Positions 1 to 64,000 of a DNA stretch of 64,000 nucleotides are shown piece after piece. Origin of the DNA: Oceanicola sp. 22II-s10i (lineage in GTDB: Bacteria; Pseudomonadota; Alphaproteobacteria; Rhodobacterales; Rhodobacteraceae); NCBI RefSeq assembly GCF_002210105.1, contig NZ_AQQU01000004.1, forward strand, positions 124,001-188,000. Reading direction: 5' to 3'. The notes beneath the pieces were generated by a model. That model was not told the DNA's origin, searched no databases, and worked only from the letters and a program-made list of their open reading frames with translations. The position numbers and the translations under genes were made by a program. Positions within the stretch are counted from its first letter, which is position 1. Each line of letters starts with the position of its first letter.

Positions 1-2
1 AT

Positions 3-224
3 GCCCTGTCAGGGGCGAGCATGGAGTCTCCACGGCACGCCGCGCCGGTGGTCAACATCTCTGCGCCTGTCACGGTCAACGCAACCGGCGGATCGCCGGA
101 CCAGAATGCGGACCTTGCGCGCCAGATGAGCCGGTCCGTGGAGGCGAGCATGCGCGGTGTTGTTGTGGATGAACTGGTGCGGCAGATGCGTCCGGGAAAC
201 ATGCTTAGCCGCGTGAGGCGGTGA
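3..224 (+). CDS. C-terminal fragment of probable phage tail tape-measure protein
   Basis: The reading frame is open to the left edge, so this is only the last 73 or so residues of a longer protein; an internal ATG sits at 21. The visible tail has a Val/Asn/Ala-rich beta-like stretch (VNISAPVTVNATGG) followed by an amphipathic helix and a basic end (MLSRVRR). This arrangement is common at the C-terminus of tape-measure proteins of siphophage-like prophages. The identification is by resemblance only, because most of the protein is outside the window. It would fit the small unknown genes and the att-like site that follow. Confidence 0.45.
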   Translation, partial: ALSGASMESPRHAAPVVNISAPVTVNATGGSPDQNADLARQMSRSVEASMRGVVVDELVRQMRPGNMLSRVRR

Positions 225-235
225 CGGTATCCGGA

Positions 236-320
236 GCGTAACGTTTTTGCACGTCTTATGACTACTATCTAATTATACCTATAATAAGAACAAACTATAA
301 TACGTGCAAAAACGTTACGC
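236..320. repeat. 19-bp perfect inverted repeat flanking an AT-rich spacer
   Basis: The arms at 236-254 (GCGTAACGTTTTTGCACGT) and 302-320 are exact reverse complements. The 47-base spacer is very AT-rich compared with the neighbourhood. There is no GC-rich stem or T-run typical of an intrinsic terminator. It lies between the phage-like gene end and the gene at 444. It could be a pair of operators, a replication or recombination site, or the ends of a tiny mobile element; the sequence alone does not decide. Confidence 0.6.
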
Positions 321-375
321 GGGCTGACCCTTCCCCGGATACCCCCCAAGCCTTCCCGGCTAGAAGACGCGCGAG

Positions 376-417
376 AACGCTATAGTGTTTCCCTTCCGGC
401 AATGCTATAGTGTTCCC
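376..417 (+). promoter_or_regulatory. Direct repeat pair upstream of the gene at 444
   Basis: Two near-identical copies of A-A-(C/T)-GCTATAGTGTT(T)CCC begin at 376 and 401, 25 bases apart, and end just before the ribosome binding site of the next gene. They may be operators for the small DNA-binding-like protein encoded there. Each also contains a TATAGT hexamer that could act as a -10 element. Confidence 0.4.
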
Positions 418-443
418 GGCTACGTCTTACTAGGAGGCTGGGC

Positions 444-926
444 ATGCCCAGAAAACAGAACCCGACCATTCAGCTCCCCCGTGAGCGCTTGGAGCAACTG
501 CGACAACTTTCGCTTGGCATGCCGGACACGACGATGAGCGCCGTGATTGGTGAGCTGCTAAACCTCGCCCGGCGCGAGGGTTTGATTGGTCATGACATTC
601 CCGGTGTCACGATCAACGCCCTCTCCGATGGGATCGCGATCAGGTTCGAAGATGGACCGACTTCCGGTTTCTCTTTTGAAGAAGCTGCTGGCATCGCAGA
701 AACGATCCGAAAATTCGTCGCAGGTGATCGGCCCAAAGGTGGCGTGATGATCTTTGCCGCGTCGCACAAATCCGTTTTTCATATCGTGGGAAAGGGGCAG
801 GGTATCGAAGTGAAGACGATATCCGGATCGCGCGAGGGTTCGAAAATCCTGACGCGAGACCTGACGATGGAACTGGCGGAAGTGTTGGACCGGGTGGTCA
901 CGCAAAGCATGAATACCGCAGAATAA
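444..926 (+). CDS. Hypothetical protein with possible N-terminal ribbon-helix-helix region
   Basis: 160 aa, ATG start preceded by a good Shine-Dalgarno sequence (GGAGG at about 432). The first 50 residues (TIQLPRERLEQLRQLS followed by a helix) resemble a ribbon-helix-helix DNA-binding segment: one short beta strand then two helices. The remainder (60-160) is mixed alpha/beta without a motif I recognise. The repeated boxes directly upstream are consistent with autoregulation, but that is inference. The gene ends in a clear intrinsic terminator. It could be a plasmid or phage copy-control type regulator; I cannot name a family. Confidence 0.6.
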   Translation: MPRKQNPTIQLPRERLEQLRQLSLGMPDTTMSAVIGELLNLARREGLIGHDIPGVTINALSDGIAIRFEDGPTSGFSFEEAAGIAETIRKFVAGDRPKGGVMIFAASHKSVFHIVGKGQGIEVKTISGSREGSKILTRDLTMELAEVLDRVVTQSMNTAE

Positions 927-928
927 GG

Positions 929-958
929 AAGGGCCGGTGCTGCAACACCGGCCCTTTT
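929..958 (+). terminator. Intrinsic terminator
   Basis: An 11-bp GC-rich stem (AAGGGCCGGTG pairing with CACCGGCCCTT) with a six-base loop is followed by TTTT. It lies three bases after the stop codon of the 444 gene. Confidence 0.85.
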
Positions 959-985
959 CGCCCACAGATATAGGCGCATTCCCAC

Positions 986-1645
986 ATGCCGAAATATAGC
1001 AACTGCAGACCGAAAGGTCAGCAAGATACGTGTTCCGACCAAGAGGAATTTGAGGATCGGCTGACCGCGTTCTTTGCCGGTGTTCCCCATGCCGCGACCA
1101 ATGATGATCTGTCCGTTGGACCGAGTGATGCAGAGGTCCGCCAGCGTGATGAACAGGACATGGAAAATGCCCTGTCTGCCCTTCTTGATCCTGATGGGGA
1201 AGCTGGACACCGTTTGCCCCCCTATGTGGGCCTGTCCGAGCAAGAGGCTGAGCTTGCGCGTGAAGCCGCTGAGAAGACCCGTGAGGTCATGGGACACTTA
1301 TCGCCCTATGAACGGGCCTTTCTCCGGGTGAGGGAGGCGGAGCGCAACGCTGCCCAAACCGGTGAAGACATCGCACAAGAGCGGATCGCCGCGCAACGTC
1401 AGCTTGAACTGGAAGACGAGCGGGCGACGGATGAAACGTGGCGAGGCCGGCGCAACGTGGATCAGTGGCGGGCAGAGGGTGGCCGGGACCAATACAACGC
1501 AGGCCGGAGGAAGGTTCGAGCTGCAGCCAATACGTCGAAAGAGGTCTTGGCGGCGATGTCTCCGGAGGAACGGCAGGAGCACATCCGAAAGCTTGCTCGC
1601 GAACGCGCACGCAGGTTCCGGGGCAGAAAGAAGGACGGGGCCTGA
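986..1645 (+). CDS. Hypothetical charged protein
   Basis: 219 aa with many Glu, Arg and Gln residues and probably largely helical. The N-terminal half is acidic. Residues about 145-175 hold a basic Trp-containing segment (WRGRRNVDQWR...YNAGRRKVRA), and the C-terminus is strongly basic (RARRFRGRKKDGA), which would suit nucleic-acid binding. The Shine-Dalgarno sequence is weak. No family recognised. It lies in the accessory region between two hairpins, so it is probably its own transcription unit. Composition is unlike a shadow frame of another gene, so I take it as real. Confidence 0.6.
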   Translation: MPKYSNCRPKGQQDTCSDQEEFEDRLTAFFAGVPHAATNDDLSVGPSDAEVRQRDEQDMENALSALLDPDGEAGHRLPPYVGLSEQEAELAREAAEKTREVMGHLSPYERAFLRVREAERNAAQTGEDIAQERIAAQRQLELEDERATDETWRGRRNVDQWRAEGGRDQYNAGRRKVRAAANTSKEVLAAMSPEERQEHIRKLARERARRFRGRKKDGA

Positions 1646-1696
1646 CTTGTCGATTGCGTCTCTGACTTGATTGTTGTAATTTTGCAACAGTAGGGG

Positions 1697-1751
1697 CGCC
1701 GCTCCGGGACAATTCTCGCATTCGAAATTGTAAGTCACCCCCGGAGCGGCG
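1697..1751 (+). terminator. Long stem-loop after the 986-1645 gene
   Basis: CGCCGCTCCGGG at 1697-1708 pairs with its exact complement at 1740-1751. The loop contains a second small inverted repeat (CAATT...AATTG). There is no long T-run, so it is either a weak terminator or a structured RNA element. Confidence 0.5.
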
Positions 1752-1864
1752 TTTGTAAGTAAGCGCTTAAATACAATAAAATCAAATACTTAGAAATAAC
1801 TTTGCCTTGCGAAAGCAAGGGCGATTATGGCATGTCTCATCAGAGAAAATGCGGAGCGCCACAA

Positions 1865-2047
1865 ATGAAAGACATCCCCCTCACACCTGACACATACATC
1901 CCGGACACGATCTATGACCGGCTGGTCGACACGCTGGCGCGTCTCATCGAAGCGCCGTTTGAGCCTGCCGGGACGGATGCGAAAACCGAGGTCATCGCCG
2001 CCTTGGGTGAGATCGGTGGCGTGTGGCCGGAAGGGGCGCTGAACTAG
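1865..2047 (+). CDS. Small hypothetical protein
   Basis: 60 aa from the ATG at 1865, which has GGAG eight bases upstream. Longer in-frame starts (TTG at 1802, ATG at 1832) lack a comparable site. The protein is acidic and proline-rich at its start (MKDIPLTPDTYIPDTIYD), then has a helix. No motif is recognised. It is one of a run of small genes typical of phage or island cargo. Confidence 0.5.
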   Translation: MKDIPLTPDTYIPDTIYDRLVDTLARLIEAPFEPAGTDAKTEVIAALGEIGGVWPEGALN

Positions 2048-2186
2048 CGCGCCTTCAGAATCCTAAAACTTCCTACGGAAATGCTCTTGCGTTCCTGCTA
2101 TATTGGGAAGTGCGCGGGCGGCTCTGTCTGCAAACCTAACCGCCCGCTGTTACCAAACGACACCCAATAGCTAAAGGAGGCCACTT

Positions 2187-2477
2187 GTGGCACCAGAATA
2201 CTTGACCCGATCCGACACCGCAACTCTCACCGAACGCGAGCTGTTTCAGCGTTTTCTTGATGCCCCTGTGCGGACTGGCACTGTGTCACACTTGGTTGCG
2301 CCCGCAATCAGCGACGAGACCGCCGAATACAAGTTCTTCGGATACCACGGCTTCGACTCCGTCTTGCCTGATGAGCTTGGTGATCAAATCATCGGAGAAC
2401 TGCGCCGGTGTGATGATCCGGGCTACGAGCTCGAGACACTGGTGATAGATGTTGAGTGCATATTGGAGCATCTGTAG
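2187..2477 (+). CDS. Small hypothetical protein
   Basis: 96 aa with a GTG start preceded by a strong AAAGGAGG site, which decides the start. The protein is acidic, with two helical stretches around a short beta segment (AEYKFFGYHGFDSV). No domain is recognised. The gene is followed 33 bases later by a 40-codon reading frame and then by the 2630 gene, so the three may be co-transcribed. Confidence 0.55.
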   Translation: MAPEYLTRSDTATLTERELFQRFLDAPVRTGTVSHLVAPAISDETAEYKFFGYHGFDSVLPDELGDQIIGELRRCDDPGYELETLVIDVECILEHL

Positions 2478-2510
2478 GCGGCGCAACGCGAATTCACTTC
2501 GCTCCGCGAA

Positions 2511-2633
2511 ATGACAAGGACCGATCAACCCGATGACGACGCCCCGGACGAGGCTATCCGCGATTGGGATCAGAATCCGCGCTTCGTTCTCTCAGTTTCA
2601 CAAGCATTCGCCGCAGAAATGGTGAAAGCATGA
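2511..2633 (+). CDS. Very small ORF overlapping the start of the 2630 gene
   Basis: 40 codons, starting MTRTDQPDDDAPDEAIRDWD and ending ...AAEMVKA. Its TGA stop overlaps the ATG of the next gene (ATGA at 2630-2633), a layout typical of translational coupling. The product is acidic at the N-terminus with a short helix at the end. The Shine-Dalgarno sequence is poor, so expression is uncertain; the overlap and sensible amino-acid composition are the only support. Confidence 0.35.
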   Translation: MTRTDQPDDDAPDEAIRDWDQNPRFVLSVSQAFAAEMVKA

Positions 2634-2890
2634 CTAACATAGAGTTCTTCTGTTGTGCGCTGGACACTTACGTCCAGTTTCCTAAACGCGAACATGCACA
2701 GGAGCTGCACCGTGCATGCGGGAAGGTGTGGAGCGTTTCGGCTCAGATGCCGATCAACGCACGTCCGGACGTTGAAGTCACTATCGGCAACTATGTTGAG
2801 TTCGACCAGTGGGAGAGAAACGGCCGGACCTACGCTGGCGCTGCTCAAAGGATCCGCCCGGTCCTTGAAAAAGAGCATGGGCTGAACTGA
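2630..2890 (+). CDS. Small hypothetical protein
   Basis: 86 aa. I chose the ATG at 2630 because it overlaps the stop of the preceding small ORF and because the upstream extension has shadow-like composition. The protein contains three Cys residues (FCCALDTY, HRACGKVW) and a mixed alpha/beta pattern. No family is recognised. It ends just before a hairpin at 2908-2934 shared with the convergent lipoprotein gene. Confidence 0.45.
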   Translation: MTNIEFFCCALDTYVQFPKREHAQELHRACGKVWSVSAQMPINARPDVEVTIGNYVEFDQWERNGRTYAGAAQRIRPVLEKEHGLN

Positions 2891-2907
2891 GCGACAACTG
2901 AAAAAGG

Positions 2908-2934
2908 AACCCGCCAGTGCAAAGCTGGCGGGTT
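2908..2934 (-). terminator. Intrinsic terminator between convergent genes
   Basis: A perfect 10-bp stem (AACCCGCCAG pairing with CTGGCGGGTT) is followed on the minus strand by a run of five T. It serves the lipoprotein gene from the right and may also stop the rightward small genes. Confidence 0.75.
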
Positions 2935-2958
2935 ACACATTGCGAAGTCAGGCTGTTC

Positions 2959-3309
2959 TCAAACTGTCAGCGTGTCGACGTGTTCGCCGTTAATGAACAC
3001 ATCAATCATCGTGTAAGCAGAGAAGAACTTCTGCACAGCCGTAGCGCGCGCCATGACTTGCTGGCCGCGATAGCTTCCGGAGAACGATTGCGAGGAACCT
3101 CCGAAGGGCTCAGTTCGATCTCTGATCACCGTTTGACCGTTTATCTTAAGGACAAATTCAGCGTCAATCAGTCCGGGTGTTGCTTCGGCTTCAATTACAA
3201 GACGCTCGCCGCGATAGTTTGACGTTTCCGGCGCTGACTGTTGTGTGCACGCAAACAGCGTTGTGCTGAACAGCACAACAAAAACTTTCAGTAGTTTCAA
3301 ATGACTCAC
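2959..3309 (-). CDS. Small hypothetical lipoprotein
   Basis: 116 aa with an N-terminal signal peptide ending in a lipobox (LFAC, Cys21), so it should be lipid-anchored in the envelope. The mature part is predicted to be all-beta, with a Ser/Gly-rich loop around residues 70-80 (GGSSQSFSGSYRG). No family is recognised. It is transcribed leftwards and ends at the terminator at 2908-2934. Its place next to phage-like genes makes lysogenic conversion possible, but that is speculation. Confidence 0.6.
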   Translation of the reverse strand: MSHLKLLKVFVVLFSTTLFACTQQSAPETSNYRGERLVIEAEATPGLIDAEFVLKINGQTVIRDRTEPFGGSSQSFSGSYRGQQVMARATAVQKFFSAYTMIDVFINGEHVDTLTV

Positions 3310-3767
3310 TCCCTTTCACCAAGGGCAGGTTATGCTTGGGTGATGATAACGGCAACGTGATTGAAAAGAGTGTGAGCCAGATTGTCGATGGAGACTTACA
3401 GCTGCGACCGGTCGGACACAGCGAGTGCGTTTAGAGCTAGACCCGAAACCGCCCATTTTTTGGTCGGTTACATGGTTACAAAAGTTTCCGTAACATATTG
3501 ATTTTATTGGAATAGTCCAGAATTCGAGTCTCTCATCACCCACCATCCAAGCCTTTGGGATCGCTTGCCGAAATGTTGCGCGCGGGGCGAAAGACGACCG
3601 CTGCGCGTGGTGCAGGTCGCGCTGGCGATACGCGATCCGTCCGGACCGCAAAACGGGTCGCCGAGAGAATGCGTGATAGGCACGCACCAAGGCCCCACTT
3701 GCCGTCGGGCGAGTGCTGTTATCGACCACCGCCGCGGATCGGCGTGACCCGCGCCACGCTACGATCG
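3310..3767. other. Gene-free stretch at the junction of accessory and curli DNA
   Basis: About 460 bases without a convincing gene. The left half (to about 3510) is AT-rich like the accessory DNA; from 3550 the GC content rises sharply. The switch coincides with the tRNA-3'-end-like sequence at 3523-3545. Reading frames here look like artefacts. Confidence 0.5.
3523..3545 (+). other. Possible attachment site: tRNA 3'-end-like sequence
   Basis: The bases TTCGAGTCTCTCATCACCC followed by ACCA match the layout of a T-loop, T-stem, acceptor strand and CCA end of a tRNA whose acceptor begins GGGTGAT. No 5' part of a tRNA precedes it. Such fragments are left at one end of elements that integrate into tRNA genes. 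The matching copy would lie left of the window. Confidence 0.4.
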
Positions 3768-5867
3768 CTACTGGTTGACGCCCAGCACGTTGAACGACCC
3801 AATCTGCTGGAAGGTTGTCAGGTTGTTGGACCCGATCTGCGCCACCGCAACCTCGTTCCCAGCACCGCCGCGAATGGTGCCGGAGATCCTGTTGAGCGAC
3901 CCTGACTGACGGAAGGCAAAGGCGTTGGCGTCGGAGTCGCCCGCACCGTCTCCTACCCATAGCTCGATCTCGTTGCCGGTGCCCGATTGGAAGATGTCTC
4001 CGGGAGTCAGAGCGTTGTTGGTCGCAACCACATCCGCAGTGCCGCCGCCCGTGAATCCCGCGCCGTTGTTGTCGGATCCGTGAATTTCGACCGTTGTCAG
4101 GTTCAGTGCGCCAGTCTGGCCGATGTTCAGCAGGTTTCCGTTGCCGCCGACCTGCCCGAGAATGGCCACGGTCGCGATATTGCCGCCGATCTGGTCCACG
4201 GTGACGATGTTCGTGTCGCCGGTGATGTCCACGGTCGACGCGTTGACACCATCCTGAGTGACGTCGACGTCGTTGCCCATACCGTCGCCGCCGAGAGCAC
4301 CGGCGATCGTCACCCCCGAAGTATTAAGGGACAGCAGCCCGCCAAGGCCGGTCTGATCGACAGTGATCAGGTTCGAATCCCCTCGCACCGAGACGATTGA
4401 ATCGTTGAAGCCTTCCTGGCTTACTGAGACAGCGTTATCGTTGCCGCCGCCAGCGCCGAGGATCCCGACTTCAGACGTGCTTTGTATAACCTGGTCGACG
4501 GTGACCCGGTTCGCGCCGCCGTCGATCCTTACGGTTGAAGTGTTGCTGGAGGTCTGTGTGATCTCGACCTCGTTGCCGTCCGAATTCGGGACAGCCGGTC
4601 CGCCGATCGTCACCAGCGAGTTGTTCCCCGTGCCGAGCAGACCGGTCTGGAGAACTGTCACCACGTTGTCGGATCCGGTATGAATGCCGATGCCCGACTG
4701 GTGCTGGTTGCCGGTCTGTTCGAGGAAGATCAGGTTGTCGTTGCCTTCGACATAGACCTCGGATCGGTTCTGATCGCCGCCCAGGGGGATCCCGACGACC
4801 ATCGGGCCCTGCAGAACGGTGACGTCGTTGCGATCGCCGAAGTAGACCTGCGTACTGGAATGGTTGGCGTCGCCGCTCTGGATGGTTCCGAGGGTGTTTC
4901 CATCGCCCATGATCACATTGAACCAGCCAATGTTCTCGTCGCCGGTTTGTGAGATGTCGGAAAAGTTGTCGTTGCCAAAAAGCAGCGCAGAGGTGTCGTT
5001 CAGATTGCCCATCTGGAGGGCTTCGGCCCAGTTTCCGTCACCTCCGTACATCTGGAAGGCGCCTTGGTTCCGATTGCCGAGAACGGAATAACTCAGCCTG
5101 TGCTGGCTTCCGTTCTGGTCCAGGGCAAAGAGGTTCCGATTGCCGGTCAGCCCGATGCTGGCAACGTTGTTTGTCCCGGTCTGGCGCAACGTGGCCTGGA
5201 ATGCGAGTGTGGTGGCGGGTCCTGTATCTGCGGACACGGCGAATGTGCCTACATCCCAGTTCGCGCCGTTTTGCCCGTTGGAGCCGTTGAAGTTACCGAC
5301 CTGATTCACATCGGCCGTGTTGCCGGAGCCGGTCTGTATCACGCCCAGCCCTAGAAAACCGGTATTGCCGATCATGTTGCGGCGCCCGTTCTGTTCCAGT
5401 GAAACCGAGTTCCCGGATGGCGTTGAGCCGTCATTGGTCTGCGCCACGCGCGTGACCAGGTTGAAATTCCCGCCACCCTGAATAACGGTCGCCTCGTTCT
5501 GAAGAACGACGGCGCCATCCTGACCCTGCTGCTGGAAGATACCGACCCGGTTCCGGTTGGTATTCTGTCCTATCACCGCCGCGTTGCGGTCGCCGATCTG
5601 ATCGACGCCCGGCCCAAGATCGCCGACAGCGTTGTTGTTGCCTGTCTGGGTGACGACAAGGTCGTTGAAATCGCCATCCTGCATCATCGCAAGGGAACCG
5701 AACAGGCCTGCGGTGTTCCCGTTCCCGTCCTGCTGTGCCACCGAAGCGGAGTTGTCAGAGCCCGACTGGACGAGGAACGTTTCGTTTTCGTCGCCCGCAT
5801 AGCCCGCAGCAGACATTCCGAGGGTCGCAAGTGCGACCGAAGCCATCAATTTCTGTGTCGTCTTCAT
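3768..5867 (-). CDS. Very long curlin-repeat amyloid subunit
   Basis: 699 aa from the ATG at 5867; an upstream TTG gives a less likely longer form. A Sec signal peptide (MKTTQKLMASVALATLGMSA...) is followed by GDENETFLVQSGSDN and then some 40-45 short units. Units of type Q-x-G-x-x-N alternate with G-D-x-N units, as in curlin repeats of CsgA/CsgB. E. coli CsgA is only about 150 aa, so this is several times longer. It ends FQQIGSFNVLGVNQ. It is the last gene of a five-gene leftward curlin operon and should be secreted through CsgG to the cell surface. No clear terminator follows. Confidence 0.9.
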   Translation of the reverse strand: MKTTQKLMASVALATLGMSAAGYAGDENETFLVQSGSDNSASVAQQDGNGNTAGLFGSLAMMQDGDFNDLVVTQTGNNNAVGDLGPGVDQIGDRNAAVIGQNTNRNRVGIFQQQGQDGAVVLQNEATVIQGGGNFNLVTRVAQTNDGSTPSGNSVSLEQNGRRNMIGNTGFLGLGVIQTGSGNTADVNQVGNFNGSNGQNGANWDVGTFAVSADTGPATTLAFQATLRQTGTNNVASIGLTGNRNLFALDQNGSQHRLSYSVLGNRNQGAFQMYGGDGNWAEALQMGNLNDTSALLFGNDNFSDISQTGDENIGWFNVIMGDGNTLGTIQSGDANHSSTQVYFGDRNDVTVLQGPMVVGIPLGGDQNRSEVYVEGNDNLIFLEQTGNQHQSGIGIHTGSDNVVTVLQTGLLGTGNNSLVTIGGPAVPNSDGNEVEITQTSSNTSTVRIDGGANRVTVDQVIQSTSEVGILGAGGGNDNAVSVSQEGFNDSIVSVRGDSNLITVDQTGLGGLLSLNTSGVTIAGALGGDGMGNDVDVTQDGVNASTVDITGDTNIVTVDQIGGNIATVAILGQVGGNGNLLNIGQTGALNLTTVEIHGSDNNGAGFTGGGTADVVATNNALTPGDIFQSGTGNEIELWVGDGAGDSDANAFAFRQSGSLNRISGTIRGGAGNEVAVAQIGSNNLTTFQQIGSFNVLGVNQ

Positions 5868-5891
5868 ATCGTTCTCGTTCAAATGTCCGCG

Positions 5892-5906
5892 TCCGGAAGG
5901 TCCGGA
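5892..5906 (-). other. Post-stop hairpin in curlin operon
   Basis: TCCGGA-CCT-TCCGGA begins immediately after the stop codon of the upstream curlin gene. It is the shortest of the series of such hairpins in this operon and may protect or process the mRNA. Confidence 0.5.
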
Positions 5907-7316
5907 TCAGTTCTGTATGATGCCCGCGATGTTGCCGGAGCCGTTCTGAACCACGTAGGCATTGTTAAATGAGCCGCCCTGCAGGAACGCCGCCTGGTTG
6001 TTGGTGCCGCCGCCCAGCACGACAAGGGTCGCGATGTTCCCGTCGCCGGTCTGCGCCGCCGCGACCAGGTTGCTGCTGCCGGTGATGTCGGCGCTGAAAT
6101 CGTTGCCGGCGCCGGTCTGCTGCAGGAAGCCTACGGTCAGGCCGGCGATGGCCGCGACACCCGACAGCCCCGCACCGCTGTTGTTGTTCGAGTCGCCTAC
6201 GACCGTGATGGCCGCGGTGTTCGTGCCGAACTGGGTGAGGTTGAAGAAGTTGGACGACCCCGTGATCGAGACGGAGGCTTCGTTGTCACCGCCGAGGCCC
6301 GTGTTGTAGCCCTGTTCGACGGTCACGTTGTTGAAATTGCCCTCGACATAGAAGCTCAGGTCGTTGGTGCCTTCCTGAATGCCCAGCAGGTCGTTTTCGT
6401 CGCTCTGGCCGATGATGGTGACGAATGCCCGGTTCGTGCCGATCTGGTCGATCCCGACGCGGTTTCCATCACCAAAGATGGTCGACATCGTCAGATCGTT
6501 TTCGTAGCCGTCCTGCCGGACGCCCAACTCGTTGCCGTCGCCGGCGATGGTCAGCAGGCCGACCGAGTTCATCCAGCCACCCTGGTAGATCCCGAAGCGA
6601 TTGAAGTTGCCCTGAATCGCCAGGTCCATTTCGTTCCCGTTCGCACCGATACCGTCATAGCCGGTATCCTGGATCAGGGCCGAAGAGGTCACGCCAGTCA
6701 CCAGTGCCGGGCCGGTCAGGCCGTATACCCCATTGAAATCGCCTGTGAAATTGGCGACGATCCGGTTTTCCTGAAACTGCTGGGCCGCGATCGACCGCTG
6801 CTGCAACAGCGCCAACACGTTGCCTTCGCCGTCCTGTGTGACGCTGGCGACCTGCCCCGGCATCGCATCTTCCTGGATCTGGTAGACGCGCGTGATCCGG
6901 TTGTCATTAAGGCCACCCTGGCGGATGATCAGGCGGTTCGCAGCGCCCGGTATTGCGCCAAGAGCGCTCTGAATGACTTCTCCAACCACGTTCTCATCGC
7001 TGCTCTGTTCGACGTCGATGAGGTTGTGGACGCTCGGAGTGGCCAGTTCGCCGTTCTGCTCCAGCCCGCTGCCCTCGGTGCCGATCTGGTTCCGGGCTCC
7101 GGTCTGGCTGATCGACAGCTGGTTGTAGTACCCGTTCTGAAGGGCTGCATCCGCTTCCAGCCCGACCTGGTTCAGCGAGCCGACCTGGTCGATCTGCGCA
7201 ACGTTGTCCGCGCCGATCTGGTCGATGAAGGCCACGTTGTCGTCCGCCGCAAGGACCGCCACCGGCAGAACGGCGGTGGTGATTGTCAGGATTGCGCGGT
7301 GGACGCGTAGGGTCAT
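5907..7316 (-). CDS. Long curlin-repeat amyloid subunit
   Basis: 469 aa. A signal peptide (to about AVLAA) is followed by DDNVAFIDQIGADN, the N-terminal signature shared by the other large subunits here. The rest is built of curlin-type units such as DQVGSLNQV, QTGARNQIG and QDGYENDLT, with alternating G-D-x-N units (TIAGDGNELG, IFGDGNRVG). It ends VVQNGSGNIAGIIQN, a variant of the common C-terminus. The gene is fourth in the leftward curlin operon, 72 bases after the one upstream. Predicted extracellular fibre component. Confidence 0.9.
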   Translation of the reverse strand: MTLRVHRAILTITTAVLPVAVLAADDNVAFIDQIGADNVAQIDQVGSLNQVGLEADAALQNGYYNQLSISQTGARNQIGTEGSGLEQNGELATPSVHNLIDVEQSSDENVVGEVIQSALGAIPGAANRLIIRQGGLNDNRITRVYQIQEDAMPGQVASVTQDGEGNVLALLQQRSIAAQQFQENRIVANFTGDFNGVYGLTGPALVTGVTSSALIQDTGYDGIGANGNEMDLAIQGNFNRFGIYQGGWMNSVGLLTIAGDGNELGVRQDGYENDLTMSTIFGDGNRVGIDQIGTNRAFVTIIGQSDENDLLGIQEGTNDLSFYVEGNFNNVTVEQGYNTGLGGDNEASVSITGSSNFFNLTQFGTNTAAITVVGDSNNNSGAGLSGVAAIAGLTVGFLQQTGAGNDFSADITGSSNLVAAAQTGDGNIATLVVLGGGTNNQAAFLQGGSFNNAYVVQNGSGNIAGIIQN

Positions 7317-7349
7317 GTCAGGATCCGTTTCCGAGGATCAGAATATGGT

Positions 7350-7381
7350 CCGGGCCCGCACGCGAATGGCGACGGGCCCGG
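7350..7381 (-). other. Post-stop hairpin in curlin operon
   Basis: A perfect 9-bp stem of CCGGGCCCG with CGGGCCCGG, with a 14-base loop, starts eight bases after the stop codon of the gene ending at 7389. No T-run follows on the minus strand, so it is more likely a processing or stability element than a full terminator. Confidence 0.6.
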
Positions 7382-7388
7382 CCGGGAC

Positions 7389-8591
7389 TTACTGAGACAC
7401 GGCGAGGTTGTTCGACCCGCCGCCGTTCTGCGAGAACGACGTCATGTTGGACGAGCCGACCTGAATGATCGCCGCCTGGTTCAGGTTGGATGCGCCAAGA
7501 TTGCCGACAAGGCCCGTGATGGTGTTGCCACCGCCGATCTGGGCAAAGGCGAACATGTTGTCGTTGCCCACGACGGTGTAGTCGATCGTGTTGCCGCTGG
7601 CCGCGAGCGCGGAGTCCTGAAGGATCGATCCCTGGGTCAGCTCGATGTGGCTGCTGACCAGCGTACCGGCATCTCCACTCATGGTGCCAACGCCGTTGTC
7701 TTCGCCCGTGAACGAGGCATTCAGCGCGTTGTAGCTGCCGGTCTGGGTGGCCCGGACATAGTTGCCGTCGCCGATCTGGTCGATATCCGCATCGTTCTGG
7801 GTCGAAGCGGCGGTCGACCCCTGATTGACGCCGGCATCGTTTCCGGTGCCGTTCTGCAGGATGTTCAGATAGTTGCCATCAGATCCCAGCATGTTGCCGA
7901 AGGCGATGTTCATGTTGCCGGTCTGACGGATGTCCAGCAGAGGCGCGTAGCCGTTGGACGGGATCTGGCGGTTGTTGCTGCCTTCGATCGTCGCGCTGGT
8001 CACAAGGTTCGTGTTGCCCGTCTGCAGGATGCGCAGGCTGGCAAACCGACCCGAGGTCAGTTCCAAGCGGTTGGCATACCCGTTGTCGTCGCCGATCATC
8101 GAAACGGACTGGATCGTGTTGTCGTTGCCGGACTGCTTGAGCACGGCCGAGTTCACGTTGCCGTCCTGCAGCACGGTTTCGATCGTGCCGCCACGCGACC
8201 CGTTGAGCGAGACCAGAAGGCTGTTGGTGTCTCCGAGTTGCTGGGCATCCTCCACCGTGTTGTTGTTCGACAGGTTGCCGACGGTGATGTTCATCCAGTT
8301 GCCGTTACCGATCTGCTCGGCCACGTTCACGTCGTTGTTGAAACGGTTGTTGTGGTTGTTGTTGGCCGAGCCATTGCTGAACCGCAGCTGGTTGTCGTTC
8401 CCGCGCTGCGTGGCAGGGTTCGACAGTGTGGCAAAGTCGTTGCCGCCGGGGCCCGCCGACTGGTCGATGGAGGCCGCGTTGTTGTTGCCGTCCTGTTCCA
8501 CGAACGCTTTGTTTGCATCGCCGGCAACGGCCATCGAGGCCATGAGGCCAAGTGCCGTGGAGGCGACAAGAACTTTCTTCATAGTACGCAT
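7389..8591 (-). CDS. Curlin-repeat amyloid subunit
   Basis: 400 aa. The signal peptide (MKKVLVASTALGLMASMAVA) is followed by GDANKAFVEQDGNNNAA. Asn is very frequent, including NGSANNNHNNRFNN around residues 75-90. Repeats of the form Q-x-G-x-x-N (EQIGNGNWM, KQSGNDNTI, LQNGTGNDA) continue to the end, SFSQNGGGSNNLAVSQ. Asn and Gln ladders of this kind stack in curli beta-solenoids. The start at 8591 is supported by GGGAAGGGAAG upstream; a second ATG lies three codons inside. Third gene of the leftward curlin operon. Confidence 0.9.
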   Translation of the reverse strand: MRTMKKVLVASTALGLMASMAVAGDANKAFVEQDGNNNAASIDQSAGPGGNDFATLSNPATQRGNDNQLRFSNGSANNNHNNRFNNDVNVAEQIGNGNWMNITVGNLSNNNTVEDAQQLGDTNSLLVSLNGSRGGTIETVLQDGNVNSAVLKQSGNDNTIQSVSMIGDDNGYANRLELTSGRFASLRILQTGNTNLVTSATIEGSNNRQIPSNGYAPLLDIRQTGNMNIAFGNMLGSDGNYLNILQNGTGNDAGVNQGSTAASTQNDADIDQIGDGNYVRATQTGSYNALNASFTGEDNGVGTMSGDAGTLVSSHIELTQGSILQDSALAASGNTIDYTVVGNDNMFAFAQIGGGNTITGLVGNLGASNLNQAAIIQVGSSNMTSFSQNGGGSNNLAVSQ

Positions 8592-8670
8592 TCAAGTCTT
8601 CCCTTCCCTAGACGGTCTCCCAACCGCCAAAACGAACGCTTGCGCGTTCAGAATGCCCCCGCCGCTTTGA

Positions 8671-8701
8671 CCGGGGCGTGTTCAATTGCACCACGCCCCG
8701 G
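8671..8701 (-). other. Post-stop hairpin in curlin operon
   Basis: A perfect 10-bp stem, CCGGGGCGTG with CACGCCCCGG, lies about 16 bases after the stop codon of the gene ending at 8718. The T-run beside it is on the plus-strand side, so on the coding strand it is not a standard terminator. Confidence 0.6.
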
Positions 8702-8717
8702 ATCTTTTTCGGTTGAT

Positions 8718-9746
8718 CTACTGAGAGATACCGGCGTTGTTGCCGTTGCCCGTCTGGGTGAAAGCGGCGACGTTCAACGTACCGATCTGGCTGACCGCAA
8801 CCTGGTTCAGATCGCCGGTCTGTGTGCCGGTGGCAGTGTTGGAGTCGCCGTCCTGGTAGAAGCCGAATTCGTTGTCGTTGCCGATCGTCTCCAGCGAAGC
8901 CACGTTGAAGTCGCCAAGCTGGGTCAGCGTTGCGGTCGCCACACCGACGCTATCGGCATCGGACCCGATCGAGAAACCGTCACGCCCGTTGAAGTTTCCG
9001 TTGAAAATAAGCGAGCCCGAGTTGGAGTTTCCAACCTGCAGCGTTGCCTCGACAAGGTTGTTCAGGCCGGTTTGCGAGGCCGTCAGGCTGTTGCCGACAC
9101 CGGTCTGGGTAACGATGAAGATGTCGTTGTTTGCGGCAACCTGATCGATGTCCACAAAGTTGGACGAGCCAGTCTGATAGATGCCGCGCGGGTCGGGATC
9201 GAAGCCGAGCGAGTTGCCCACCGTGTTGCGCTGAAACTGGCTGCCGCCCTGGTTCACCTGGATGACGTTCGCGGTGCCGGTGCTGCCGTCGCCGGTGTAG
9301 GTCTGGTTGATACGGCTCACCGCCGCGTTGCCGACCTGAACGAGAGTTGCGCTGTTCGTGGTATCGGTCGCGGTGCCGGTGGCGCCGGTCGACACCTGCT
9401 GAACTTCGTAGGCGCGGGCGCCGAATGATTGCGTGACGTCCAGCAGGTTGCGATCGCCAAGCTGGTCGAGGCCAGCGTTACGATGGCCATAGTTGCCGCC
9501 GGTGCCGACGGTGCCGTTGTGGTTCTGCAGGATGGTGATCTTGTTCATCGCGCCGTCCTGAACCGCCGCACCCGGACCGGTGCCGGAATCGCCGACCCTT
9601 GCGTTGTTGTCGAGCTGCGTGATCAGTGCCGTGTTGTCATCGCCGCTCTGCAGCAGGTACGCAGCATTGTTGTCCCCGGCAGCCGCAACGGATGCCATAA
9701 TCCCAAGTGCCGTCGACAAAAAAAGCGTGTTCTTGAAACCGTTCAT
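8718..9746 (-). CDS. Curlin-repeat amyloid subunit
   Basis: 342 aa, the shortest of the five large subunits. The signal peptide (MNGFKNTLFLSTALGIMASVAAA) is followed by GDNNAAYLLQSGDDNTA, the shared N-terminal signature. Repeats include DQLGDRNLL, TQTGVGNSL, SQTGLNNLV and TQLGDFNVA. The end, VAAFTQTGNGNNAGISQ, is nearly the same as in the neighbouring subunits. It is the second gene of the operon, with 114 bases and several hairpins between it and the first gene. Confidence 0.9.
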   Translation of the reverse strand: MNGFKNTLFLSTALGIMASVAAAGDNNAAYLLQSGDDNTALITQLDNNARVGDSGTGPGAAVQDGAMNKITILQNHNGTVGTGGNYGHRNAGLDQLGDRNLLDVTQSFGARAYEVQQVSTGATGTATDTTNSATLVQVGNAAVSRINQTYTGDGSTGTANVIQVNQGGSQFQRNTVGNSLGFDPDPRGIYQTGSSNFVDIDQVAANNDIFIVTQTGVGNSLTASQTGLNNLVEATLQVGNSNSGSLIFNGNFNGRDGFSIGSDADSVGVATATLTQLGDFNVASLETIGNDNEFGFYQDGDSNTATGTQTGDLNQVAVSQIGTLNVAAFTQTGNGNNAGISQ

Positions 9747-9827
9747 TCAAGTAATTCCCTTGCAGTCTGCAGTGCCATTGCACTGCTGTTTTCTGTTATG
9801 GACGCTCGCGCGTCCGGCTTTGCCCCA

Positions 9828-9853
9828 CCCGGCGGCCCTCGGAGGGCACCGGG
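9828..9853 (-). other. Post-stop hairpin in curlin operon
   Basis: A nested stem (CCCGG/CCGGG outside, CCCT/AGGG inside) lies within ten bases of the stop codon of the first curlin gene. Two further small stems follow in the same gap: GCAGTGC-AATG-GCACTGC and GGACGC-GCGA-GCGTCC as read on the minus strand. Confidence 0.5.
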
Positions 9854-9860
9854 CCCAGAT

Positions 9861-11207
9861 TTACTGAGAAATTCCGGCCACGTTTCCGCCGCCGATCTGA
9901 GTGAAGTTCGCGGCGTTCCCGTCGCCAACCTGCATGACGGCGGCCTGGTTGTAGGCACCACCGGCCGAGTTGTCCTGGCTGCCGACGATGGTGTTGCCCC
10001 CGGTCGCCAGGGAGGCGCCTTCCTGGTAGAAGGCAAAGACGTTGCCGGTGCCGGAGACGCTCATGGCGATCTGGTTGTTGGTGCCGATCTGTTCCATCAG
10101 GCCGGGCATCGTCAGGCCGACTGCGATGGCGTCGGCGCCGGTGAACGCGTTGTAACCACCGTTCTGGTCCCCGATCACATCCAGGCTCGCCACGTTGCCG
10201 GACCCGTTCTGGATCAGGCCGACGATGTTCTCCATTCCGGCGATGGTGCCCAGGTCGAGACTGTTGTCGGTCCCGGTCTGATGCACGCCCAGTTCGTTCG
10301 CGTCGCCAGTGATCAGGATGTTCACGGCCATGTTGCCCGTGCCGTCCTGGTAGAAGCCGAACTGGTTGCTGCTGGCATTCAGGATCGTCATCTGAACCGA
10401 GTTCCCGACACCGAACTGCTGGCTGCTCGCGTTGAACGCGCCCGCGGCTTCGGCTGCCTTGCCCGAGCTGAAGCCAGAGGTGCCATTGCTGTCCCCGGTG
10501 ATGCTCAGGATTGCACTGTGGCCACTGCCGAACTGTTCGACGGTATCGATGAAGTTGTTGGCGCCGACCTGCGAAATCGAAACCAGGCCGTCATCATTGT
10601 TCTCGGTGCTGCCACCGTAAACGTCGCCCTGCTGGACGGCGAGAATGGTGTTGCCTGTCCCGGATTGCAGTATCGTCGCGTCGTTGTTCCGACCAAGCTG
10701 TTCCAGCCGCTGGACATCGTTGCCGTCGCCGACCTGCTGGGTGATCGAGGCGATGTTCCCGTCAGCCGGATCGGTGATGTTGCCCTCGATGTCCTGGTTG
10801 ACGACGCCGATGAAGTTGTCGTCGGAACTCTGCATGATCGTCAGATCGTTGGACACGACACTGTGGAACGACGCGCGCTGCAGGATCTGCTTGGTCTCGT
10901 TGTCATTCCCGGACTGGGTGACGAGCAGCTTGTTGCGGTTGAACGACTGGTTGAAACCGTCGCCCGTGGCGCCGGCCTTGTTCCCGTTCCCGGACTGGAG
11001 GATGTCCAGCTCGTTGTTGTCGCCGTTCTGGCGCACGTTCCTCGCTGCGGTCCCGGCGGCGTTGCCGTTGCCGGACTGGACGATGCTTGCGGTGTTGTCG
11101 TCGCCGCTCTGGCTGAGGAAGGCATCGTTGTCATTCGCGGCGAAAGCGGGCGATGCAAGCAGGCCGATAGCGGTTGAGGCTGCGAGTGCGTTCTTCAAAA
11201 TCGTCAC
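9861..11207 (-). CDS. Long curlin-repeat amyloid subunit, first gene of operon
   Basis: 448 aa from a GTG at 11207, chosen because AAAGGAG lies nine bases upstream and because the protein then begins with a normal signal peptide (VTILKNALAASTAIGLLASPAFA); the longer frame to 11288 adds non-homologous residues. The mature part begins ANDNDAFLSQSGDDNTAS and continues with curlin units (VQSGNGNAA, LQSGNGNKA, TQSGNDNET). It ends NFTQIGGGNVAGISQ. Its promoter must lie in the 11208-11912 gap shared divergently with csgF. Predicted extracellular amyloid subunit. Confidence 0.9.
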   Translation of the reverse strand: MTILKNALAASTAIGLLASPAFAANDNDAFLSQSGDDNTASIVQSGNGNAAGTAARNVRQNGDNNELDILQSGNGNKAGATGDGFNQSFNRNKLLVTQSGNDNETKQILQRASFHSVVSNDLTIMQSSDDNFIGVVNQDIEGNITDPADGNIASITQQVGDGNDVQRLEQLGRNNDATILQSGTGNTILAVQQGDVYGGSTENNDDGLVSISQVGANNFIDTVEQFGSGHSAILSITGDSNGTSGFSSGKAAEAAGAFNASSQQFGVGNSVQMTILNASSNQFGFYQDGTGNMAVNILITGDANELGVHQTGTDNSLDLGTIAGMENIVGLIQNGSGNVASLDVIGDQNGGYNAFTGADAIAVGLTMPGLMEQIGTNNQIAMSVSGTGNVFAFYQEGASLATGGNTIVGSQDNSAGGAYNQAAVMQVGDGNAANFTQIGGGNVAGISQ

Positions 11208-11912
11208 TTCAAAGATCTCCTTTACGCGATCCGTTTTAAGTGTCCTGAAGCATTGGCTTTTCACGGCTCGCGAGATGCACAGGCGCACGAAATCAGGCCC
11301 GGAAAATTACCCGGCCATTCCCTCATGCATTCGGTCCTGTGATATCGCCGCGGGAGAAACTCCCAAGCTCAAGACAATCACGGCTACTGCCGAATAATAT
11401 CGTTGGGCGCGCCCAACTCCCCCCAAGAAATAAAATGCGTTTCCCAGCCCGTAGACTGGGGCGAAACTAAGGCGACTGGCAAGAGTTTCCTTGGGTAAGA
11501 CGCGGGGCGGGGCTCTGTCAGGGCCTTGTTATTGACTTCAAGTTCCTGATTTATATGAGCGATTCCCATTGTCCCCGTTTCGGCTCCAGTCGGGGCGGGC
11601 TGTTGAACGACGGATTCTCTACGTCAATAATCTGACACATTCTATCTATGCTGGCTGAATTGAAGTCTTAAAACCCTCATAGGTTGCATGTCTGCGGCTC
11701 TCGATTCGCATTCCCGAAAAATGGGGATTGGGCGGCAAGAATCACGTGAACCCACTGGGGATTCCTGCGAATTGCGCGACGAAACTGTCACATTTCGCCT
11801 TGAAGCACGATTCATGCCGATTCCGGTCTCGCGCTTTCCGGCCGACCATGTCACAAGGACGAGAGAATCCATCCGCTGACGTGCGGTGCTGGGTGGGAGA
11901 GGGACTGAACGT
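11208..11912. promoter_or_regulatory. Divergent curli promoter region
   Basis: About 700 bases without a convincing gene, AT-richer than the flanking genes, between the leftward curlin operon and rightward csgFG. It contains an imperfect inverted repeat around 11439-11467 (GTTTCCCAG...CTGGGGCGAAAC) and the octamer TGGGGATT twice (11721 and 11756). No csgD-like gene is present here, so the regulator is unknown. Both operons probably start in this gap. Confidence 0.5.
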
Positions 11913-12362
11913 ATGAAGGCACGGGTGTTTGCTTGCCTCGTCGCAATGGCCGGAGCGGCGCCGTCGCTCGCCGGGGATCTGGTTTATACTCCGATCAATC
12001 CATCTTTTGGTGGAAATCCATTGAATTCCTCGCACCTTCTCGGCCTCGCCAACGCACAGCGCGATGCCACTGCCGCTGATGCGAACGACGGAACATCGGG
12101 GACGGGGACGCCTGGACAGTCCGAAACGACGGATGCGGATCTCTTTGTCCGGCAGCTCGAGGGACGTCTGCTGTCCGCGCTTGCTGGGCAGGTGACCTCG
12201 GCGATCTTCGGAGACAACCCGCAAGACAACGGAACGGTTACATTCGGCACGACCACGGTCGCTTTCGAGCGGACGCTGGATTCGATCCGATTGGTGATCA
12301 CGGATTCCGTGGACGGGACGGTGACTGAAATTGTCGTGCCGCAACTCGTGACCGGAAGCTGA
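11913..12362 (+). CDS. csgF: Curli assembly protein CsgF
   Basis: 149 aa from the ATG at 11913. The signal peptide (MKARVFACLVAMAGAAPSLA) is followed by GDLVYTPINPSFGGNPLNSS. The N-P-x-F-G-G-N-P motif at the mature N-terminus is the hallmark of CsgF, whose N-terminal peptide plugs into the CsgG channel and couples secretion to nucleation on the surface. A helical middle and a beta-rich C-terminus follow. It lies 55 bases before csgG, with which it is surely co-transcribed. A start at 11886 is possible but would spoil the signal peptide. Confidence 0.93.
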   Translation: MKARVFACLVAMAGAAPSLAGDLVYTPINPSFGGNPLNSSHLLGLANAQRDATAADANDGTSGTGTPGQSETTDADLFVRQLEGRLLSALAGQVTSAIFGDNPQDNGTVTFGTTTVAFERTLDSIRLVITDSVDGTVTEIVVPQLVTGS

Positions 12363-12417
12363 CGACAATACCCATCAAGCAAGACATGCAAGAATACAGG
12401 CGAATATAGGACATACG

Positions 12418-13470
12418 ATGAACGTGTCATTCCCAATTCGGAAGGCAAGGTATCTTGCATTGGCCGCCGCTCTGGTCGCCACCGGCGGCTGCGCCAACAT
12501 GGAATCCACATTCTTCGACACGGCTGAACCGACGCTTGTCACGGTAACGCCGCAGAACCTTGCGCTCCGGAACCTGCCTGCACCGAACCGCCGGATGAAC
12601 ATCGCGGTCTATGATTTTCCCGACCTGACCGGACAGTACAAGGAACGCGATGCGGTCCAGTCGCTGTCACGCGCTGTGACCCAAGGCGGATCTGCCATGC
12701 TGATCAAGGCTTTGCAGGACGCAGGCGAAAGGCGCTGGTTCACGGTTCTCGATCGATCCGGCCTTCAGGATCTCGTCCGGGAGAGGCAGATCGTCACCGA
12801 AATGCGCCGTCAATACCGGAACGAGGCGCAGGTCAACCCCTCTGCTCTGAAGCCGCTTCTGCATGCCGGCATCCTGCTGCAGGGCGGGATTGTCGGGTAC
12901 GATACGAACGTGCAGACCGGGGGCGCCGGGGCGCGCTACCTCGGCATCGGCATGGATGGCCGGTGGATCCTGGATACCGTAACGGTCAGCCTCCGCGCCG
13001 TGTCGACCGAAACCGGCGAGGTTCTGGCTTCGGTCATGTCGCAGAAGTCCGTGGCATCCTCGTCGATCCGCGGCAGCGTTTTCCGCTATGTCATGCTCAA
13101 TGAACTGCTGGAGATGGAAGCGGGCGTTACGGCGAACGAGCCAAAACAGATCGCGGTTCAGCAAGCCATTGAGAAGGCTGTCTATTCTCTCGTGATAGAA
13201 GGCGCTGAACTGGGCGTCTGGTCGTTCAAGGACAAGTCTGCCGGGGCGTCGCTCATCGGCCGGTATCGCGGCGAGAAGTACGGGGCGAACCTGCCGGAAA
13301 CGGCGCGGTTCATCGTGCCGCCGAAGACCCGTGGCGCCGCTGACATCACACAGACCGTGCCCTATTCCCGGCCCGCGCCCAGAGCGAGCGTGCGTCAGCT
13401 TCCGCCCACGCAGAGCCAGCCGGACGTGCCGAAGCCGCCTGCGGCAGGGGATAACGAAGTCGTAGGCTGA
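12418..13470 (+). CDS. csgG: Curli secretion channel lipoprotein CsgG
   Basis: 350 aa with a lipobox (ATGGC, Cys25). The diagnostic segment NIAVYDFPDLTGQYKERD at about 61-78 and RRWFTVLDRSGLQDLVRER after it match CsgG, the nonameric outer-membrane pore that exports curlins. The protein is about 70 residues longer than E. coli CsgG owing to a Pro-rich C-terminal tail (after about 300). The constriction loop after GQYK reads ERDAVQSLS, without the Tyr and Phe of the E. coli eyelet. It lies between csgF and two curlin-like genes. Confidence 0.95.
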   Translation: MNVSFPIRKARYLALAAALVATGGCANMESTFFDTAEPTLVTVTPQNLALRNLPAPNRRMNIAVYDFPDLTGQYKERDAVQSLSRAVTQGGSAMLIKALQDAGERRWFTVLDRSGLQDLVRERQIVTEMRRQYRNEAQVNPSALKPLLHAGILLQGGIVGYDTNVQTGGAGARYLGIGMDGRWILDTVTVSLRAVSTETGEVLASVMSQKSVASSSIRGSVFRYVMLNELLEMEAGVTANEPKQIAVQQAIEKAVYSLVIEGAELGVWSFKDKSAGASLIGRYRGEKYGANLPETARFIVPPKTRGAADITQTVPYSRPAPRASVRQLPPTQSQPDVPKPPAAGDNEVVG

Positions 13471-13581
13471 CGCGTCTTTCATGTCGCCCTGATTTCATGC
13501 CGGATGGTTTGCGCGAATTGAAACAATAGGTCTCCAAACCATCATATTGGTGATCTTCAATTACCTCATCTGAACCACATT

Positions 13582-13599
13582 CCTGCCACGTCTGGCAGG
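13582..13599 (+). other. Hairpin between csgG and the next curlin gene
   Basis: CCTGCCA-CGTC-TGGCAGG is a perfect 7-bp stem with a tetraloop about 50 bases upstream of the start at 13649. No T-run follows. It may reduce read-through or stabilise the downstream message. Confidence 0.45.
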
Positions 13600-13648
13600 C
13601 AATCTCGGATCAAGGCGCCGCTGAATGGCGCGATCGGAGGCAGTTCAG

Positions 13649-14119
13649 ATGCGTATCAAGGCGAAAATCGGCGTTATTGCAGTTCTTCTGGGATTGACGG
13701 CTCCGGCCAATGCCACCCCCAGCGACGATAATTTCCTTTCGCTGATGTCCACGGATATCAGCAACACCCTGCAAATCATCGAGGAAACGCAGCCGGCCGG
13801 CAACGCCATGGTCGTGACGGTCGAGGGAACGCGCAACGGTGGGTTCGGCTCCGACTGGCTGCTGCCGGATCTGTTCGGCGGGTTCGCGGCGCCCGGTACT
13901 CTGACCCAGATCGGCTCGCATAACGTCATGGCCCTGGAAGTGCACGGGACGGAGAACATGTTCAGCCTGTTCCAGAGCGGTATGAACAATATGGTTGCCG
14001 GCTATATTTCGGGCACCGGAAACTCCGCTGCGGTGATGCAGGTCGGTAACGGAAATGTCGCGCATTTCAGCCAGATCGGGACGGGAAATTCTTTGGCAAT
14101 ATCGCAGAGCTCGTGGTAA
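13649..14119 (+). CDS. Short curlin-like subunit (CsgA/CsgB type)
   Basis: 156 aa from the ATG at 13649, which has GGAGG eight bases upstream. A signal peptide ends near PANA. Residues about 30-85 are not repetitive. The last 70 residues carry four to five curlin units (TQIGSHNVM, FQSGMNNMV, MQVGNGNVA, SQIGTGNSL) and end LAISQSSW. The size and position beside csgFG resemble the classical minor or major subunits. The large non-repeat N-terminus suggests a nucleator or anchor role, which is inference. Confidence 0.82.
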   Translation: MRIKAKIGVIAVLLGLTAPANATPSDDNFLSLMSTDISNTLQIIEETQPAGNAMVVTVEGTRNGGFGSDWLLPDLFGGFAAPGTLTQIGSHNVMALEVHGTENMFSLFQSGMNNMVAGYISGTGNSAAVMQVGNGNVAHFSQIGTGNSLAISQSSW

Positions 14120-14123
14120 AAAG

Positions 14124-14145
14124 CCTCGTCCGATACGAGGTTTTT
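14124..14145 (+). promoter_or_regulatory. Terminator-like hairpin that contains the next gene's ribosome binding site
   Basis: CCTCG-TCCGATA-CGAGG followed by TTTTT lies directly after the stop at 14119. The right arm contains GAGG, the only Shine-Dalgarno candidate for the ATG at 14151. The element could therefore both attenuate transcription and mask translation of the next curlin-like gene. Confidence 0.6.
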
Positions 14146-14150
14146 AGATC

Positions 14151-14795
14151 ATGAAATTTCGCCATATAACCTATGTCATGTCCGCGATCGCGGTATTTCA
14201 GATCGCCGCGCCAGTTCATGCTGGCAGCGACAACACCCTCGTCATCCTGCAAGAATCGACCGCGGGCGCATTCGGTAATACCCTGACGGTGGATCAGTCG
14301 CAGGCATTCGGTTCAACCATAGCGGGCAATGAGCAGGGCACGGCTCCTGCGGTCCAATCCGGGTTCGGCAACAATGCAACCGTCACGCTGGAGGGGGAAG
14401 GCGCCAACGTTGTGCTTCTGCAGTCCAATCCCGCAATTGACGGCACAGCAGCGGACGTTAACAGCGCAAACCTCAGCGGCGGGGCTCTGACCAGCATTCT
14501 CGTCAACCAGAACGGTATCGGAAACTTTGGCGATGTCGATGTCTTCGGGGTGGGTGCCTCGGGCACGCTGGTACAGAATGGCAATGGCAATTGGGGTTCG
14601 GTGGACGTTCTGGGCAACGGGGTGTCGGGCTCGCTCAACCAGAACGGCAATGACAACGAGCTGGGCATTCAGGTGTCCGGCAGCGCAGGGACCTCGGTCA
14701 CCTACATCCAGAACGGCAACGGGCTGACGGCCGCCACGCTTCCGCAGGTCTATTCGAACGGCGGAACCGTTACGATCACGCAGACAACGAACTGA
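14151..14795 (+). CDS. Curlin-like repeat protein
   Basis: 214 aa. The signal peptide ends near PVHA, followed by GSDNTLVILQES. Repeats are more diverged than in the large subunits and use V-D-V and Q-N-G steps (LVNQNGIGN, LVQNGNGNW, LNQNGNDNE, YIQNGNGL). The C-terminus GGTVTITQTTN lacks the common GISQ ending. It follows the 13649 gene after an attenuator-like hairpin and precedes csgH by 11 bases. Probably a minor or specialised curli subunit. Confidence 0.78.
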   Translation: MKFRHITYVMSAIAVFQIAAPVHAGSDNTLVILQESTAGAFGNTLTVDQSQAFGSTIAGNEQGTAPAVQSGFGNNATVTLEGEGANVVLLQSNPAIDGTAADVNSANLSGGALTSILVNQNGIGNFGDVDVFGVGASGTLVQNGNGNWGSVDVLGNGVSGSLNQNGNDNELGIQVSGSAGTSVTYIQNGNGLTAATLPQVYSNGGTVTITQTTN

Positions 14796-14806
14796 GCGTT
14801 GTCGCC

Positions 14807-15166
14807 GTGTTTCGCCGCTGCGCCTTATTGCTCGGGATGCTTGTGCCCGCGCCTGCATCAGCCGCTTCGGGCATCCCGGAAATCGACGTGATTCCAACCG
14901 AAACCGGATATGAGGTTTCCGGCCGTGTCCTGGGCACATCGGACGGTGTCGTGAGCGCGCGCCTCTCGATCATGAAATCGGACAAGTCCGGGCAGATGAA
15001 CACGCAGCAGGGCAAGACGGTCACGACCAGCGCAGGCAGCGACAACGTCATCGGCCGGGTCAATCTGTCGGCTGGCCCCGATGCGAAACTCGACATCGTG
15101 CTCAGCCTCGAGGTCGATGGCCGGGTCGAGGCCGAAGCTACATTCAGATTGCCCGGCGCGGACTGA
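14807..15166 (+). CDS. csgH: CsgH-like curli assembly protein
   Basis: 119 aa, GTG start 11 bases after the previous stop. The signal peptide (LLLGMLVPAPASAAS) is followed by an all-beta domain of about 95 residues (IPEIDVIPTETGYEVSGRV...). This fits CsgH/CsgC, a small immunoglobulin-like periplasmic protein that keeps curlins from forming amyloid before export. Alphaproteobacteria carry CsgH rather than CsgC. Position in the curli operon supports the call. The active Cys pair of CsgC is absent, as expected for CsgH. Confidence 0.75.
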   Translation: MFRRCALLLGMLVPAPASAASGIPEIDVIPTETGYEVSGRVLGTSDGVVSARLSIMKSDKSGQMNTQQGKTVTTSAGSDNVIGRVNLSAGPDAKLDIVLSLEVDGRVEAEATFRLPGAD

Positions 15167-15191
15167 GAGCCGGGACCAAAGGGGGGAGACC

Positions 15192-15956
15192 ATGATGCCG
15201 ATACGATCCACGATTGCCGCTCTTGCAACGGTGCTTGCGCTTGGCGCGGCCCCGGCTGTGCAGGCGCAGTCCGTGCAGGAATTCGTGAAAGCGTTTTCCG
15301 GTCAGTGGTACGTGTTCGACCCGGCCTATGCCAGTGCAAAGGATCCCTGCGCAATCTCCCTCGAAGACACGGGCGAGGGCGAGCCCGTCCGCTACAAGGC
15401 CGCGTCCAGCAACTGTGTCACACCGGTGTCCGGTCTGAAGAAATGGTATATCGACGAGGGCATGCTGCATCTTCTGGACGCGTCGGACTCAGTGATCATC
15501 CGGCTCGGCGGGAACCAGAGTCGGATCACCGGTGAAATCGAGGGCACGCAACGCGCGGTGATCGTAGAGCGTGCGGCCGGCAGCCAGGAAACTGCCGCGC
15601 TGGCCGAGGCCATTCGCAAGCATCGCTGCATCTATGTCGGCTTTACCTCGGACTGCGCCAAGAAAGAGGATCTGGCAGAACCCGCGATGACCGAGGACGG
15701 GGGCGTCTATGCCAGTGTCGGGATCGTTGCGCGGATGAATGTCCGCAGTCAGCCCCGCAGCGACGCAACCGTCATCGGCGTTCTGAACGAGGGCATCTGT
15801 CTCAAGGTCAATTTCTGCACCACCGCGTCGGATGGCATCTGGTGCCGGGCCAGATTTGGCGAGGATGCCGGTTGGGTCCGCAAAACCGCGCTGCGCCAGT
15901 CAGAATGGCCCGTGATGACCTTTGCCAATTCCTGCTCGGACGCTGCAGGCGGCTGA
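15192..15956 (+). CDS. Periplasmic protein with Inh/AprI-like and SH3 domains
   Basis: 254 aa from the first of two adjacent ATGs after GGGGGGAG. The signal peptide ends at VQAQ. Residues about 27-125 (FSGQWYVFDP...CAISLED...C...GLKKWYIDEGMLHLLD) resemble the beta-barrel of protease inhibitor Inh/AprI. Residues about 175-240 (GIVARMNVRSQPRSDATVIGVL...GWVRKTAL) are a bacterial SH3 domain. Lying 25 bases after csgH, it is probably the last gene of the curli operon. It may protect secreted curlins from proteases or bind the cell wall; both are inference. Confidence 0.7.
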   Translation: MMPIRSTIAALATVLALGAAPAVQAQSVQEFVKAFSGQWYVFDPAYASAKDPCAISLEDTGEGEPVRYKAASSNCVTPVSGLKKWYIDEGMLHLLDASDSVIIRLGGNQSRITGEIEGTQRAVIVERAAGSQETAALAEAIRKHRCIYVGFTSDCAKKEDLAEPAMTEDGGVYASVGIVARMNVRSQPRSDATVIGVLNEGICLKVNFCTTASDGIWCRARFGEDAGWVRKTALRQSEWPVMTFANSCSDAAGG

Positions 15957-16085
15957 CACCTTCGTTCGCGCGCCGCTGAGTCCCTTCGCGGACGGATCGG
16001 TCAAATTCACCACGCTTTTGCGCGGGAGTTCCGTCCGGTCCCTCGCGCAGACTGCGAGCACGGAAAACCCGCCCTTCACGCGGGC

Positions 16086-16126
16086 CCGTCACAAATCTTC
16101 AAGAAACCTCCGCATCCCTGTTACAT
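16086..16126 (+). promoter_or_regulatory. Possible Pho-box promoter of ugpB
   Basis: CCGTCACAAATCTTCAAG at 16086-16103 loosely matches two PhoB half-sites 11 bases apart, and TTACAT at 16121 could be the -10 box. The match of the second half-site is poor. Known phosphate control of ugp genes makes it plausible. Confidence 0.3.
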
Positions 16127-16169
16127 CGCCCCCTCATGAGCGGGGCGATCAACACAAACGGGGAACCCG

Positions 16170-17489
16170 ATGCTCAGAACGCTTTCCACGTCCGCCCTCG
16201 CGCTGGCGGCAACCCTCGGCGCCGCGCAGGCCGAGACCGAGATCAACTGGTGGCACGCCATGGGTGGCGAGCTTGGCGCCAAGCTGGAAGAGATCGTCGC
16301 CGGCTACAACGCCAGCCAGTCCGAATACAAGGTCATTCCGACCTACAAGGGCTCCTACGCCGAGACCATGACCGCCGCCATCGCCGCCTTCCGCGCGGGC
16401 GAGCAGCCGGACATCGTGCAGGTGTTCGAGGTCGGCACCGGGACCATGATGGCGGCCGAGGGCGCGATCTACCCTGTCTACCAGCTGATGGCCGACATGG
16501 GCGCCGATTTCGATCCGGCGGGATACCTGCCCGCGGTCGTGGGTTACTACACCGACACCGACGGCAACATGCTGTCCATGCCGTTCAACTCCTCGACCCC
16601 GATCCTCTACTACAACAAGGACGTGTTCGAGAAAGCCGGTCTCGATCCGGAAACCGCGCCCCGGACATGGGCTGAGGTCGAAGAGTTCTCCAAGAAGATT
16701 ATGGACTCCGGCGCGGCCTCCTGCGGGTTCACCACCGGCTGGATCTCGTGGGTGCAGCTCGAGAACCTGTCGGCCTGGCACAACCAGCCGATCGGCACGC
16801 TGGAGAACGGCTTCGGCGGGCTCGACACCGAGCTGACCGTCAACGGTCCGGTTCAGGTGAAGCATTGGGAAAACCTGGCCCGCTGGCAGCAGGACGGCAC
16901 GTTCCAGTATGGCGGCCCCGGCGGCGGTGCGGACAGCGCGCCCAAGTTCTACGCGCAGGACTGCGCGATCTACATGAACTCCTCGGCCAGCCGCGCGGGC
17001 GTCGTCGCGAACGCGAAGGACTTCGAGGTCGGTTACGGCATGCTGCCCTACTACGACGACGTCGAGGACGCGCCGCAGAACTCGATCATCGGCGGCGCGA
17101 CCCTGTGGGTTCTGCAGGGCCAGTCGGAGGCAGAGTACAAGGGCGTGGCGGAATTCTTCTCCTACCTCTCCTCGGCCGAGGTTCAGGCGGACTGGCACCA
17201 GTTCTCGGGCTACCTGCCGATCACCGAGGCGGCCTATGATCTGGGCAAGGAACAGGGTTTCTACGCGGCGAACCCCGGTTCGGACATCGCGATCAAGCAG
17301 ATCACGCTGAACGCGCCGACCCCGAATTCCAAGGGCCTGCGGTTCGGCAACTACGTCCAGATCCGCGCCGTCATCGACGAGGAGTTCCAGCGGCTCCTGT
17401 CGGGCGAGGTCGACGCGCAGGGCGCGCTCGACAGCCTCGTGAAGCGCGGGAACGAGATGATCCGCGACTTCCAGGGCGCCAACGGCTGA
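16170..17489 (+). CDS. ugpB: Glycerol-3-phosphate ABC transporter substrate-binding protein UgpB
   Basis: 439 aa, the usual UgpB length. The signal peptide is cleaved near AQAE, and the mature protein begins TEINWWHAMGGELGAKLEEI, a typical UgpB start. The end, LRFGNYVQIRAVIDEEFQ, is also characteristic of the family. It binds sn-glycerol-3-phosphate or its diesters in the periplasm and hands them to UgpAEC. First gene of the ugpBAEC operon; a hairpin separates it from ugpA, which usually lets the binding protein be made in excess. Likely phosphate-controlled. Confidence 0.92.
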   Translation: MLRTLSTSALALAATLGAAQAETEINWWHAMGGELGAKLEEIVAGYNASQSEYKVIPTYKGSYAETMTAAIAAFRAGEQPDIVQVFEVGTGTMMAAEGAIYPVYQLMADMGADFDPAGYLPAVVGYYTDTDGNMLSMPFNSSTPILYYNKDVFEKAGLDPETAPRTWAEVEEFSKKIMDSGAASCGFTTGWISWVQLENLSAWHNQPIGTLENGFGGLDTELTVNGPVQVKHWENLARWQQDGTFQYGGPGGGADSAPKFYAQDCAIYMNSSASRAGVVANAKDFEVGYGMLPYYDDVEDAPQNSIIGGATLWVLQGQSEAEYKGVAEFFSYLSSAEVQADWHQFSGYLPITEAAYDLGKEQGFYAANPGSDIAIKQITLNAPTPNSKGLRFGNYVQIRAVIDEEFQRLLSGEVDAQGALDSLVKRGNEMIRDFQGANG

Positions 17490-17506
17490 TCCGACGAAAG
17501 ACAGCA

Positions 17507-17538
17507 AGGACCCGCATCCCTGACGGGGTGCGGGTCTT
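17507..17538 (+). terminator. Hairpin between ugpB and ugpA
   Basis: GACCCGCA pairs with TGCGGGTC, with further partial pairing on both sides. It is followed by TCTTCG rather than a T-run, so it is probably a leaky terminator or mRNA-stabilising hairpin after the binding-protein gene. Confidence 0.55.
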
Positions 17539-17551
17539 CGCGTGAGACCCC

Positions 17552-18436
17552 ATGCAGACCAAACGCACGATATTCGGCAACCGCTGGCTGCCCTACCTGC
17601 TGCTGGCGCCGCAGTTGGCGGTGACAGTGATCTTCTTCCTCTGGCCCGCCGGGCAGGCCGTGTGGCAGTCGTTCCTGCGCGAAGACGCCTTCGGGCTCAA
17701 GACCAGCTTCGTCGGCCTGTCCAACTACACCCGCCTGTTCGACAATGCCGAATACATCAACGCGCTGAAGGTCACGCTGGTCTTCTCGGTTTCCACCGCC
17801 GCGCTTGCGCTGATCTCGTCGCTGCTGCTGGCGCTGGCACTCGACCGCACGATCCGCAGTTCGCGGGTCTATACGACCTTGTTGGTCTGGCCCTATGCCG
17901 TGGCGCCCGCCATCGCGGGTGTGCTGTGGTGGTTCATCTTCAACCCCACCATCGGCATCATGCCCTACCTGCTGGAGCGGGTCGGCTACGACTGGAACCA
18001 CGCGCTGCAGAAGGGCGACGCGATGGCGCTGGTCATCATCGCCGCCGCGTGGAAGCAGATCAGCTACAACTTCCTGTTCTTTGTCGCGGGCTTGCAGTCC
18101 ATTCCCGCCTCGATGCGCGAGGCGGCCGCGATCGACGGGGCGGGGCCGGTGAAACGGTTCTGGACCATCACCCTGCCGCTGCTGTCGCCGACGACCTTCT
18201 TCCTGCTGGTCGTCAACGTCGTCTACACGATGTTCGACACCTTCGCCGTGATCGACGCGACCACCGGGGGCGGCCCGGCGCAGGCGACGATGATCCTCGT
18301 CTACAAGGTCTACGACGACGGCTTCATCGGCCTGAACCTCGGCTCTTCCGCCGCGCAGTCGGTGATCCTCATGGGGATCGTGATCGCGCTGACCATCATC
18401 CAGTTCCGCTATGTCGAGCGGCGCGTGACCTACTGA
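17552..18436 (+). CDS. ugpA: Glycerol-3-phosphate ABC transporter permease UgpA
   Basis: 294 aa integral membrane protein with six hydrophobic segments. The cytoplasmic EAA loop, which contacts the ATPase, is at about 189-208 ([20 protein letters not shown]). Length and gene order match UgpA. It forms the inner-membrane channel with UgpE, whose gene starts 8 bases after its stop. Confidence 0.92.
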
Positions 18437-18443
18437 GGCGCAC

Positions 18444-19292
18444 ATGGTCGAAAATCACCGTTGGCTGGACGTCCTCGCGCATCTGACCCTGATCCTCGGG
18501 GTCGTGATCGTCGCCTTTCCGGTCTACATCGCCGTCGTCGCCTCGACCCATGAACCGGCGGACTTCGTGTCGGGACTGATCCCGCTTCTGCCCGGCGACA
18601 ACGCGGTGGCGACCTATGCCTCGGTGCTCGAGGGCGGGGTATCCTCGCAGATGTCGGTCCCGATCCTGACGATGCTCAAGAACAGCCTGATCATGGCGGT
18701 GCTGATCGCGGTCGGAAAGATCGTGATCTCGGTCCTGTCGGCCTATGCCATTGTCTATTTCCGCTTCCCGTTCCGGCAGCTGGCGTTCTGGATGATCTTT
18801 GTCACCCTGATGCTGCCGGTCGAGGTGCGGATCGTGCCGACCTTTCAGGTCGTGGCCGACCTTGGGATGCTGAACAGCTATGCCGGCCTGACGATCCCGC
18901 TGATCGCCTCGGCCACGGCGACCTTCCTGTTCCGGCAGGTGTTCCTGACCATCCCTGATGAGCTGATGGAGGCCGCGCGGATCGACGGCGCGGGCCCGAT
19001 GAAGTTCTTTCGGGACATCCTGCTGCCGCTGTCGCGCACCAACATCGCGGCGCTGTTCGTGATCCTCTTCATCTACGGCTGGAACCAGTATCTCTGGCCG
19101 ATCCTGATCACGACCGACGCGGGGTTCTACACCATCGTCGCGGGCATCAAGCGGATGGCCGATGTCGTCGATAGCGAACCGCTTTGGAATTACATCATGG
19201 CGACCGCCGTGCTGGCGATGCTGCCGCCGGTGATCGTCGTCATCGCGATGCAGAGGCTCTTTGTGAAGGGTCTCGTCGAGACGGAGAAATAG
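18444..19292 (+). CDS. ugpE: Glycerol-3-phosphate ABC transporter permease UgpE
   Basis: 282 aa membrane protein with about six transmembrane segments and an EAA loop (LMEAARIDGAGPMKFFRDI, about 174-192). The ending, VIAMQRLFVKGLVETEK, is characteristic of UgpE. It is the second permease of the importer. Its stop abuts the ugpC start with no spacer, so translation is probably coupled. Confidence 0.92.
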   Translation: MVENHRWLDVLAHLTLILGVVIVAFPVYIAVVASTHEPADFVSGLIPLLPGDNAVATYASVLEGGVSSQMSVPILTMLKNSLIMAVLIAVGKIVISVLSAYAIVYFRFPFRQLAFWMIFVTLMLPVEVRIVPTFQVVADLGMLNSYAGLTIPLIASATATFLFRQVFLTIPDELMEAARIDGAGPMKFFRDILLPLSRTNIAALFVILFIYGWNQYLWPILITTDAGFYTIVAGIKRMADVVDSEPLWNYIMATAVLAMLPPVIVVIAMQRLFVKGLVETEK

Positions 19293-20366
19293 ATGGCCGC
19301 CATCACCATCGAGAACGTGGGAAAGACCTATGCGGGCGGTGTTCCCGCCGTTCAGGGCATCGACCTGAACATCCGCGACGGCGAATTCGTCGTGCTGGTC
19401 GGCCCCTCGGGCTGTGGCAAGTCGACCCTGCTGCGGATGATCGCCGGGCTGGAAGAGATCACCGAGGGCACGGTCCGCATCGGCGACCGCGTCGTGAACC
19501 GGCTGGAACCGGCCGAGCGGGACATCGCGATGGTGTTCCAGAACTACGCACTCTACCCGCACATGACGGTACGGCAGAACCTCTCCTACGGGCTGAAGAA
19601 CCGGGGCACCCCGCGCGACGAGATCGTGCGCCGGGTGGACGAGGCCGCGCGCATCCTCGAGATCGGCGCCTATCTCGACCGCAAGCCAAGGGCGCTGTCC
19701 GGCGGCCAGCGCCAGCGCGTCGCCATGGGGCGCGCGATCGTGCGCGAACCCTCGGCCTTCCTGTTCGACGAGCCGCTGTCGAACCTCGACGCCAAGCTGC
19801 GGGTGACGATGCGGGGCGAGATCCGGACGCTGCAGCGCAGGCTCGGCACGACGTCAGTCTACGTCACCCACGACCAGCTCGAGGCGATGACCATGGCCGA
19901 CCGGCTGGTGGTGCTGCGGCAGGGGCGGATCGAACAGGTGGGCACACCGCTCGACGTCTACCGCAACCCGGTTTCGACCTTCGTGGCGCAGTTCATCGGC
20001 TCGCCCTCGATGAACCTGATGTCCGGCACCGTGCGTGCGGGCGAGGTTAGGGTGGCCGACGCGGTTTATCCGGCCCCCGGCGTGCCGGATGGCGCGGTGA
20101 CGGTCGGCCTGCGGCCCGAGGATTTCGCGCTCGTGCCCGGCGGAGCGCGTGCGGGGATGCCGGCGCGGCTGGTGAATATCGAGGAGCTCGGCTCGCAGCG
20201 GCTCGGCTATTTCCGCGTGGGCGGGGAAACCGTGGTCGCCTCTTTCCCGGCCGGGCAGGTCCTGAGCACGGAGATGACGCTCTACCCCGATCTGTCGCGC
20301 CTGCACCTTTTTGGCGCGGACGAGCGGCGGATCGATCCGGCCCCGCTTCGGGCCGGGGCCGTCTGA
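19293..20366 (+). CDS. ugpC: Glycerol-3-phosphate ABC transporter ATPase UgpC
   Basis: 357 aa. Walker [10 protein letters not shown] at about 38-46, Q-loop [11 protein letters not shown], signature [15 protein letters not shown], Walker [12 protein letters not shown] and the H-loop VTHDQ are all intact. A C-terminal TOBE-type regulatory domain follows from about 240. This is the MalK/UgpC class of importer ATPase. Last gene of ugpBAEC; it converges on the ars operon with no gap, since arsH ends on the opposite strand at 20367. Confidence 0.92.
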
Positions 20367-21080
20367 CTAGCTGCCGCCGGTGCTGTTCACGCGGGCGATC
20401 AGCTTGTCGCCCGCCTCCTTCCGTTCGGAATAGCGGTCCACCAGATGCTCGCGGATGTCGCGGGTCAGCAGGGTGAACTTCACCAGCTCCTCCATCACGT
20501 CGACGATACGGTCGTAGAAGGGTGAGGGCTTCATCCGCCCGGCCTCGTCGAACTGCTGGAACGCCTTGGGGACCGAGGACTGGTTCGGGATCGTCAGGCA
20601 CCGCATCCAGCGCCCGAGGATGCGCAGCTGGCCGACGGCGTTGAAGCTCTGCGATCCGCCGCTGACCTGCATCACCGCCAGCGTCTTGCCCTGCGTCGGG
20701 CGCACGGCCCCCAGAGACAGCGGGATCCAGTCGATCTGTGCTTTCATGATGCCCGTCATCGACCCGTGCCGTTCCGGCGAGGACCAGACCATCCCGTCGC
20801 ACCATGTCACCAGTTCGCGAAGCTCGGCCACCTTGGGATGATCGGCGGGCGCATCGTCGGGCAGGGGCAGGCCGGAGGGGTTGTAGATCCGCGTCTCGGC
20901 CCCGAACCGCTCGAGTATCCGCGCCGATTCCTCGGCCGCGAAGCGCGAGAAGCTGCGCTGGCGGAGCGAGCCGTAGAGCAGCAGGAACCGCGGCGGATCG
21001 GTGCGCCGCACGGCGGGGAACAGGGTGTCGGCATCGATGGGGCGAAAATGGGTTTCGTCGAGGGCGGGGGTGTCAGACAT
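20367..21080 (-). CDS. arsH: Arsenical resistance flavoprotein ArsH
   Basis: 237 aa from the ATG at 21080, which overlaps the arsC stop. A flavodoxin-like NADPH-dependent FMN reductase fold is indicated by the phosphate-binding loop [12 protein letters not shown] near residue 37 and [18 protein letters not shown] at about 101-118. ArsH proteins oxidise trivalent organoarsenicals and reduce oxidants. It is third in arsR-arsC-arsH. No arsenite efflux gene follows; the next gene is convergent ugpC. Confidence 0.9.
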
Positions 21081-21495
21081 GGCGGCGGCCCTCGGCGTCG
21101 ATGATGATCTCGCCATCCTCCTTGGTCAGCGGGCCGGGCGGCAGCCGGTCGAGCAGGTCCAGAACCGTTTCCGAGGGGCGGCAGAGGCGCACACCCTTCG
21201 GCGAACAGACGATCGGCCGGTTCACCAGCACCGGATGGATCAGCATCGCTTCCAGCAGGGCTTCGTCCGGAACGGACGGATCGGTCAGGCCCAGATCGGC
21301 GGCCGGCGATTTCGTCGTGCGAAGGGCGCTGCGCGGGGTCAGGCCCGCGGCGGCGAAAAGCCCCAGAAGCTGCGGGCGCGTCCAGCCTTCGGTCAGGTAG
21401 TCGATGACCACCGGGTCCTCCCCTGCCTTGCGGAGGATGTCGAGGACATTGCGCGAGGTGCCGCAGGCAGGGTTGTGATGAATGACAATTGTCAC
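21073..21495 (-). CDS. arsC: Arsenate reductase ArsC (glutaredoxin type)
   Basis: 140 aa from the GTG at 21495, giving the standard length; the longer frame adds unrelated residues that overlap arsR. The active-site motif [10 protein letters not shown] at about 6-15 carries the catalytic Cys, and [17 protein letters not shown] near 93-109 holds the conserved Arg residues of the family. It reduces arsenate to arsenite in the cytoplasm with glutathione/glutaredoxin. It overlaps arsH by eight bases. Confidence 0.92.
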
Positions 21496-21538
21496 GGGCA
21501 GGGCTCTTTGATTGGTGGATCGGGTTGGGTGCAGCTCT

Positions 21539-21871
21539 TCAGCAGGCGCAGGCAAGTTCGTCCAGGACAGGCTGACACAGCTCGGGCCGTCCGCCGCAGC
21601 AGTCCTCCAGCAGGAAGGCCAGCAGTCCCTTCATGCGGTCCATGTCGGCGAAATACCGGATCGACCGGCCCTGCCGGCGGTTGGTGACGAGACCGGCGTT
21701 CAGAAGGACCGACAGGTTGGCCGACATCGTGTTCTGCCGGACGCCGAGCGCGGTGGAAAGATCCCCCGCCGCCATCCCGTCCGCACCGGCCCTGACCAGC
21801 AGGCGGAAGACGTCCAGTCGGGTTTCCTGGCCTAGCGCCGCCAGCGCGGAGAGGGTCTTTGTCTTATCCAT
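21539..21871 (-). CDS. arsR: Arsenic-responsive repressor ArsR
   Basis: 110 aa winged-helix protein; the recognition helix is around residues 45-60 (VRQNTMSANLSVLLNAGLV). Cys residues cluster at the C-terminus (DCCGGRPELC and ELACAC), a layout seen in ArsR types whose As(III) site is built from C-terminal cysteines. It should repress its own operon (arsR-arsC-arsH) until arsenite binds. A palindrome lies six bases upstream of the start codon. Confidence 0.9.
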   Translation of the reverse strand: MDKTKTLSALAALGQETRLDVFRLLVRAGADGMAAGDLSTALGVRQNTMSANLSVLLNAGLVTNRRQGRSIRYFADMDRMKGLLAFLLEDCCGGRPELCQPVLDELACAC

Positions 21872-21876
21872 ATTTC

Positions 21877-21893
21877 ATGAATAATTGATTCAT
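21877..21893 (-). promoter_or_regulatory. Probable ArsR operator
   Basis: ATGAAT-N5-ATTCAT is a perfect inverted repeat directly upstream of arsR. Its spacing fits the dyad sites bound by ArsR dimers, and it would overlap the ribosome binding or promoter region. Confidence 0.65.
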
Positions 21894-22266
21894 TTGCGGG
21901 ATACAAGGCAGGACAGGCCAATTCAGAGGTGGGTTGGACGAGTTACCGGGACGTTGCGCGCTTGGGTGGGGAGACAGCATGCCGTTGTTCAAGTGTTTGC
22001 GCTTCGGGTGAGAGAGAAGCTCGAAGTATTCGACCACGTCCTGCCGCGCGACACCGCGGGTCGAATAAGAGAATGTGAAGCAACCGGGTAGCTTTTGGGG
22101 TCGTTCGCAGGCTCGAAGGCTTCTGTTCACGTCGCCGGAGGCAGAATGCTATCGGAATCGAGGTCTGATCCGACGACGCCGCCCCAAGTGCATCGCACGT
22201 AAAATTACAGAACCCGCTGCCGCGTGGCGTCGGTCATGCTGTTGATTTACGTGAAGTAAGGGGAGA
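21894..22266. other. Gene-free gap with insertion-sequence debris
   Basis: About 370 bases between arsR and tRNA-Gln. Apart from the short transposase remnant at 21969-22061, I see no intact gene. The stretch is probably leftover mobile DNA. Confidence 0.5.
21969..22061 (-). pseudogene. IS3-family transposase remnant (orfB C-terminus)
   Basis: The minus-strand translation TRGVARQDVVEYFELL followed by SHPKRKHLNNGMLSP matches the well-known end of IS3-family OrfB transposases, in which an R-x-D-V-x-x-Y-I/F-E segment precedes a (N)PKR-x-H-x-x-N-G-M-L-S-P motif. Only about 31 codons remain; the sequence diverges on both sides and the catalytic DDE core is absent. It is a relic, and hints that the ars genes or this junction arrived or were rearranged by mobile DNA. 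Confidence 0.7.
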
Positions 22267-22341
22267 TGGCTGGGGTGGTAGGATTCGAACCTACGGTACA
22301 CGGTACCAAAAACCGCTGCCTTACCACTTGGCTACACCCCA
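22267..22341 (-). tRNA. tRNA-Gln (anticodon TTG)
   Basis: The minus strand folds as a full cloverleaf: acceptor TGGGGTG with CACCCCA, D-arm GCC...GGC, anticodon stem GCGGT/ACCGT with loop TTTTGGT (anticodon TTG), T-arm GTAGG-TTCGAAT-CCTAC, discriminator G and an encoded CCA. Confidence 0.95.
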
Positions 22342-22435
22342 ACGTCGGCGGGTATTTACGCTGCACCTGAATCCTCTGCAAGCCCTCAATCCGGAAAAAA
22401 TCCATCCAGTCGCGCCGGGGCGGGGCGCGGCCGGT

Positions 22436-23770
22436 TCATTCCGTGGGGGCTGCCCGGTTCAGGAGGTCTTCGTCGCCTTTCACCCGGCGTTCCTCCTCTA
22501 CGATGGCCTCCAGTTCGTGCTCGGCATGGGCCTGCACATCCAGCGCGTCGTCCGGCGTAGGGGCAGGTGCCGGAGCGGGGGCGGTGCGTTCGGTCTGCGC
22601 GGCGGTGGCTCCGCCGGCGCCGATCAGGCGGTAGGTCGGCTCGGGCATCTCGATCCCGGCCTGGGTCAGCGCGGCCATGCAGATGCGGATCGCCTCGCCC
22701 CGCGCGCCAAGCAGCGAGGTGTCGTTCTGGTTGATCCAGCCGATCAGCGTCAGCGTCACGGTGCTGTCGCCGACCCCGTCGATCCACACGTTCGGGGCGG
22801 GGCTCTTGAGCGTGAAGGGCAGGGCGTTCAGCGTGTCCTGCGCCACCTGCACGGCAAGGGCCATGTCCGCATCCGGCGCGATCCCTAGCGAGAACTTGAA
22901 CCGCCGTTCGGCATTGAGCGAGAAGTTGACGATCCGGCTTTTGAACACGGTCGCGTTCGGGATGCGGATGTGGTTGCCGTCCCACGACAAAAGGATCGTC
23001 GCGCGAGATGTCAGGCGGATGACCTTGCCCTCGTCTCCGTTGATCTCCACGGCGTCATTGGGGCGGAAGGGCTGGCGGATCGACAACATGATCGAGGCGA
23101 TGAAGTTCTCGACCGTGTCCTTGACCGCGAAACCGATGGCCAGACCGATGATCCCCGCCGCACCCAGGATGGTGCCGAGAAGGGCGGTGGCGTTGAGGAT
23201 GTCGAGGCTGACCACGATGCCCGCCACCACGAAGGCCAGGCGGACCACCTGGCGGTAGATGTCGGCGATGAAGGCGTTCGGCGCGATCCGGTCCCAGGGC
23301 TTTTTCAGCCGCGCCAGCAGGACGCCGACCGTGACCACCGCCATGAAGGCCACCAGCGCCACGGCGAAGAGCGGCAGATAGGCGACGGTCTGCCAGAACC
23401 GCGCGATAAAGCGCTCGATCGCCGGATCGAGGCGGCGGACGACGTCTGTCGTCTCCTGCACCTCGTTGCGGATCGCGACGACTCCCTCGACGCGGGCGAC
23501 GATGACGTTCAGTTCCGCCGCCTTGGCCGCGTCCAGCACCGTCCCGCGCAGGGTGACGATCCCGGCGGCGACGGTGACGGTCACGTCCTCGTAGCCGCCG
23601 ATCTCGCGCAGGATGGCGCGGATGCGGTTGGCGATGGCGGCATCGGTTTCGCGGTTGTCCTCGACCTCGATCGTGCCCGAGGGCTGGTTGCTGTCCTGCG
23701 CGAACAGGGGCAGCGGGGCGAGGGGCAGGGTGAGGGAAAGCAGCAGCAGCGGCAGGATCAGAAAACGCAC
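22436..23770 (-). CDS. Mechanosensitive channel of the MscS family with BON domain
   Basis: 444 aa. A signal peptide (ends LFAQ) is followed by a periplasmic BON domain at about 37-108 (RIRAILREIGGYEDVTVTVAAGIVTLRGTV). Membrane segments lie at about 125-150 and 170-230. The MscS core is recognisable from the Gly/Ala-rich pore helix (LGAAGIIGLAIGFAVKDTVENF, about 205-226) and the beta domain that follows. It opens under membrane tension to release solutes. The C-terminus is Pro/Ala- and Glu-rich. It stands alone beside tRNA-Gln. Confidence 0.88.
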   Translation of the reverse strand: MRFLILPLLLLSLTLPLAPLPLFAQDSNQPSGTIEVEDNRETDAAIANRIRAILREIGGYEDVTVTVAAGIVTLRGTVLDAAKAAELNVIVARVEGVVAIRNEVQETTDVVRRLDPAIERFIARFWQTVAYLPLFAVALVAFMAVVTVGVLLARLKKPWDRIAPNAFIADIYRQVVRLAFVVAGIVVSLDILNATALLGTILGAAGIIGLAIGFAVKDTVENFIASIMLSIRQPFRPNDAVEINGDEGKVIRLTSRATILLSWDGNHIRIPNATVFKSRIVNFSLNAERRFKFSLGIAPDADMALAVQVAQDTLNALPFTLKSPAPNVWIDGVGDSTVTLTLIGWINQNDTSLLGARGEAIRICMAALTQAGIEMPEPTYRLIGAGGATAAQTERTAPAPAPAPTPDDALDVQAHAEHELEAIVEEERRVKGDEDLLNRAAPTE

Positions 23771-23847
23771 GGGATCAATGGGCTCTTGGAATATGACCCT
23801 CGTATCCTAACGCCGGCGTCCGGTCCCGCAAGACCCGGCGGCGCCGG

Positions 23848-24399
23848 TCAGCGCCGCACTTCGTCCGGTGCCACTCCCCACAGCCCGTCCTTGTGGGTCC
23901 ATCCGCTGACGCCCGCGACGCGCAGGTGGCACCATTCCTCGCTGCAGTCCCCGAGCCGGGCGATGACGCCCTGTTCCAGCTTGGCGGTCAGGCCGGCCTT
24001 GGCGTCGGGACGCATCCGGAGTTCGATTTCTTCCGCGCTGACCAGAACGGTGCGATTCCCGCTCAGCAGCGAATAATGCACCCAGCCCCCCATGCCGTCC
24101 TGATCGCGCACCCGGCGCCAGTGGCCGTGTTCGGCCACGATCTGCAGCGGCATGTTCTGGTGGGTGAAGACCCAGTCGATCCGGTGGGTCAGGCTGGGCC
24201 CGCGGCGCACGTTGCCTTCCTGCGCGCGCATCGAGACGTAGCGCGGCAGGGGGAGGTGGGTTTCCGGCCCCACGGACAGGGCCGCGACGGTCTGCACCGC
24301 CTCAATATTCAGCGCCTCGTCCTCGGCAAATGCCGCATGGACGCCAGTAATGACTGCCGCGCACAGGATCACGCTCGTGACGAACGCCCGCTTCAACAT
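23848..24399 (-). CDS. Secreted SH3-domain protein
   Basis: 183 aa. The signal peptide ends near AAFA. Two SH3-like modules follow: residues about 55-115 (YVSMRAQEGNVRRGPSL...GWVHYSLLSG) and about 118-175 (TVLVSAEEIELRMRPD...GWTHKDGLWG). The V-x-x-R-x-G-P-S core is typical of bacterial SH3 proteins that bind or sense the cell wall. It is transcribed divergently from the hydroxyacid dehydrogenase. Partner and exact role are not visible. Confidence 0.82.
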   Translation of the reverse strand: MLKRAFVTSVILCAAVITGVHAAFAEDEALNIEAVQTVAALSVGPETHLPLPRYVSMRAQEGNVRRGPSLTHRIDWVFTHQNMPLQIVAEHGHWRRVRDQDGMGGWVHYSLLSGNRTVLVSAEEIELRMRPDAKAGLTAKLEQGVIARLGDCSEEWCHLRVAGVSGWTHKDGLWGVAPDEVRR

Positions 24400-24509
24400 G
24401 GTGTCTTGCCCGATACTTATTGTTCTTTGGTGCCGGTTCTTGTGCCGGTCGCCTCATTGATGCACTTTGCCATCGAGCCGTCGGGCAATAAAGTTTCGGG
24501 AGGGGCCGA

Positions 24510-25493
24510 ATGTCATCTGAACGTCTGAGTGTTGTCGTAACGCGACGCCTGCCAGAGCCGGTCGAGGCGCGGATGCGGGAACTGTTCGACGTGAGGTTCG
24601 GCGAGGTCGAGCGTCCGATGACCCGCGAAGAGCTGGCCGAAGCGGTCAAAACGGCCGATGTGCTGGTCACGAACCTGCGGGACAAGGTCGATAATGCGTT
24701 GGTTTCGCAGGCCGGGCCGCAGCTCAAGCTAATCGCGAATTACGGCGCGGGGGTTGACCACATCGACGTGGCGACATGTCGCCAGCGCGGCATCCTCGTG
24801 TCCAACACGCCGGGCGTGGTGACCGAGGATACGGCCGACATGGCCATGGCGCTGATTCTCGCCGTGACTCGCCGGATCCCGGAGGGGCTGGCGCAGATGC
24901 AGTCCGAGGACTGGGACGGCTGGTCGCCGGGCCTGCTGAACGGCGGGCGCATCGCCGGGCGTCGTCTGGGCATCCTCGGGATGGGCCGGATCGGCCGCGC
25001 GGTGGCGCAACGGGCGAATGCCTTCGGGATGCAGGTGCACTACCACAACCGCCGCCAGCTTCGCCCCGAGGTCGAAGAGGAATACAAGGCGCGGTACTGG
25101 GAAAGCCTCGACCAGATGGTCGCGCGCGTCGACGTGCTGTCGGTCAACTGCCCGCATACGCCCTCGACCTTCCACCTGCTCAACGCCCGCAGGCTGAAAC
25201 TGATGAAACCCGACGCGGTGATCGTGAACACCTCGCGCGGCGAGGTGATCGACCAGAACGCCCTGACCCGGATGCTGCGCGACAAGGAGATCGCGGGCGC
25301 GGGGCTGGACGTCTACGAGTTCGGCCAGGTGACGGACGAACTGCGCAGCCTGCCCAATGTCGTGCTGCTGCCGCATATGGGCTCGGCCACCCGCGAGGGC
25401 CGGATCGAGATGGGCGAAAAGGTCATCATCAACATCAAGACCCATGCCGACGGGCACCGTCCGCCCGATCTGGTGGTGCCGGGCTCGCTGTGA
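24510..25493 (+). CDS. D-2-hydroxyacid dehydrogenase (glyoxylate/hydroxypyruvate reductase type)
   Basis: 327 aa. The NAD(P)-binding loop LGILGMGRIGRAVA lies at about 152-165. The catalytic Arg is in VNTSRGEVID, the Glu is in the following segment, and the His is in LPHMGSATREGR near the end. The closest family pattern is D-glycerate dehydrogenase/glyoxylate reductase, acting in glyoxylate and serine metabolism in the cytoplasm. Its stop overlaps the start of the next gene (GTGA), so the two are probably co-translated. Confidence 0.88.
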   Translation: MSSERLSVVVTRRLPEPVEARMRELFDVRFGEVERPMTREELAEAVKTADVLVTNLRDKVDNALVSQAGPQLKLIANYGAGVDHIDVATCRQRGILVSNTPGVVTEDTADMAMALILAVTRRIPEGLAQMQSEDWDGWSPGLLNGGRIAGRRLGILGMGRIGRAVAQRANAFGMQVHYHNRRQLRPEVEEEYKARYWESLDQMVARVDVLSVNCPHTPSTFHLLNARRLKLMKPDAVIVNTSRGEVIDQNALTRMLRDKEIAGAGLDVYEFGQVTDELRSLPNVVLLPHMGSATREGRIEMGEKVIINIKTHADGHRPPDLVVPGSL

Positions 25494-26305
25494 GGCGCGC
25501 GGGGGCGGCATTCTTTTCGCTCCTCGCGGCGGTGCTGTGCATCGCGCTCGCCCTTTCGCCCCGCCTGAACCCGATGGTGGGCGAGGCGGAGCGCTTCCAG
25601 CGCGACGTCGCCATCGCCTCGGGCGCGACCTACATCTCGCTCCGCGCGATCAACGCCGCCCTGTCCTTTGCGCAGGAGGTCGAGATCGGCGGCTCGGTCG
25701 TCGTCACCGGGTCCGTCCAGCCATTCAAGTGGCTGGAGCCCGTGGATGACACGGTCGAACGCGTCTCGGGCCTGATCTTCGCCATCGCCGTGCTGACCGG
25801 CGTGCTGTCGATGTCGATGGCCCCCGCCGTGGCCGCCGGGTTCTTTCTGCTGGCGCTGGCGTTCCTGGGGCGCGGCGGATGCGAGGCCGCGCCGGGGGGC
25901 TGGGCCATGACGCACGGAGGTCTGCGCCGCGCGCTCGGCTCCTGCGGGGGACTTGGCTTCGCGCTGGCGATCGCGCTGCCCTTCGCCTTCATCCTCGGCC
26001 TGTGGGGCGGCGAGTTCCTGACGCGCGAGGCGTGGGCCACCGCCCATGCGACGCTCGACCGGATCGGGAACGAGGCGAACGCGCTGATCGGCGTCGACAC
26101 GCCGGGTGGCGACGAACGCGGCTGGCGCGAGAGTTTCGAGGCCTACCGCTCGGCCGCCAGCGTCTTCTGGAACAGCGCCGACGAACTGCTCGACGCCTCG
26201 CTGTCGCTGACCGGTATCTTCATCCTGCGGATGGTCGTCCTGCCCTCGCTGACCCTGCTGATCGTGCTGCGCACCGCATGGCACCTGTTCGGGCGCGGCC
26301 ACTAG
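25490..26305 (+). CDS. Hypothetical membrane protein
   Basis: 271 aa from a GTG overlapping the previous stop by four bases. Hydrophobic segments occur at about 4-23, 90-128, 150-175 and 245-265. A conserved-looking early segment reads SGATYISLRAINAALSFAQE, and a soluble loop of about 60 residues precedes the last segment. No family named. Coupling to the hydroxyacid dehydrogenase suggests co-expression but not a function. Confidence 0.7.
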   Translation: MRRAGAAFFSLLAAVLCIALALSPRLNPMVGEAERFQRDVAIASGATYISLRAINAALSFAQEVEIGGSVVVTGSVQPFKWLEPVDDTVERVSGLIFAIAVLTGVLSMSMAPAVAAGFFLLALAFLGRGGCEAAPGGWAMTHGGLRRALGSCGGLGFALAIALPFAFILGLWGGEFLTREAWATAHATLDRIGNEANALIGVDTPGGDERGWRESFEAYRSAASVFWNSADELLDASLSLTGIFILRMVVLPSLTLLIVLRTAWHLFGRGH

Positions 26306-26309
26306 GGCG

Positions 26310-26870
26310 ATGCGCCTGTTCATCGCCATCGACCCGCCCGACCCGGTGCGCGACGCGCTGGAGGACGTGCAGGACCATCTGCGCGCCGGGCGGCTGATGG
26401 ACCCCGAAACATTCCACCTGACACTCGCCTTCCTCGGCGAGACGGACGAGACGGTGGCCGAGGACCTGCATAGCGAACTGGAAACGCTGATCGCGCCCGC
26501 GTTCGACCTGACGTTGTCGGGGCTCGGCACCTTCGGAAGCGACTGGCCCGCGGTGCTCTGGGCCGGGGTCGCCGATCCGGGGCCAGTGACGGACCTGCAC
26601 CGTGCGATCCGGGCGCGGGTGCGGATGGCCGGGATCGAGCTGCCGCGCGAACGCTTTCGACCGCATGTCACGCTGGCGCGGTTCCGCAAGCGCCCGCAGC
26701 CGGGCGAGGCGGATGCGCTGGTGCAGTTCCTGCGCGCGCATGCCGCCTTCCGCAGCCCGTCGTTCACGGTGGACAGCTTCGTGCTCTATCACTCCACCCG
26801 CACGCCCGAAGGGCCGCTGCACGAGGAGCTGGCGCGTTATCCGCTGATCTCGACCGTGCCCGACTCGTAG
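26310..26870 (+). CDS. thpR: RNA 2',3'-cyclic phosphodiesterase (2H family)
   Basis: 186 aa. The two His-x-Thr motifs that define the 2H phosphoesterases are present, FHLTLAFLGE at about 32-41 and RPHVTLARF at about 120-128. Length fits ThpR/LigT, which opens 2',3'-cyclic phosphates on RNA ends. It starts four bases after the preceding gene and overlaps the convergent gene at 26837 by 34 bases. Confidence 0.88.
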   Translation: MRLFIAIDPPDPVRDALEDVQDHLRAGRLMDPETFHLTLAFLGETDETVAEDLHSELETLIAPAFDLTLSGLGTFGSDWPAVLWAGVADPGPVTDLHRAIRARVRMAGIELPRERFRPHVTLARFRKRPQPGEADALVQFLRAHAAFRSPSFTVDSFVLYHSTRTPEGPLHEELARYPLISTVPDS

Positions 26871-27382
26871 AGGTTCAGCACCCCGCTCGGCGCGACCCCT
26901 GCGATCTCGGGCCAGCCCTCGGCGGTCAGGCTGATCCAGGTGTAGCGCTTGCCCATTCGTCCGGGCGAAATGCTCCATGCCTCGCCGCGATGGCCCGCCG
27001 GCCAGAGCTCGATCTCTTCATACTGCCGTTCGGCATAGGCCACGAACTCCGCCGCGCCGGTCGACACCGCGATCTCGACCCAGTGACGCGCGGCCACCGA
27101 CATCGTGACCGTCCAGCCGCGTCGTCCGACCTTCAGCGACAGGGCCGCCCCCTGCTGCGACTGCTTGCGGATCAGCGATAGGGAGAGCTTGCCGATCTTG
27201 CGGTCACCGTCTTCGATGACCCAGTCCGGCCCGTCCGCGCCCAGCATCCCGGCGATCGACTCGATCAGCCAGTGCGCCTCGGCCTCCGCTTCGGAGTCGC
27301 CCGCATGTTCCAGCCCTGTCGCGCTGTTGAAATACAGCGCATCCCGCGCGGGCGGCCCTAGCGGTTCTGTCCCGGAACCCAC
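26837..27382 (-). CDS. Hypothetical protein
   Basis: 181 aa, soluble. Several Trp-containing beta segments (WTVTMSVAARHWVEIAVS, EEIELWPAGHRGEAW) follow a helical region around residues 30-50. No motif is recognised. It starts inside the end of the cobalamin adenosyltransferase gene (25-base overlap), so it is the last gene of that short operon. Its end overlaps convergent thpR. The composition is normal for the genome, so I accept it as real. Confidence 0.6.
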   Translation of the reverse strand: MGSGTEPLGPPARDALYFNSATGLEHAGDSEAEAEAHWLIESIAGMLGADGPDWVIEDGDRKIGKLSLSLIRKQSQQGAALSLKVGRRGWTVTMSVAARHWVEIAVSTGAAEFVAYAERQYEEIELWPAGHRGEAWSISPGRMGKRYTWISLTAEGWPEIAGVAPSGVLNLYESGTVEISG

Positions 27383-27930
27383 AGCACGTCCCCCGCGCCG
27401 CCGTCATTCGCCGCGCGTGAGGCGACGAAGAACCAGTCGGACAACCGGTTGAGGTAGCGCACCGCCTCGGGGTTGCAGCCCTCGTCGGCCATCAGCGCGA
27501 CGGCCAGCCGTTCGGCACGGCGCGACACGGTGCGGCACAGGTGCAGATAGGTGGCCACCGCCGACCCGCCCGGCAGGACGAAGCTGCGCAGGGGGGCGAG
27601 GTTGGCGTTCATCGCGTCGATCTCGGCCTCCAGCCGGTCCACCTGCGAGGCCACCATGCGCAGCGGCGTGTAGGGGGCTTCGCCGTCCTTCTCCATCGCC
27701 GGACGGCACAGGTCCGCGCCGAGATCGAAGAGATCGTTCTGGATCGCCGCCAGCCGCGCGTCCATCTCGCCCTCGGCATGCAGCCGGGCAAGGCCGACGG
27801 TCGCGTTGGTCTCGTCCACCGTGCCGTAGGTCTCGACCCTGAGCGAGGGCTTCGGCACCCGCGATCCGTCGCCGAGCGCGGTTTCGCCCTTGTCGCCGGT
27901 GCGGGTGTAAATCTTGTTCAGCACAACCAT
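27358..27930 (-). CDS. Cob(I)yrinic acid a,c-diamide adenosyltransferase (PduO type)
   Basis: 190 aa from the ATG at 27930, preceded by GGAGG. The N-terminal ATP-binding motif KIYTRTGDKGET, the central YGTVDETNA and the C-terminal LNRLSDWFFVASR segment define the PduO-type enzymes, which add the adenosyl group to corrinoids to make coenzyme B12. It overlaps the small membrane-protein gene upstream by a few bases and the hypothetical gene downstream, forming a three-gene operon. Confidence 0.92.
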   Translation of the reverse strand: MVVLNKIYTRTGDKGETALGDGSRVPKPSLRVETYGTVDETNATVGLARLHAEGEMDARLAAIQNDLFDLGADLCRPAMEKDGEAPYTPLRMVASQVDRLEAEIDAMNANLAPLRSFVLPGGSAVATYLHLCRTVSRRAERLAVALMADEGCNPEAVRYLNRLSDWFFVASRAANDGGAGDVLWVPGQNR

Positions 27931-27931
27931 G

Positions 27932-28129
27932 TCAGCCTCCGCTTCGCATCCAGACAAAGAGCAGGATCAGCAGCACGGCGACGAACTGCGCCGCGATCCT
28001 GAGCTGCATCACCTTGTTGGATTTCTTGCCATCCACGCCACGGGCAAAGCCCCCGATGCCGAACATCAGGATGCCAAGTACGCCGAGCACGGCGACGGCG
28101 ACCAGCCAGAAAAGGGGATCATCGGCCAT
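27932..28129 (-). CDS. Small twin-transmembrane protein (HIG1-like)
   Basis: 65 aa with two hydrophobic helices (about 6-28 and 45-60) joined by a basic loop (GVDGKKSNKVMQLRIAAQ). The S-N-K-x-M-x-x-R-I-x-A-Q-F pattern is shared with HIG1-type proteins, which in other organisms associate with cytochrome c oxidase. It is first in the operon with the adenosyltransferase. The role here is unproven. Confidence 0.75.
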   Translation of the reverse strand: MADDPLFWLVAVAVLGVLGILMFGIGGFARGVDGKKSNKVMQLRIAAQFVAVLLILLFVWMRSGG

Positions 28130-28206
28130 TGGGGCCTCCTTGAACCATGTGCCCCTGATCTAGTGGACCTGCGCGGGAAAGCGAACCGGATATTTGCGCG
28201 CAGGGC

Positions 28207-29040
28207 TCAGACCTTGGCCGTCAGCCAGTCGACCATGCGGACCGGCAGCAGCCGTTTCGACCATGCGAGGATGTAGGTGACGGTGGTCACGTAGTAGCGC
28301 GCGCGGGGGCGGGGGGCGTCGAGCGCGCGGATCAGCTTAGCAGTCACGGCGCCGACGGGCAACTCGAAGGTGTCGCGGGACGGGACCTCGGAATAGAGCC
28401 GCGGGATCAGCTTGTCGCGATAGATTTCGGGCCGGGCCGACGCCTTCCAGTCGATCCAGCGTTCGAAATACTGCCGACCCTTGATGCGGAAATCGGTGGT
28501 GATCGGCCCCGGCTCGATCAGGATGACGTGGATCGGTTCGCCCCTCAACTCCAGCCGCAGGGTGTCGGTCAGCCCCTCCAGCGCGAACTTGGTCGCGACA
28601 TAGGCCCCGCGCCAGCGCATCGCGCCGATCCCGAGCGAGGAGGAACACTGCACGATCCGCCCGCCGCCCTGCGCGCGCATCACCGGGATGACCCGGCGCG
28701 TGAGGTCGTGCCAGCCAAAGAAGTTCGACTCGAAGATCGCCCGCATCCCGTCGGTCGGAATATCCTCGACCGCCGCCGCCAGCCCGTGCGCCCCGTTGTT
28801 GAAGAGCACGTCCAGCGTTCCGTCGGTCGCCGCCAGCACTTCGTCCAGCCCGGAGGCGATGCTTGCCGCGTCCTCGTAGTCGATGCGCGGGCTTTCGAAC
28901 CCTTCGGCCTGCAGGCGTTCACAGTCGGCGGCCTTGCGGCAAGATGCGAAGACGCGCCATCCGCGGTCCCTGAGAACACGCGCCGCATCCAGTCCGATTC
29001 CGCTAGAACACCCTGTAATGAGAATGGTTTGCCCGGTCAT
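28207..29040 (-). CDS. Short-chain dehydrogenase/reductase
   Basis: 277 aa from the ATG at 29040. The NAD(P)-binding motif TGCSSGIG is near residues 9-16, the catalytic Ser is in QCSSSLGIGAMRWRG and the YVATK motif supplies Tyr and Lys. The C-terminal 70 residues (RWIDWKASARPEIYRDKL...) are long and basic, as in SDRs acting on lipophilic substrates. The substrate is not evident. It appears to be a single-gene unit. Confidence 0.85.
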   Translation of the reverse strand: MTGQTILITGCSSGIGLDAARVLRDRGWRVFASCRKAADCERLQAEGFESPRIDYEDAASIASGLDEVLAATDGTLDVLFNNGAHGLAAAVEDIPTDGMRAIFESNFFGWHDLTRRVIPVMRAQGGGRIVQCSSSLGIGAMRWRGAYVATKFALEGLTDTLRLELRGEPIHVILIEPGPITTDFRIKGRQYFERWIDWKASARPEIYRDKLIPRLYSEVPSRDTFELPVGAVTAKLIRALDAPRPRARYYVTTVTYILAWSKRLLPVRMVDWLTAKV

Positions 29041-29142
29041 GCCTGCCTCTTGCCCAGTTGCCGGGAAGCTATGGCACGAAACGGGGAATGTCAGGGGGCT
29101 GGCCGATTTCCGGTATGTCCCGGACCGCATTCGCCCAAAACA

Positions 29143-29170
29143 AAAGCGCCGCCCGAGGGAGCGGCGCTTT
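29143..29170 (-). terminator. Intrinsic terminator
   Basis: A 10-bp stem AAAGCGCCGC/GCGGCGCTTT is followed on the minus strand by TTTTGTTTT. It ends the SH3-protein gene at 29189. Confidence 0.85.
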
Positions 29171-29188
29171 CGCTTCTTCCCGTCGCCG

Positions 29189-29779
29189 TCAGTTGGCGGA
29201 GGCGAGAAGGAAGTCAGCCATCCAGCCGATCCGGCCGGTGTCGGACACGCGCAGCTTGACCCAGCCGTCGCCCGGATCCTGCAGCACTTCGACCTCGTCG
29301 CCCTGATCGAGGCGCGACACCACGCTGTACCGCGTGCCCGGACCGTTCCGCATGTTGACGCGGGTCCCGGTCACGACGCGCAGGTCCGCGGTGGCAGAAA
29401 CCACGGGTGCGCTCATCATCGCGACAGTCTCGGCCCGGACCTCTTCGACATCAGGCGTCTCGAGCGCAAGGACACGCAGCGTGCCCTCGCCGATGTTCTC
29501 GTCCTTGACCTCGATCCGGTCCGTCACCTTGGCGACCGCGGGCAGCAGATCGGCCTGCGGCGGTGCGTCCGACTTGGTGGCAATCGATGCCACCTTGAGT
29601 TCGGCACGCGACGGGTCCGCCTCGCCGCGGGCGGCGACCTCGGGCTCGTCGGTTGATGTTTGCGTGACAGCCGCGACCGCGGCCCCACGTTGTGAGGCAG
29701 GGACAAAGTCTGCGCCCCCGCTCAACTCGTAAAATGCCCATCCCATAAAGATAAGCGACACAAAAACTAGGCGCGTCAT
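29189..29779 (-). CDS. Membrane-anchored SH3-domain protein
   Basis: 196 aa from the ATG at 29779, preceded by GGAGGGG. An N-terminal hydrophobic anchor (MTRLVFVSLIFMGWAFYELSGG) is followed by a long low-complexity linker to about 125 and a C-terminal SH3 domain at about 130-193 (LRVVTGTRVNMRNGPGTRYSVVSRL...GWMADFLLASA). Third SH3-type envelope protein in 15 kb. Probably binds peptidoglycan; function not defined. Confidence 0.83.
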   Translation of the reverse strand: MTRLVFVSLIFMGWAFYELSGGADFVPASQRGAAVAAVTQTSTDEPEVAARGEADPSRAELKVASIATKSDAPPQADLLPAVAKVTDRIEVKDENIGEGTLRVLALETPDVEEVRAETVAMMSAPVVSATADLRVVTGTRVNMRNGPGTRYSVVSRLDQGDEVEVLQDPGDGWVKLRVSDTGRIGWMADFLLASAN

Positions 29780-29928
29780 AGACCCCTCCGTCAGCAGCAA
29801 ACGGATAACGCATTGAACTTAAATCTGTTCCAAACTTATCTCGATTCGGTGACGGGCTGCAGTCGGTAAAACTACCGATACCGATTGTCCGCTTTACGGG
29901 AACGACCCGGCGATGTATCACATCATCT

Positions 29929-32355
29929 ATGTCCGACACGACCGACGACCCCAATATCGGCCCCGCAGCTTTGTCCGAACCGCTGCGCCGCGCGATCGGC
30001 GAGCGCTATCTGACCTATGCGCTGTCGACGATCATGCATCGCGCGCTGCCGGATGCCCGCGACGGGCTGAAGCCGGTGCACCGCCGGATTCTCTATGCCA
30101 TGCGCGAACTTCGGCTGAGTGCGAACAGCCGGTTCCGCAAGTCGTCCAAGATCTCGGGCGACGTGATGGGCAACTATCACCCGCACGGCGACCAGGCGAT
30201 CTATGACGCGATGGCCCGCCTCGCGCAGGACTTCAACGTCCGTTATCCGCTGGTGGACGGGCAGGGGAACTTCGGCAACATCGACGGCGACAACCCGGCC
30301 GCCTCGCGCTACACCGAGGCGCGGCTGACGGCGATCGCCGAAACGATGATGCAGGGCCTCGACGAGAACGCCGTTGATTTCCGCGACAACTACGACGGCA
30401 CGCTGCGCGAACCGGTGGTGCTGCCCGCGACCTATCCGAACCTGCTGGCGAACGGATCGTCGGGGATCGCGGTCGGCATGGCGACGAACATCCCGCCGCA
30501 CAACATCGCCGAGCTTTGCGAGGCCTGCCTGCATCTGATTAAGGTGCCCGACGCTCGCGACGACACCCTGCTGAATTACATCCCCGGCCCGGATTTCCCG
30601 ACCGGCGGCACCATCGTCGAACCGCGCGAGGTCATCGCCGAGGCCTATCGCACCGGCCGCGGCTCGATCCGCCTGCGCGCGAAGTGGGAGGTCGAGGACC
30701 TCGGGCGCGGCACCTGGCAGATCGTCGTCACCGAAATCCCCTACCAGGTCCAGAAGTCCAAGCTGATCGAGCGGATCGCGGACCTGATCCAGACCAAGAA
30801 GATCCCGATCCTCGCCGACATCCGCGACGAGAGCGCGGACGACATCCGCATGGTGCTGGAACCCCGCGCCAAGACGGTCGACCCCGAGCTGCTTATGGGG
30901 ATGCTGTTCCGGAACTCGGACCTCGAGGTCCGGTTCTCGCTGAACATGAACGTGCTGATCGACGGCGTGACGCCCAAGGTCTGCTCGCTCAAGGAGGTGC
31001 TGCGCGCCTTCCTCGATTTCCGGCGCGAGGTGCTGGTCCGTCGGTCGCGGCACCGGATGGCCCGGATCGACAACCGGCTCGAGGTGCTGGCGGGCCTGAT
31101 CACCGCTTTCCTGAACCTCGACCGGGTGATCGACATCATCCGCTACGACGACGATCCCAAGGCCGCGCTGATGTACGAGGACTGGTCGCGGACGCACCAG
31201 TCATCCATCCCGCGCGCCACCGACGAACGCGACTACCGCTCGCCGCTGGCCGGGGTGGACATGGACGCGCTGGTCCTGATCGCCGACGCAGATGCCGTGG
31301 CGACGGGCGTGCTGGCCGAAAGCGATGACGGCACCCGCACCGTGCCGCACAGCTACGCGGGACGCGAAAACGGCCTGTCGGACGTGCAGGCCGAGGCGAT
31401 CCTCAACATGCGGCTGCGCAGCTTGCGCCGTCTGGAAGAGGACGCGCTGGTCCGTGAACGCGACGCGCTGATGGAGGAACGTGCCGGGCTGGAGGATCTG
31501 CTCGACAGCGAGGACCTGCAATGGGCCCGGATCGGCGAGCAGCTGAAAGAGGTCAAGAAGACCTTCGGCAAGGATTTCGAGGGCGGCCCGCGCCGCACCC
31601 AGTTCGCAGAGGCGGGCGAGGTCGAAGAGGTCCCGCTCGAGGCGATGATCGAGCGCGAGCCGGTGTCGGTCGTCTGCTCGAAAATGGGCTGGATCCGCGC
31701 GATGAAGGGCCACATCGACCTGAGCTCGGAGCTCAAGTTCAAGGACGGTGACGAGGGCCGCTTCGTCATCCACGCCCAGACCACCGACAAGATCGTGCTC
31801 TTCGCCACCAACGGCCGGTTCTACACGATCCCCGCGTCCAACCTGCCCGGCGGGCGGGGCATGGGCGAACCGCTGCGCCTGATGGTCGATCTGCCGAACG
31901 AGGCGGACATCATCACGATCTTCGTCCACCAGCCGGGTCGCAAGCTGATCGTGGCCTCGACGGCGGGCGACGGCTTCCTCGTGCCCGAGGACGAGGTGCT
32001 GGCCCAGACCCGGTCGGGCAAGCAGGTGCTGAACGTCAAGGACGGCGTCACCGCGCTCTGTGCCAAGCCGGTCGCGGGCGATCACGTCGCCTGTGTCGGG
32101 CAGAACCGCAAGGTGCTGGTCTTCCCGCTGGAAGAGCTGCCCGAGATGATGCGCGGCAAGGGCGTCCGTCTGCAGAAGTTCAAGGACGGCGGGTTGTCGG
32201 ACCTGACCACCTTCGCCATGTCGGACGGCCTGTCCTGGCACGATCCGGCGGGCCGGACGCGGACCGAGACTGACCTGTCGGAATGGATCGGCAAGCGCGC
32301 GGCCTCGGGCCGGATGGCGCCCCGCGGCTTCCCCCGCGACAACAGCTTCAACTGA
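29929..32355 (+). CDS. parC: DNA topoisomerase IV subunit A
   Basis: 808 aa. The breakage-reunion domain is at the N-terminus with the catalytic Tyr in [11 protein letters not shown] (about 125). The quinolone-determining segment reads [13 protein letters not shown], with Gln where E. coli GyrA and ParC have the key Ser. A C-terminal beta-pinwheel region (from about 560) completes the protein. With ParE it decatenates daughter chromosomes. A short GC-rich hairpin follows at 32363-32380. Confidence 0.95.
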
Positions 32356-32362
32356 ACGCGCA

Positions 32363-32380
32363 CCGGCCCCTTGGGGGCCG
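32363..32380 (+). terminator. Probable parC terminator hairpin
   Basis: CGGCCCC-TTG-GGGGCCG lies eight bases after the parC stop. No T-run follows, so termination strength is uncertain. Confidence 0.45.
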
Positions 32381-32399
32381 GGCGTTGCGCCTGACTGGA

Positions 32400-32640
32400 A
32401 AGCTCTCGAAGCTGATGGAAGGCGAGGCGGCGGGAACCACCACAAACGTTTGGTTGTGCATTCCCGAGGACCTGTATCTACAGGTGGGCGCCAGGTAACC
32501 GGACCAGGGCCCGGACAGAGCCAGCTCCCTCGGATTTGCTTAAGGCCACCGGAATGTAACCGTTTACGGGAAGGGCAGAACCCGCCTGATCCCCATCTAG
32601 GCCCGCGCGGGTTCGGCGGCAAGAGGGAACGGATCACGCG
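32400..32640. ncRNA. Possible structured RNA of unknown family
   Basis: The gap after parC has no gene but several compact stems: CGGGAA/TTCCCG (32431-36/32461-66) enclosing CACAA/TTGTG, then ACCTGTA-TC-TACAGGT at 32470-32485, and AACCCGC/GCGGGTT further right. I checked by eye for RNase P, 6S, SRP, tmRNA and common riboswitch cores and did not recognise one. It may be an sRNA or just terminators of the flanking genes. Confidence 0.25.
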
Positions 32641-32644
32641 GCTG

Positions 32645-33013
32645 TCAGGCCGGCGGAACCGACCCTCCGGACGGCGCGGGATGCGGCAGCGTCCAGCCGA
32701 AATAGACCTCGACCGCGTGGATCATTTCGCCCGCGACCGTGAAGACCTCGGTGTTGCGGAACCGGGCGCCGTTCGCCACCGCTTCGTAGGTGACGAACAC
32801 CCTGTCGGCGTCCTCGGCGAGCAACAGCAGGTCGACCTGCTCGATCGCGCCGGTGTGGGCGTAGCAGTCCCGGAACCACGCCGCCCGGTCCAGCGCATTG
32901 TCGCGCGGGCTGGTAAAGGTGAAGTCCTCGGCCACCATCGCCTCGACCATGGCGCGGTCGCCCGAGGTGATGGCGGCGAAGAAGCGGGCGACGATTGATT
33001 TGCGGTCGGTCAT
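32645..33013 (-). CDS. SnoaL/NTF2-like protein
   Basis: 122 aa. The pattern of an N-terminal helix (SIVARFFAAITSGDRAMVEAMVAEDFTF), a central segment AAWFRDCYAHTG and beta strands ending HAVEVYFGWTLP is typical of the SnoaL/NTF2-like cone fold. Such proteins are small cytoplasmic enzymes or ligand-binding modules of varied function. Its ATG overlaps the stop of the gene at 33013-33816 (ATGA), so it is the last gene of an operon with two envelope proteins. Confidence 0.8.
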   Translation of the reverse strand: MTDRKSIVARFFAAITSGDRAMVEAMVAEDFTFTSPRDNALDRAAWFRDCYAHTGAIEQVDLLLLAEDADRVFVTYEAVANGARFRNTEVFTVAGEMIHAVEVYFGWTLPHPAPSGGSVPPA

Positions 33014-33816
33014 CAGCTCGGCGCGTCGCCGGTGGTGAGATCGTAACGGGACATCTCCTCCGGCGTCAGGAGATAGATCTCGTCGGGCGGGGTGACGAGG
33101 CCGTGCGACATGAGCATCGGATCCACGCCCATGTCCGACAGATAGTGCATCACCGCGCCCTGACCACGCTGGATGTCCGACACGGCGGTGAAGGCGGGCA
33201 GGAGGGTGTTCTCGCCAAAGTAATGCTGGTGGACCCCGATCCGCGCACCGTCCTCCGCTATCCGTTCGGTGCCGCCCGCGAAGATGTAGGGGCAGGCCGA
33301 CAGGCAGATGTCCGTGGGCCGGAGCGCCGTGGCGAGGCCGGTGTCCCGGATCGCACGACCCAGCGTCAGCGCGTCCCCGACCGACCCGCCGGGTGAGTTG
33401 AGGATGATGCGCGGCCGCCCGGCCGAGGACGGGGCGGCGGCAAGGTGGTCGCGGACCTGCTTGGCGATGCGGTCCGCATCGCCCTCGGCGATCCGGCCGG
33501 TGAGGGTGATGTCGCTGCCCTCCAGCTCGAACGTCAGGCGGTCGGGCATCGGGACCGAAGGCGCGGTGTCCGGGCTGCCGGGGGCGGCAGGCCGGATCGC
33601 GGGCAGGTCGGAGGGATCGAAGCGCCGGGTCTGGTCGCCGGGCTGCGTGGGCCGGTCGAAGCCCGGCGCGGCGGGCCCGCGCGACGGCAGGGCGAAGTCA
33701 CGGCCCACGTCGCCCATGACAAGCAGCACAGCGATGCCCAGCTGGAACAGCAGGATGGCGATCAGGGCGCGGCGGACCGGCGGGCCGTGGCGGCTGGAGC
33801 TGGCGGTTTCGGTCAT
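33013..33816 (-). CDS. Membrane-anchored ClpP/crotonase-fold protease-like protein
   Basis: 267 aa. A single transmembrane anchor at about 16-35 is followed by a Pro-rich linker. The periplasmic domain (about 95-265) contains LNSPGGSVGDALTLGRAI, CLSACPYIFAGGTERIA and IGVHQHYF, which correspond to the Gly-rich oxyanion loop, nucleophile Ser and His of ClpP-like serine proteases. Such proteins are common in alphaproteobacteria and poorly characterised. It is the middle gene of an operon with a coiled-coil membrane protein and a SnoaL-like protein. Confidence 0.78.
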   Translation of the reverse strand: MTETASSSRHGPPVRRALIAILLFQLGIAVLLVMGDVGRDFALPSRGPAAPGFDRPTQPGDQTRRFDPSDLPAIRPAAPGSPDTAPSVPMPDRLTFELEGSDITLTGRIAEGDADRIAKQVRDHLAAAPSSAGRPRIILNSPGGSVGDALTLGRAIRDTGLATALRPTDICLSACPYIFAGGTERIAEDGARIGVHQHYFGENTLLPAFTAVSDIQRGQGAVMHYLSDMGVDPMLMSHGLVTPPDEIYLLTPEEMSRYDLTTGDAPS

Positions 33817-33820
33817 CGGG

Positions 33821-35125
33821 TCAGGCTTTCCAGACCGGCGGGACTTCCTGCACGCGCGGCCTGTCCTCGCCCTCGGCCTCGGTTTTGGCGGGGGCCGGCG
33901 GGCCCTGCGGGACAGGGGCGTCGTAGCTCATGTCCACCTCGCGCGCGGCGGCGAGGGCGGCGCGCAGCTCGGCCACGGTCATCCGGTCCTCGATCGGCAC
34001 CCCTTCGCGCGAGGCGCGGATCGCGCCCTGCGTGATGGCGAGGATCAGGACCAGCACGGCGGGCAGCAGGTCGATGGCGATGGCCCCGGCCCAGGAGGGG
34101 ATGAAGTTGCCGGCATACATGATGACGGCATCGGCGGCGGAAACGGGGGTATATGTTGTTTCGGGCGGCGGCGGCATCGCGATGACCTCGCCCGCCGCGT
34201 TCTCCAGCGTCTCGGCCCGTTGCGCGAGGACCTGAAGGACGGATGTGATCGTCGCGCCCTGAGCCTCGCGGCCGCCTGCGGTGGAGCCGTCGAGTTCCGG
34301 CAGCACGACCGATGCCGACAGGTCGCGGGCTGCGCGCTGGACGAGGGGGGCGACGGAGAGCTGACGCAGTTCCGCGATGAGCCCCGCAAGGCGGACGGCG
34401 AGCTCGGAGAATTCGACCGACCGCGCCTCGACCTCGCCCGGCTCCACCGTCAGGGCGCGCATGCGGGACAGGAGCGCGTTGCCGGTGTCGAAGGCGGTTT
34501 CCACCTGCTCTGACTGGGCGGCGATCTGCGTCTCCAGCGCCGACAGCTCGGCGGCCTTCTGGCGCAGCACCCGGAACACCGCGCCACGTCCGGCGAGGCC
34601 GGAGAGCGAGCCCTGCGCCTCCTGCTCCGACAGGTCCTCGAAGGACTGGCGGGTGCGTGAAACATCGCGCTCAAGTGCCTGTGCGGACAGGGCTATTTCA
34701 TGGCTGCGTTCCAGCGCGCCCTGGTAGTCCTGCACGGTTTCGGCCATGTGCTGTTCGACCGCCGCCGCGCCCGCGAGCGCAGCCGCGTTCAGCCAGGACG
34801 ACATGGCGATGATGGCCAGCGAGCCGAGCCCCATGGCGCCGAACAGCCCGAGCCGGGACCGCGCGCTGCGCATCGCGGGCAGCAGGCGCATCATGTAGGA
34901 CCAGAAGACGAAGATGCCGACCGAGACGGCGGTGGAATAGGCGATGGCGGCAAAGCTGGTCATCGCGCCGTCACCGTCGAGCAGGGACGACACGCCGAGG
35001 TAGGTGTAGATCCCCGAGGCCACGGCCAGCACGCCGAGCGCGGTGCCGGTGAAACTGTCGAGAACGCCGAGGTGCCCCTCGAGCTCGCGCGCTTCCTCGG
35101 CGCGGCGGTCGCGTTTCTGGCTCAA
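33821..35125 (-). CDS. Large membrane protein with coiled-coil region
   Basis: 434 aa. Three transmembrane segments lie at about 25-48, 60-78 and 92-118, and a fourth at about 345-368. Between them is a long, Glu/Gln/Ala-rich helical part (about 120-300) with coiled-coil character. The C-terminal tail is Pro-rich and acidic. No family recognised. It is first in the operon, four bases before the ClpP-like gene, so the two may form an envelope complex; that is inference. Confidence 0.72.
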   Translation of the reverse strand: MSQKRDRRAEEARELEGHLGVLDSFTGTALGVLAVASGIYTYLGVSSLLDGDGAMTSFAAIAYSTAVSVGIFVFWSYMMRLLPAMRSARSRLGLFGAMGLGSLAIIAMSSWLNAAALAGAAAVEQHMAETVQDYQGALERSHEIALSAQALERDVSRTRQSFEDLSEQEAQGSLSGLAGRGAVFRVLRQKAAELSALETQIAAQSEQVETAFDTGNALLSRMRALTVEPGEVEARSVEFSELAVRLAGLIAELRQLSVAPLVQRAARDLSASVVLPELDGSTAGGREAQGATITSVLQVLAQRAETLENAAGEVIAMPPPPETTYTPVSAADAVIMYAGNFIPSWAGAIAIDLLPAVLVLILAITQGAIRASREGVPIEDRMTVAELRAALAAAREVDMSYDAPVPQGPPAPAKTEAEGEDRPRVQEVPPVWKA

Positions 35126-35212
35126 GTCGGTGCCCCCCTTCGAGCGGATAATTCAGTGAAGATAGGGCGTTGCCCCGTACAATTCCAAATCACGGTGCTG
35201 CGGGTTGCAAAT

Positions 35213-35227
35213 GTTCACGAAATGTTC
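35213..35227 (+). promoter_or_regulatory. LexA (SOS) box upstream of mmcB
   Basis: GTTC-ACGAAAT-GTTC is an exact match to the alphaproteobacterial LexA operator GTTC-N7-GTTC. It ends 12 bases before the chosen start of mmcB, a gene known from Caulobacter to be SOS-controlled. Confidence 0.85.
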
Positions 35228-35239
35228 AACCATTTCAGC

Positions 35240-35701
35240 ATGAGTGACATGCCGAGTCTCATCCCCACGCCACCCGCCCCGCAGCCGGGACAGATCCTTG
35301 CACGGGGGGTCTGCCGATTCCTGTCGGAGGCGATGAATTTCGCCTGTCTGGAAGAGTTCGTGCCGGAGCGGGGCAAGCGGGTGGACGTGATCGCGATCGG
35401 ACCCAAGGGCGAGATCTGGGTGGTGGAGTGCAAGTCGTCGCGGGCCGACTTCATGTCGGACATGAAGTGGGACGGCTATCTGCAGTGGTGTGACCGTTTT
35501 TTCTGGGCCGTCGATGTGGATTTCCCGCTGGACCTGCTGCCCGATGACACCGGGCTGATCATCGCGGATGGCTATGGCGCGGAGCTGGTTCGGGAGGCGC
35601 CGGAGGTGCCGCTGGCGGCGGCGCGGCGCAAGGCGATGACGCGGGAATTCGCGCGCTGCGCGGCGCGGCGGCTGCAGATGTGGCGCGATCCGCGAGTGTA
35701 G
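35240..35701 (+). CDS. mmcB: MmcB-family DNA repair protein
   Basis: 153 aa from the ATG at 35240; an earlier ATG at 35222 lies inside the LexA box. The protein has the restriction-endonuclease-like core expected of MmcB: RVDVIAIGPKGEIWVVECKSSRADF, with the D-x(n)-E-x-K catalytic triad, then a Trp-rich segment (KWDGYLQWCDRFFWAVD). It acts in SOS-linked repair after DNA damage. The last codons fall in the first of three 21-base tandem repeats, which supplies the stop. Confidence 0.85.
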   Translation: MSDMPSLIPTPPAPQPGQILARGVCRFLSEAMNFACLEEFVPERGKRVDVIAIGPKGEIWVVECKSSRADFMSDMKWDGYLQWCDRFFWAVDVDFPLDLLPDDTGLIIADGYGAELVREAPEVPLAAARRKAMTREFARCAARRLQMWRDPRV

Positions 35702-35743
35702 TGGCGCGATCCGCCAGTCGGCTGGCGCGATCTGCGAGTGGTC
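35681..35743. repeat. Three 21-base tandem direct repeats at the mmcB 3' end
   Basis: TGGCGCGATCCGCGAGT, TGGCGCGATCCGCCAGT and TGGCGCGATCTGCGAGT start at 35681, 35702 and 35723. In the mmcB frame each unit reads W-R-D-(P/L)-(R/P)-V plus one codon; the TAG stop is that codon in the first unit. Confidence 0.8.
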
Positions 35744-35948
35744 AGCGGCGCTTCTTGCGGCCCCCGCCCGAGCGGGCGGTTTCGGCGGCGGCGCGGATCT
35801 CTTCGGCGATTTCCAGCGCCTCGTCGGGTTCGAAATCCATCGGGATCTCCAGCCCGCCGTCGGTGGTGATGAACAGCCGGACCATGCCCTTGTCGGTCGG
35901 GCCGATCTGAAGATTCGCCTCGATGTCGCGTTCGGTGTCGATGCCCAT
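35742..35948 (-). CDS. Small DUF6324-type protein
   Basis: 68 aa from the ATG at 35948, preceded by GGAGAGA. The acidic product (MGIDTERDIEANLQIGPTDK then LFITTDGGLEIPMDF and a helix) ends in a basic tail GGGRKKRR. I recall this conserved pattern from small proteins of Rhodobacterales classed as DUF6324. Function unknown. It converges on mmcB across the tandem repeats. Confidence 0.75.
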   Translation of the reverse strand: MGIDTERDIEANLQIGPTDKGMVRLFITTDGGLEIPMDFEPDEALEIAEEIRAAAETARSGGGRKKRR

Positions 35949-36027
35949 GTGCCGTCTCTCCGCAGGAACGGCAGGGGGGTACGCCCGTGGCGCTTGAAAT
36001 GCAAGCGCAACGGGAGAAGATGGCGGC

Positions 36028-36507
36028 ATGGATATGCCCGTGATACGCGCCTTCGGCCCCGACGATCTGGAGTGGATCGTCGCCACCCATGCCCGCCTCT
36101 ATGCCGAGGAGAACGGGTTCGACGAGACCTTCGGCTTGGTGGTCCGGCAGGTCGCGCAGGCGTTCCTTGACCGGAACGATCCGCGCGAGGCGGGGTTCGT
36201 GGCCGTCAGCGGCGACCGGAGGGTCGGCAGCATCCTGTCGACCCGGCTGGACGAGACGACGGGGCAGGTCCGGCTGTTCCTGATCGAGCCGGAGATGCGG
36301 GGCACGGGCCTCGGGCCGCGGTTGCTGGCGGCGGCGGAGGATATCGCGCGGGGGCAGGGCTGCGTGGCGCTGAAGCTGTGGACCCATGAAAGCCACCGGG
36401 CGGCCTGCGCGCTCTACGCACGGTTCGGTTGGACGGCGGGTGCGGGGCGGCCGATCACCAACTATGGCCAGCCGCTGGTCGAGATGACCTGGACGAAAAC
36501 GCTCTGA
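36028..36507 (+). CDS. GNAT-family N-acetyltransferase
   Basis: 159 aa. The acetyl-CoA binding motif is seen in VRLFLIEPEMRGTGLGPRLLAAAED (R-x-x-G-x-G, about 87-111), and the final segment HRAACALYARFGWTAGAG is the usual GNAT ending. Some proteins of this type are fused to MarR domains; here the acetyltransferase stands alone. Substrate unknown. It begins about 80 bases from the divergent DUF6324 gene. Confidence 0.85.
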   Translation: MDMPVIRAFGPDDLEWIVATHARLYAEENGFDETFGLVVRQVAQAFLDRNDPREAGFVAVSGDRRVGSILSTRLDETTGQVRLFLIEPEMRGTGLGPRLLAAAEDIARGQGCVALKLWTHESHRAACALYARFGWTAGAGRPITNYGQPLVEMTWTKTL

Positions 36508-36679
36508 TCTGGAAACAGCGGGCAGCATTCTAGGTGATTGTTTCGGTTTGGTCTGAATTGATGCAATTCTGACTAAGGAATCCGGTCCTCACCCATTTGT
36601 TGCCACAATCCTTCCCGACACTCGGCCTGTGTACCGGACCGCGTGTGTGTTGCAGTCCGTTTGTTGTGTGAGGTGTGTT

Positions 36680-37105
36680 ATGTGCCATTTTCGGTGCGGC
36701 GAAAGCCGTGGCCCGACGGCCTGTATGCGGCGATTCAGATCGGACGAGCGGGGGGCGGTCACGATTGCCTTTGCGCTCTGGTTCCCGCTGGTCGCTTTCA
36801 TTTTCTTCGCCATTCTCGATTTCGCCTATGCCTTCACGGTCAATGCCTCGATGTGGCAGCAGACACGTGTCGCGGCGCGGGGCATGTCGATGTTCGAACT
36901 GACCGAGAGCGAGGCCCGCCATGTGATCCAGCATGGCCTGTCGTGGAGCCAGAAGGATTTCGAGGTCGATATCGCCAGCGACCGGCGGACCGTCACGGTC
37001 AGCGTGTCGACGCCCTATTCGAAGCTTGGAATCACGAACACCGCGATGCGGATGATCGGCGGCGACTGGGTGACGCGGGTCACCATGCTGAAAGAGCCGG
37101 TGTGA
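36680..37105 (+). CDS. TadE-like pilus assembly protein
   Basis: 141 aa from the ATG at 36680, which has GAGG upstream; an ATG at 36725 gives the more family-like start MRRFRSDERGAVTIAF but lacks a ribosome site. The hydrophobic N-terminal helix after DERGAVTIAFALWFPLVAF is characteristic of TadE pseudopilins. A periplasmic beta domain follows. It is coupled to the TadG-like gene downstream. No other tad genes are nearby. Confidence 0.8.
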   Translation: MCHFRCGESRGPTACMRRFRSDERGAVTIAFALWFPLVAFIFFAILDFAYAFTVNASMWQQTRVAARGMSMFELTESEARHVIQHGLSWSQKDFEVDIASDRRTVTVSVSTPYSKLGITNTAMRMIGGDWVTRVTMLKEPV

Positions 37106-37107
37106 TC

Positions 37108-38487
37108 ATGGCGGAGATTCCAAACAGACCGGCACCGGCTGCGCGAGGGCGCCCCGGCTGGCTGAGGCGGTTCCTGCGCTGCGAGCGCGGGGATGCGAAC
37201 CTGACGATGATCTACCTGCTGGCGCTGTTGCTGGTGGCGGGCGGCACGGTGCTGGACCTGTCGAACCGGGCGCGGGTGCAGGCGATCCTGCAGGCCTCGG
37301 CGGACACCGCGGCGATCAGCGGCGCGATCCGGCTGGCCGAGCCGCAACTGGGGTCGAGCCCGCGCAGGGCCGCGCGCGACACGGTGACATCGGCGCTGAC
37401 GGCGACCCATATCACCGGCGCGTGGACCAACGCGGGGTTCGAACTGGGCCGGATGGCCGAAACCGGGGGCTACGGCTTTACCCCCGGCAATGACGATCCG
37501 AACGCCGTGCGCGTGACGCTCAAAAGGACGATCGCGAACGGCAATCCCGAGCCGACGGCGCTGCTGCGGATGGTGGGGATCGACAGTTTCGACCTGACCG
37601 CCAGTTCCATCGCGCGGATCAAGCGCAAGGAGATGCTGCCCTGCACCGATCCGCTTTTGTCGCTCAAGACCCGGCTGGACCTGGGGCAGACCGACCTCTT
37701 TGCGGGCATCTGCCTGAAGGCGTCGGCCTCGGTCACCTATGGTCTGGGCGAGACATGGCTGACCGCGCAGGCGGCTGAGTTCGTGGACGGGCTGATCGCA
37801 CGGGCCGTTGGGCTGGACCGGAAGAAGCCGGTGGACGGGCTGCTGCATCTGGCGGGGCTGGGCGGGCTGACGGGCACGCAGCAGACGGTGTGGGAGACGC
37901 GCAATCTGGCGGGCGACCTCAAGGACCTTGTGGGGCAGGTGCCAAACATCCTGTCCGCCGCCCTGTTCGACACCTATCGGCTGCGCGCGGGCGAGAGCTA
38001 TCACGTGACCTGCGACCCGGACGAGGTGCTGCGGGTGCGCGGGCCGTTGGTGCTGGACAATGTCGCGCTCTATTCGGACTGCCCGGTGGAGTTCGACACG
38101 GATGTCGAGGTCCGCATGTCCCTGATCCTGTCGAACCTCGCCGCGCTGCTGGGCAATCCGCTGCCGCTGGAGCCCGAGCCGGTGATCTCGATCCGGCAGG
38201 GCGCGAACTGTCAGCCCGGCGACGGGGCGCGGGTGTTCCTGTTCCTCGACGCCAGTGTCGCCGCCGCGATCCCGGCGCTGGTCGATCCGGCCTCGCCGCT
38301 CGGGGGGTATCTGCAGGAGGTCTGGGACACCACCGGCGGTCTGCTCGGCGACACGCTGGACATCGTGGGCCCGCTGGCCGCGGACCTTGCCGAGACGCTG
38401 ACGACCACGACCAACGCGCTCGGGATCGCCAAGCTCTGTCTGGGGCAGGAGATCATGCTGACGCGGAACACCGTGCAACTCCGGTAG
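37108..38487 (+). CDS. TadG-like protein (Flp pilus assembly, Tad/DUF2134 type)
   Basis: 459 aa from the ATG at 37108, just after the TadE stop; a GTG at 37102 overlaps that stop. A single N-terminal membrane helix (LTMIYLLALLLVAGGTVLDLSNRARVQ) is followed by AILQASADTAAISGA, the usual Tad-N pattern. The rest is a large periplasmic region with Cys residues. Probably envelope-located with TadE. It ends at a strong terminator. Confidence 0.8.
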   Translation: MAEIPNRPAPAARGRPGWLRRFLRCERGDANLTMIYLLALLLVAGGTVLDLSNRARVQAILQASADTAAISGAIRLAEPQLGSSPRRAARDTVTSALTATHITGAWTNAGFELGRMAETGGYGFTPGNDDPNAVRVTLKRTIANGNPEPTALLRMVGIDSFDLTASSIARIKRKEMLPCTDPLLSLKTRLDLGQTDLFAGICLKASASVTYGLGETWLTAQAAEFVDGLIARAVGLDRKKPVDGLLHLAGLGGLTGTQQTVWETRNLAGDLKDLVGQVPNILSAALFDTYRLRAGESYHVTCDPDEVLRVRGPLVLDNVALYSDCPVEFDTDVEVRMSLILSNLAALLGNPLPLEPEPVISIRQGANCQPGDGARVFLFLDASVAAAIPALVDPASPLGGYLQEVWDTTGGLLGDTLDIVGPLAADLAETLTTTTNALGIAKLCLGQEIMLTRNTVQLR

Positions 38488-38504
38488 CGTCTGAGTGCCG
38501 GAGA

Positions 38505-38543
38505 CGGGCGGCGGGATCCCGGTGGGTCCGCCGCCCGGTTTTT
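38505..38543 (+). terminator. Intrinsic terminator
   Basis: A GC-rich stem with GGGCGGCGGA/TCCGCCGCCC is followed by GGTTTTT. It closes the TadE-TadG unit before tRNA-His. Confidence 0.9.
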
Positions 38544-38570
38544 CCGGCCTCCGGGGCATGCGTTGGCCTC

Positions 38571-38598
38571 TTGCAATCGCGGGCGTGTCCCGTTACAT
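38571..38598 (+). promoter_or_regulatory. tRNA-His promoter
   Basis: TTGCAA and TTACAT are separated by 16 bases and followed by a GC-rich discriminator 12 bases before the tRNA, a layout expected for a strong stable-RNA promoter. Confidence 0.6.
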
Positions 38599-38610
38599 CG
38601 CCCCCCACGT

Positions 38611-38687
38611 GCCGCCTTAGCTCAGTTGGTTAGAGCGCTGGATTGTGGATCCAGAGGTCCCCTGTTCAAGCCAGGGAGGCGGTACCA
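38611..38687 (+). tRNA. tRNA-His (anticodon GTG)
   Basis: Full cloverleaf: acceptor GCCGCCT/AGGCGGT, anticodon stem CTGGA/TCCAG with loop TTGTGGA (GTG), T-arm CCCTG-TTCAAGC-CAGGG, and an encoded CCA. The base before the acceptor is T, so an encoded G(-1) is lacking, as in other alphaproteobacteria. Confidence 0.95.
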
Positions 38688-38831
38688 TCCCAGCCTTGTT
38701 CATCATTCTCTGCGCACCGTTCCCCTTTCCGTGGATCCGGTGCTGTCGGTGACTCCGGCACTGGCCGCCGATTGCCTTCTTCCGATACCCAACCGGCGCG
38801 CGCCGCGAGCGCGGGCGCGAGTGGCTTGATC

Positions 38832-38850
38832 CTGAACGACCGTTAAGTTA
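38832..38850 (+). promoter_or_regulatory. Operator-like box shared with 45855-45873
   Basis: CTGAACGA-CCGT-TAAGTTA matches the box upstream of the CurA-like gene at all positions except the four central bases (one of which is also shared). Probably a binding site for a TetR-type regulator of the cluster. Confidence 0.5.
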
Positions 38851-38862
38851 GCAATACGGTGA

Positions 38863-38878
38863 CTGACCGATCGGTCAG
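38863..38878. promoter_or_regulatory. TetR-type palindromic operator
   Basis: CTGACCGATCGGTCAG is a perfect 16-base palindrome. The same CTGACCG-N2-CGGTCAG form occurs at 58796, and TGACCGATCGGTCA at 61411 before a TetR gene. No gene follows it here. Confidence 0.7.
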
Positions 38879-39063
38879 CCTTGATATTGCCTGAAGAGAC
38901 GGAAGGGAGGAGCCGTGTCTTGAGTCGTGGTCATTGCGATTTCCATTCCGTCCACGGGGGCGGTCCGGCCGTGCCGGTGGCGCCGGCCCGGAACCGGGGC
39001 CGGCGCTGTGCAGATGCCATCGTCGCTTCGGGCGGCACCGGGCACCCAGTTTGCCGCAGGGCG

Positions 39064-42601
<3,538 letters not shown>

Positions 42602-42609
42602 GGGACCAG

Positions 42610-44715
42610 ATGAAGGACCAGACCGACAGCAGCGCCCTTGGCGCGATCTTTTCGCCGCGCAGCGTGGCGATCATCGGGGCCTCGACCAGCCCGCTGAAAC
42701 TGGGCGGGCGGCCGATCGCCTTTCTCAAGGACTACGGGTTCCAGGGTGAGATCTATCCGGTCAACGCCGCGCAGCCCGAGGTGCAGGGCCTGAAAGCCTA
42801 TGCGGATGTGCGCGACATTCCCGGCCCCGTCGATCAGGCGGTGATGCTGGTGCCGGCGAAATTCGTCGAGGATGCGCTGAAGGCCTGCGCCGAGAAGGGC
42901 GTGAAGGTGGTGCAGGTGCTGACCTCGGGCTTTGCCGAGGCGGACGAGGAAGGCCGTGCGCGGCAGGAGCGGCTGATGGAGATCGTGCGCGAGACGGGGA
43001 TCCGGATCACCGGGCCGAACGCGCTCGGCTCCGTCTCGCCGCATGACCGGTTCTGCGCGACCTTTTCGACCGCGTTCCAGGGCATGCATCCGCCCGCCGG
43101 TAATGTGGCGGTGGTGACGCAGAGCGGGGCGTTCGGATCGTGTTCCTACGTCATGGTGGCGCGGCGCGGGCTTGGCCTGTCGCGGATCGTCGCGACGGGG
43201 AACGAGGCGGATATCGACACCGCCGAAGTCATCGCGCACCTCGCCCATGATCCCGAGACCAAGGTGATCTGCGCCGCCGTGGAAAGCTCGACCGACGGCG
43301 ACCAGCTGCGGGCGGCGCTGAAGACGGCGGCAGAGGCGGGCAAGCCGGTGATCTTCATGAAGGTCGGCGCCTCCGAGATCGGTGCGGCGGCGGCGGCGAC
43401 GCACACCGGCGCGCTGGCGGGCAACGACAAGGTGTTCGACACGGTGATCCGCGAAGGCGGCGCCTATCGGGCGCGGTCGATCGAAGAGATGGTCGACGTG
43501 GCCTATGTCATGGGCATCGGGCCCGAGCCCAAGGGGCCGCGCGCGGTGATCGTCTCGTTCTCGGGCGGGATCGGGATCATGATGGCCGACGCCTCGGAAG
43601 GGTCGGGGATGGAGCTGCCGCCGCAGTCCGACGGGCTGCGCGCCGAGGTGCGCGGGATCCTCGATTTCGCCGAAGGGTCGAACCCGCTGGATCTGACGGC
43701 GCAGGTGGCGGTGCGGCCCGACGCGCTGCCGCTGATCCACGACGCGCTGCTGTCCAGCGGCGAATACGACGCCATCGTGATCTACCTGGCCAACTCCGGC
43801 ATGTCGCCCGAGGCGTTCGCGCCGCATCTGGAGAACATGCGCCTGCTGCGGCGCCAGCATCCGGACAAGGTGATCGGTGTCGTCACGCCGCCGCACCCCG
43901 AGGTCCAGAAGGCGCTGGAGGAGATCGGCGTGCTGGTGTTCGAGGACCCGTCGCGGCTGGTGAAGGCCATCGGCGGAGCGGCGACGCTGGTCGCGCGGCG
44001 CGCGGCGGCATTGGGCGACGCGCCGGTGCCGGGCGATGCGGCACGGGTGGACCTGAGCCTGCCGATGACCGAGGCGCGGGCCAAGCGGCTGCTGGCCGGG
44101 GCCGGGCTGCCGGTGCCGGAAGAGGCCGAATGCGCGGATGCCGAAAGTGCCGTGCGGGCGGCAGAGCGGATCGGCTTTCCGGTGGTCATGAAGGTGCTGT
44201 CGCCCGACATCGCCCACAAGACCGAGGTGGGCGGCATCGCGCTGAACCTCGGATCGGCCGGCGAGGTGGCGGAGGCGTTCGCCCGGATCACCGAGAGCGC
44301 GGCGCGACATGCGCCGGACGCACGGATCGAGGGTGTCATCGTCGCGCCGATGGCGGGCGAGGGGGCCGAGATCATCCTCGGCCTGCATTCGGATCCGGTC
44401 TTCGGCCCGATGATCCTTGCCGGCGCGGGCGGTGTGATGGCGGAAATGCTGGGCGACGTCAGTTTCGCTTCGGTCCCCGTCAGCCGCGCGCGCGCCGAGT
44501 CGATGGTGCGCGGCACGGGCTGGGCCAAGCTGCTGGACGCGTGGCGCGGGCGGCCCGAACGGGACCGGGCGGCGCTGGTGGAGGCGATCCTCAGGCTGTC
44601 CGATTTCGCCGTCGCGAACGCGGACCAGGTCGAAGGGGTCGAGATGAACCCGATCCTGATCCGCGAAAAGGGCGCGGCGGTGCTGGACGCGCTGATCGTG
44701 CCCAGGACCGTCTGA
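42610..44715 (+). CDS. NDP-forming acyl-CoA synthetase
   Basis: 701 aa from the ATG at 42610 (GAGGG upstream; ATG 42598 overlapping the previous stop is an alternative). The N-terminal CoA-binding domain (FSPRSVAIIGASTSPLKLGG), the ligase domain with the catalytic His in ATHTGALAGNDKVFD, and a C-terminal ATP-grasp domain (HKTEVGGIALNL, GAGGVMAEMLGDVSF) occur in order. It activates a carboxylic acid to its CoA ester, feeding the dehydrogenase encoded just upstream. Substrate unknown. Confidence 0.9.
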   Translation: MKDQTDSSALGAIFSPRSVAIIGASTSPLKLGGRPIAFLKDYGFQGEIYPVNAAQPEVQGLKAYADVRDIPGPVDQAVMLVPAKFVEDALKACAEKGVKVVQVLTSGFAEADEEGRARQERLMEIVRETGIRITGPNALGSVSPHDRFCATFSTAFQGMHPPAGNVAVVTQSGAFGSCSYVMVARRGLGLSRIVATGNEADIDTAEVIAHLAHDPETKVICAAVESSTDGDQLRAALKTAAEAGKPVIFMKVGASEIGAAAAATHTGALAGNDKVFDTVIREGGAYRARSIEEMVDVAYVMGIGPEPKGPRAVIVSFSGGIGIMMADASEGSGMELPPQSDGLRAEVRGILDFAEGSNPLDLTAQVAVRPDALPLIHDALLSSGEYDAIVIYLANSGMSPEAFAPHLENMRLLRRQHPDKVIGVVTPPHPEVQKALEEIGVLVFEDPSRLVKAIGGAATLVARRAAALGDAPVPGDAARVDLSLPMTEARAKRLLAGAGLPVPEEAECADAESAVRAAERIGFPVVMKVLSPDIAHKTEVGGIALNLGSAGEVAEAFARITESAARHAPDARIEGVIVAPMAGEGAEIILGLHSDPVFGPMILAGAGGVMAEMLGDVSFASVPVSRARAESMVRGTGWAKLLDAWRGRPERDRAALVEAILRLSDFAVANADQVEGVEMNPILIREKGAAVLDALIVPRTV

Positions 44716-44773
44716 GCCGATGGCGGCGGGGGGAAGCAAGGCCGCGCGTCATGTATCGCGCGGCCCCGACGGA

Positions 44774-45805
44774 TCAGGAAATGCGGACGACCTGCTTGCC
44801 CAGGTTCCCGCCCCTGATCAGCGAGCGGAGCGCGCCGGGCGCGGCCTCCAGCCCTTCGGCCACGTCTTCGAGATAGACGATCTCTCCGCTCTTCACCCTG
44901 GGCGCGATCTCGGCCAGGAATTCCGGCATCCGGTGGGCGTGGTCGGTCTGCAGCAAGCCGTAGAACTTGACCCGCTTGACGACGGCCAGCCGCCACAGGT
45001 CGCGCAGCTTGCTGTCGCCGGTCGGATCGGGCGCGCCGTCCTTCCACGTGATCATGCCGCAGATGATAATGCGGGCCTTGATGTTCAGCAGACGCATCGC
45101 ACCGCCGAGGATCGGGCCGCCGACATTGTCGAAATAGACGTCAATCCCGTCCGGGCAGAGCGCGGCGAGCGATTTCTCCATGTCTTCGGCCGTCGGGTTC
45201 TCGCGGTGGTCGATGCAGGCGTCGAAGCCGAAGGTTTCCACCGCGATGCGGCACTTTTCGGGGCCGCCGGCGACACCGATGACGCGGCAGCCCGCGGCCT
45301 TGGCCAGCTGGCCGACCATGGAGCCGACCGGGCCGGTGGCGGCGGCGACGACCAGCGTCTCGCCGGGCTTGAGTTCACCATAGGCCGTGATCCCGGCCCA
45401 TGCGGTGAAGCCGGGCATTCCGAGAACGCCCAGAGAGGTGGAGATCGGCAGCTCGTCGGGATCCACCTTGCGCAGCTTCTCGGCGGGCAGGCAGGCGTGG
45501 GTCGTCCAGCCGAGCAGCCCCTGCGCGTAGTCGCCGGGCTTGAAGTCGGGCGACCGGCTCTCGATCACCTCGCCGACCGCGCCGGCCTCCATCGTGTCGC
45601 CGATCGCCGTCGGGCTGGTGTAGCCCTTGATGTCGTCCATGCGGGCCCGGATGTAGGGGTCGAGCGACATGTAGCGGACGGCGATCAGGACCTCGCCCTC
45701 GGCCGGGGTGGGGATGTCGATATCCTCGATGCGAAAGAACTCGTCCCTGGGCTCGCGCACGTCTGGACGGCGGGCAAGAACGATTCGGCGCGGGCTGTTT
45801 CTCAT
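44774..45805 (-). CDS. NADP-dependent alkenal/enone reductase, CurA-like MDR family
   Basis: 343 aa, preceded by AGGAGG. Zinc-free medium-chain reductase pattern: YMSLDPYIRARM near 46-57, LGMPGFTAWAGI, the NADP loop AAATGPVGSMVGQLAK and the end LIRGGNLGKQVVRIS. Enzymes of this family reduce alpha,beta-unsaturated ketones or aldehydes. It is divergent from the TTT operon and converges on the synthetase gene. An operator-like box (45855-45873) lies upstream. Confidence 0.88.
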   Translation of the reverse strand: MRNSPRRIVLARRPDVREPRDEFFRIEDIDIPTPAEGEVLIAVRYMSLDPYIRARMDDIKGYTSPTAIGDTMEAGAVGEVIESRSPDFKPGDYAQGLLGWTTHACLPAEKLRKVDPDELPISTSLGVLGMPGFTAWAGITAYGELKPGETLVVAAATGPVGSMVGQLAKAAGCRVIGVAGGPEKCRIAVETFGFDACIDHRENPTAEDMEKSLAALCPDGIDVYFDNVGGPILGGAMRLLNIKARIIICGMITWKDGAPDPTGDSKLRDLWRLAVVKRVKFYGLLQTDHAHRMPEFLAEIAPRVKSGEIVYLEDVAEGLEAAPGALRSLIRGGNLGKQVVRIS

Positions 45806-46169
45806 CGGTTTCCTCCTGTGGGATCAGGGGCAATTCGGCCGCTGACTTTATTAACTGAACGAATGGTAAGTTATGGACCCGGTGGAGGATGTCAACGCGG
45901 TGCGGGCGGGGAGCGCAGTCCTCCGTCCGGATCGCGGCCAAGAAGTGCCGCCTGGCCCTGTTCGGGTTAAGAATAGTCGCTGCAACGCGATGATATAAAT
46001 AAGTTTTACTAACGGCCTGAAGGATTTCTCGCCGCACCAAAGGCTATGCGAAACGCCTCTTCCATGTCCGTGATTTTCCCGAGAAATGCATTGAAATGAT
46101 GTGCGTCTCAGGTAACTTCCTTGCCTTACAGTTAGTAAGTAAAGAATGTCTCAACAGGAGGAGGAACAG
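45806..46169. promoter_or_regulatory. Divergent promoter region between CurA-like and TTT genes
   Basis: AT-richer gap of about 360 bases. It holds the box CTGAACGAATGGTAAGTTA (45855-45873), part of a 22-base imperfect palindrome TAACT...AGTTA, a partial copy TTACTAACGGCCTGAAGG near 46007, and CTTAC-N5-GTAAG at 46125-46139 shortly before the TTT binding-protein gene. These look like sites for the TetR regulator encoded at 49285. Confidence 0.5.
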
Positions 46170-47129
46170 ATGTTCAGAAAACTCTTTGCCGCCGCGGCGA
46201 CCGCGGCCGTTCTCGCGACCGGTGTGACCACCGCGCAGGCGCAGGACTATCCGTCCGACACCGTCCGGATCATCGTGCCCTACTCGGCCGGCGGTGTGAC
46301 GGACTTCTACGCGCGTCTGATCGCGCCCGAACTGCAGGAAGCCTGGGGCCAGACGGTGATCGTCGAGAACAAGCCGGGCTCCGGCTCGCTTCTGGGGGCG
46401 ATGGAAGTCGGCACGTCCGAGCCGGACGGCCTGACACTGCTGCTCGGGTCCTACGGGCTGCTGTCCAACCAGATCCTGCTGCCGGATTCGCCCTACGACC
46501 CGGCCAGCATCGAGCCGGTCTATCTGCTGGGCCGCGGGTCCAACATGCTCATCATCGGCAGCGAATTCGAACACGATACGCTGGACAGCCTGACCCAATA
46601 TGCCAAGGACAATCCCGGCAAGCTCAAGGTCGCCTCGTCCGGGATCGGCGCCAGCCCGCATATCGCGGCGCTGCTCTGGGCCGACAAGGTCGGCGTGAAC
46701 TTCCTGCACATCCCCTACCAGGGCACCGCGCCGGCGATGACCGACGTGCTGGCGGGCCGGGTCGACGTGATCTTTGACGGGATCTCCAGCATGGCGAACG
46801 TGCGTGCGGGCAAGACCAAGGCGCTGGCCATCGCCGCCGCCAAGCGCAGCCCCGAGGCGCCGGACGTTCCGACCTTCAACGAACTGGGCATTCCGTTCGA
46901 ATTCGGGTCGTTCTTCGGTTTCTTCGTCCCGACCGGCACCCCGCAGGACATCCAGGACACGATCTTTGAGGCCGTGGCCAAGATCGCCCGGCGCGAAGAC
47001 ATCGACGCGCAGCTGCAGAAGCGCGGGCTCGATACCACGCCGAAGACACAGGCGGATTTCAAGGACTTCATGACGTCGGAACTGGCGGCGCTGAAGAAGC
47101 TGGAAGAGCAGGGCCTGCTGGCGAAGTGA
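46170..47129 (+). CDS. TTT-type substrate-binding protein (TctC/Bug family)
   Basis: 319 aa from the ATG at 46170 behind AGGAGGAGG. The signal peptide (ends TAQAQ) is followed by DYPSDTVRIIVPYSAGGVTDFYARL and VIVENKPGSGSLLGA, the classic Bug/TctC ligand-site motifs. It captures a carboxylate in the periplasm for the TctBA membrane pair. A GC-rich hairpin follows the gene. Confidence 0.92.
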   Translation: MFRKLFAAAATAAVLATGVTTAQAQDYPSDTVRIIVPYSAGGVTDFYARLIAPELQEAWGQTVIVENKPGSGSLLGAMEVGTSEPDGLTLLLGSYGLLSNQILLPDSPYDPASIEPVYLLGRGSNMLIIGSEFEHDTLDSLTQYAKDNPGKLKVASSGIGASPHIAALLWADKVGVNFLHIPYQGTAPAMTDVLAGRVDVIFDGISSMANVRAGKTKALAIAAAKRSPEAPDVPTFNELGIPFEFGSFFGFFVPTGTPQDIQDTIFEAVAKIARREDIDAQLQKRGLDTTPKTQADFKDFMTSELAALKKLEEQGLLAK

Positions 47130-47142
47130 CAACGGACAACCG

Positions 47143-47169
47143 TCCGGCGCCCCTCCGGGGGGCGCCGGA
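47143..47169 (+). terminator. Hairpin after the TTT binding-protein gene
   Basis: TCCGGCGCCCC pairs perfectly with GGGGCGCCGGA. There is no T-run, so it probably limits read-through or stabilises the upstream message, as also seen after ugpB. Confidence 0.6.
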
Positions 47170-47188
47170 TCTGGCGGAGGGGAATATC

Positions 47189-47644
47189 ATGAAGTCGTGG
47201 ATGACACGCGACGCCGCAGGCGCCGTTCTGGTCATGGGGGTCGGGCTGTTTGCCTGCCTTCATGCGTATTCGAACTATTCAATCGGGGCGATGTCCTCGC
47301 CCGGTCCGGGGCTGTTCCCGGTGCTGATCGGCGCGCTGATGGTGGTCAGCGGCGCCCTTGTCGGAGTTCAGGCCCTGCTGGCCACGGCCCGCGAAAAGGG
47401 CGTGCCGTTCGAGGCCCGGCCCCTGGGTTTCATCCTGCTGGCGATCGCCATCTTTGCACTTCTGGTCGAGACGACGGGCTACGGGATAGCGGTTCCGATC
47501 CTCGTCTTCGTGGCCAGTTTCGCGGATCGCGGGATGAGCCTGAAGCTGCGCGCCATCCTCGCGCTGTCGCTGACGGTGATCTGCATCACGATGTTCAAAC
47601 TGATCCTGCAGGTGTCGCTGCCTGTGTTCTTCCGGGTGTGGTGA
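47189..47644 (+). CDS. TTT-type small membrane subunit (TctB family)
   Basis: 151 aa from the ATG at 47189 (GGAGGGG upstream). Four hydrophobic segments, with the typical early motif MSSPGPGLFPVLIGALM near 37-53. TctB proteins pair with TctA in sodium- or proton-driven uptake. Three bases separate it from tctA. Confidence 0.88.
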   Translation: MKSWMTRDAAGAVLVMGVGLFACLHAYSNYSIGAMSSPGPGLFPVLIGALMVVSGALVGVQALLATAREKGVPFEARPLGFILLAIAIFALLVETTGYGIAVPILVFVASFADRGMSLKLRAILALSLTVICITMFKLILQVSLPVFFRVW

Positions 47645-47647
47645 CGC

Positions 47648-49171
47648 ATGGGTGGCATGATCGACAACCTCACGCTCGGGCTGCAGACCGCGTTGATGCC
47701 CGAAAACCTTTTCTTCTGTTTCCTCGGGGTCTTCCTCGGCACCATCCTGGGGGTGATCCCCGGTATCGGCGTGCTGGTGTCGATCTCGCTTCTGTTCCCG
47801 ATCACCTTTCACATCGGGCCGACGCCCGCGCTGGTGATGCTGGCGGGGATTTACTACGGCACGACCTATGGCGGGTCGACATCCGCGATCCTGCTGAACG
47901 TGCCGGGCACGCCGTCCTCGGCGGTGTCATGCCTCGACGGGCACCCGATGGCGCAGCAGGGGCGGGCCGGGACCGCGCTGCTGATGACGACCGTGGCGTC
48001 GTTCTTTGGCGGGTCGGTGGGTATCCTGCTGCTGACCGGGTTTTCGCCCATGATCGCCGCCTCGGCGCTGGAGTTCGGATCGGTCGAGTATTTCGCGCTG
48101 ATGGTGCTGGGGCTGATCGCGGCCTCGACCATCGCGGGGGGATCGGCGGCCAAGGGCGTGTCGATGGTGCTGTTCGGGATCCTGCTGGGGATCGTCGGCT
48201 CCGACGTCTACACCGGCCAGCTGCGCTTCACCTTCGGGCAGCAGGCGCTGTTCGACGGCATCTCGGTCATCGCGCTGGCCATGGGGATCTTCGGCATCGC
48301 CGAGGTGGTGAGTTCGGTCAATTCGGTCAAGACGGCTTCGATCCCGCCGGGCCGCATCACGTTCCGGTCGATGCTGCCGTCGGTGTCGGAATTCCGGGCC
48401 TCGGTCATGCCGATGATCCGCGGGTCGGGGATCGGGTCGTTCTTTGGCGCGCTGCCGGGCACGGGCGGGCTGATCGCGGCCTACATGTCCTACGCGGTGG
48501 AGAAGCGGATCGGTGACGAAAGCCGCTTTGGCAAGGGCGCGATCGAGGGGCTGACGGGGCCGGAATCGGCCAACAACGCCGCCGACCAGACCGCGTTCAT
48601 TCCGACGCTGACGCTGGGGATTCCCGGTTCGCCCACCATGGCGATCATGCTGGGCGTCCTGATCATCCACGGGATCGAACCGGGGCCGCTGGTCCTGACC
48701 GAGCAGCCGGACCTGTTCTGGGGTCTGGTGATGAGCTTCTGGATCGGCAACCTGATGCTGCTGGTGCTGAACATCCCGATGGTCGGGCTCTGGGTCCGGC
48801 TTCTGCGGGTGCCGTTCCAGCTGATGTTCCCGGCGATCGTCATGTTCATCGTGATGGGCGTGCTGACCACCTACAACGGGTCGCTGCAGATCTGGATGGT
48901 GCTGATCCTCGGCGCGCTCGGCTACCTGATGCGCTATCTGGCGATGCCCGCCGCGCCGATGATCCTCGGCTTCGTGCTGGGCCCGCTGATGGAGGAGCAT
49001 TTCCGCCGCGCGCTGCTGCTGTCCGGCGGCGAGTTCGGCACCTTCATCGAGGGGCCGATCGCGCAGGTCTGTCTGGCGCTTTCGGCGGGTCTGCTGATCC
49101 TGAACTTCGTCGGTTCGTGGCGCCGCAGGGCGGCGCGGCGACAGTCGGAGGCGGGCTTGTCCGCGGATTGA
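47648..49171 (+). CDS. TTT-type large permease (TctA family)
   Basis: 507 aa with about eleven membrane segments. Family signatures include LGVIPGIGVLVSISLLFPIT near 35-54, YYGTTYGGSTSAILLNVPGT near 69-88 and FFGALPGTGGLIAAYMSYA in the middle. It completes the transporter encoded from 46170. A 12-bp perfect stem-loop follows at 49196-49226. Confidence 0.93.
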   Translation: MGGMIDNLTLGLQTALMPENLFFCFLGVFLGTILGVIPGIGVLVSISLLFPITFHIGPTPALVMLAGIYYGTTYGGSTSAILLNVPGTPSSAVSCLDGHPMAQQGRAGTALLMTTVASFFGGSVGILLLTGFSPMIAASALEFGSVEYFALMVLGLIAASTIAGGSAAKGVSMVLFGILLGIVGSDVYTGQLRFTFGQQALFDGISVIALAMGIFGIAEVVSSVNSVKTASIPPGRITFRSMLPSVSEFRASVMPMIRGSGIGSFFGALPGTGGLIAAYMSYAVEKRIGDESRFGKGAIEGLTGPESANNAADQTAFIPTLTLGIPGSPTMAIMLGVLIIHGIEPGPLVLTEQPDLFWGLVMSFWIGNLMLLVLNIPMVGLWVRLLRVPFQLMFPAIVMFIVMGVLTTYNGSLQIWMVLILGALGYLMRYLAMPAAPMILGFVLGPLMEEHFRRALLLSGGEFGTFIEGPIAQVCLALSAGLLILNFVGSWRRRAARRQSEAGLSAD

Positions 49172-49195
49172 TTGGCCGCTAGGTTTTCACACCTT

Positions 49196-49226
49196 CCTGC
49201 GCCGTCCCGGACGAGGACGGCGCAGG
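49196..49226 (+). terminator. Hairpin after tctA-like gene
   Basis: CCTGCGCCGTCC pairs perfectly with GGACGGCGCAGG around a seven-base loop. No T-run follows. It separates the transporter genes from the TetR gene. Confidence 0.55.
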
Positions 49227-49284
49227 TGCACATGACCGGTCGGTGTCGCTCTCGCCGGTCTTCTGACGACGGGAGAAGCCTGAA

Positions 49285-49950
49285 GTGGCGCGCAAACCAC
49301 GCCCCGATATCGTGACGGAAGAACTGGCCCGGATCGACCGGCGGACGCAGATCGTCGACGAGGCGGCATTCCTCTTTGCGCGAAAGGGCTTTTCGGGGAC
49401 GACGCTGAAGGACGTGGCGGACCGTTGCGACATGACCAAGGCGGCGCTCTACTATTATTTTCCCGACAAGGAGAGCCTTGTGAGGGCGGTCTACGTGACC
49501 CGCATGGCCCAGCTGAACAAGTCGATGCATGCGGCGCTGTCGCGTGCACCCGCTGACCCGCTGTCCCGTATCGCGGCCTTCGTGCGGCACTGCGCGTCGC
49601 GGATCGACGGGAACCGTGAAGCCTGGATCGTGGGAAGCCAGTTGTTCGCTTCGCTGGAAACCTCGCCCGGTGCCGAAGTCATCGTCGCCCTGCGCGACGA
49701 GTTCGAGAACACGCTGCGGACCGAGGTCGAGCGGGCGATGGATCAGGGGGTCTTTCGCCGGATGGACGTCGCGCTGACAGCGCGGCTGCTGCTGTCGTGG
49801 GTCAACTACATCCCGCGCTGGCACAGGCAGGGCAGCGGCATGTCGGCCGAGGCCGTCTGTGACGTCTTTCTCGACATGACCCTGAAGGGCCTGCTGGAAC
49901 CGCAGGCGGCCGGGGCAGGCGGGCAGGCCGCAACCACCGGCGCGGCCTGA
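49285..49950 (+). CDS. TetR-family transcriptional regulator
   Basis: 221 aa, GTG start with GGAG upstream. The DNA-binding domain is at about 20-68 (RRTQIVDEAAFLFARKGFSGTTLKDVADRC...ALYYYFPDKESLV). A ligand-binding helical domain follows with HCASRIDGNREAWIVG. It lies 114 bases after the TTT operon and probably controls it and the neighbouring acyl-CoA genes in response to a CoA ester; that is inference from position. Confidence 0.88.
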   Translation: MARKPRPDIVTEELARIDRRTQIVDEAAFLFARKGFSGTTLKDVADRCDMTKAALYYYFPDKESLVRAVYVTRMAQLNKSMHAALSRAPADPLSRIAAFVRHCASRIDGNREAWIVGSQLFASLETSPGAEVIVALRDEFENTLRTEVERAMDQGVFRRMDVALTARLLLSWVNYIPRWHRQGSGMSAEAVCDVFLDMTLKGLLEPQAAGAGGQAATTGAA

Positions 49951-49959
49951 TCCGCCGCC

Positions 49960-50862
49960 TCAGCCGAAGCGCGCCTCGGGAATGCCTGTCGCGCCAAGCC
50001 CGTCGATGACGAACAGGTGCCCGCCATCGGGATGTTTCGACACGGCCTTGCCGGTGCCGGAGTCGCGGATGGAGGTCACGAAAAGCCGGTCCATCCCCGG
50101 CCCGCCGAAGGCGAGGCTTGCGGGCAGGTCGACCGGTGCGGCGAAGCTGTCGATCAGCCTGCCCGAGGAGGAGAAACAGCCGATCCGGGCGGAATGGATC
50201 AGCGCGCCCCAGATGTTGCCGTCGCTGTCGACGGTCGCGCCGTCGATGCCGCTGCCGATGTCGGCGGTGTCGATATGGACGCGCGGCGCACCGCAGGCCC
50301 CGGTCGCGGGGTCGTAGTCGCAGGCCATCAGTTTCCGCAGGGCGCTGTCGGAGTAATACATCGTCGCGCCGTCCGGGCTGAAACACAGGCCGTTGCCGAC
50401 GGTGATGCCCTCGACCAGCACCTCGTGCGCGCGGCCCTGGCCGATGCGGTGCAACTGCCCGACCGGCTGCCGGTCGAGCGATATGTCCGCAACCAGGAAC
50501 CGGCCCTGACGGTCGGTCTTGCCGTCGTTCAGCCGCAGCGGCGTCTGCGGCGGACCGAGGTCCAGCAGCGTCAGGCGCAGGGGATCGCCCGGCTGGAACA
50601 GCACGATCGACCGGTCCAGCGCGGCGACGAGGCACCCGTCCACGGCCAGCGCGATGGAGCCGACGTGGCCGGGCAGGGCGAAGCTTTCCGGATCGCCCGC
50701 CTTGTCGCCGTTGAAGCTCATCCGCCGGACCTTGCCGCCCGCGCCGTCGATCCACCACAGGCAGTTCGCAGCATTGTCCCAGACGGGCGTTTCGCCGAGC
50801 ATGTCCGGCGTGGAGGTCAGCCGGGTGACGGAGACGGTGCGGCGGGGGGCGGTGTCAGGCAT
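49960..50862 (-). CDS. SMP-30/gluconolactonase-family protein
   Basis: 300 aa. Six-bladed propeller motifs are visible: GETPVWDNAANCLWWID (metal Glu near 24), LNDGKTDRQGRFLVAD (Asn/Asp of the metal site), VGNGLCFSPDGATMYYSDS and SGIDGATVDSDGNIWGAL. Such enzymes hydrolyse lactones with a divalent metal. It overlaps the TctA gene by eight bases and is the last gene of the long leftward catabolic operon, so a lactone intermediate is plausible. Confidence 0.9.
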   Translation of the reverse strand: MPDTAPRRTVSVTRLTSTPDMLGETPVWDNAANCLWWIDGAGGKVRRMSFNGDKAGDPESFALPGHVGSIALAVDGCLVAALDRSIVLFQPGDPLRLTLLDLGPPQTPLRLNDGKTDRQGRFLVADISLDRQPVGQLHRIGQGRAHEVLVEGITVGNGLCFSPDGATMYYSDSALRKLMACDYDPATGACGAPRVHIDTADIGSGIDGATVDSDGNIWGALIHSARIGCFSSSGRLIDSFAAPVDLPASLAFGGPGMDRLFVTSIRDSGTGKAVSKHPDGGHLFVIDGLGATGIPEARFG

Positions 50863-52381
50863 TGGTGTTCTCCGTGTCGCGGCGGCGCAGGCGCAGGGCG
50901 AGGTCGCGCAGGCCCTTCAGCACGAACCACGCGATGATGAGAAGGGCGATCGTCATGATGACCCCGGCGATCGGACGGGTGAGGAAGGTCGAGACCTCTC
51001 CGTTCGACACGACCAGCGCGCGGCGGAAGTTCTCTTCCATCATCGGGCCGAGGACGAAGCCGAGCAGCAGCGGCGCGACCTCGAAGTTCAGCGCCTTCAT
51101 GCCCCAGCCGAGAAAGCCGAAGGCCAGCAGCACGAAGATGTCCATCACCTGGTAGTTGATCGAATAGATGCCGATGCAGACGAAGGCGACGATCACCGGG
51201 AACAGCAGGTGATAGGGGATGGCGAGGATGCGCACCCAGATGCCGATGAGCGGCAGGTTCAGGATCAGCAGGAAGATGTTGCCGATCACGAAGCTGACGA
51301 CGAGGCCCCAGAACAGGTCGGGGCTGTCGGTGATGACGCTCGGCCCCGGCAGGATGCCGTGCACCATCATCACGCCCAGCATGATCGCCATGACCGGGTC
51401 GCCGGGAATGCCAAGGCTCATCGTCGGGATGAAGGCGGACTGCACGGCGGCGTTGTTCGCGGCCTCGGGGGCGACGACGCCCTCGATCGCGCCCTTGCCG
51501 AATTCATCGGGGGTGCGGCTGAGCTTCTTCTCGGTGGCGTAGCTGATGAAGGTCGCGACGACACCGCCGGTGCCGGGCAGGGCTCCGAAGAACGAACCGA
51601 TGGCCGAACCGCGCCACATCGGCCCCCATGACCGGCGCCACTGGCTGCGGTCGGGCAGCATCGAGCGCATGCTGATGTCGCTGGTCTGGACCGTGGACTT
51701 GATGACGCGGCCGGCGTTGGCGATGATCTCGGGCAGGCCGAACAGGCCGATGGCGACGGCCACCAGCGGCAGGCCGTCGTAGAATTCGGGCATGCCGAAG
51801 GCGAAGCGGGCCACGCCGCTGTTGATATCGAGGCCGACCAGCCCGAGCGCGAGGCCGAGCGCGACGGCGACAAGGGCCCGGATCGCCCGCCCCGAGCCGA
51901 TCAGCGCGGCGGCGATCAGCCCGAGGAACATCAGGGCGAAGTATTCCTGCGGTCCGAACTGCAATGCGACGCGGGCCAGCGGGACCGAGAAGAGCGACAG
52001 CAGGACCACGCCGAACATCGACCCGAAGCATGAGGCGATGGCGGTGATGAACAGCGCGACGCCCGCCTGGCCCTTGCGGGCCATCGGGTAGCCGTCGATG
52101 CCCGTCACGGCGCTGGTGGCGGTGCCCGGCAGGTTCAGCAGGATCGAGGCGATGGAGCCGCCATAGGCCGCGCCGTAGTAGATGCCAGCCAGCATGATGA
52201 GGGCGAAGTTCGGCTCCACGTGAAAGGTGATCGGCAGCAGCATGGCAAGCGTGGCCATCGTGCCGATGCCCGGCAGGACGCCGACCAGCGTGCCGAGCGT
52301 GACGCCGAGCAGGCAGTAGAGCAGTCCGCCGGCAGAGGCGGCGACGGAGAGCCCGAGGGCGAGGTTCGACAGGAGTTCCAT
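50855..52381 (-). CDS. TTT-type large permease (TctA family)
   Basis: 508 aa from the ATG at 52381, which shares one base with the TctB stop (TGATG). Signatures GVLPGIGTMATLAMLLPITF, YYGAAYGGSIASILLNLPGT and FFGALPGTGGVVATFISYA mark the family. It is the second TctA in the window and belongs with the binding protein encoded divergently at 58955. The C-terminus is basic. Confidence 0.93.
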   Translation of the reverse strand: MELLSNLALGLSVAASAGGLLYCLLGVTLGTLVGVLPGIGTMATLAMLLPITFHVEPNFALIMLAGIYYGAAYGGSIASILLNLPGTATSAVTGIDGYPMARKGQAGVALFITAIASCFGSMFGVVLLSLFSVPLARVALQFGPQEYFALMFLGLIAAALIGSGRAIRALVAVALGLALGLVGLDINSGVARFAFGMPEFYDGLPLVAVAIGLFGLPEIIANAGRVIKSTVQTSDISMRSMLPDRSQWRRSWGPMWRGSAIGSFFGALPGTGGVVATFISYATEKKLSRTPDEFGKGAIEGVVAPEAANNAAVQSAFIPTMSLGIPGDPVMAIMLGVMMVHGILPGPSVITDSPDLFWGLVVSFVIGNIFLLILNLPLIGIWVRILAIPYHLLFPVIVAFVCIGIYSINYQVMDIFVLLAFGFLGWGMKALNFEVAPLLLGFVLGPMMEENFRRALVVSNGEVSTFLTRPIAGVIMTIALLIIAWFVLKGLRDLALRLRRRDTENTNA

Positions 52382-52836
52382 CAGCCGAACGCCCTGAGCT
52401 GGAGGCCGAGCAGCACGGAGAAGAGCAGCCAGCAGGTGCCCGCCGTCGCGGCCGCGAGGATCAGCGCCGTCAGCCACGACGTGGTCCGGTTGGCGAGCGC
52501 CGAGAGGAAGACCGCGGCCCCGATCGCCGGGACCATGCCGGTCCGTTCGATCATCAGGGCGAAGGCGAGGAAGGCCGCCGCGACCAGCAGCACGCCACGC
52601 TTGTCGGCGAATTGCGCTGCCCCGTCAGAGGGCTTGTCGGGCGTGGCGGTGAGGATCAGGATCAGGCCGAGGGCACACATCGCCACGGCCAGAAGCATCG
52701 GGAAATAGCCTGGACCCATGCTGCGCAGGGTGCCGAGGCGGTATCCGAAGGACTCGGTCAGGATGAAGATGCCGATCCCGACGGTGACGAGGCCCGCAAT
52801 CAGGTCTTCGCGTCTGGTTCTGATGAATTCGAGCAC
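52381..52836 (-). CDS. TTT-type small membrane subunit (TctB family)
   Basis: 151 aa, GTG start behind GGGGAGGAGAA. Four hydrophobic helices with the typical MGPGYFPMLLAVAMCALG segment near 40-57. It is coupled to the TctA gene by a one-base stop/start overlap. A hairpin lies in the 87-base gap from the preceding SDR gene. Confidence 0.88.
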   Translation of the reverse strand: MLEFIRTRREDLIAGLVTVGIGIFILTESFGYRLGTLRSMGPGYFPMLLAVAMCALGLILILTATPDKPSDGAAQFADKRGVLLVAAAFLAFALMIERTGMVPAIGAAVFLSALANRTTSWLTALILAAATAGTCWLLFSVLLGLQLRAFG

Positions 52837-52873
52837 GGGTTCTCCTCCCCTAGCCTGCTCTGGTCCTCCCGTC

Positions 52874-52902
52874 GCATCCGTCCGGCGGAACCGGGCGGAT
52901 GC
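52874..52902 (-). other. Hairpin between SDR and TctB genes
   Basis: GCATCCG pairs with CGGATGC, with an inner CCGG/CCGG stem. It may uncouple expression of the enzyme genes from the transporter and lactonase genes. Confidence 0.5.
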
Positions 52903-52923
52903 CTATGTCGCCGTGCCGTGGCC

Positions 52924-53670
52924 TTACAGGTTCGACCGGACGATGCCGCCGTCGATCAGCATGGTCTGACCGGTCACGAAGTCGCTCTCCGGCCCGGCGA
53001 AATAGCAGATCGCGCGGGCGATATCCTCCACCGTGCCGAGCCGCCCGAGCGGCGTGGTCGCCACCCGCTTGGCGTCGAGCGCGGCGTTGCGGTGCTTCTG
53101 CGTGCCCTCGGTCGGCACGGCGGAGGGCGCGACGGCGTTCACGCGGATACCCTGGCCGCCGAGTTCGGCGGCGGCCGCGCGGGTCAGGCCGGTGACGCCC
53201 GACTTGATGCCGCTGTAGACCAGCGAGTTCGGCGCGGAGCGGAAGGCGGCGGCGGAGGCGGTGTTGACGATCGTGCCGCCCCGGTCTTGCATGGCTTCTG
53301 CCGCGGCCTGAATGCCCCAGATGATGCTGGCAAAGCCGATCTGCATCATCCGTTCGACCGTTTCCGGCTGGATGTCGGGGATCGCCTGGTAGCGGACCCA
53401 TGCGGCGTTGTTGACCATGACGTCCAGCTGTCCCGCCTCGGCCCTGACCAGCTCGACCGCCGCGCGCACGCCGTCGCGGGTGCCGACGTTCTGCACGACC
53501 GGGATGGCCTTGCCGCCCATGGCCTGAACCTCGGCCAAGGCTTCCTCGACGAACTCGGGCTTGAGGTCGTTGATGGCCACGGTCCAGCCGCGGGCGGCCA
53601 TAAGTTTCGCGGTGGCCTTGCCGATGCCGTGCCCGGCCCCGGTGATGAGTGCGACTGTGGTGTCAGACAT
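52924..53670 (-). CDS. Short-chain dehydrogenase/reductase
   Basis: 248 aa from the ATG at 53670, overlapping the previous gene by eight bases. TGAGHGIG is the cofactor loop (about 11-18), VNNAAWV the structural motif, and the catalytic Ser (NTASAAAF) and YSGIK are intact. The acidic residue in INDLKPE suggests NAD preference. In this operon it could be the beta-hydroxyacyl or ring-alcohol dehydrogenase. Confidence 0.88.
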   Translation of the reverse strand: MSDTTVALITGAGHGIGKATAKLMAARGWTVAINDLKPEFVEEALAEVQAMGGKAIPVVQNVGTRDGVRAAVELVRAEAGQLDVMVNNAAWVRYQAIPDIQPETVERMMQIGFASIIWGIQAAAEAMQDRGGTIVNTASAAAFRSAPNSLVYSGIKSGVTGLTRAAAAELGGQGIRVNAVAPSAVPTEGTQKHRNAALDAKRVATTPLGRLGTVEDIARAICYFAGPESDFVTGQTMLIDGGIVRSNL

Positions 53671-54664
53671 GAACCTGTTCCTCCTCCTTGTTCTGGCCGG
53701 ACAGCAACCGGTCCAGAACATCCCGTTTCAATGCGGCGGCACCGCCCTGCGCGGCCAGCGCCTTGGTCATCCGCAGGTGCCGGTGCACCGGGACGTCCCA
53801 TGTGAACCCCATGCCGCCGTGCACCTGTATCGCGCTTTCCGCGGCCTTCGCACCCAGGTCGCAGGCCCCCACGAAGGTGGCGCGCGCGGCGGCCACGGGG
53901 GTTTCGCAATGGGGCGACAGGCTGCGGGCGATGCTGTTGCGGATCGTTTCGACCGCGAGGCACTGGCGCGCGAGGTGGTGCTGGATCGCCTGGAAATCCG
54001 CGAGGGCGCGGCCGAACTGGACGCGGTCCCGCGCATAGTCGGCGGCGCGGTTCATCGCGTCCTCGGTCGCGCCGAGGATCTGGGCCGCGCGCAGGATCTG
54101 CGCGGACCGGTGCAGGCGCGTGACCGCATTGGCGTCCAGTTGCGGGCCGGTGAGGGTGCCGACCTCGACGCGTCCCTCGGGGCGTTCGAGGTCGAGGCTT
54201 TCCTCGGGCAGGGCCTGCGCACCGTCGCCGAGGGCGACCAGCGTCGCGGTGCCGTCGGTGCGGAACACCAGAACGTGCTGACAGTCCTGCACGGACGGCG
54301 CGCGGCCGACGATGCCGCCGGTGGAGCCGAGCGCGCCGGACCACGCGATCGTCGCGGTGGTCGCGCCGGTCGCCAGCGCGGTGGCGATGTCGGTGTCGGT
54401 ATCGCCGAAGGCGCGGGCCAGCAGCATGGTCTCCATCAGCGGCGCGGCGAGGAAGCCCGCACCGGCGGCCTGCATCACCGGCACCGCGTAATCGAGCGGC
54501 AGGGCGAGGCCGCCGGCGCTTTCGGGTGCGAGGATGCCGGTCAGCCCGGCCTCGGCCAGCAGAGCCATGCGGGCGGGCAGGTCGGCGGCGTCTGAGCAGG
54601 CCGCGACAACCGCGCTGGCGGTGTCGGCGAAGTCGGCGGGCGAGAAGTCGAGATCGGATGCCAT
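53663..54664 (-). CDS. Acyl-CoA dehydrogenase, shorter subunit
   Basis: 333 aa from the ATG at 54664 (GGAAGG upstream). The N-terminal and middle domains are diverged, but the C-terminal helical domain is clear (DRVQFGRALADFQAIQHHLA, AAESAIQVHGGMGFTWDVPVHRHLR). It overlaps the larger dehydrogenase gene upstream. Such tandem pairs form mixed oligomers that oxidise cyclic or branched CoA esters. It corresponds to the C-terminal half of the fused protein encoded at 40439. Confidence 0.88.
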   Translation of the reverse strand: MASDLDFSPADFADTASAVVAACSDAADLPARMALLAEAGLTGILAPESAGGLALPLDYAVPVMQAAGAGFLAAPLMETMLLARAFGDTDTDIATALATGATTATIAWSGALGSTGGIVGRAPSVQDCQHVLVFRTDGTATLVALGDGAQALPEESLDLERPEGRVEVGTLTGPQLDANAVTRLHRSAQILRAAQILGATEDAMNRAADYARDRVQFGRALADFQAIQHHLARQCLAVETIRNSIARSLSPHCETPVAAARATFVGACDLGAKAAESAIQVHGGMGFTWDVPVHRHLRMTKALAAQGGAAALKRDVLDRLLSGQNKEEEQVHV

Positions 54665-54666
54665 GG

Positions 54667-55854
54667 TCACGCCTTCCGGTTCAGCTTGAGGATGCGCTTG
54701 GCGATGATGCCAAGCTGGATTTCGGTGGTGCCGGCATAGATCGTCTCGGCGCGGGCCTTGAGATAGATTTCCTCCATCCGCAGCTTAACCGCCCGGAGCG
54801 GGTCGCTCATGTCCGGCGGAAAGCGCGAGACGATTTCCAGCGCGAGGGCCGCGAAGGACTGGTGCGCCTCGCTCCAGAACAGCTTGGGCAGCGAGCCGCG
54901 CGGGCCGATCTCCTCGCCCTCGATCAGCGAGCCGACGAGCGTTTCCACATGGCCCTTGAGCAGGTCGATGTTGACCGACACATCGGCCAGCTGTGCGGCG
55001 TAGTCGCGTTCCACCAGTTCGCGCGTCGCCGGGTTGGCGGCGCAGGCCGAGACGAGGTGCTGAAGCTGGTTCTCGAACCGCCAGGCGCGGTGCATGCGGT
55101 TGGTGGCGCGTTCGATGGACAGGACGCGGGTCGCGGCGGCCCAGCCTTCGTCGGGCGAGCCGAGCATGTCTTCCTCGGGCACGACGGCGTTGTTGAAGAA
55201 GACCTCGCAGAAATGCCGCTCGCCGTCGATGGAGCGGATTTCGCGGATGTCGACGCCGGGGGTGTCGGTGCGGACGGCGAAGAGAACGAGGCCCTTGTGG
55301 CGGTCCTCGACGGTGCCGGTGCGGGCCAGCAGCAGGATGCGGTCGGCCTTGGACGCGCCGGAGGTCCAGATCTTCTGCCCGTTGACGACCCAGCCGTCGG
55401 CGGTCTTTTCAACGCGGGTGCGCAGACCGGCAAGGTCGGACCCCGCGCCGGGTTCCGAGAAGCCCTGACACCAGATGTTGCGCATTTCGAGGATGGCGGG
55501 CAGGTATTCCAGCTTCTGCTCTTCGCGCCCGACCGCCATGATGATCGGACCGGCCAGTTCCTTGCCGATGGAGTTCACGCTTTCAGGCATCGGGGTGCGC
55601 CCGATCTCGCGGCTGATATCGAGGTGTGCGCGCAGGCCGAGGCCGCGCCCGCCATAGGCTTCGGGCCAGGTGGAGCCGACGAGGCCCGCCTTGTGCAGCT
55701 GCGCTTCCCACGCCCGCATGTCGGCGAGGGTGCGCGGCGTCTGCTGCAGAACGTCCTCGCGCAGGGCGTCGGGCAGGTTGGCGTCGAGCCACTTACGGGC
55801 GTCGGGGCCGACATTTGAGGATTGGGGCCTGTCGGCCAGGGCGGTCGGGGTCAT
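54667..55854 (-). CDS. Acyl-CoA dehydrogenase, larger subunit
   Basis: 395 aa. [20 protein letters not shown] is the FAD-binding segment, QKIWTSGASKAD follows, and AETIYAGTTEIQLGIIAKRIL is the C-terminal signature. It corresponds to the N-terminal half of the fused dehydrogenase at 40439. It overlaps the synthetase gene upstream by four bases (ATGA) and abuts the shorter subunit gene downstream. Confidence 0.92.
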   Translation of the reverse strand: MTPTALADRPQSSNVGPDARKWLDANLPDALREDVLQQTPRTLADMRAWEAQLHKAGLVGSTWPEAYGGRGLGLRAHLDISREIGRTPMPESVNSIGKELAGPIIMAVGREEQKLEYLPAILEMRNIWCQGFSEPGAGSDLAGLRTRVEKTADGWVVNGQKIWTSGASKADRILLLARTGTVEDRHKGLVLFAVRTDTPGVDIREIRSIDGERHFCEVFFNNAVVPEEDMLGSPDEGWAAATRVLSIERATNRMHRAWRFENQLQHLVSACAANPATRELVERDYAAQLADVSVNIDLLKGHVETLVGSLIEGEEIGPRGSLPKLFWSEAHQSFAALALEIVSRFPPDMSDPLRAVKLRMEEIYLKARAETIYAGTTEIQLGIIAKRILKLNRKA

Positions 55855-57989
55855 TCTGCGGCCTCCGCGTTGGTTTCGGGATGCGTGACGATCAGGGCGT
55901 CGAGCGCGACCGCGCCTTCGCCCTCGGCCCGCACCAGCAGGGGATTGATGTCGGTTTCGGCCACGTCGCCTGCGTGGCGGACGGCGAATTCCGACAGGGC
56001 GACAATGGCTTGGGCGGCGCTGTCGATATCGGCGCGGGGCTGGCCCCGCGCGCCGTCGAGCAGCGGGAAGCACTGAAGCTCGCGCAGCATGTCGAACGCC
56101 TCGTCACGGGTGACGGGGGCGATGCGCAGAGCGGTGTCGCGGAAGACCTCGGCGTAGATGCCGCCGAGCCCGACCATCACGACTGGGCCAAAGATCGGGT
56201 CCGTGGTGCTGCCGAGGATCAGTTCCGTGCCGCCCTGGATCATCGGTGCGACGAGGACGCCGTCGACCTGCGCGCCGGGCGCCTTGTCGGCGGCGGCCTG
56301 CATGATGCGGGTGAACGCTGCGGCGGCGTCATCCGCCGTCACGCCGAGCTCGACGCCGCCGATGTCGGACTTGTGCTGGATCTGGGCGGAGAGGATCTTC
56401 ATCGCCACGGGCGTGCCCATGTCACGCGCGGCCGCCGCGGCGGCTTCGGCGGTGATGACGGTTTCCTCGCGCGGGAAGGCGATGCCGGCGGCGGTCAACG
56501 CGGCCTTGGCGCCGGCCTCGTTCCGGACCGCGTGGCGGTCGAGCGGGGCGGGGGCGACGGTGGATTTCGTCGCGCGGGCCGCGTCACGGGTGGCCGACAG
56601 CGTGCCGAGATGGGCGATGCCCTGCATCGTCGCGGCGATGGTGGGGAAGGTGACGATCCCCATGCCGTTCAGGATCGCCAGCGCGTCGTCGGGGCCCGCG
56701 ACACAGGCGGCGATGACCCGGTCGGGATGCGCCTTGCGCACGCGGTCCAGCGTCGAGAGATAGACCTCGCGCAGGCGCGGGACCTCGAGGCCGAGCGCCA
56801 TCATGATCACGGCGATTTCGTTCGCGTCATCGGTGACGACCGCTTCGAGCAGGGTGCCGAAGGTTTCCGGGTTGGCCGACATCTGCGCCGTCGCGTCCAC
56901 CGGGTTCACCGGAGAGGCGAGGGGCAGGACGTCGAGGATCTTTGCGATGGCCGCGTCGCCGGTGCGGTTCAGGCTGAGGCCGGATTCTTCGGCGGCATCC
57001 GCCATCATGATCCCGAACCCGCCAGACGCGGCGATGACCGAGACCGAGGCGCCGGGGCTGACCCTGCGGTCGCCGAGCGCCGACACGGCGCTGCCCAGCT
57101 GGACGAGCATTTCGAGGGAACGGACCCGCACCGCGCCGTGGCGGGCGAAGATCGCGTCGAACACGCGGTCGTACCCGGCAAGCCCGCCGGTGTGGGACAG
57201 GGCCGCGGCCTTGCCCGCGTCGGACGAGCCCATCTTGAGCACGATCACCGGCTTGCCCGCCGCCCGCGCCATGTCCAGCGCGCCTGTCAGGCGGTCGGCG
57301 TCGCGGCAGGTTTCGAGGCAGCACAGGATCACGCGGGTCGCTTCGTCATTGGCCAGCCACGCGATGGCGTCGGCGATGTCGACGTCGCATTCGTTGCCGG
57401 AGGCGAGGAAGCGGCTGATGCCCGCCCCGCTCTTGCCCAGCATCTTCATGGCGAGGCTGCCGACATTGCCGCTCTGCGAGACGATGGCGACGGGGCCTTC
57501 AGACGGCATTTCCGTTTCCAGCGCCACGGAGAAGGTGCCGATGGCCTTTTCCGGGACAGACACGGTGCCGAGGCAGTTCGGGCCGAGGACGCGCATGCCC
57601 GTGCGGTCGGCCACGGCGCGCAGTTCGCGCTGGCGTTCGACGCCTTCGGGGCCCTGTTCGGCAAAGCCAGCCGACAGGACGATCACCGCCGGAACGCCGC
57701 GTGCGGCACAGTCCTTTGCCGCCTCCAGCGCACCGGCGCCGGGGACCGCGATCAGGGCGAGGTCGGGCGTTTCGGGCAGGTCGGCCACACCGGTGTAACC
57801 CGGCAGGCCCTGGATCTCCCCGCCCTTGGGATTGACCGGCATGATCCGACCCTGAAAGCCATGCATCTTGAGCAGATGCACGGGACGGCCGCCCGTCTTG
57901 CGGTGGTCGGACGACGCGCCGATCACCGCGATGGAGCAGGGCCGGAAGATCGCCTCCAGCCCGTTGCCCAGAATGCGCCCGTCCGACAT
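55851..57989 (-). CDS. NDP-forming acyl-CoA synthetase
   Basis: 712 aa with the same domain order as the enzyme at 42610: CoA-binding FRPCSIAVIGASSDHRKTGG, ligase segment with His in ALSHTGGLAGYDRVFD, and ATP-grasp HKSDIGGVELGV. It should activate the imported acid. One base separates it from the enoyl-CoA hydratase gene and it overlaps the dehydrogenase gene, so this is one tight operon. Confidence 0.92.
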   Translation of the reverse strand: MSDGRILGNGLEAIFRPCSIAVIGASSDHRKTGGRPVHLLKMHGFQGRIMPVNPKGGEIQGLPGYTGVADLPETPDLALIAVPGAGALEAAKDCAARGVPAVIVLSAGFAEQGPEGVERQRELRAVADRTGMRVLGPNCLGTVSVPEKAIGTFSVALETEMPSEGPVAIVSQSGNVGSLAMKMLGKSGAGISRFLASGNECDVDIADAIAWLANDEATRVILCCLETCRDADRLTGALDMARAAGKPVIVLKMGSSDAGKAAALSHTGGLAGYDRVFDAIFARHGAVRVRSLEMLVQLGSAVSALGDRRVSPGASVSVIAASGGFGIMMADAAEESGLSLNRTGDAAIAKILDVLPLASPVNPVDATAQMSANPETFGTLLEAVVTDDANEIAVIMMALGLEVPRLREVYLSTLDRVRKAHPDRVIAACVAGPDDALAILNGMGIVTFPTIAATMQGIAHLGTLSATRDAARATKSTVAPAPLDRHAVRNEAGAKAALTAAGIAFPREETVITAEAAAAAARDMGTPVAMKILSAQIQHKSDIGGVELGVTADDAAAAFTRIMQAAADKAPGAQVDGVLVAPMIQGGTELILGSTTDPIFGPVVMVGLGGIYAEVFRDTALRIAPVTRDEAFDMLRELQCFPLLDGARGQPRADIDSAAQAIVALSEFAVRHAGDVAETDINPLLVRAEGEGAVALDALIVTHPETNAEAAE

Positions 57990-57990
57990 C

Positions 57991-58761
57991 TCAGCGCCCC
58001 GTGAACTTGGGTTCGCGCTTTTCGAGGAAGGCCATGCGCGCTTCCTTGGCGTCTTCGGTCTGGGCCAGAGCCATCGTGTAGTTCTGTTCCATCCGGTAGG
58101 CGTCGCGTTGCGGCATGTATTCGACGATGGTCATCGCCTGCTTGGCGTAGCGGACGGCGAGGGGGCTCTTCGACGCGATGTCCTGCGCCACGGCCATGGC
58201 CGTCGGCAGCAGCTCGTCCGGGCTGGTCACCGCCTCGATGATCGAGCGTTCCAGCATCTCGGCGGCGGTCAGGCGGACGCCGGTGTAGAACATCCGGCGC
58301 GAGGTGGAACGACCGAACATCGTCTTGAGCATGGAGGCGCCACCGGCGAGGCCGACGTTGATCTCGGGCATGCCGAAGGTGGCGTTCTCGGAGGCGTAAT
58401 AGATGTCGCAGGCGGACATGAGGCCCAGCCCGGCGCCGAGTGCCGCGCCGTTCACGGCCGCGATCACCGGCTTGGAGCATTCGCGGATCGCGTTGCCGGT
58501 TTCGCGGGTGATCCGGTTGTGGTCGAGGAAGTCGCCCGGAACGTTCGGATCGGGCCGGTCCTTGAGGTCGGCACCGGCGCAGAAGGTCTTGCCCGCGGCC
58601 GTGAGCACGGCGCAACGGATGTCGTCACGGGCCGAGATTTCGTCGAATGCGCGGATCACCTCGTTGCGCATCTGCCGGTTCAGCGCGTTCACCGGCGGAC
58701 GATTCAGGGTGACGACGGCGACGTGTCCATCGAGCTCCAACTGCAGTGTTTCGTAGGCCAT
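57991..58761 (-). CDS. Enoyl-CoA hydratase/isomerase
   Basis: 256 aa crotonase-fold protein. The oxyanion-hole segments AGKTFCAGADLKD and ALGAGLGLMSACDI are intact, with acidic residues in MPEINVGLAGGAS where crotonases carry a catalytic Glu. It hydrates the enoyl-CoA formed by the dehydrogenases. First gene of the leftward operon; a TetR-type operator lies 35 bases upstream (58796-58811). Confidence 0.92.
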   Translation of the reverse strand: MAYETLQLELDGHVAVVTLNRPPVNALNRQMRNEVIRAFDEISARDDIRCAVLTAAGKTFCAGADLKDRPDPNVPGDFLDHNRITRETGNAIRECSKPVIAAVNGAALGAGLGLMSACDIYYASENATFGMPEINVGLAGGASMLKTMFGRSTSRRMFYTGVRLTAAEMLERSIIEAVTSPDELLPTAMAVAQDIASKSPLAVRYAKQAMTIVEYMPQRDAYRMEQNYTMALAQTEDAKEARMAFLEKREPKFTGR

Positions 58762-58795
58762 TTCTTCTCCTCCGCGGGGCGTTGTTCCGGCATGA

Positions 58796-58811
58796 CTGAC
58801 CGGACGGTCAG
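58796..58811. promoter_or_regulatory. TetR-type operator before the enoyl-CoA hydratase operon
   Basis: CTGACCG-GA-CGGTCAG has perfect 7-base arms and matches the boxes at 38863 and 61411. It sits where it could block transcription of the leftward operon. Confidence 0.72.
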
Positions 58812-58864
58812 CCGATGACTAGCACCGGCAATTTTGGCTGGCAACAGAAGAATCGCGATTGACT

Positions 58865-58880
58865 GACTGACCGGTCAGTC
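58865..58880. promoter_or_regulatory. Second palindromic operator in the divergent region
   Basis: GACTGACCGGTCAGTC is a perfect 16-base palindrome, 75 bases before the TTT binding-protein gene. It has the same TGACCG/CGGTCA half-sites but merged by two bases, so it may be a variant site for the same regulator. Confidence 0.65.
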
Positions 58881-58954
58881 CTACCGTCGCGATGCCTGTC
58901 CGATCTCGCATCGGACGCAGAGATGGCTTAACTGCCTGAAAGTGGAGGAGAAAA

Positions 58955-59929
58955 ATGCCTAGACTGACTCGCCGCGCGGTAATGGCTGCGGCCACCGCCA
59001 CCCTCGTCGCAACGCTGCCGCACGCCGGTTCGGCGCAGTCCGGGGATCCGATCACGCTGGTCGTTCCCTACGGCGGCGGCGGCCTGATCGACGGAATCGT
59101 CCGCCAGGTCGCGGACCTGATGACCGCCGAACTCGGACAGACGGTTCTGGTCGAAAACAAGCCCGGCGCGAACGGCATCGTGGGGGCCAGCTTTGTCGCC
59201 AATTCCGATGCGGACGGCCACACCTACCTGATCGGCGCCACCGGCCCGATCCCGCTGAACATCCTGCTGCGTCCGAGCCTGCCCTACGGCATCGACGACT
59301 TCGAGCCGGTGGCAACGATGCTGAGCGGTCCGCTGACGATCACCGTGCCGACCTCGATCGGTGTCACCACGATCGAGGGCCTTGCGGACTACGCCAAGGA
59401 AACCGGTCGTCCCCTGCGCTACGCAACGCTCGGGCCGGGCAGCGTCACCCACCTGTTCGGGCTGTTCCTGCAAAAGGAACTGGGCGTCGACATGGTCGAC
59501 GTCGCCTATCGCAACAACCCGTCCGCCGTCGTCGACCTGATCGGCGGGCAGAACGAGCTGAACTTCTCGGCCCCGGTGTCGCTGCTGGATCACGAGAAGT
59601 CCGGCGACCTGAAGATGTTGGCGATCACCACCCCCGAGCGGATGCAGCAGTTCCCCGACCTGCCCACCACGACCGAGCTGGGATATCCCTCGCTGGTGTC
59701 GTCCTTCTGGTTCGGCGTGATGGCGCCCGCGGGTTCGCCGTCCGAGATGACATCGAAGGTCTCCACCGCCGTCCAGAACGCGATGAAGGACGAGGGCCTG
59801 CGCGAGAAGATGATCAACGTCGGGATGATCCCCGAGGTCGGCGGCCCGGCAGAACTTCAGGCCTGGCTCGACAAGGACTTCGAGGTCTGGGGCAAGGTGG
59901 TGAAGGACAACAACATCACCCTCGAGTGA
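58955..59929 (+). CDS. TTT-type substrate-binding protein (TctC/Bug family)
   Basis: 324 aa with AGTGGAGGAG upstream. The N-terminus MPRLTRRAVMAAATATLVA carries a paired Arg before the hydrophobic stretch. The mature part starts DPITLVVPYGGGGLIDGIVR and has VLVENKPGANGIVGASFV, typical ligand-site motifs. It should serve the TctBA pair encoded at 50855-52836, which lacks its own binding protein. Followed by an SDR gene in the same direction. Confidence 0.92.
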   Translation: MPRLTRRAVMAAATATLVATLPHAGSAQSGDPITLVVPYGGGGLIDGIVRQVADLMTAELGQTVLVENKPGANGIVGASFVANSDADGHTYLIGATGPIPLNILLRPSLPYGIDDFEPVATMLSGPLTITVPTSIGVTTIEGLADYAKETGRPLRYATLGPGSVTHLFGLFLQKELGVDMVDVAYRNNPSAVVDLIGGQNELNFSAPVSLLDHEKSGDLKMLAITTPERMQQFPDLPTTTELGYPSLVSSFWFGVMAPAGSPSEMTSKVSTAVQNAMKDEGLREKMINVGMIPEVGGPAELQAWLDKDFEVWGKVVKDNNITLE

Positions 59930-59954
59930 TCTGAACAGAAGAAGGAGAGCGCGA

Positions 59955-60734
59955 ATGAGCTGGCTTGGTCTTGAAGGGCGGGTGGCGCTGGTCACCGGGG
60001 CGTCCGGCGGCATCGGGGCAGCCATTGTCCGCAGCCTCGTGGCGGAGGGGGCGCGTGTCGCGCTCTTCGATCGCAACGAGGCCGAGCTGGCGGCTCTGAC
60101 GGATGAAATCGGGGACGGTCATTTTTCCCGGCCGCTCGATCTCCTGGAGACCGACAGCATCGTCCCGGCCATCGAAGCGGCGGCCGGGGCGCTCGGGGCG
60201 CCCTCCATCCTCGTTAACGGCGCGGCGATCTCGATCGGCGCGCCGTTGGCCACGGTGCCCGAGAAGGTGTTCACCGACCAGATGACGATCAACATGATCT
60301 CGGCCTTTCGCACCGCGCAGGCGTTCTACGCCGTCCGAGATACCGGGCGGACCGGGGCGATCATCAACATTTCCTCGATCGCGGCGACCAACGCGATGCC
60401 CAAGAGCGTGGCCTATTCACCGGCCAAGGCGGCGCTGTCCATGCTGACGCGCGAGCAGGCGGTGGAGTGGGGGCCAGAGGGCATCCGCAGCAACATCGTC
60501 AGTCCGGGCCTGATCCTGACCCCGCTGTCCGAGAAATATTACGCCGATCCCGCCGACCGGAAGGCGCGCGAGGAAGTGGTGCCGACCCGCCGTATCGGCA
60601 AGCCGCAGGACATCGCGGATGCGGTGCTGTTCCTGGCCAGTGACAAGGCGGATTACGTCAACGGCGCCGAAATCGTCGTGGACGGCGGGTTCACGCATAC
60701 GCTGATGACCCACATTCCCCGCAAGCGGGACTGA
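59955..60734 (+). CDS. Short-chain dehydrogenase/reductase
   Basis: 259 aa. TGASGGIG cofactor loop (about 14-21), VNGAA motif, Ser in INISSIAATNAM and YSPAK catalytic pair. It lies 25 bases after the binding-protein gene, with a ribosome site AAGGAG, and is probably co-transcribed with it. A second SDR in the regulon, likely acting on another oxidation step. Confidence 0.9.
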   Translation: MSWLGLEGRVALVTGASGGIGAAIVRSLVAEGARVALFDRNEAELAALTDEIGDGHFSRPLDLLETDSIVPAIEAAAGALGAPSILVNGAAISIGAPLATVPEKVFTDQMTINMISAFRTAQAFYAVRDTGRTGAIINISSIAATNAMPKSVAYSPAKAALSMLTREQAVEWGPEGIRSNIVSPGLILTPLSEKYYADPADRKAREEVVPTRRIGKPQDIADAVLFLASDKADYVNGAEIVVDGGFTHTLMTHIPRKRD

Positions 60735-60741
60735 CCGAGCC

Positions 60742-61362
60742 TCAGCGCTTGGCCAGTCCTTTCAGCAGAATACCGTAGTATTCCTCGACGATCTGCGCCG
60801 CGGTCAGTTCGCGCTCCGGATTGAACCAGCGGTGCATCCAGTTGATGCTCGACAGGATCAGGCGCCCGGTGATTGCCGGATCGAGATCGTTGAACTCGCC
60901 GCTTTCCACGCCCTCGCGGATCAGGTCGCGCAGCTTGTGTTCGAACTGCGCGCGCCGTTCCATGCGTTCCGTCTGCAGGTGCCGCTCCGGGTCGTTCCAG
61001 AAGGCGGTCGTCGAGGCGACCCAGGCCCAGCGGTATGTCTGGAAGAAATCCGCCGTCGCGATCATGAAGGCGCGCACCTTTTCCGAGGCCGTTCCGTCTT
61101 CGGGGATCCGCTCGAAAACGTAATCGTTCAGACGCTTTGCCGACCGGCTGGCGATCTGGGAAAAGAACTGTTCCTTGCTTTCGAAGTGATGATACAGCAG
61201 CGCCTTCGAGACGCCCGAGGCGATCGACACGTCGCGCATCGTGGCCGCGTCATATCCCTTTTCCGCGAAGACGCGTGCACCCGCTTCGAGGATCTCGATC
61301 ACGCGGGGACTGTAGGCGGGTTCGTCCGCCGCATCCTCGAGGGGCTCCATTTCGACTTTCAT
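60742..61362 (-). CDS. TetR-family regulator, probable repressor of the acyl-CoA/TTT regulon
   Basis: 206 aa from the ATG at 61362 (AAAGGGG upstream); a GTG at 61395 is possible. The HTH domain is at about 20-65 (RVIEILEAGARVFAEKGYDAATMRDVSIASGVSKALLYHHF...). The pattern WAWVASTTAFWNDPERHLQ follows in the ligand domain. A palindromic box matching those at 58796 and 38863 lies 49 bases upstream, so it probably represses itself and the operons on both sides. Confidence 0.88.
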   Translation of the reverse strand: MKVEMEPLEDAADEPAYSPRVIEILEAGARVFAEKGYDAATMRDVSIASGVSKALLYHHFESKEQFFSQIASRSAKRLNDYVFERIPEDGTASEKVRAFMIATADFFQTYRWAWVASTTAFWNDPERHLQTERMERRAQFEHKLRDLIREGVESGEFNDLDPAITGRLILSSINWMHRWFNPERELTAAQIVEEYYGILLKGLAKR

Positions 61363-61410
61363 GTGCGAATGCCCCTTTCCTGAAACACTTTCCACAACTT
61401 ACCCGGCCAC

Positions 61411-61424
61411 TGACCGATCGGTCA
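61411..61424. promoter_or_regulatory. TetR autoregulatory operator
   Basis: TGACCGATCGGTCA is a perfect palindrome between the TetR gene and the end of the LysR gene. Twelve of its bases match the box at 58796, and all match the core of 38863. Confidence 0.72.
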
Positions 61425-62354
61425 ATGCCGCGCCGCAACATTGTCCGCCAGACCGGTATACCTGCGCCAGTTTTGTGCGACAAAATCCAGATAGACGCGC
61501 AACTTGATGGGCATCTGGACGGTTTCCAGATACGTGGCGAAGATCCCTTCCTCGAACGTCGCGTTGGTCACGCTGAATTCGGGCATCAGGTGAATCAGAT
61601 TGCCCGCGTTGATGTCCGCCGCGACGGTGTATTCGTCCAGCAGCGCAATGCCGTGTCCGCGGCGAACGGCCTCCAGCAGGACATGCCCGTTGTTTGATGC
61701 GAAGGCGGCCGGGATCGCGATCTCCTCGGTTTCGCTGCCCCGGTTGAAGCGCCAGTAGACCACGTCGTGACCCAGCACATAGGGCAGGCAGGCGTGACCC
61801 TTCAGGTCCGACGGCCGGGTCAGGGGCGGTGCGTTCCGCAGGTAATCGGGCGCGGCGATCATCAGGCGGCGGCTGGCCAGCAGACGGCGGCGCATCAGGC
61901 CGGATTCCTGCGGCGGCGAGATCCGGAAATCGAGGTCGAACCCGTCCTCGCGCAGACGGGCAGGGCGTTCGGACAGGTGGAGCTCAACGGACACCTCGGG
62001 AAAGGCGCGATGGAAATCGGCCTGCAGCTTGGCCAGCACCGAGATGCCGAACATGGTGCGCGAATGCACCCGCAGCACGCCGCGCGGGACGTCCTGCAGG
62101 CTGGCGGCGTCGGCTTCGGCGGCACGGATGCTTTCGAGGATCGCCTCGGCCCGCGCGACGAAGGTCTGACCGGCCTCGGCCAGCGCGAGACTGCGGGTCG
62201 ACCGGTGGATCAGCGTGACACCCAGATGCGCCTCGAGGTCCGAGATGTGCCGCGACACGCTGGCGGGCGACAGGTTGAACCGACGCCCCGCCGCCGAGAA
62301 ACTGCCCGTCTCGGCCGCCGCGACCAGAAGCTCCATGGCTCTGACTTTATCCAT
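61422..62354 (-). CDS. LysR-family transcriptional regulator
   Basis: 310 aa. The N-terminal winged helix (AVAAAETGSFSAAGRRFNLS-type segment, about 10-65) and a C-terminal effector domain are present. It is divergent from the luciferase-like monooxygenase gene with 106 bases between them, the standard layout for a LysR regulator and its target. A TTAG-N11-CTAA box lies in the gap. Its 3' end overlaps the TetR operator. Confidence 0.9.
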   Translation of the reverse strand: MDKVRAMELLVAAAETGSFSAAGRRFNLSPASVSRHISDLEAHLGVTLIHRSTRSLALAEAGQTFVARAEAILESIRAAEADAASLQDVPRGVLRVHSRTMFGISVLAKLQADFHRAFPEVSVELHLSERPARLREDGFDLDFRISPPQESGLMRRRLLASRRLMIAAPDYLRNAPPLTRPSDLKGHACLPYVLGHDVVYWRFNRGSETEEIAIPAAFASNNGHVLLEAVRRGHGIALLDEYTVAADINAGNLIHLMPEFSVTNATFEEGIFATYLETVQMPIKLRVYLDFVAQNWRRYTGLADNVAARH

Positions 62355-62390
62355 CTATCTTTTCATTTTTCGGAAAGGTGTTCCTCGATC

Positions 62391-62409
62391 TTAGCTTATT
62401 ATACTCTAA
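62391..62409. promoter_or_regulatory. LysR-type T-N11-A box
   Basis: TTAG-CTTATTATACT-CTAA is an inverted repeat with the 11-base spacing of LysR sites, between lysR and the monooxygenase gene. Confidence 0.6.
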
Positions 62410-62460
62410 AAACAAATGACTTATCTTCCTCGCAAGATTAACGCCAAGGGAGGAATCGCG

Positions 62461-63537
62461 ATGGAATTCGGCATCTTCACGCTCGCTCAGCAGCGGGACT
62501 ACAAGCAGAACTCGGCTCAGGTGATCCACGACACGATCGAGCAGACCGTGCTGGCCGAGCAGGCCGGTTTCGATGCCGCATGGAACGCGGAGCACCACTT
62601 CAACAACTATTCCCTGTCACCCTCGCCGCTGATGACGGTCGCGCATCTGGCAGGCCGGACCAAGACGATCCGTCTGGGCACCGCCGTCTGCATCCTGCCG
62701 CTCTATCATCCCGCGCGCATCCTGGCCGAGATCGGCTATGCCGACACCGTCTCCAACGGCCGTCTGGAGCTGGGCATCGGCTCCGGCTACCAGCAGTTCG
62801 AATTCGAACGCTTCGCCACCTCGCTGGCCGACGCGGGCCCGACGTTCCAGGAATACCTCGACGTGCTGCCGATGGCGCTGCAGGAGCGGATCTTCGAATA
62901 CCACGGCAAGTATCTGGATATCCCGCCGACCTCGATCTCGGTCCGTTGCGTGCAGGATCCGATGCCGCCGATCTGGGTGACGACCGGCAACCCGAAAGTG
63001 CGCGAGCGCGCGATGAAGGAAGGTCACAACCTGTTCGTCACCGTCCTGCACGGCGGTCTGGACGCGATCCAGGGCCTGCGCGACAAGCTGCAGGAAAGCG
63101 CGGATGCGGCCGGGACGAACCTCGACGACACCAAGCTTGGCTTTCTGCGCTGCGGCTTTGCCACTGAAAACAAGGCGGAAATTGAATCCTATCTCGACAA
63201 CGCCCGCTTTGCCCGCCGCCTGTCGGAAAGCCTGCGCGACCGTCGCCAGCAGACCGATGACGGCTACCTGATGAAGGAAGTCCCGCTGAAGCAGGAAATG
63301 TCCTTTGACGAGATGGCGGCGAACCTGCCGATCGGCAGCGTCAACAAGGTCATCGACCGGATGCTGGAAGAGATCGAGGTTCTCAAGCCCAAGCACATCG
63401 CGCTGCAGACCCAGCTCGGCAACTTCGACCAGAAGACGATGCTCAAGCAGATCGAGCTTTGGGGTTCGACCATCATCCCGGAAATCCGCAAGGCGCTCGG
63501 CACCTCGACCGAGACCAAGCAGGCCGTGAACGCCTGA
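62461..63537 (+). CDS. Luciferase-like flavin-dependent monooxygenase (LLM class)
   Basis: 358 aa from the ATG at 62461 behind GGGAGGAA. Bacterial luciferase-family barrel: MEFGIFTLAQQRD, AEQAGFDAAWNAEHHFNNYS, LGTAVCILPLYHPARILAE, LELGIGSGYQQFEFERF and PPIWVTTGNPK. These enzymes use reduced flavin supplied by a partner reductase, and the next gene encodes one. Possible Baeyer-Villiger or hydroxylation step for the substrate of this region. Confidence 0.9.
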   Translation: MEFGIFTLAQQRDYKQNSAQVIHDTIEQTVLAEQAGFDAAWNAEHHFNNYSLSPSPLMTVAHLAGRTKTIRLGTAVCILPLYHPARILAEIGYADTVSNGRLELGIGSGYQQFEFERFATSLADAGPTFQEYLDVLPMALQERIFEYHGKYLDIPPTSISVRCVQDPMPPIWVTTGNPKVRERAMKEGHNLFVTVLHGGLDAIQGLRDKLQESADAAGTNLDDTKLGFLRCGFATENKAEIESYLDNARFARRLSESLRDRRQQTDDGYLMKEVPLKQEMSFDEMAANLPIGSVNKVIDRMLEEIEVLKPKHIALQTQLGNFDQKTMLKQIELWGSTIIPEIRKALGTSTETKQAVNA

Positions 63538-63541
63538 TCCG

Positions 63542-64000
63542 ATGCGTATCATCCTGATGAAAGACACGCCCCCGCGACTGGAGGCGCCGGACGACTTCCG
63601 CCGGTTCTCCATCGCGCTGGACGAGAGGCTGCGTTGCGACGCGGCCTCGGCCCTGGCCCCCGTGGGCCGGATGGCCGATGGCGATACGGATCACGGATGG
63701 GTGCGCCCCGACGCGGTGCGCGCCCTGTCGCACCGGTCGGGGGACGCGGACTGGGACGCGGGTTTCGCGGCTATGTGCGCCTTTGCGGGCAAGCATGGAT
63801 GGATCGCGGATGACGGCGGGATCCGGGCGCATATCGAGCTGATCCCGGCGATGCGGCCGGTCGGTGCCGATGCTTTCCGCAACGCGATGCGCAAGTTCGC
63901 CAGCGGAGTCTGCGTCGTGGCCAGCGGGCAGGGCAGCGCGCGCCGGGGCATGACGGTTTCCGCCTTCACCTCGGTTTCGGCCGATCCGCCGATGGTGCTG
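63542..64000 (+). CDS. Flavin reductase with extra N-terminal domain (partial)
   Basis: The frame starts four bases after the monooxygenase and runs off the right edge (153 residues seen). Residues about 1-110 form an unknown domain (PDDFRRFSIALDERLRCDAAS...HGWVRPDAVRALSH). From about 113, FRNAMRKFASGVCVVAS...GMTVSAFTSVSADPPMVL is the start of an FMN reductase-type split barrel. It should supply reduced flavin to the monooxygenase. The N-terminal part is not usual for the family. Confidence 0.85.
   Translation, partial: MRIILMKDTPPRLEAPDDFRRFSIALDERLRCDAASALAPVGRMADGDTDHGWVRPDAVRALSHRSGDADWDAGFAAMCAFAGKHGWIADDGGIRAHIELIPAMRPVGADAFRNAMRKFASGVCVVASGQGSARRGMTVSAFTSVSADPPMVL

Follow-up and report, generated by a model that had tools for sequence, protein, structure and literature searches.

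Curli are a model of useful, controlled amyloid, and the curli locus found in a 64,000-nucleotide stretch of the Oceanicola sp. 22II-s10i genome (hereafter the window) raises the question of whether many long subunits build one fibre, and which protein, if any, assists their export where CsgE is not recognisable. E. coli CsgA has a length of about 152 aa (PMC3521004), and a system without a recognisable CsgE allows the export by CsgG of unfolded chains more than four times that long to be tested. Five large curlin-repeat genes (699, 469, 400, 342, and 448 aa) and two short ones beside csgF and csgG had been described in an earlier note on this DNA, and all of them are present as open reading frames, those on the minus strand at 3768-11288 encoding 704 (699 from ATG), 469, 400, 342, and 475 (448 from ATG) aa and those on the plus strand at 13625-14795 encoding 164 and 214 aa. 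The csgH and Inh-SH3 genes of the locus were absent from that note, as were two further large curlins encoded outside the locus. The locus contains the following features:

3771..5867, minus strand: large curlin A (A699), 699 aa from ATG (Pfam Curlin_rpt, E 4.6e-37)
5910..7316, minus strand: large curlin B (B469), 469 aa (Curlin_rpt; tree group of 7 rows, SH-aLRT 99)
7392..8591, minus strand: large curlin C, 400 aa (Curlin_rpt; tree group of 5 rows, support 98)
8721..9746, minus strand: large curlin D (D342), 342 aa (Curlin_rpt)
9864..11207, minus strand: large curlin E (E448), 448 aa, a 449-codon stretch in the Pfam search (Curlin_rpt, motif counts)
11886..12359, plus strand: csgF (PF10614, E 1.8e-27; PDB CsgF chains, E 3.7e-5)
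12418..13467, plus strand: csgG (PF03783, E 9.5e-57; PDB CsgG, E 1e-52)
13625..14116, plus strand: short curlin S164, CsgB-like candidate nucleator (Curlin_rpt, E 5.9e-9)
14151..14792, plus strand: short curlin-like S214 (Curlin_rpt, E 0.002, under the cut-off)
14807..15163, plus strand: csgH, amyloid-inhibiting chaperone family (NF041112, 57.9 bits, cut-off 35)
15192..15953, plus strand: Inh-SH3, an exported-looking two-domain protein of 254 aa (PF06347 SH3_4, 25.6 bits, cut-off 24.1)

The csgG gene is the sole match in its own genome, and residue 25 of the protein is, by eye, a lipoprotein-like cysteine. No recognisable match to CsgE was found in this genome, nor in any of 14 genomes with this one counted. 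Because CsgE has been reported to be absent from Alphaproteobacteria (PMC3521004), it is not a defining component of this curli type. CsgE was also considered as a marker of loci that do not carry the Inh-SH3 gene, which was dismissed as 0 of 14 genomes have it. The profile of the csgH family matches CsgC (1.5e-6) and CsgH (9.7e-4) in the PDB, and against Pfam PF21112 the gene product reaches 13.4 bits at a cut-off of 27. A cysteine/disulphide pattern separates CsgC from CsgH (PMC4838910); the CsgH of the window has no cysteine outside its signal peptide and so does not display that pattern.

Six of the seven window curlins pass the Pfam cut-off for Curlin_rpt (20.7 bits), the 214-aa protein reaching 18.4 bits. 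The motif QxGxxN occurs 17, 11, 13, 12, 17, 4, and 4 times in the proteins of 699, 469, 400, 342, 448, 164, and 214 aa, respectively, against shuffle means of 0.09-0.98, and all seven counts are higher than in any of 1000 shuffles, by a narrow margin for the protein of 214 aa (4 versus 3). With the looser G-x-x-N pattern the same six proteins exceed their shuffles and the 214-aa protein shows no excess (5 versus a shuffle maximum of 8). Long degenerate stretches separate the motifs in the large proteins. A profile built from 10 long curlins matches the solved curlins 8c50 (E 3.9e-39) and 8enq (E 9.8e-6). In the model of large curlin A (pLDDT 74; the one modelled among the seven subunits), 49 strands follow the signal peptide when counted from the listed elements, which would correspond to about 24-25 two-strand repeats, and 29 strict N-x-psi-x-psi-x-Q kernels are found in the sequence; the 40-45 units previously proposed for this subunit are a count of half-repeats. 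A Foldseek search with the same model gave no match below E 0.001, the best being an alginate lyase (E 0.0077). Most of its listed hits are beta-helix proteins (lyases, tailspikes, and autotransporters), none of them significant.

A curli system with long curlin-type subunits, as had been suggested before, is supported by domain matches, motifs, and profile, which does not extend to the unit count or to the novelty of subunit length and copy number. Long and multi-copy curli subunits have already been published (PMC3521004 and the accessible parts of PMC10192328 and PMC12822426). The accessible part of an AlphaFold survey (PMC10192328) gives curlins with as many as 62 repeats and genomes with as many as 30 copies, which rules out a record in length or copy number; a curlin of 993 aa in a relative likewise speaks against a record in length.

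The genome holds two more large curlins away from the locus, which brings their number to seven. Within the minus-strand array the intergenic gaps measure 39-126 bp, and judged by these gap sizes the five genes fit a predicted single operon. A promoter and terminator scan returned 6 promoter-like sites (3.1 expected) and 7 terminator-like sites (11.9 expected), from which no conclusion is drawn. Relatives of large curlin A in Oceaniglobus and P. nanhaiensis share 40-41% identity with it over almost the full length. The locus of the cultured marine relative P. nanhaiensis DSM 18065 (L044) has, within the stretch examined, two large curlins together with S164, S214, csgH, and Inh-SH3. For the tree and the end-module comparison 70 large-curlin rows were used, including a 419-aa row from locus L066 that is no large curlin and without which that locus has four rather than five. 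Large curlin B groups with curlins of other genera, as do large curlin C (with those of Szabonella, Devosia, and Pseudaminobacter) and the large curlin O656 of the same genome (3 rows, support 100). At least three of the genome's seven large curlins are by this tree assigned to classes common to several genera; the other four fall in no group with a support of at least 95, and D342 has no settled position, lying inside a group that also contains E448 and O437. Compared with P. nanhaiensis, dN/dS is 0.28-0.40 for A699, B469, S164, and S214, which supports the view that several distinct subunits are under purifying selection. The classes common to genera favour, without proving, a multi-component fibre.

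The N-termini of the subunits resemble Sec signal peptides by eye, and in the mature large curlins the repeats start immediately, with no N22-like leader in front. S164 consists, according to the alignment, of a leader and the C-terminal module with which most large curlins also end: the best match of its end module is C-terminal in 60 of the 70 large curlins compared. Its length is 156-180 aa in the 17 aligned rows, chosen from 29 matches, and the NCBIfam CsgB equivalog model matches it with E 5.7e-8 at 32.6 bits, far under the cut-off of 165. S214 contains degenerate repeats spaced about 22 residues apart, in which Q, G, and N are invariant (alignment of 25 of 26 matches). An apparent S164-S214 fusion in locus L066 (13570-14868) was rejected; its frame crosses an N stretch (X in the translation), and the join is no sequence evidence.

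The gene following csgH encodes the Inh-SH3 protein. Its N-terminal part scores 24.0 bits against PF02974 (Inh), just below the cut-off of 25; residues ~34-129 match Omp19 by profile (E 7.7e-8), and the model (mean pLDDT 90.3) has Omp19 as its best fold match (Foldseek E 2e-5). The C-terminal part reaches 25.7 bits against PF08239, for which the cut-off is 27. The gene is present in 26 of 34 csgF-bearing loci. A search of 248 family genomes gave 8 full-length matches, spread over 7 genomes, and every one of them sits in a csg locus, which in one case is truncated; the association has a Fisher p of 2e-8 and arises in part by construction. The truncated locus (G034) has kept the csgH region and the tail of S214, while csgF has no match in that genome and csgG none within the 19-kb stretch. 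A supposedly broken Inh-SH3 copy in G034 turned out to be intact, since the flagged TGA is the natural end of a frame open for 257 aa. Four loci with at least ~5 kb of flank do not carry the gene (L039, L040, L042, and L043). Furthermore, in a class sample of 385 genomes, five of the six with CsgF above the cut-off gave no match at E 1e-25, a threshold below which divergent copies are possible, and this contradicts a role of Inh-SH3 as a universal curli part. The gene is a marker of a curli subtype and, at this threshold, is absent from the others. No paper describing it was found in the literature, and it is not among the gene lists in the accessible part of PMC12822426. Long, multi-copy curlins are already known, and it is the Inh-SH3 companion gene for which no published description was found. 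From its gene company we judge Inh-SH3 to be a dedicated factor of the CsgE-less curli subtype, and the job that we infer for it is included in the scheme below.

The locus probably encodes a curli system of the alphaproteobacterial type that has CsgFG and CsgH and no CsgE, with long solenoid-type subunits and a dedicated Inh-SH3 factor. In such a system, the subunits would enter the periplasm by means of their Sec-type signal peptides, as read by eye, where CsgH, going by its family, would keep them unfolded until they leave through the CsgG pore with CsgF as its partner. S164 most likely seeds fibre growth, and the large curlins, by homology to the solved curlins, would fold into long beta-solenoids that stack into the fibre, with S214 as a putative second fixed, small, curlin-like part. 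Inh-SH3 would be periplasmic and might shield the unfolded long subunits from proteases or tether the site of export to the cell wall. It is conceivable, but doubtful, that Inh-SH3 is an undescribed dedicated component of the CsgE-less subtype and takes the place of CsgE at the periplasmic entrance to the CsgG pore, with the Inh barrel guarding or handing over the unfolded giant curlins and the SH3 domain fixing the protein to the cell wall.

Each large curlin might instead form its own fibre under different conditions through one common pore, a serious alternative that we nonetheless consider the less probable one. Two of the seven are encoded at a great distance from the locus and could have a regulation of their own, and many related loci have only 1-3 large curlins in the stretch examined, which would suit separate homopolymers, whereas the tight array of five and the C-terminal module common to the large curlins of this genome speak against them. 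A more radical reading, which takes the large proteins for adhesins with repeats or for secreted solenoids of another kind and not for amyloid curlins, could draw on the degenerate stretches between the motifs and on the nonsignificant beta-helix hits; it is highly improbable, given the Curlin_rpt matches, the curlin motif, the match to solved curlins, and the linkage to csgF, csgG, and csgH.

The Inh-SH3 gene might also be a mere neighbour that was retained by regional inheritance and takes no part in curli formation. Its absence from other curli subtypes in the class sample would suit a bystander; proteins with the SH3 part only are common in the family, and most loci examined were selected by likeness to this CsgG and hence share a common ancestry. 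However, the gene accompanies csg genes across many genera and on either side of csgFG (L059, L062, and L066), it was retained beside csgH in the truncated locus, and a plasmid of Aureimonas, an independent case, carries it along with csg genes, all of which makes a bystander rather unlikely. A dedicated curli factor remains the preferred reading and makes the gene a concrete candidate for the protein, if any, that replaces CsgE. Many-subunit curli moreover turn natural mixed polymers into a testable question, and the long curlins are of interest to makers of protein materials.

Compared with E. coli curli (csgBAC and csgDEFG), the system has CsgG, CsgF, the curlin repeats, and a CsgC-like chaperone (here csgH) in common, but it differs by the missing CsgE match in this genome, by its seven large subunits, of which the locus encodes five, together with two fixed short ones, and by the extra Inh-SH3 protein. 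E. coli CsgA has an N22 leader, whereas the large curlins here are without an N22-like one. With the curli systems of PMC12822426, as far as its accessible part describes them, it shares the gene set, the absence of CsgE, several csgA/B copies, and long subunits, and differs by the Inh-SH3 gene, which the gene lists there do not contain. The long degenerate CsgA proteins of the AlphaFold survey, for example that of Roseovarius indicus (PMC10192328), likewise have long subunits with insertions, while genus-spanning subunit classes are not treated in the accessible part of that work. Inh/Omp19 protease inhibitors, finally, resemble the N-terminal part of Inh-SH3 in profile and fold; here, however, the Inh part, with a Pfam score just under the cut-off, shares its protein with an SH3 domain, and the gene is associated with those for curli.

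All curlin-type reading frames of the earlier note, five large and two short, are present in the window where they had been placed. The Pfam Curlin_rpt cut-off (20.7 bits) is passed by six of the seven proteins, with the short plus-strand protein S214 falling below it at 18.4 bits. All seven contain more QxGxxN motifs than any of 1000 shuffles, S214 only narrowly (4 against a shuffle maximum of 3); its count of the looser G-x-x-N pattern (5) does not rise above the shuffles (maximum 8). The genes csgF and csgG sit between the large-curlin group and the short-curlin group, and the intergenic gaps of 39-126 bp in the minus-strand array and 11-154 bp in the plus-strand array are in keeping with two divergent operons. 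Two further genes were missing from the earlier note, namely csgH (14807-15163, 119 aa), which reaches 57.9 bits against an NCBIfam cut-off of 35 and stays short of the cut-off of the Pfam CsgH model, and directly after it a gene at 15192-15953, here called Inh-SH3. A small gene at 2962-3309, lipoprotein-like by eye, lies beside the end of the large-curlin array; it has no Pfam match over cut-off, and tblastn found no counterpart in the other 38 stretches.

The 699-aa curlin (A699) was modelled from an alignment of 10 rows picked from a set of 70 large curlins (mean pLDDT 74, pTM 0.72). After the signal peptide, 49 strands were counted from the listed elements, and the protein therefore holds about 24-25 two-strand repeats. 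A Foldseek search of the model against the PDB gave nothing under E 0.001. Used as a profile, the same 10 rows hit curlins of solved structure, 8c50 (E 3.9e-39) and 8enq (E 9.8e-6). The strand motif begins at residue 24-28 in all seven large proteins of the window's genome. The final residue is Q in 56 of the 70 large curlins, and the end module of S164, the other short protein, finds its best fit at the C-terminus in 60 of the 70, so that this shared module may form a common growth or seeding end.

Two of those seven large curlins are encoded away from the curli locus:

L009:5521-7488, large curlin of 656 aa (O656), away from csgG
L010:8807-10117, large curlin of 437 aa (O437), away from csgG

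In a quick maximum-likelihood tree of the 70 proteins (451 of 2125 columns), the 469-aa B469 and six other proteins, together from five genera, form one group (SH-aLRT 99), while the 400-aa C400 clusters with four others (SH-aLRT 98) and O656 with two others (SH-aLRT 100); the last group has members inside the csg arrays of Szabonella and of a second genome, G012. A699, the 342-aa D342, the 448-aa E448, and O437 fall in no group with support of at least 95, and the position of D342, whose group also contains E448 and O437, is not settled. No curlin of the window's genome is drawn as a pair with another from the same genome. The program flagged long branches, an uneven letter composition, and the lower trust that quick trees deserve, and repeats align poorly; the tree therefore lends support, short of proof, to a reading of the subunits as old paralogues. 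Pairwise dN/dS with P. nanhaiensis is 0.28-0.40 for A699, B469, S164, and S214, 0.37 for csgH and Inh-SH3, and 0.17 for csgG, at dS values of 0.81-1.45.

The window's genome has a single CsgG match and no CsgE match, and CsgE is likewise unmatched in 13 more genomes with csgF (0 of 14 in all), of which one is 82% complete. A genome with a lone curlin similar to O437 (L079) carries it near relatives of two genes that neighbour O656 in the window's genome. Directly upstream of the window, and reaching just inside it to about position 221, is a stretch of phage genes for the head and tail (L011:1046-12221), which encode a portal, a terminase, a tape measure, and a head protein with protease; GC is lower in this stretch and in the curli region than elsewhere in the window.

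With the window's CsgG as query, one scan of genomes returned 24 loci, a set that therefore leans to this CsgG subtype, and stretches of other genomes added more. After removal of five stretches repeating other loci, 34 csgF loci remained, counting that of the window, and csgG is present in 33; some are close kin, and they are not independent events. Each stretch has between 0 and 5 large curlins (at least 280 aa by a motif rule that may overlook degenerate ones), figures that are lower bounds because the flanks reach about 10 kb and are cut shorter by the contig end in some cases. Five occur together in the window, Szabonella alba, and Pseudaminobacter soli. Within the window's genus, a close CsgG is found in 3 of 22 genomes, with weak matches (28% identity) in two more, and curlin repeats in 2 of the 21 other genomes. 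One genome of the genus encodes a 993-aa curlin (L078:8236-11214).

The Inh-SH3 protein combines an N-terminus that resembles a signal peptide by eye, an Inh-like barrel slightly below the Pfam cut-off, and an SH3 domain. By profile, residues ~34-129 resemble the protease inhibitor Omp19 (E 7.7e-8). Omp19 is also the one structure that Foldseek retrieves below E 0.001 (E 2e-5) with the AlphaFold2 model of Inh-SH3 (mean pLDDT 90.3). The gene is present in 26 of the 34 csgF loci. Four of the eight others are cut off where the contig or stretch stops (L034, L041, L055, L067), and four lack it despite flanks of ~5 kb or more (L039, L040, L042, L043). By profile, csgH is found in 21 of the 34 (L078 being the same locus as L047), and seven loci have Inh-SH3 without a recognisable csgH (L036, L054, L056, L061, L063, L064, L065).

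Among 248 genomes of the family, with the 11 best candidates scored in each, 12 have CsgF and seven have full-length Inh-SH3 matches, in eight places; six genomes are common to both. The Fisher p of 2e-8 for this co-occurrence is partly circular, as csg loci, including those of the six shared genomes, went into the profile, and the matches in these six thus arise by construction. The informative part is the CsgF-negative result: the 236 genomes without CsgF hold one full-length match, and it is located in a csg remnant. This seventh genome, with no csgF match, carries Inh-SH3 beside a csgH region and the tail of S214:

L077:7457-9275, truncated csg locus, with the Inh-SH3 frame open and the csgH region in frame behind another piece

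The piece before the csgH region looks like an oxidoreductase. The other matches listed for the 248 genomes cover profile positions 128 onward, that is, the SH3 part and some linker; none scores above 39.3 bits, and full-length ones reach at least 260.

As an independent check, the single Inh-SH3 protein of the window was searched against 72,556 plasmid records. Two match, one of them near full length (89%), in Aureimonas sp. AU20. There the gene carries no annotation beyond SH3 domain protein, follows csgH, and lies 6 kb from the best CsgG among 54 CsgG-matching plasmid records; the other 53 have no full-length match. In a sample of 385 genomes of the class (at most seven candidates scored in each), six are CsgF-positive over cut-off, and Inh-SH3 is matched at E 1e-25 only in the window's genome. 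This speaks against Inh-SH3 being universal, as five of these six are without a match at that threshold; so does a csg locus on a Limimaricola plasmid, with a different neighbour after csgG:

L087:6845-7360, invasion associated locus B family (annotation), directly after csgG

On the same plasmid, CsgF is short and csgH is also present.

Among the papers listed, from a library with few subscription journals, none linked the Inh-SH3 gene to curli in its title or the opening of its abstract. PMC3521004 reports up to six csgA/B copies, subunits that reach 529 aa and 22 repeats, and Alphaproteobacteria without csgE, and describes csgH; PMC4838910 shows that CsgH inhibits amyloid formation. In a curlin survey (PMC10192328), repeat numbers range from 4 to 62 and a genome has as many as 30 copies. 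The locus is a genuine curli locus whose subunits are long, old, and distinct. It is of a kind already known, and one conserved extra gene, Inh-SH3, makes this CsgE-less curli subtype a variant worth testing.
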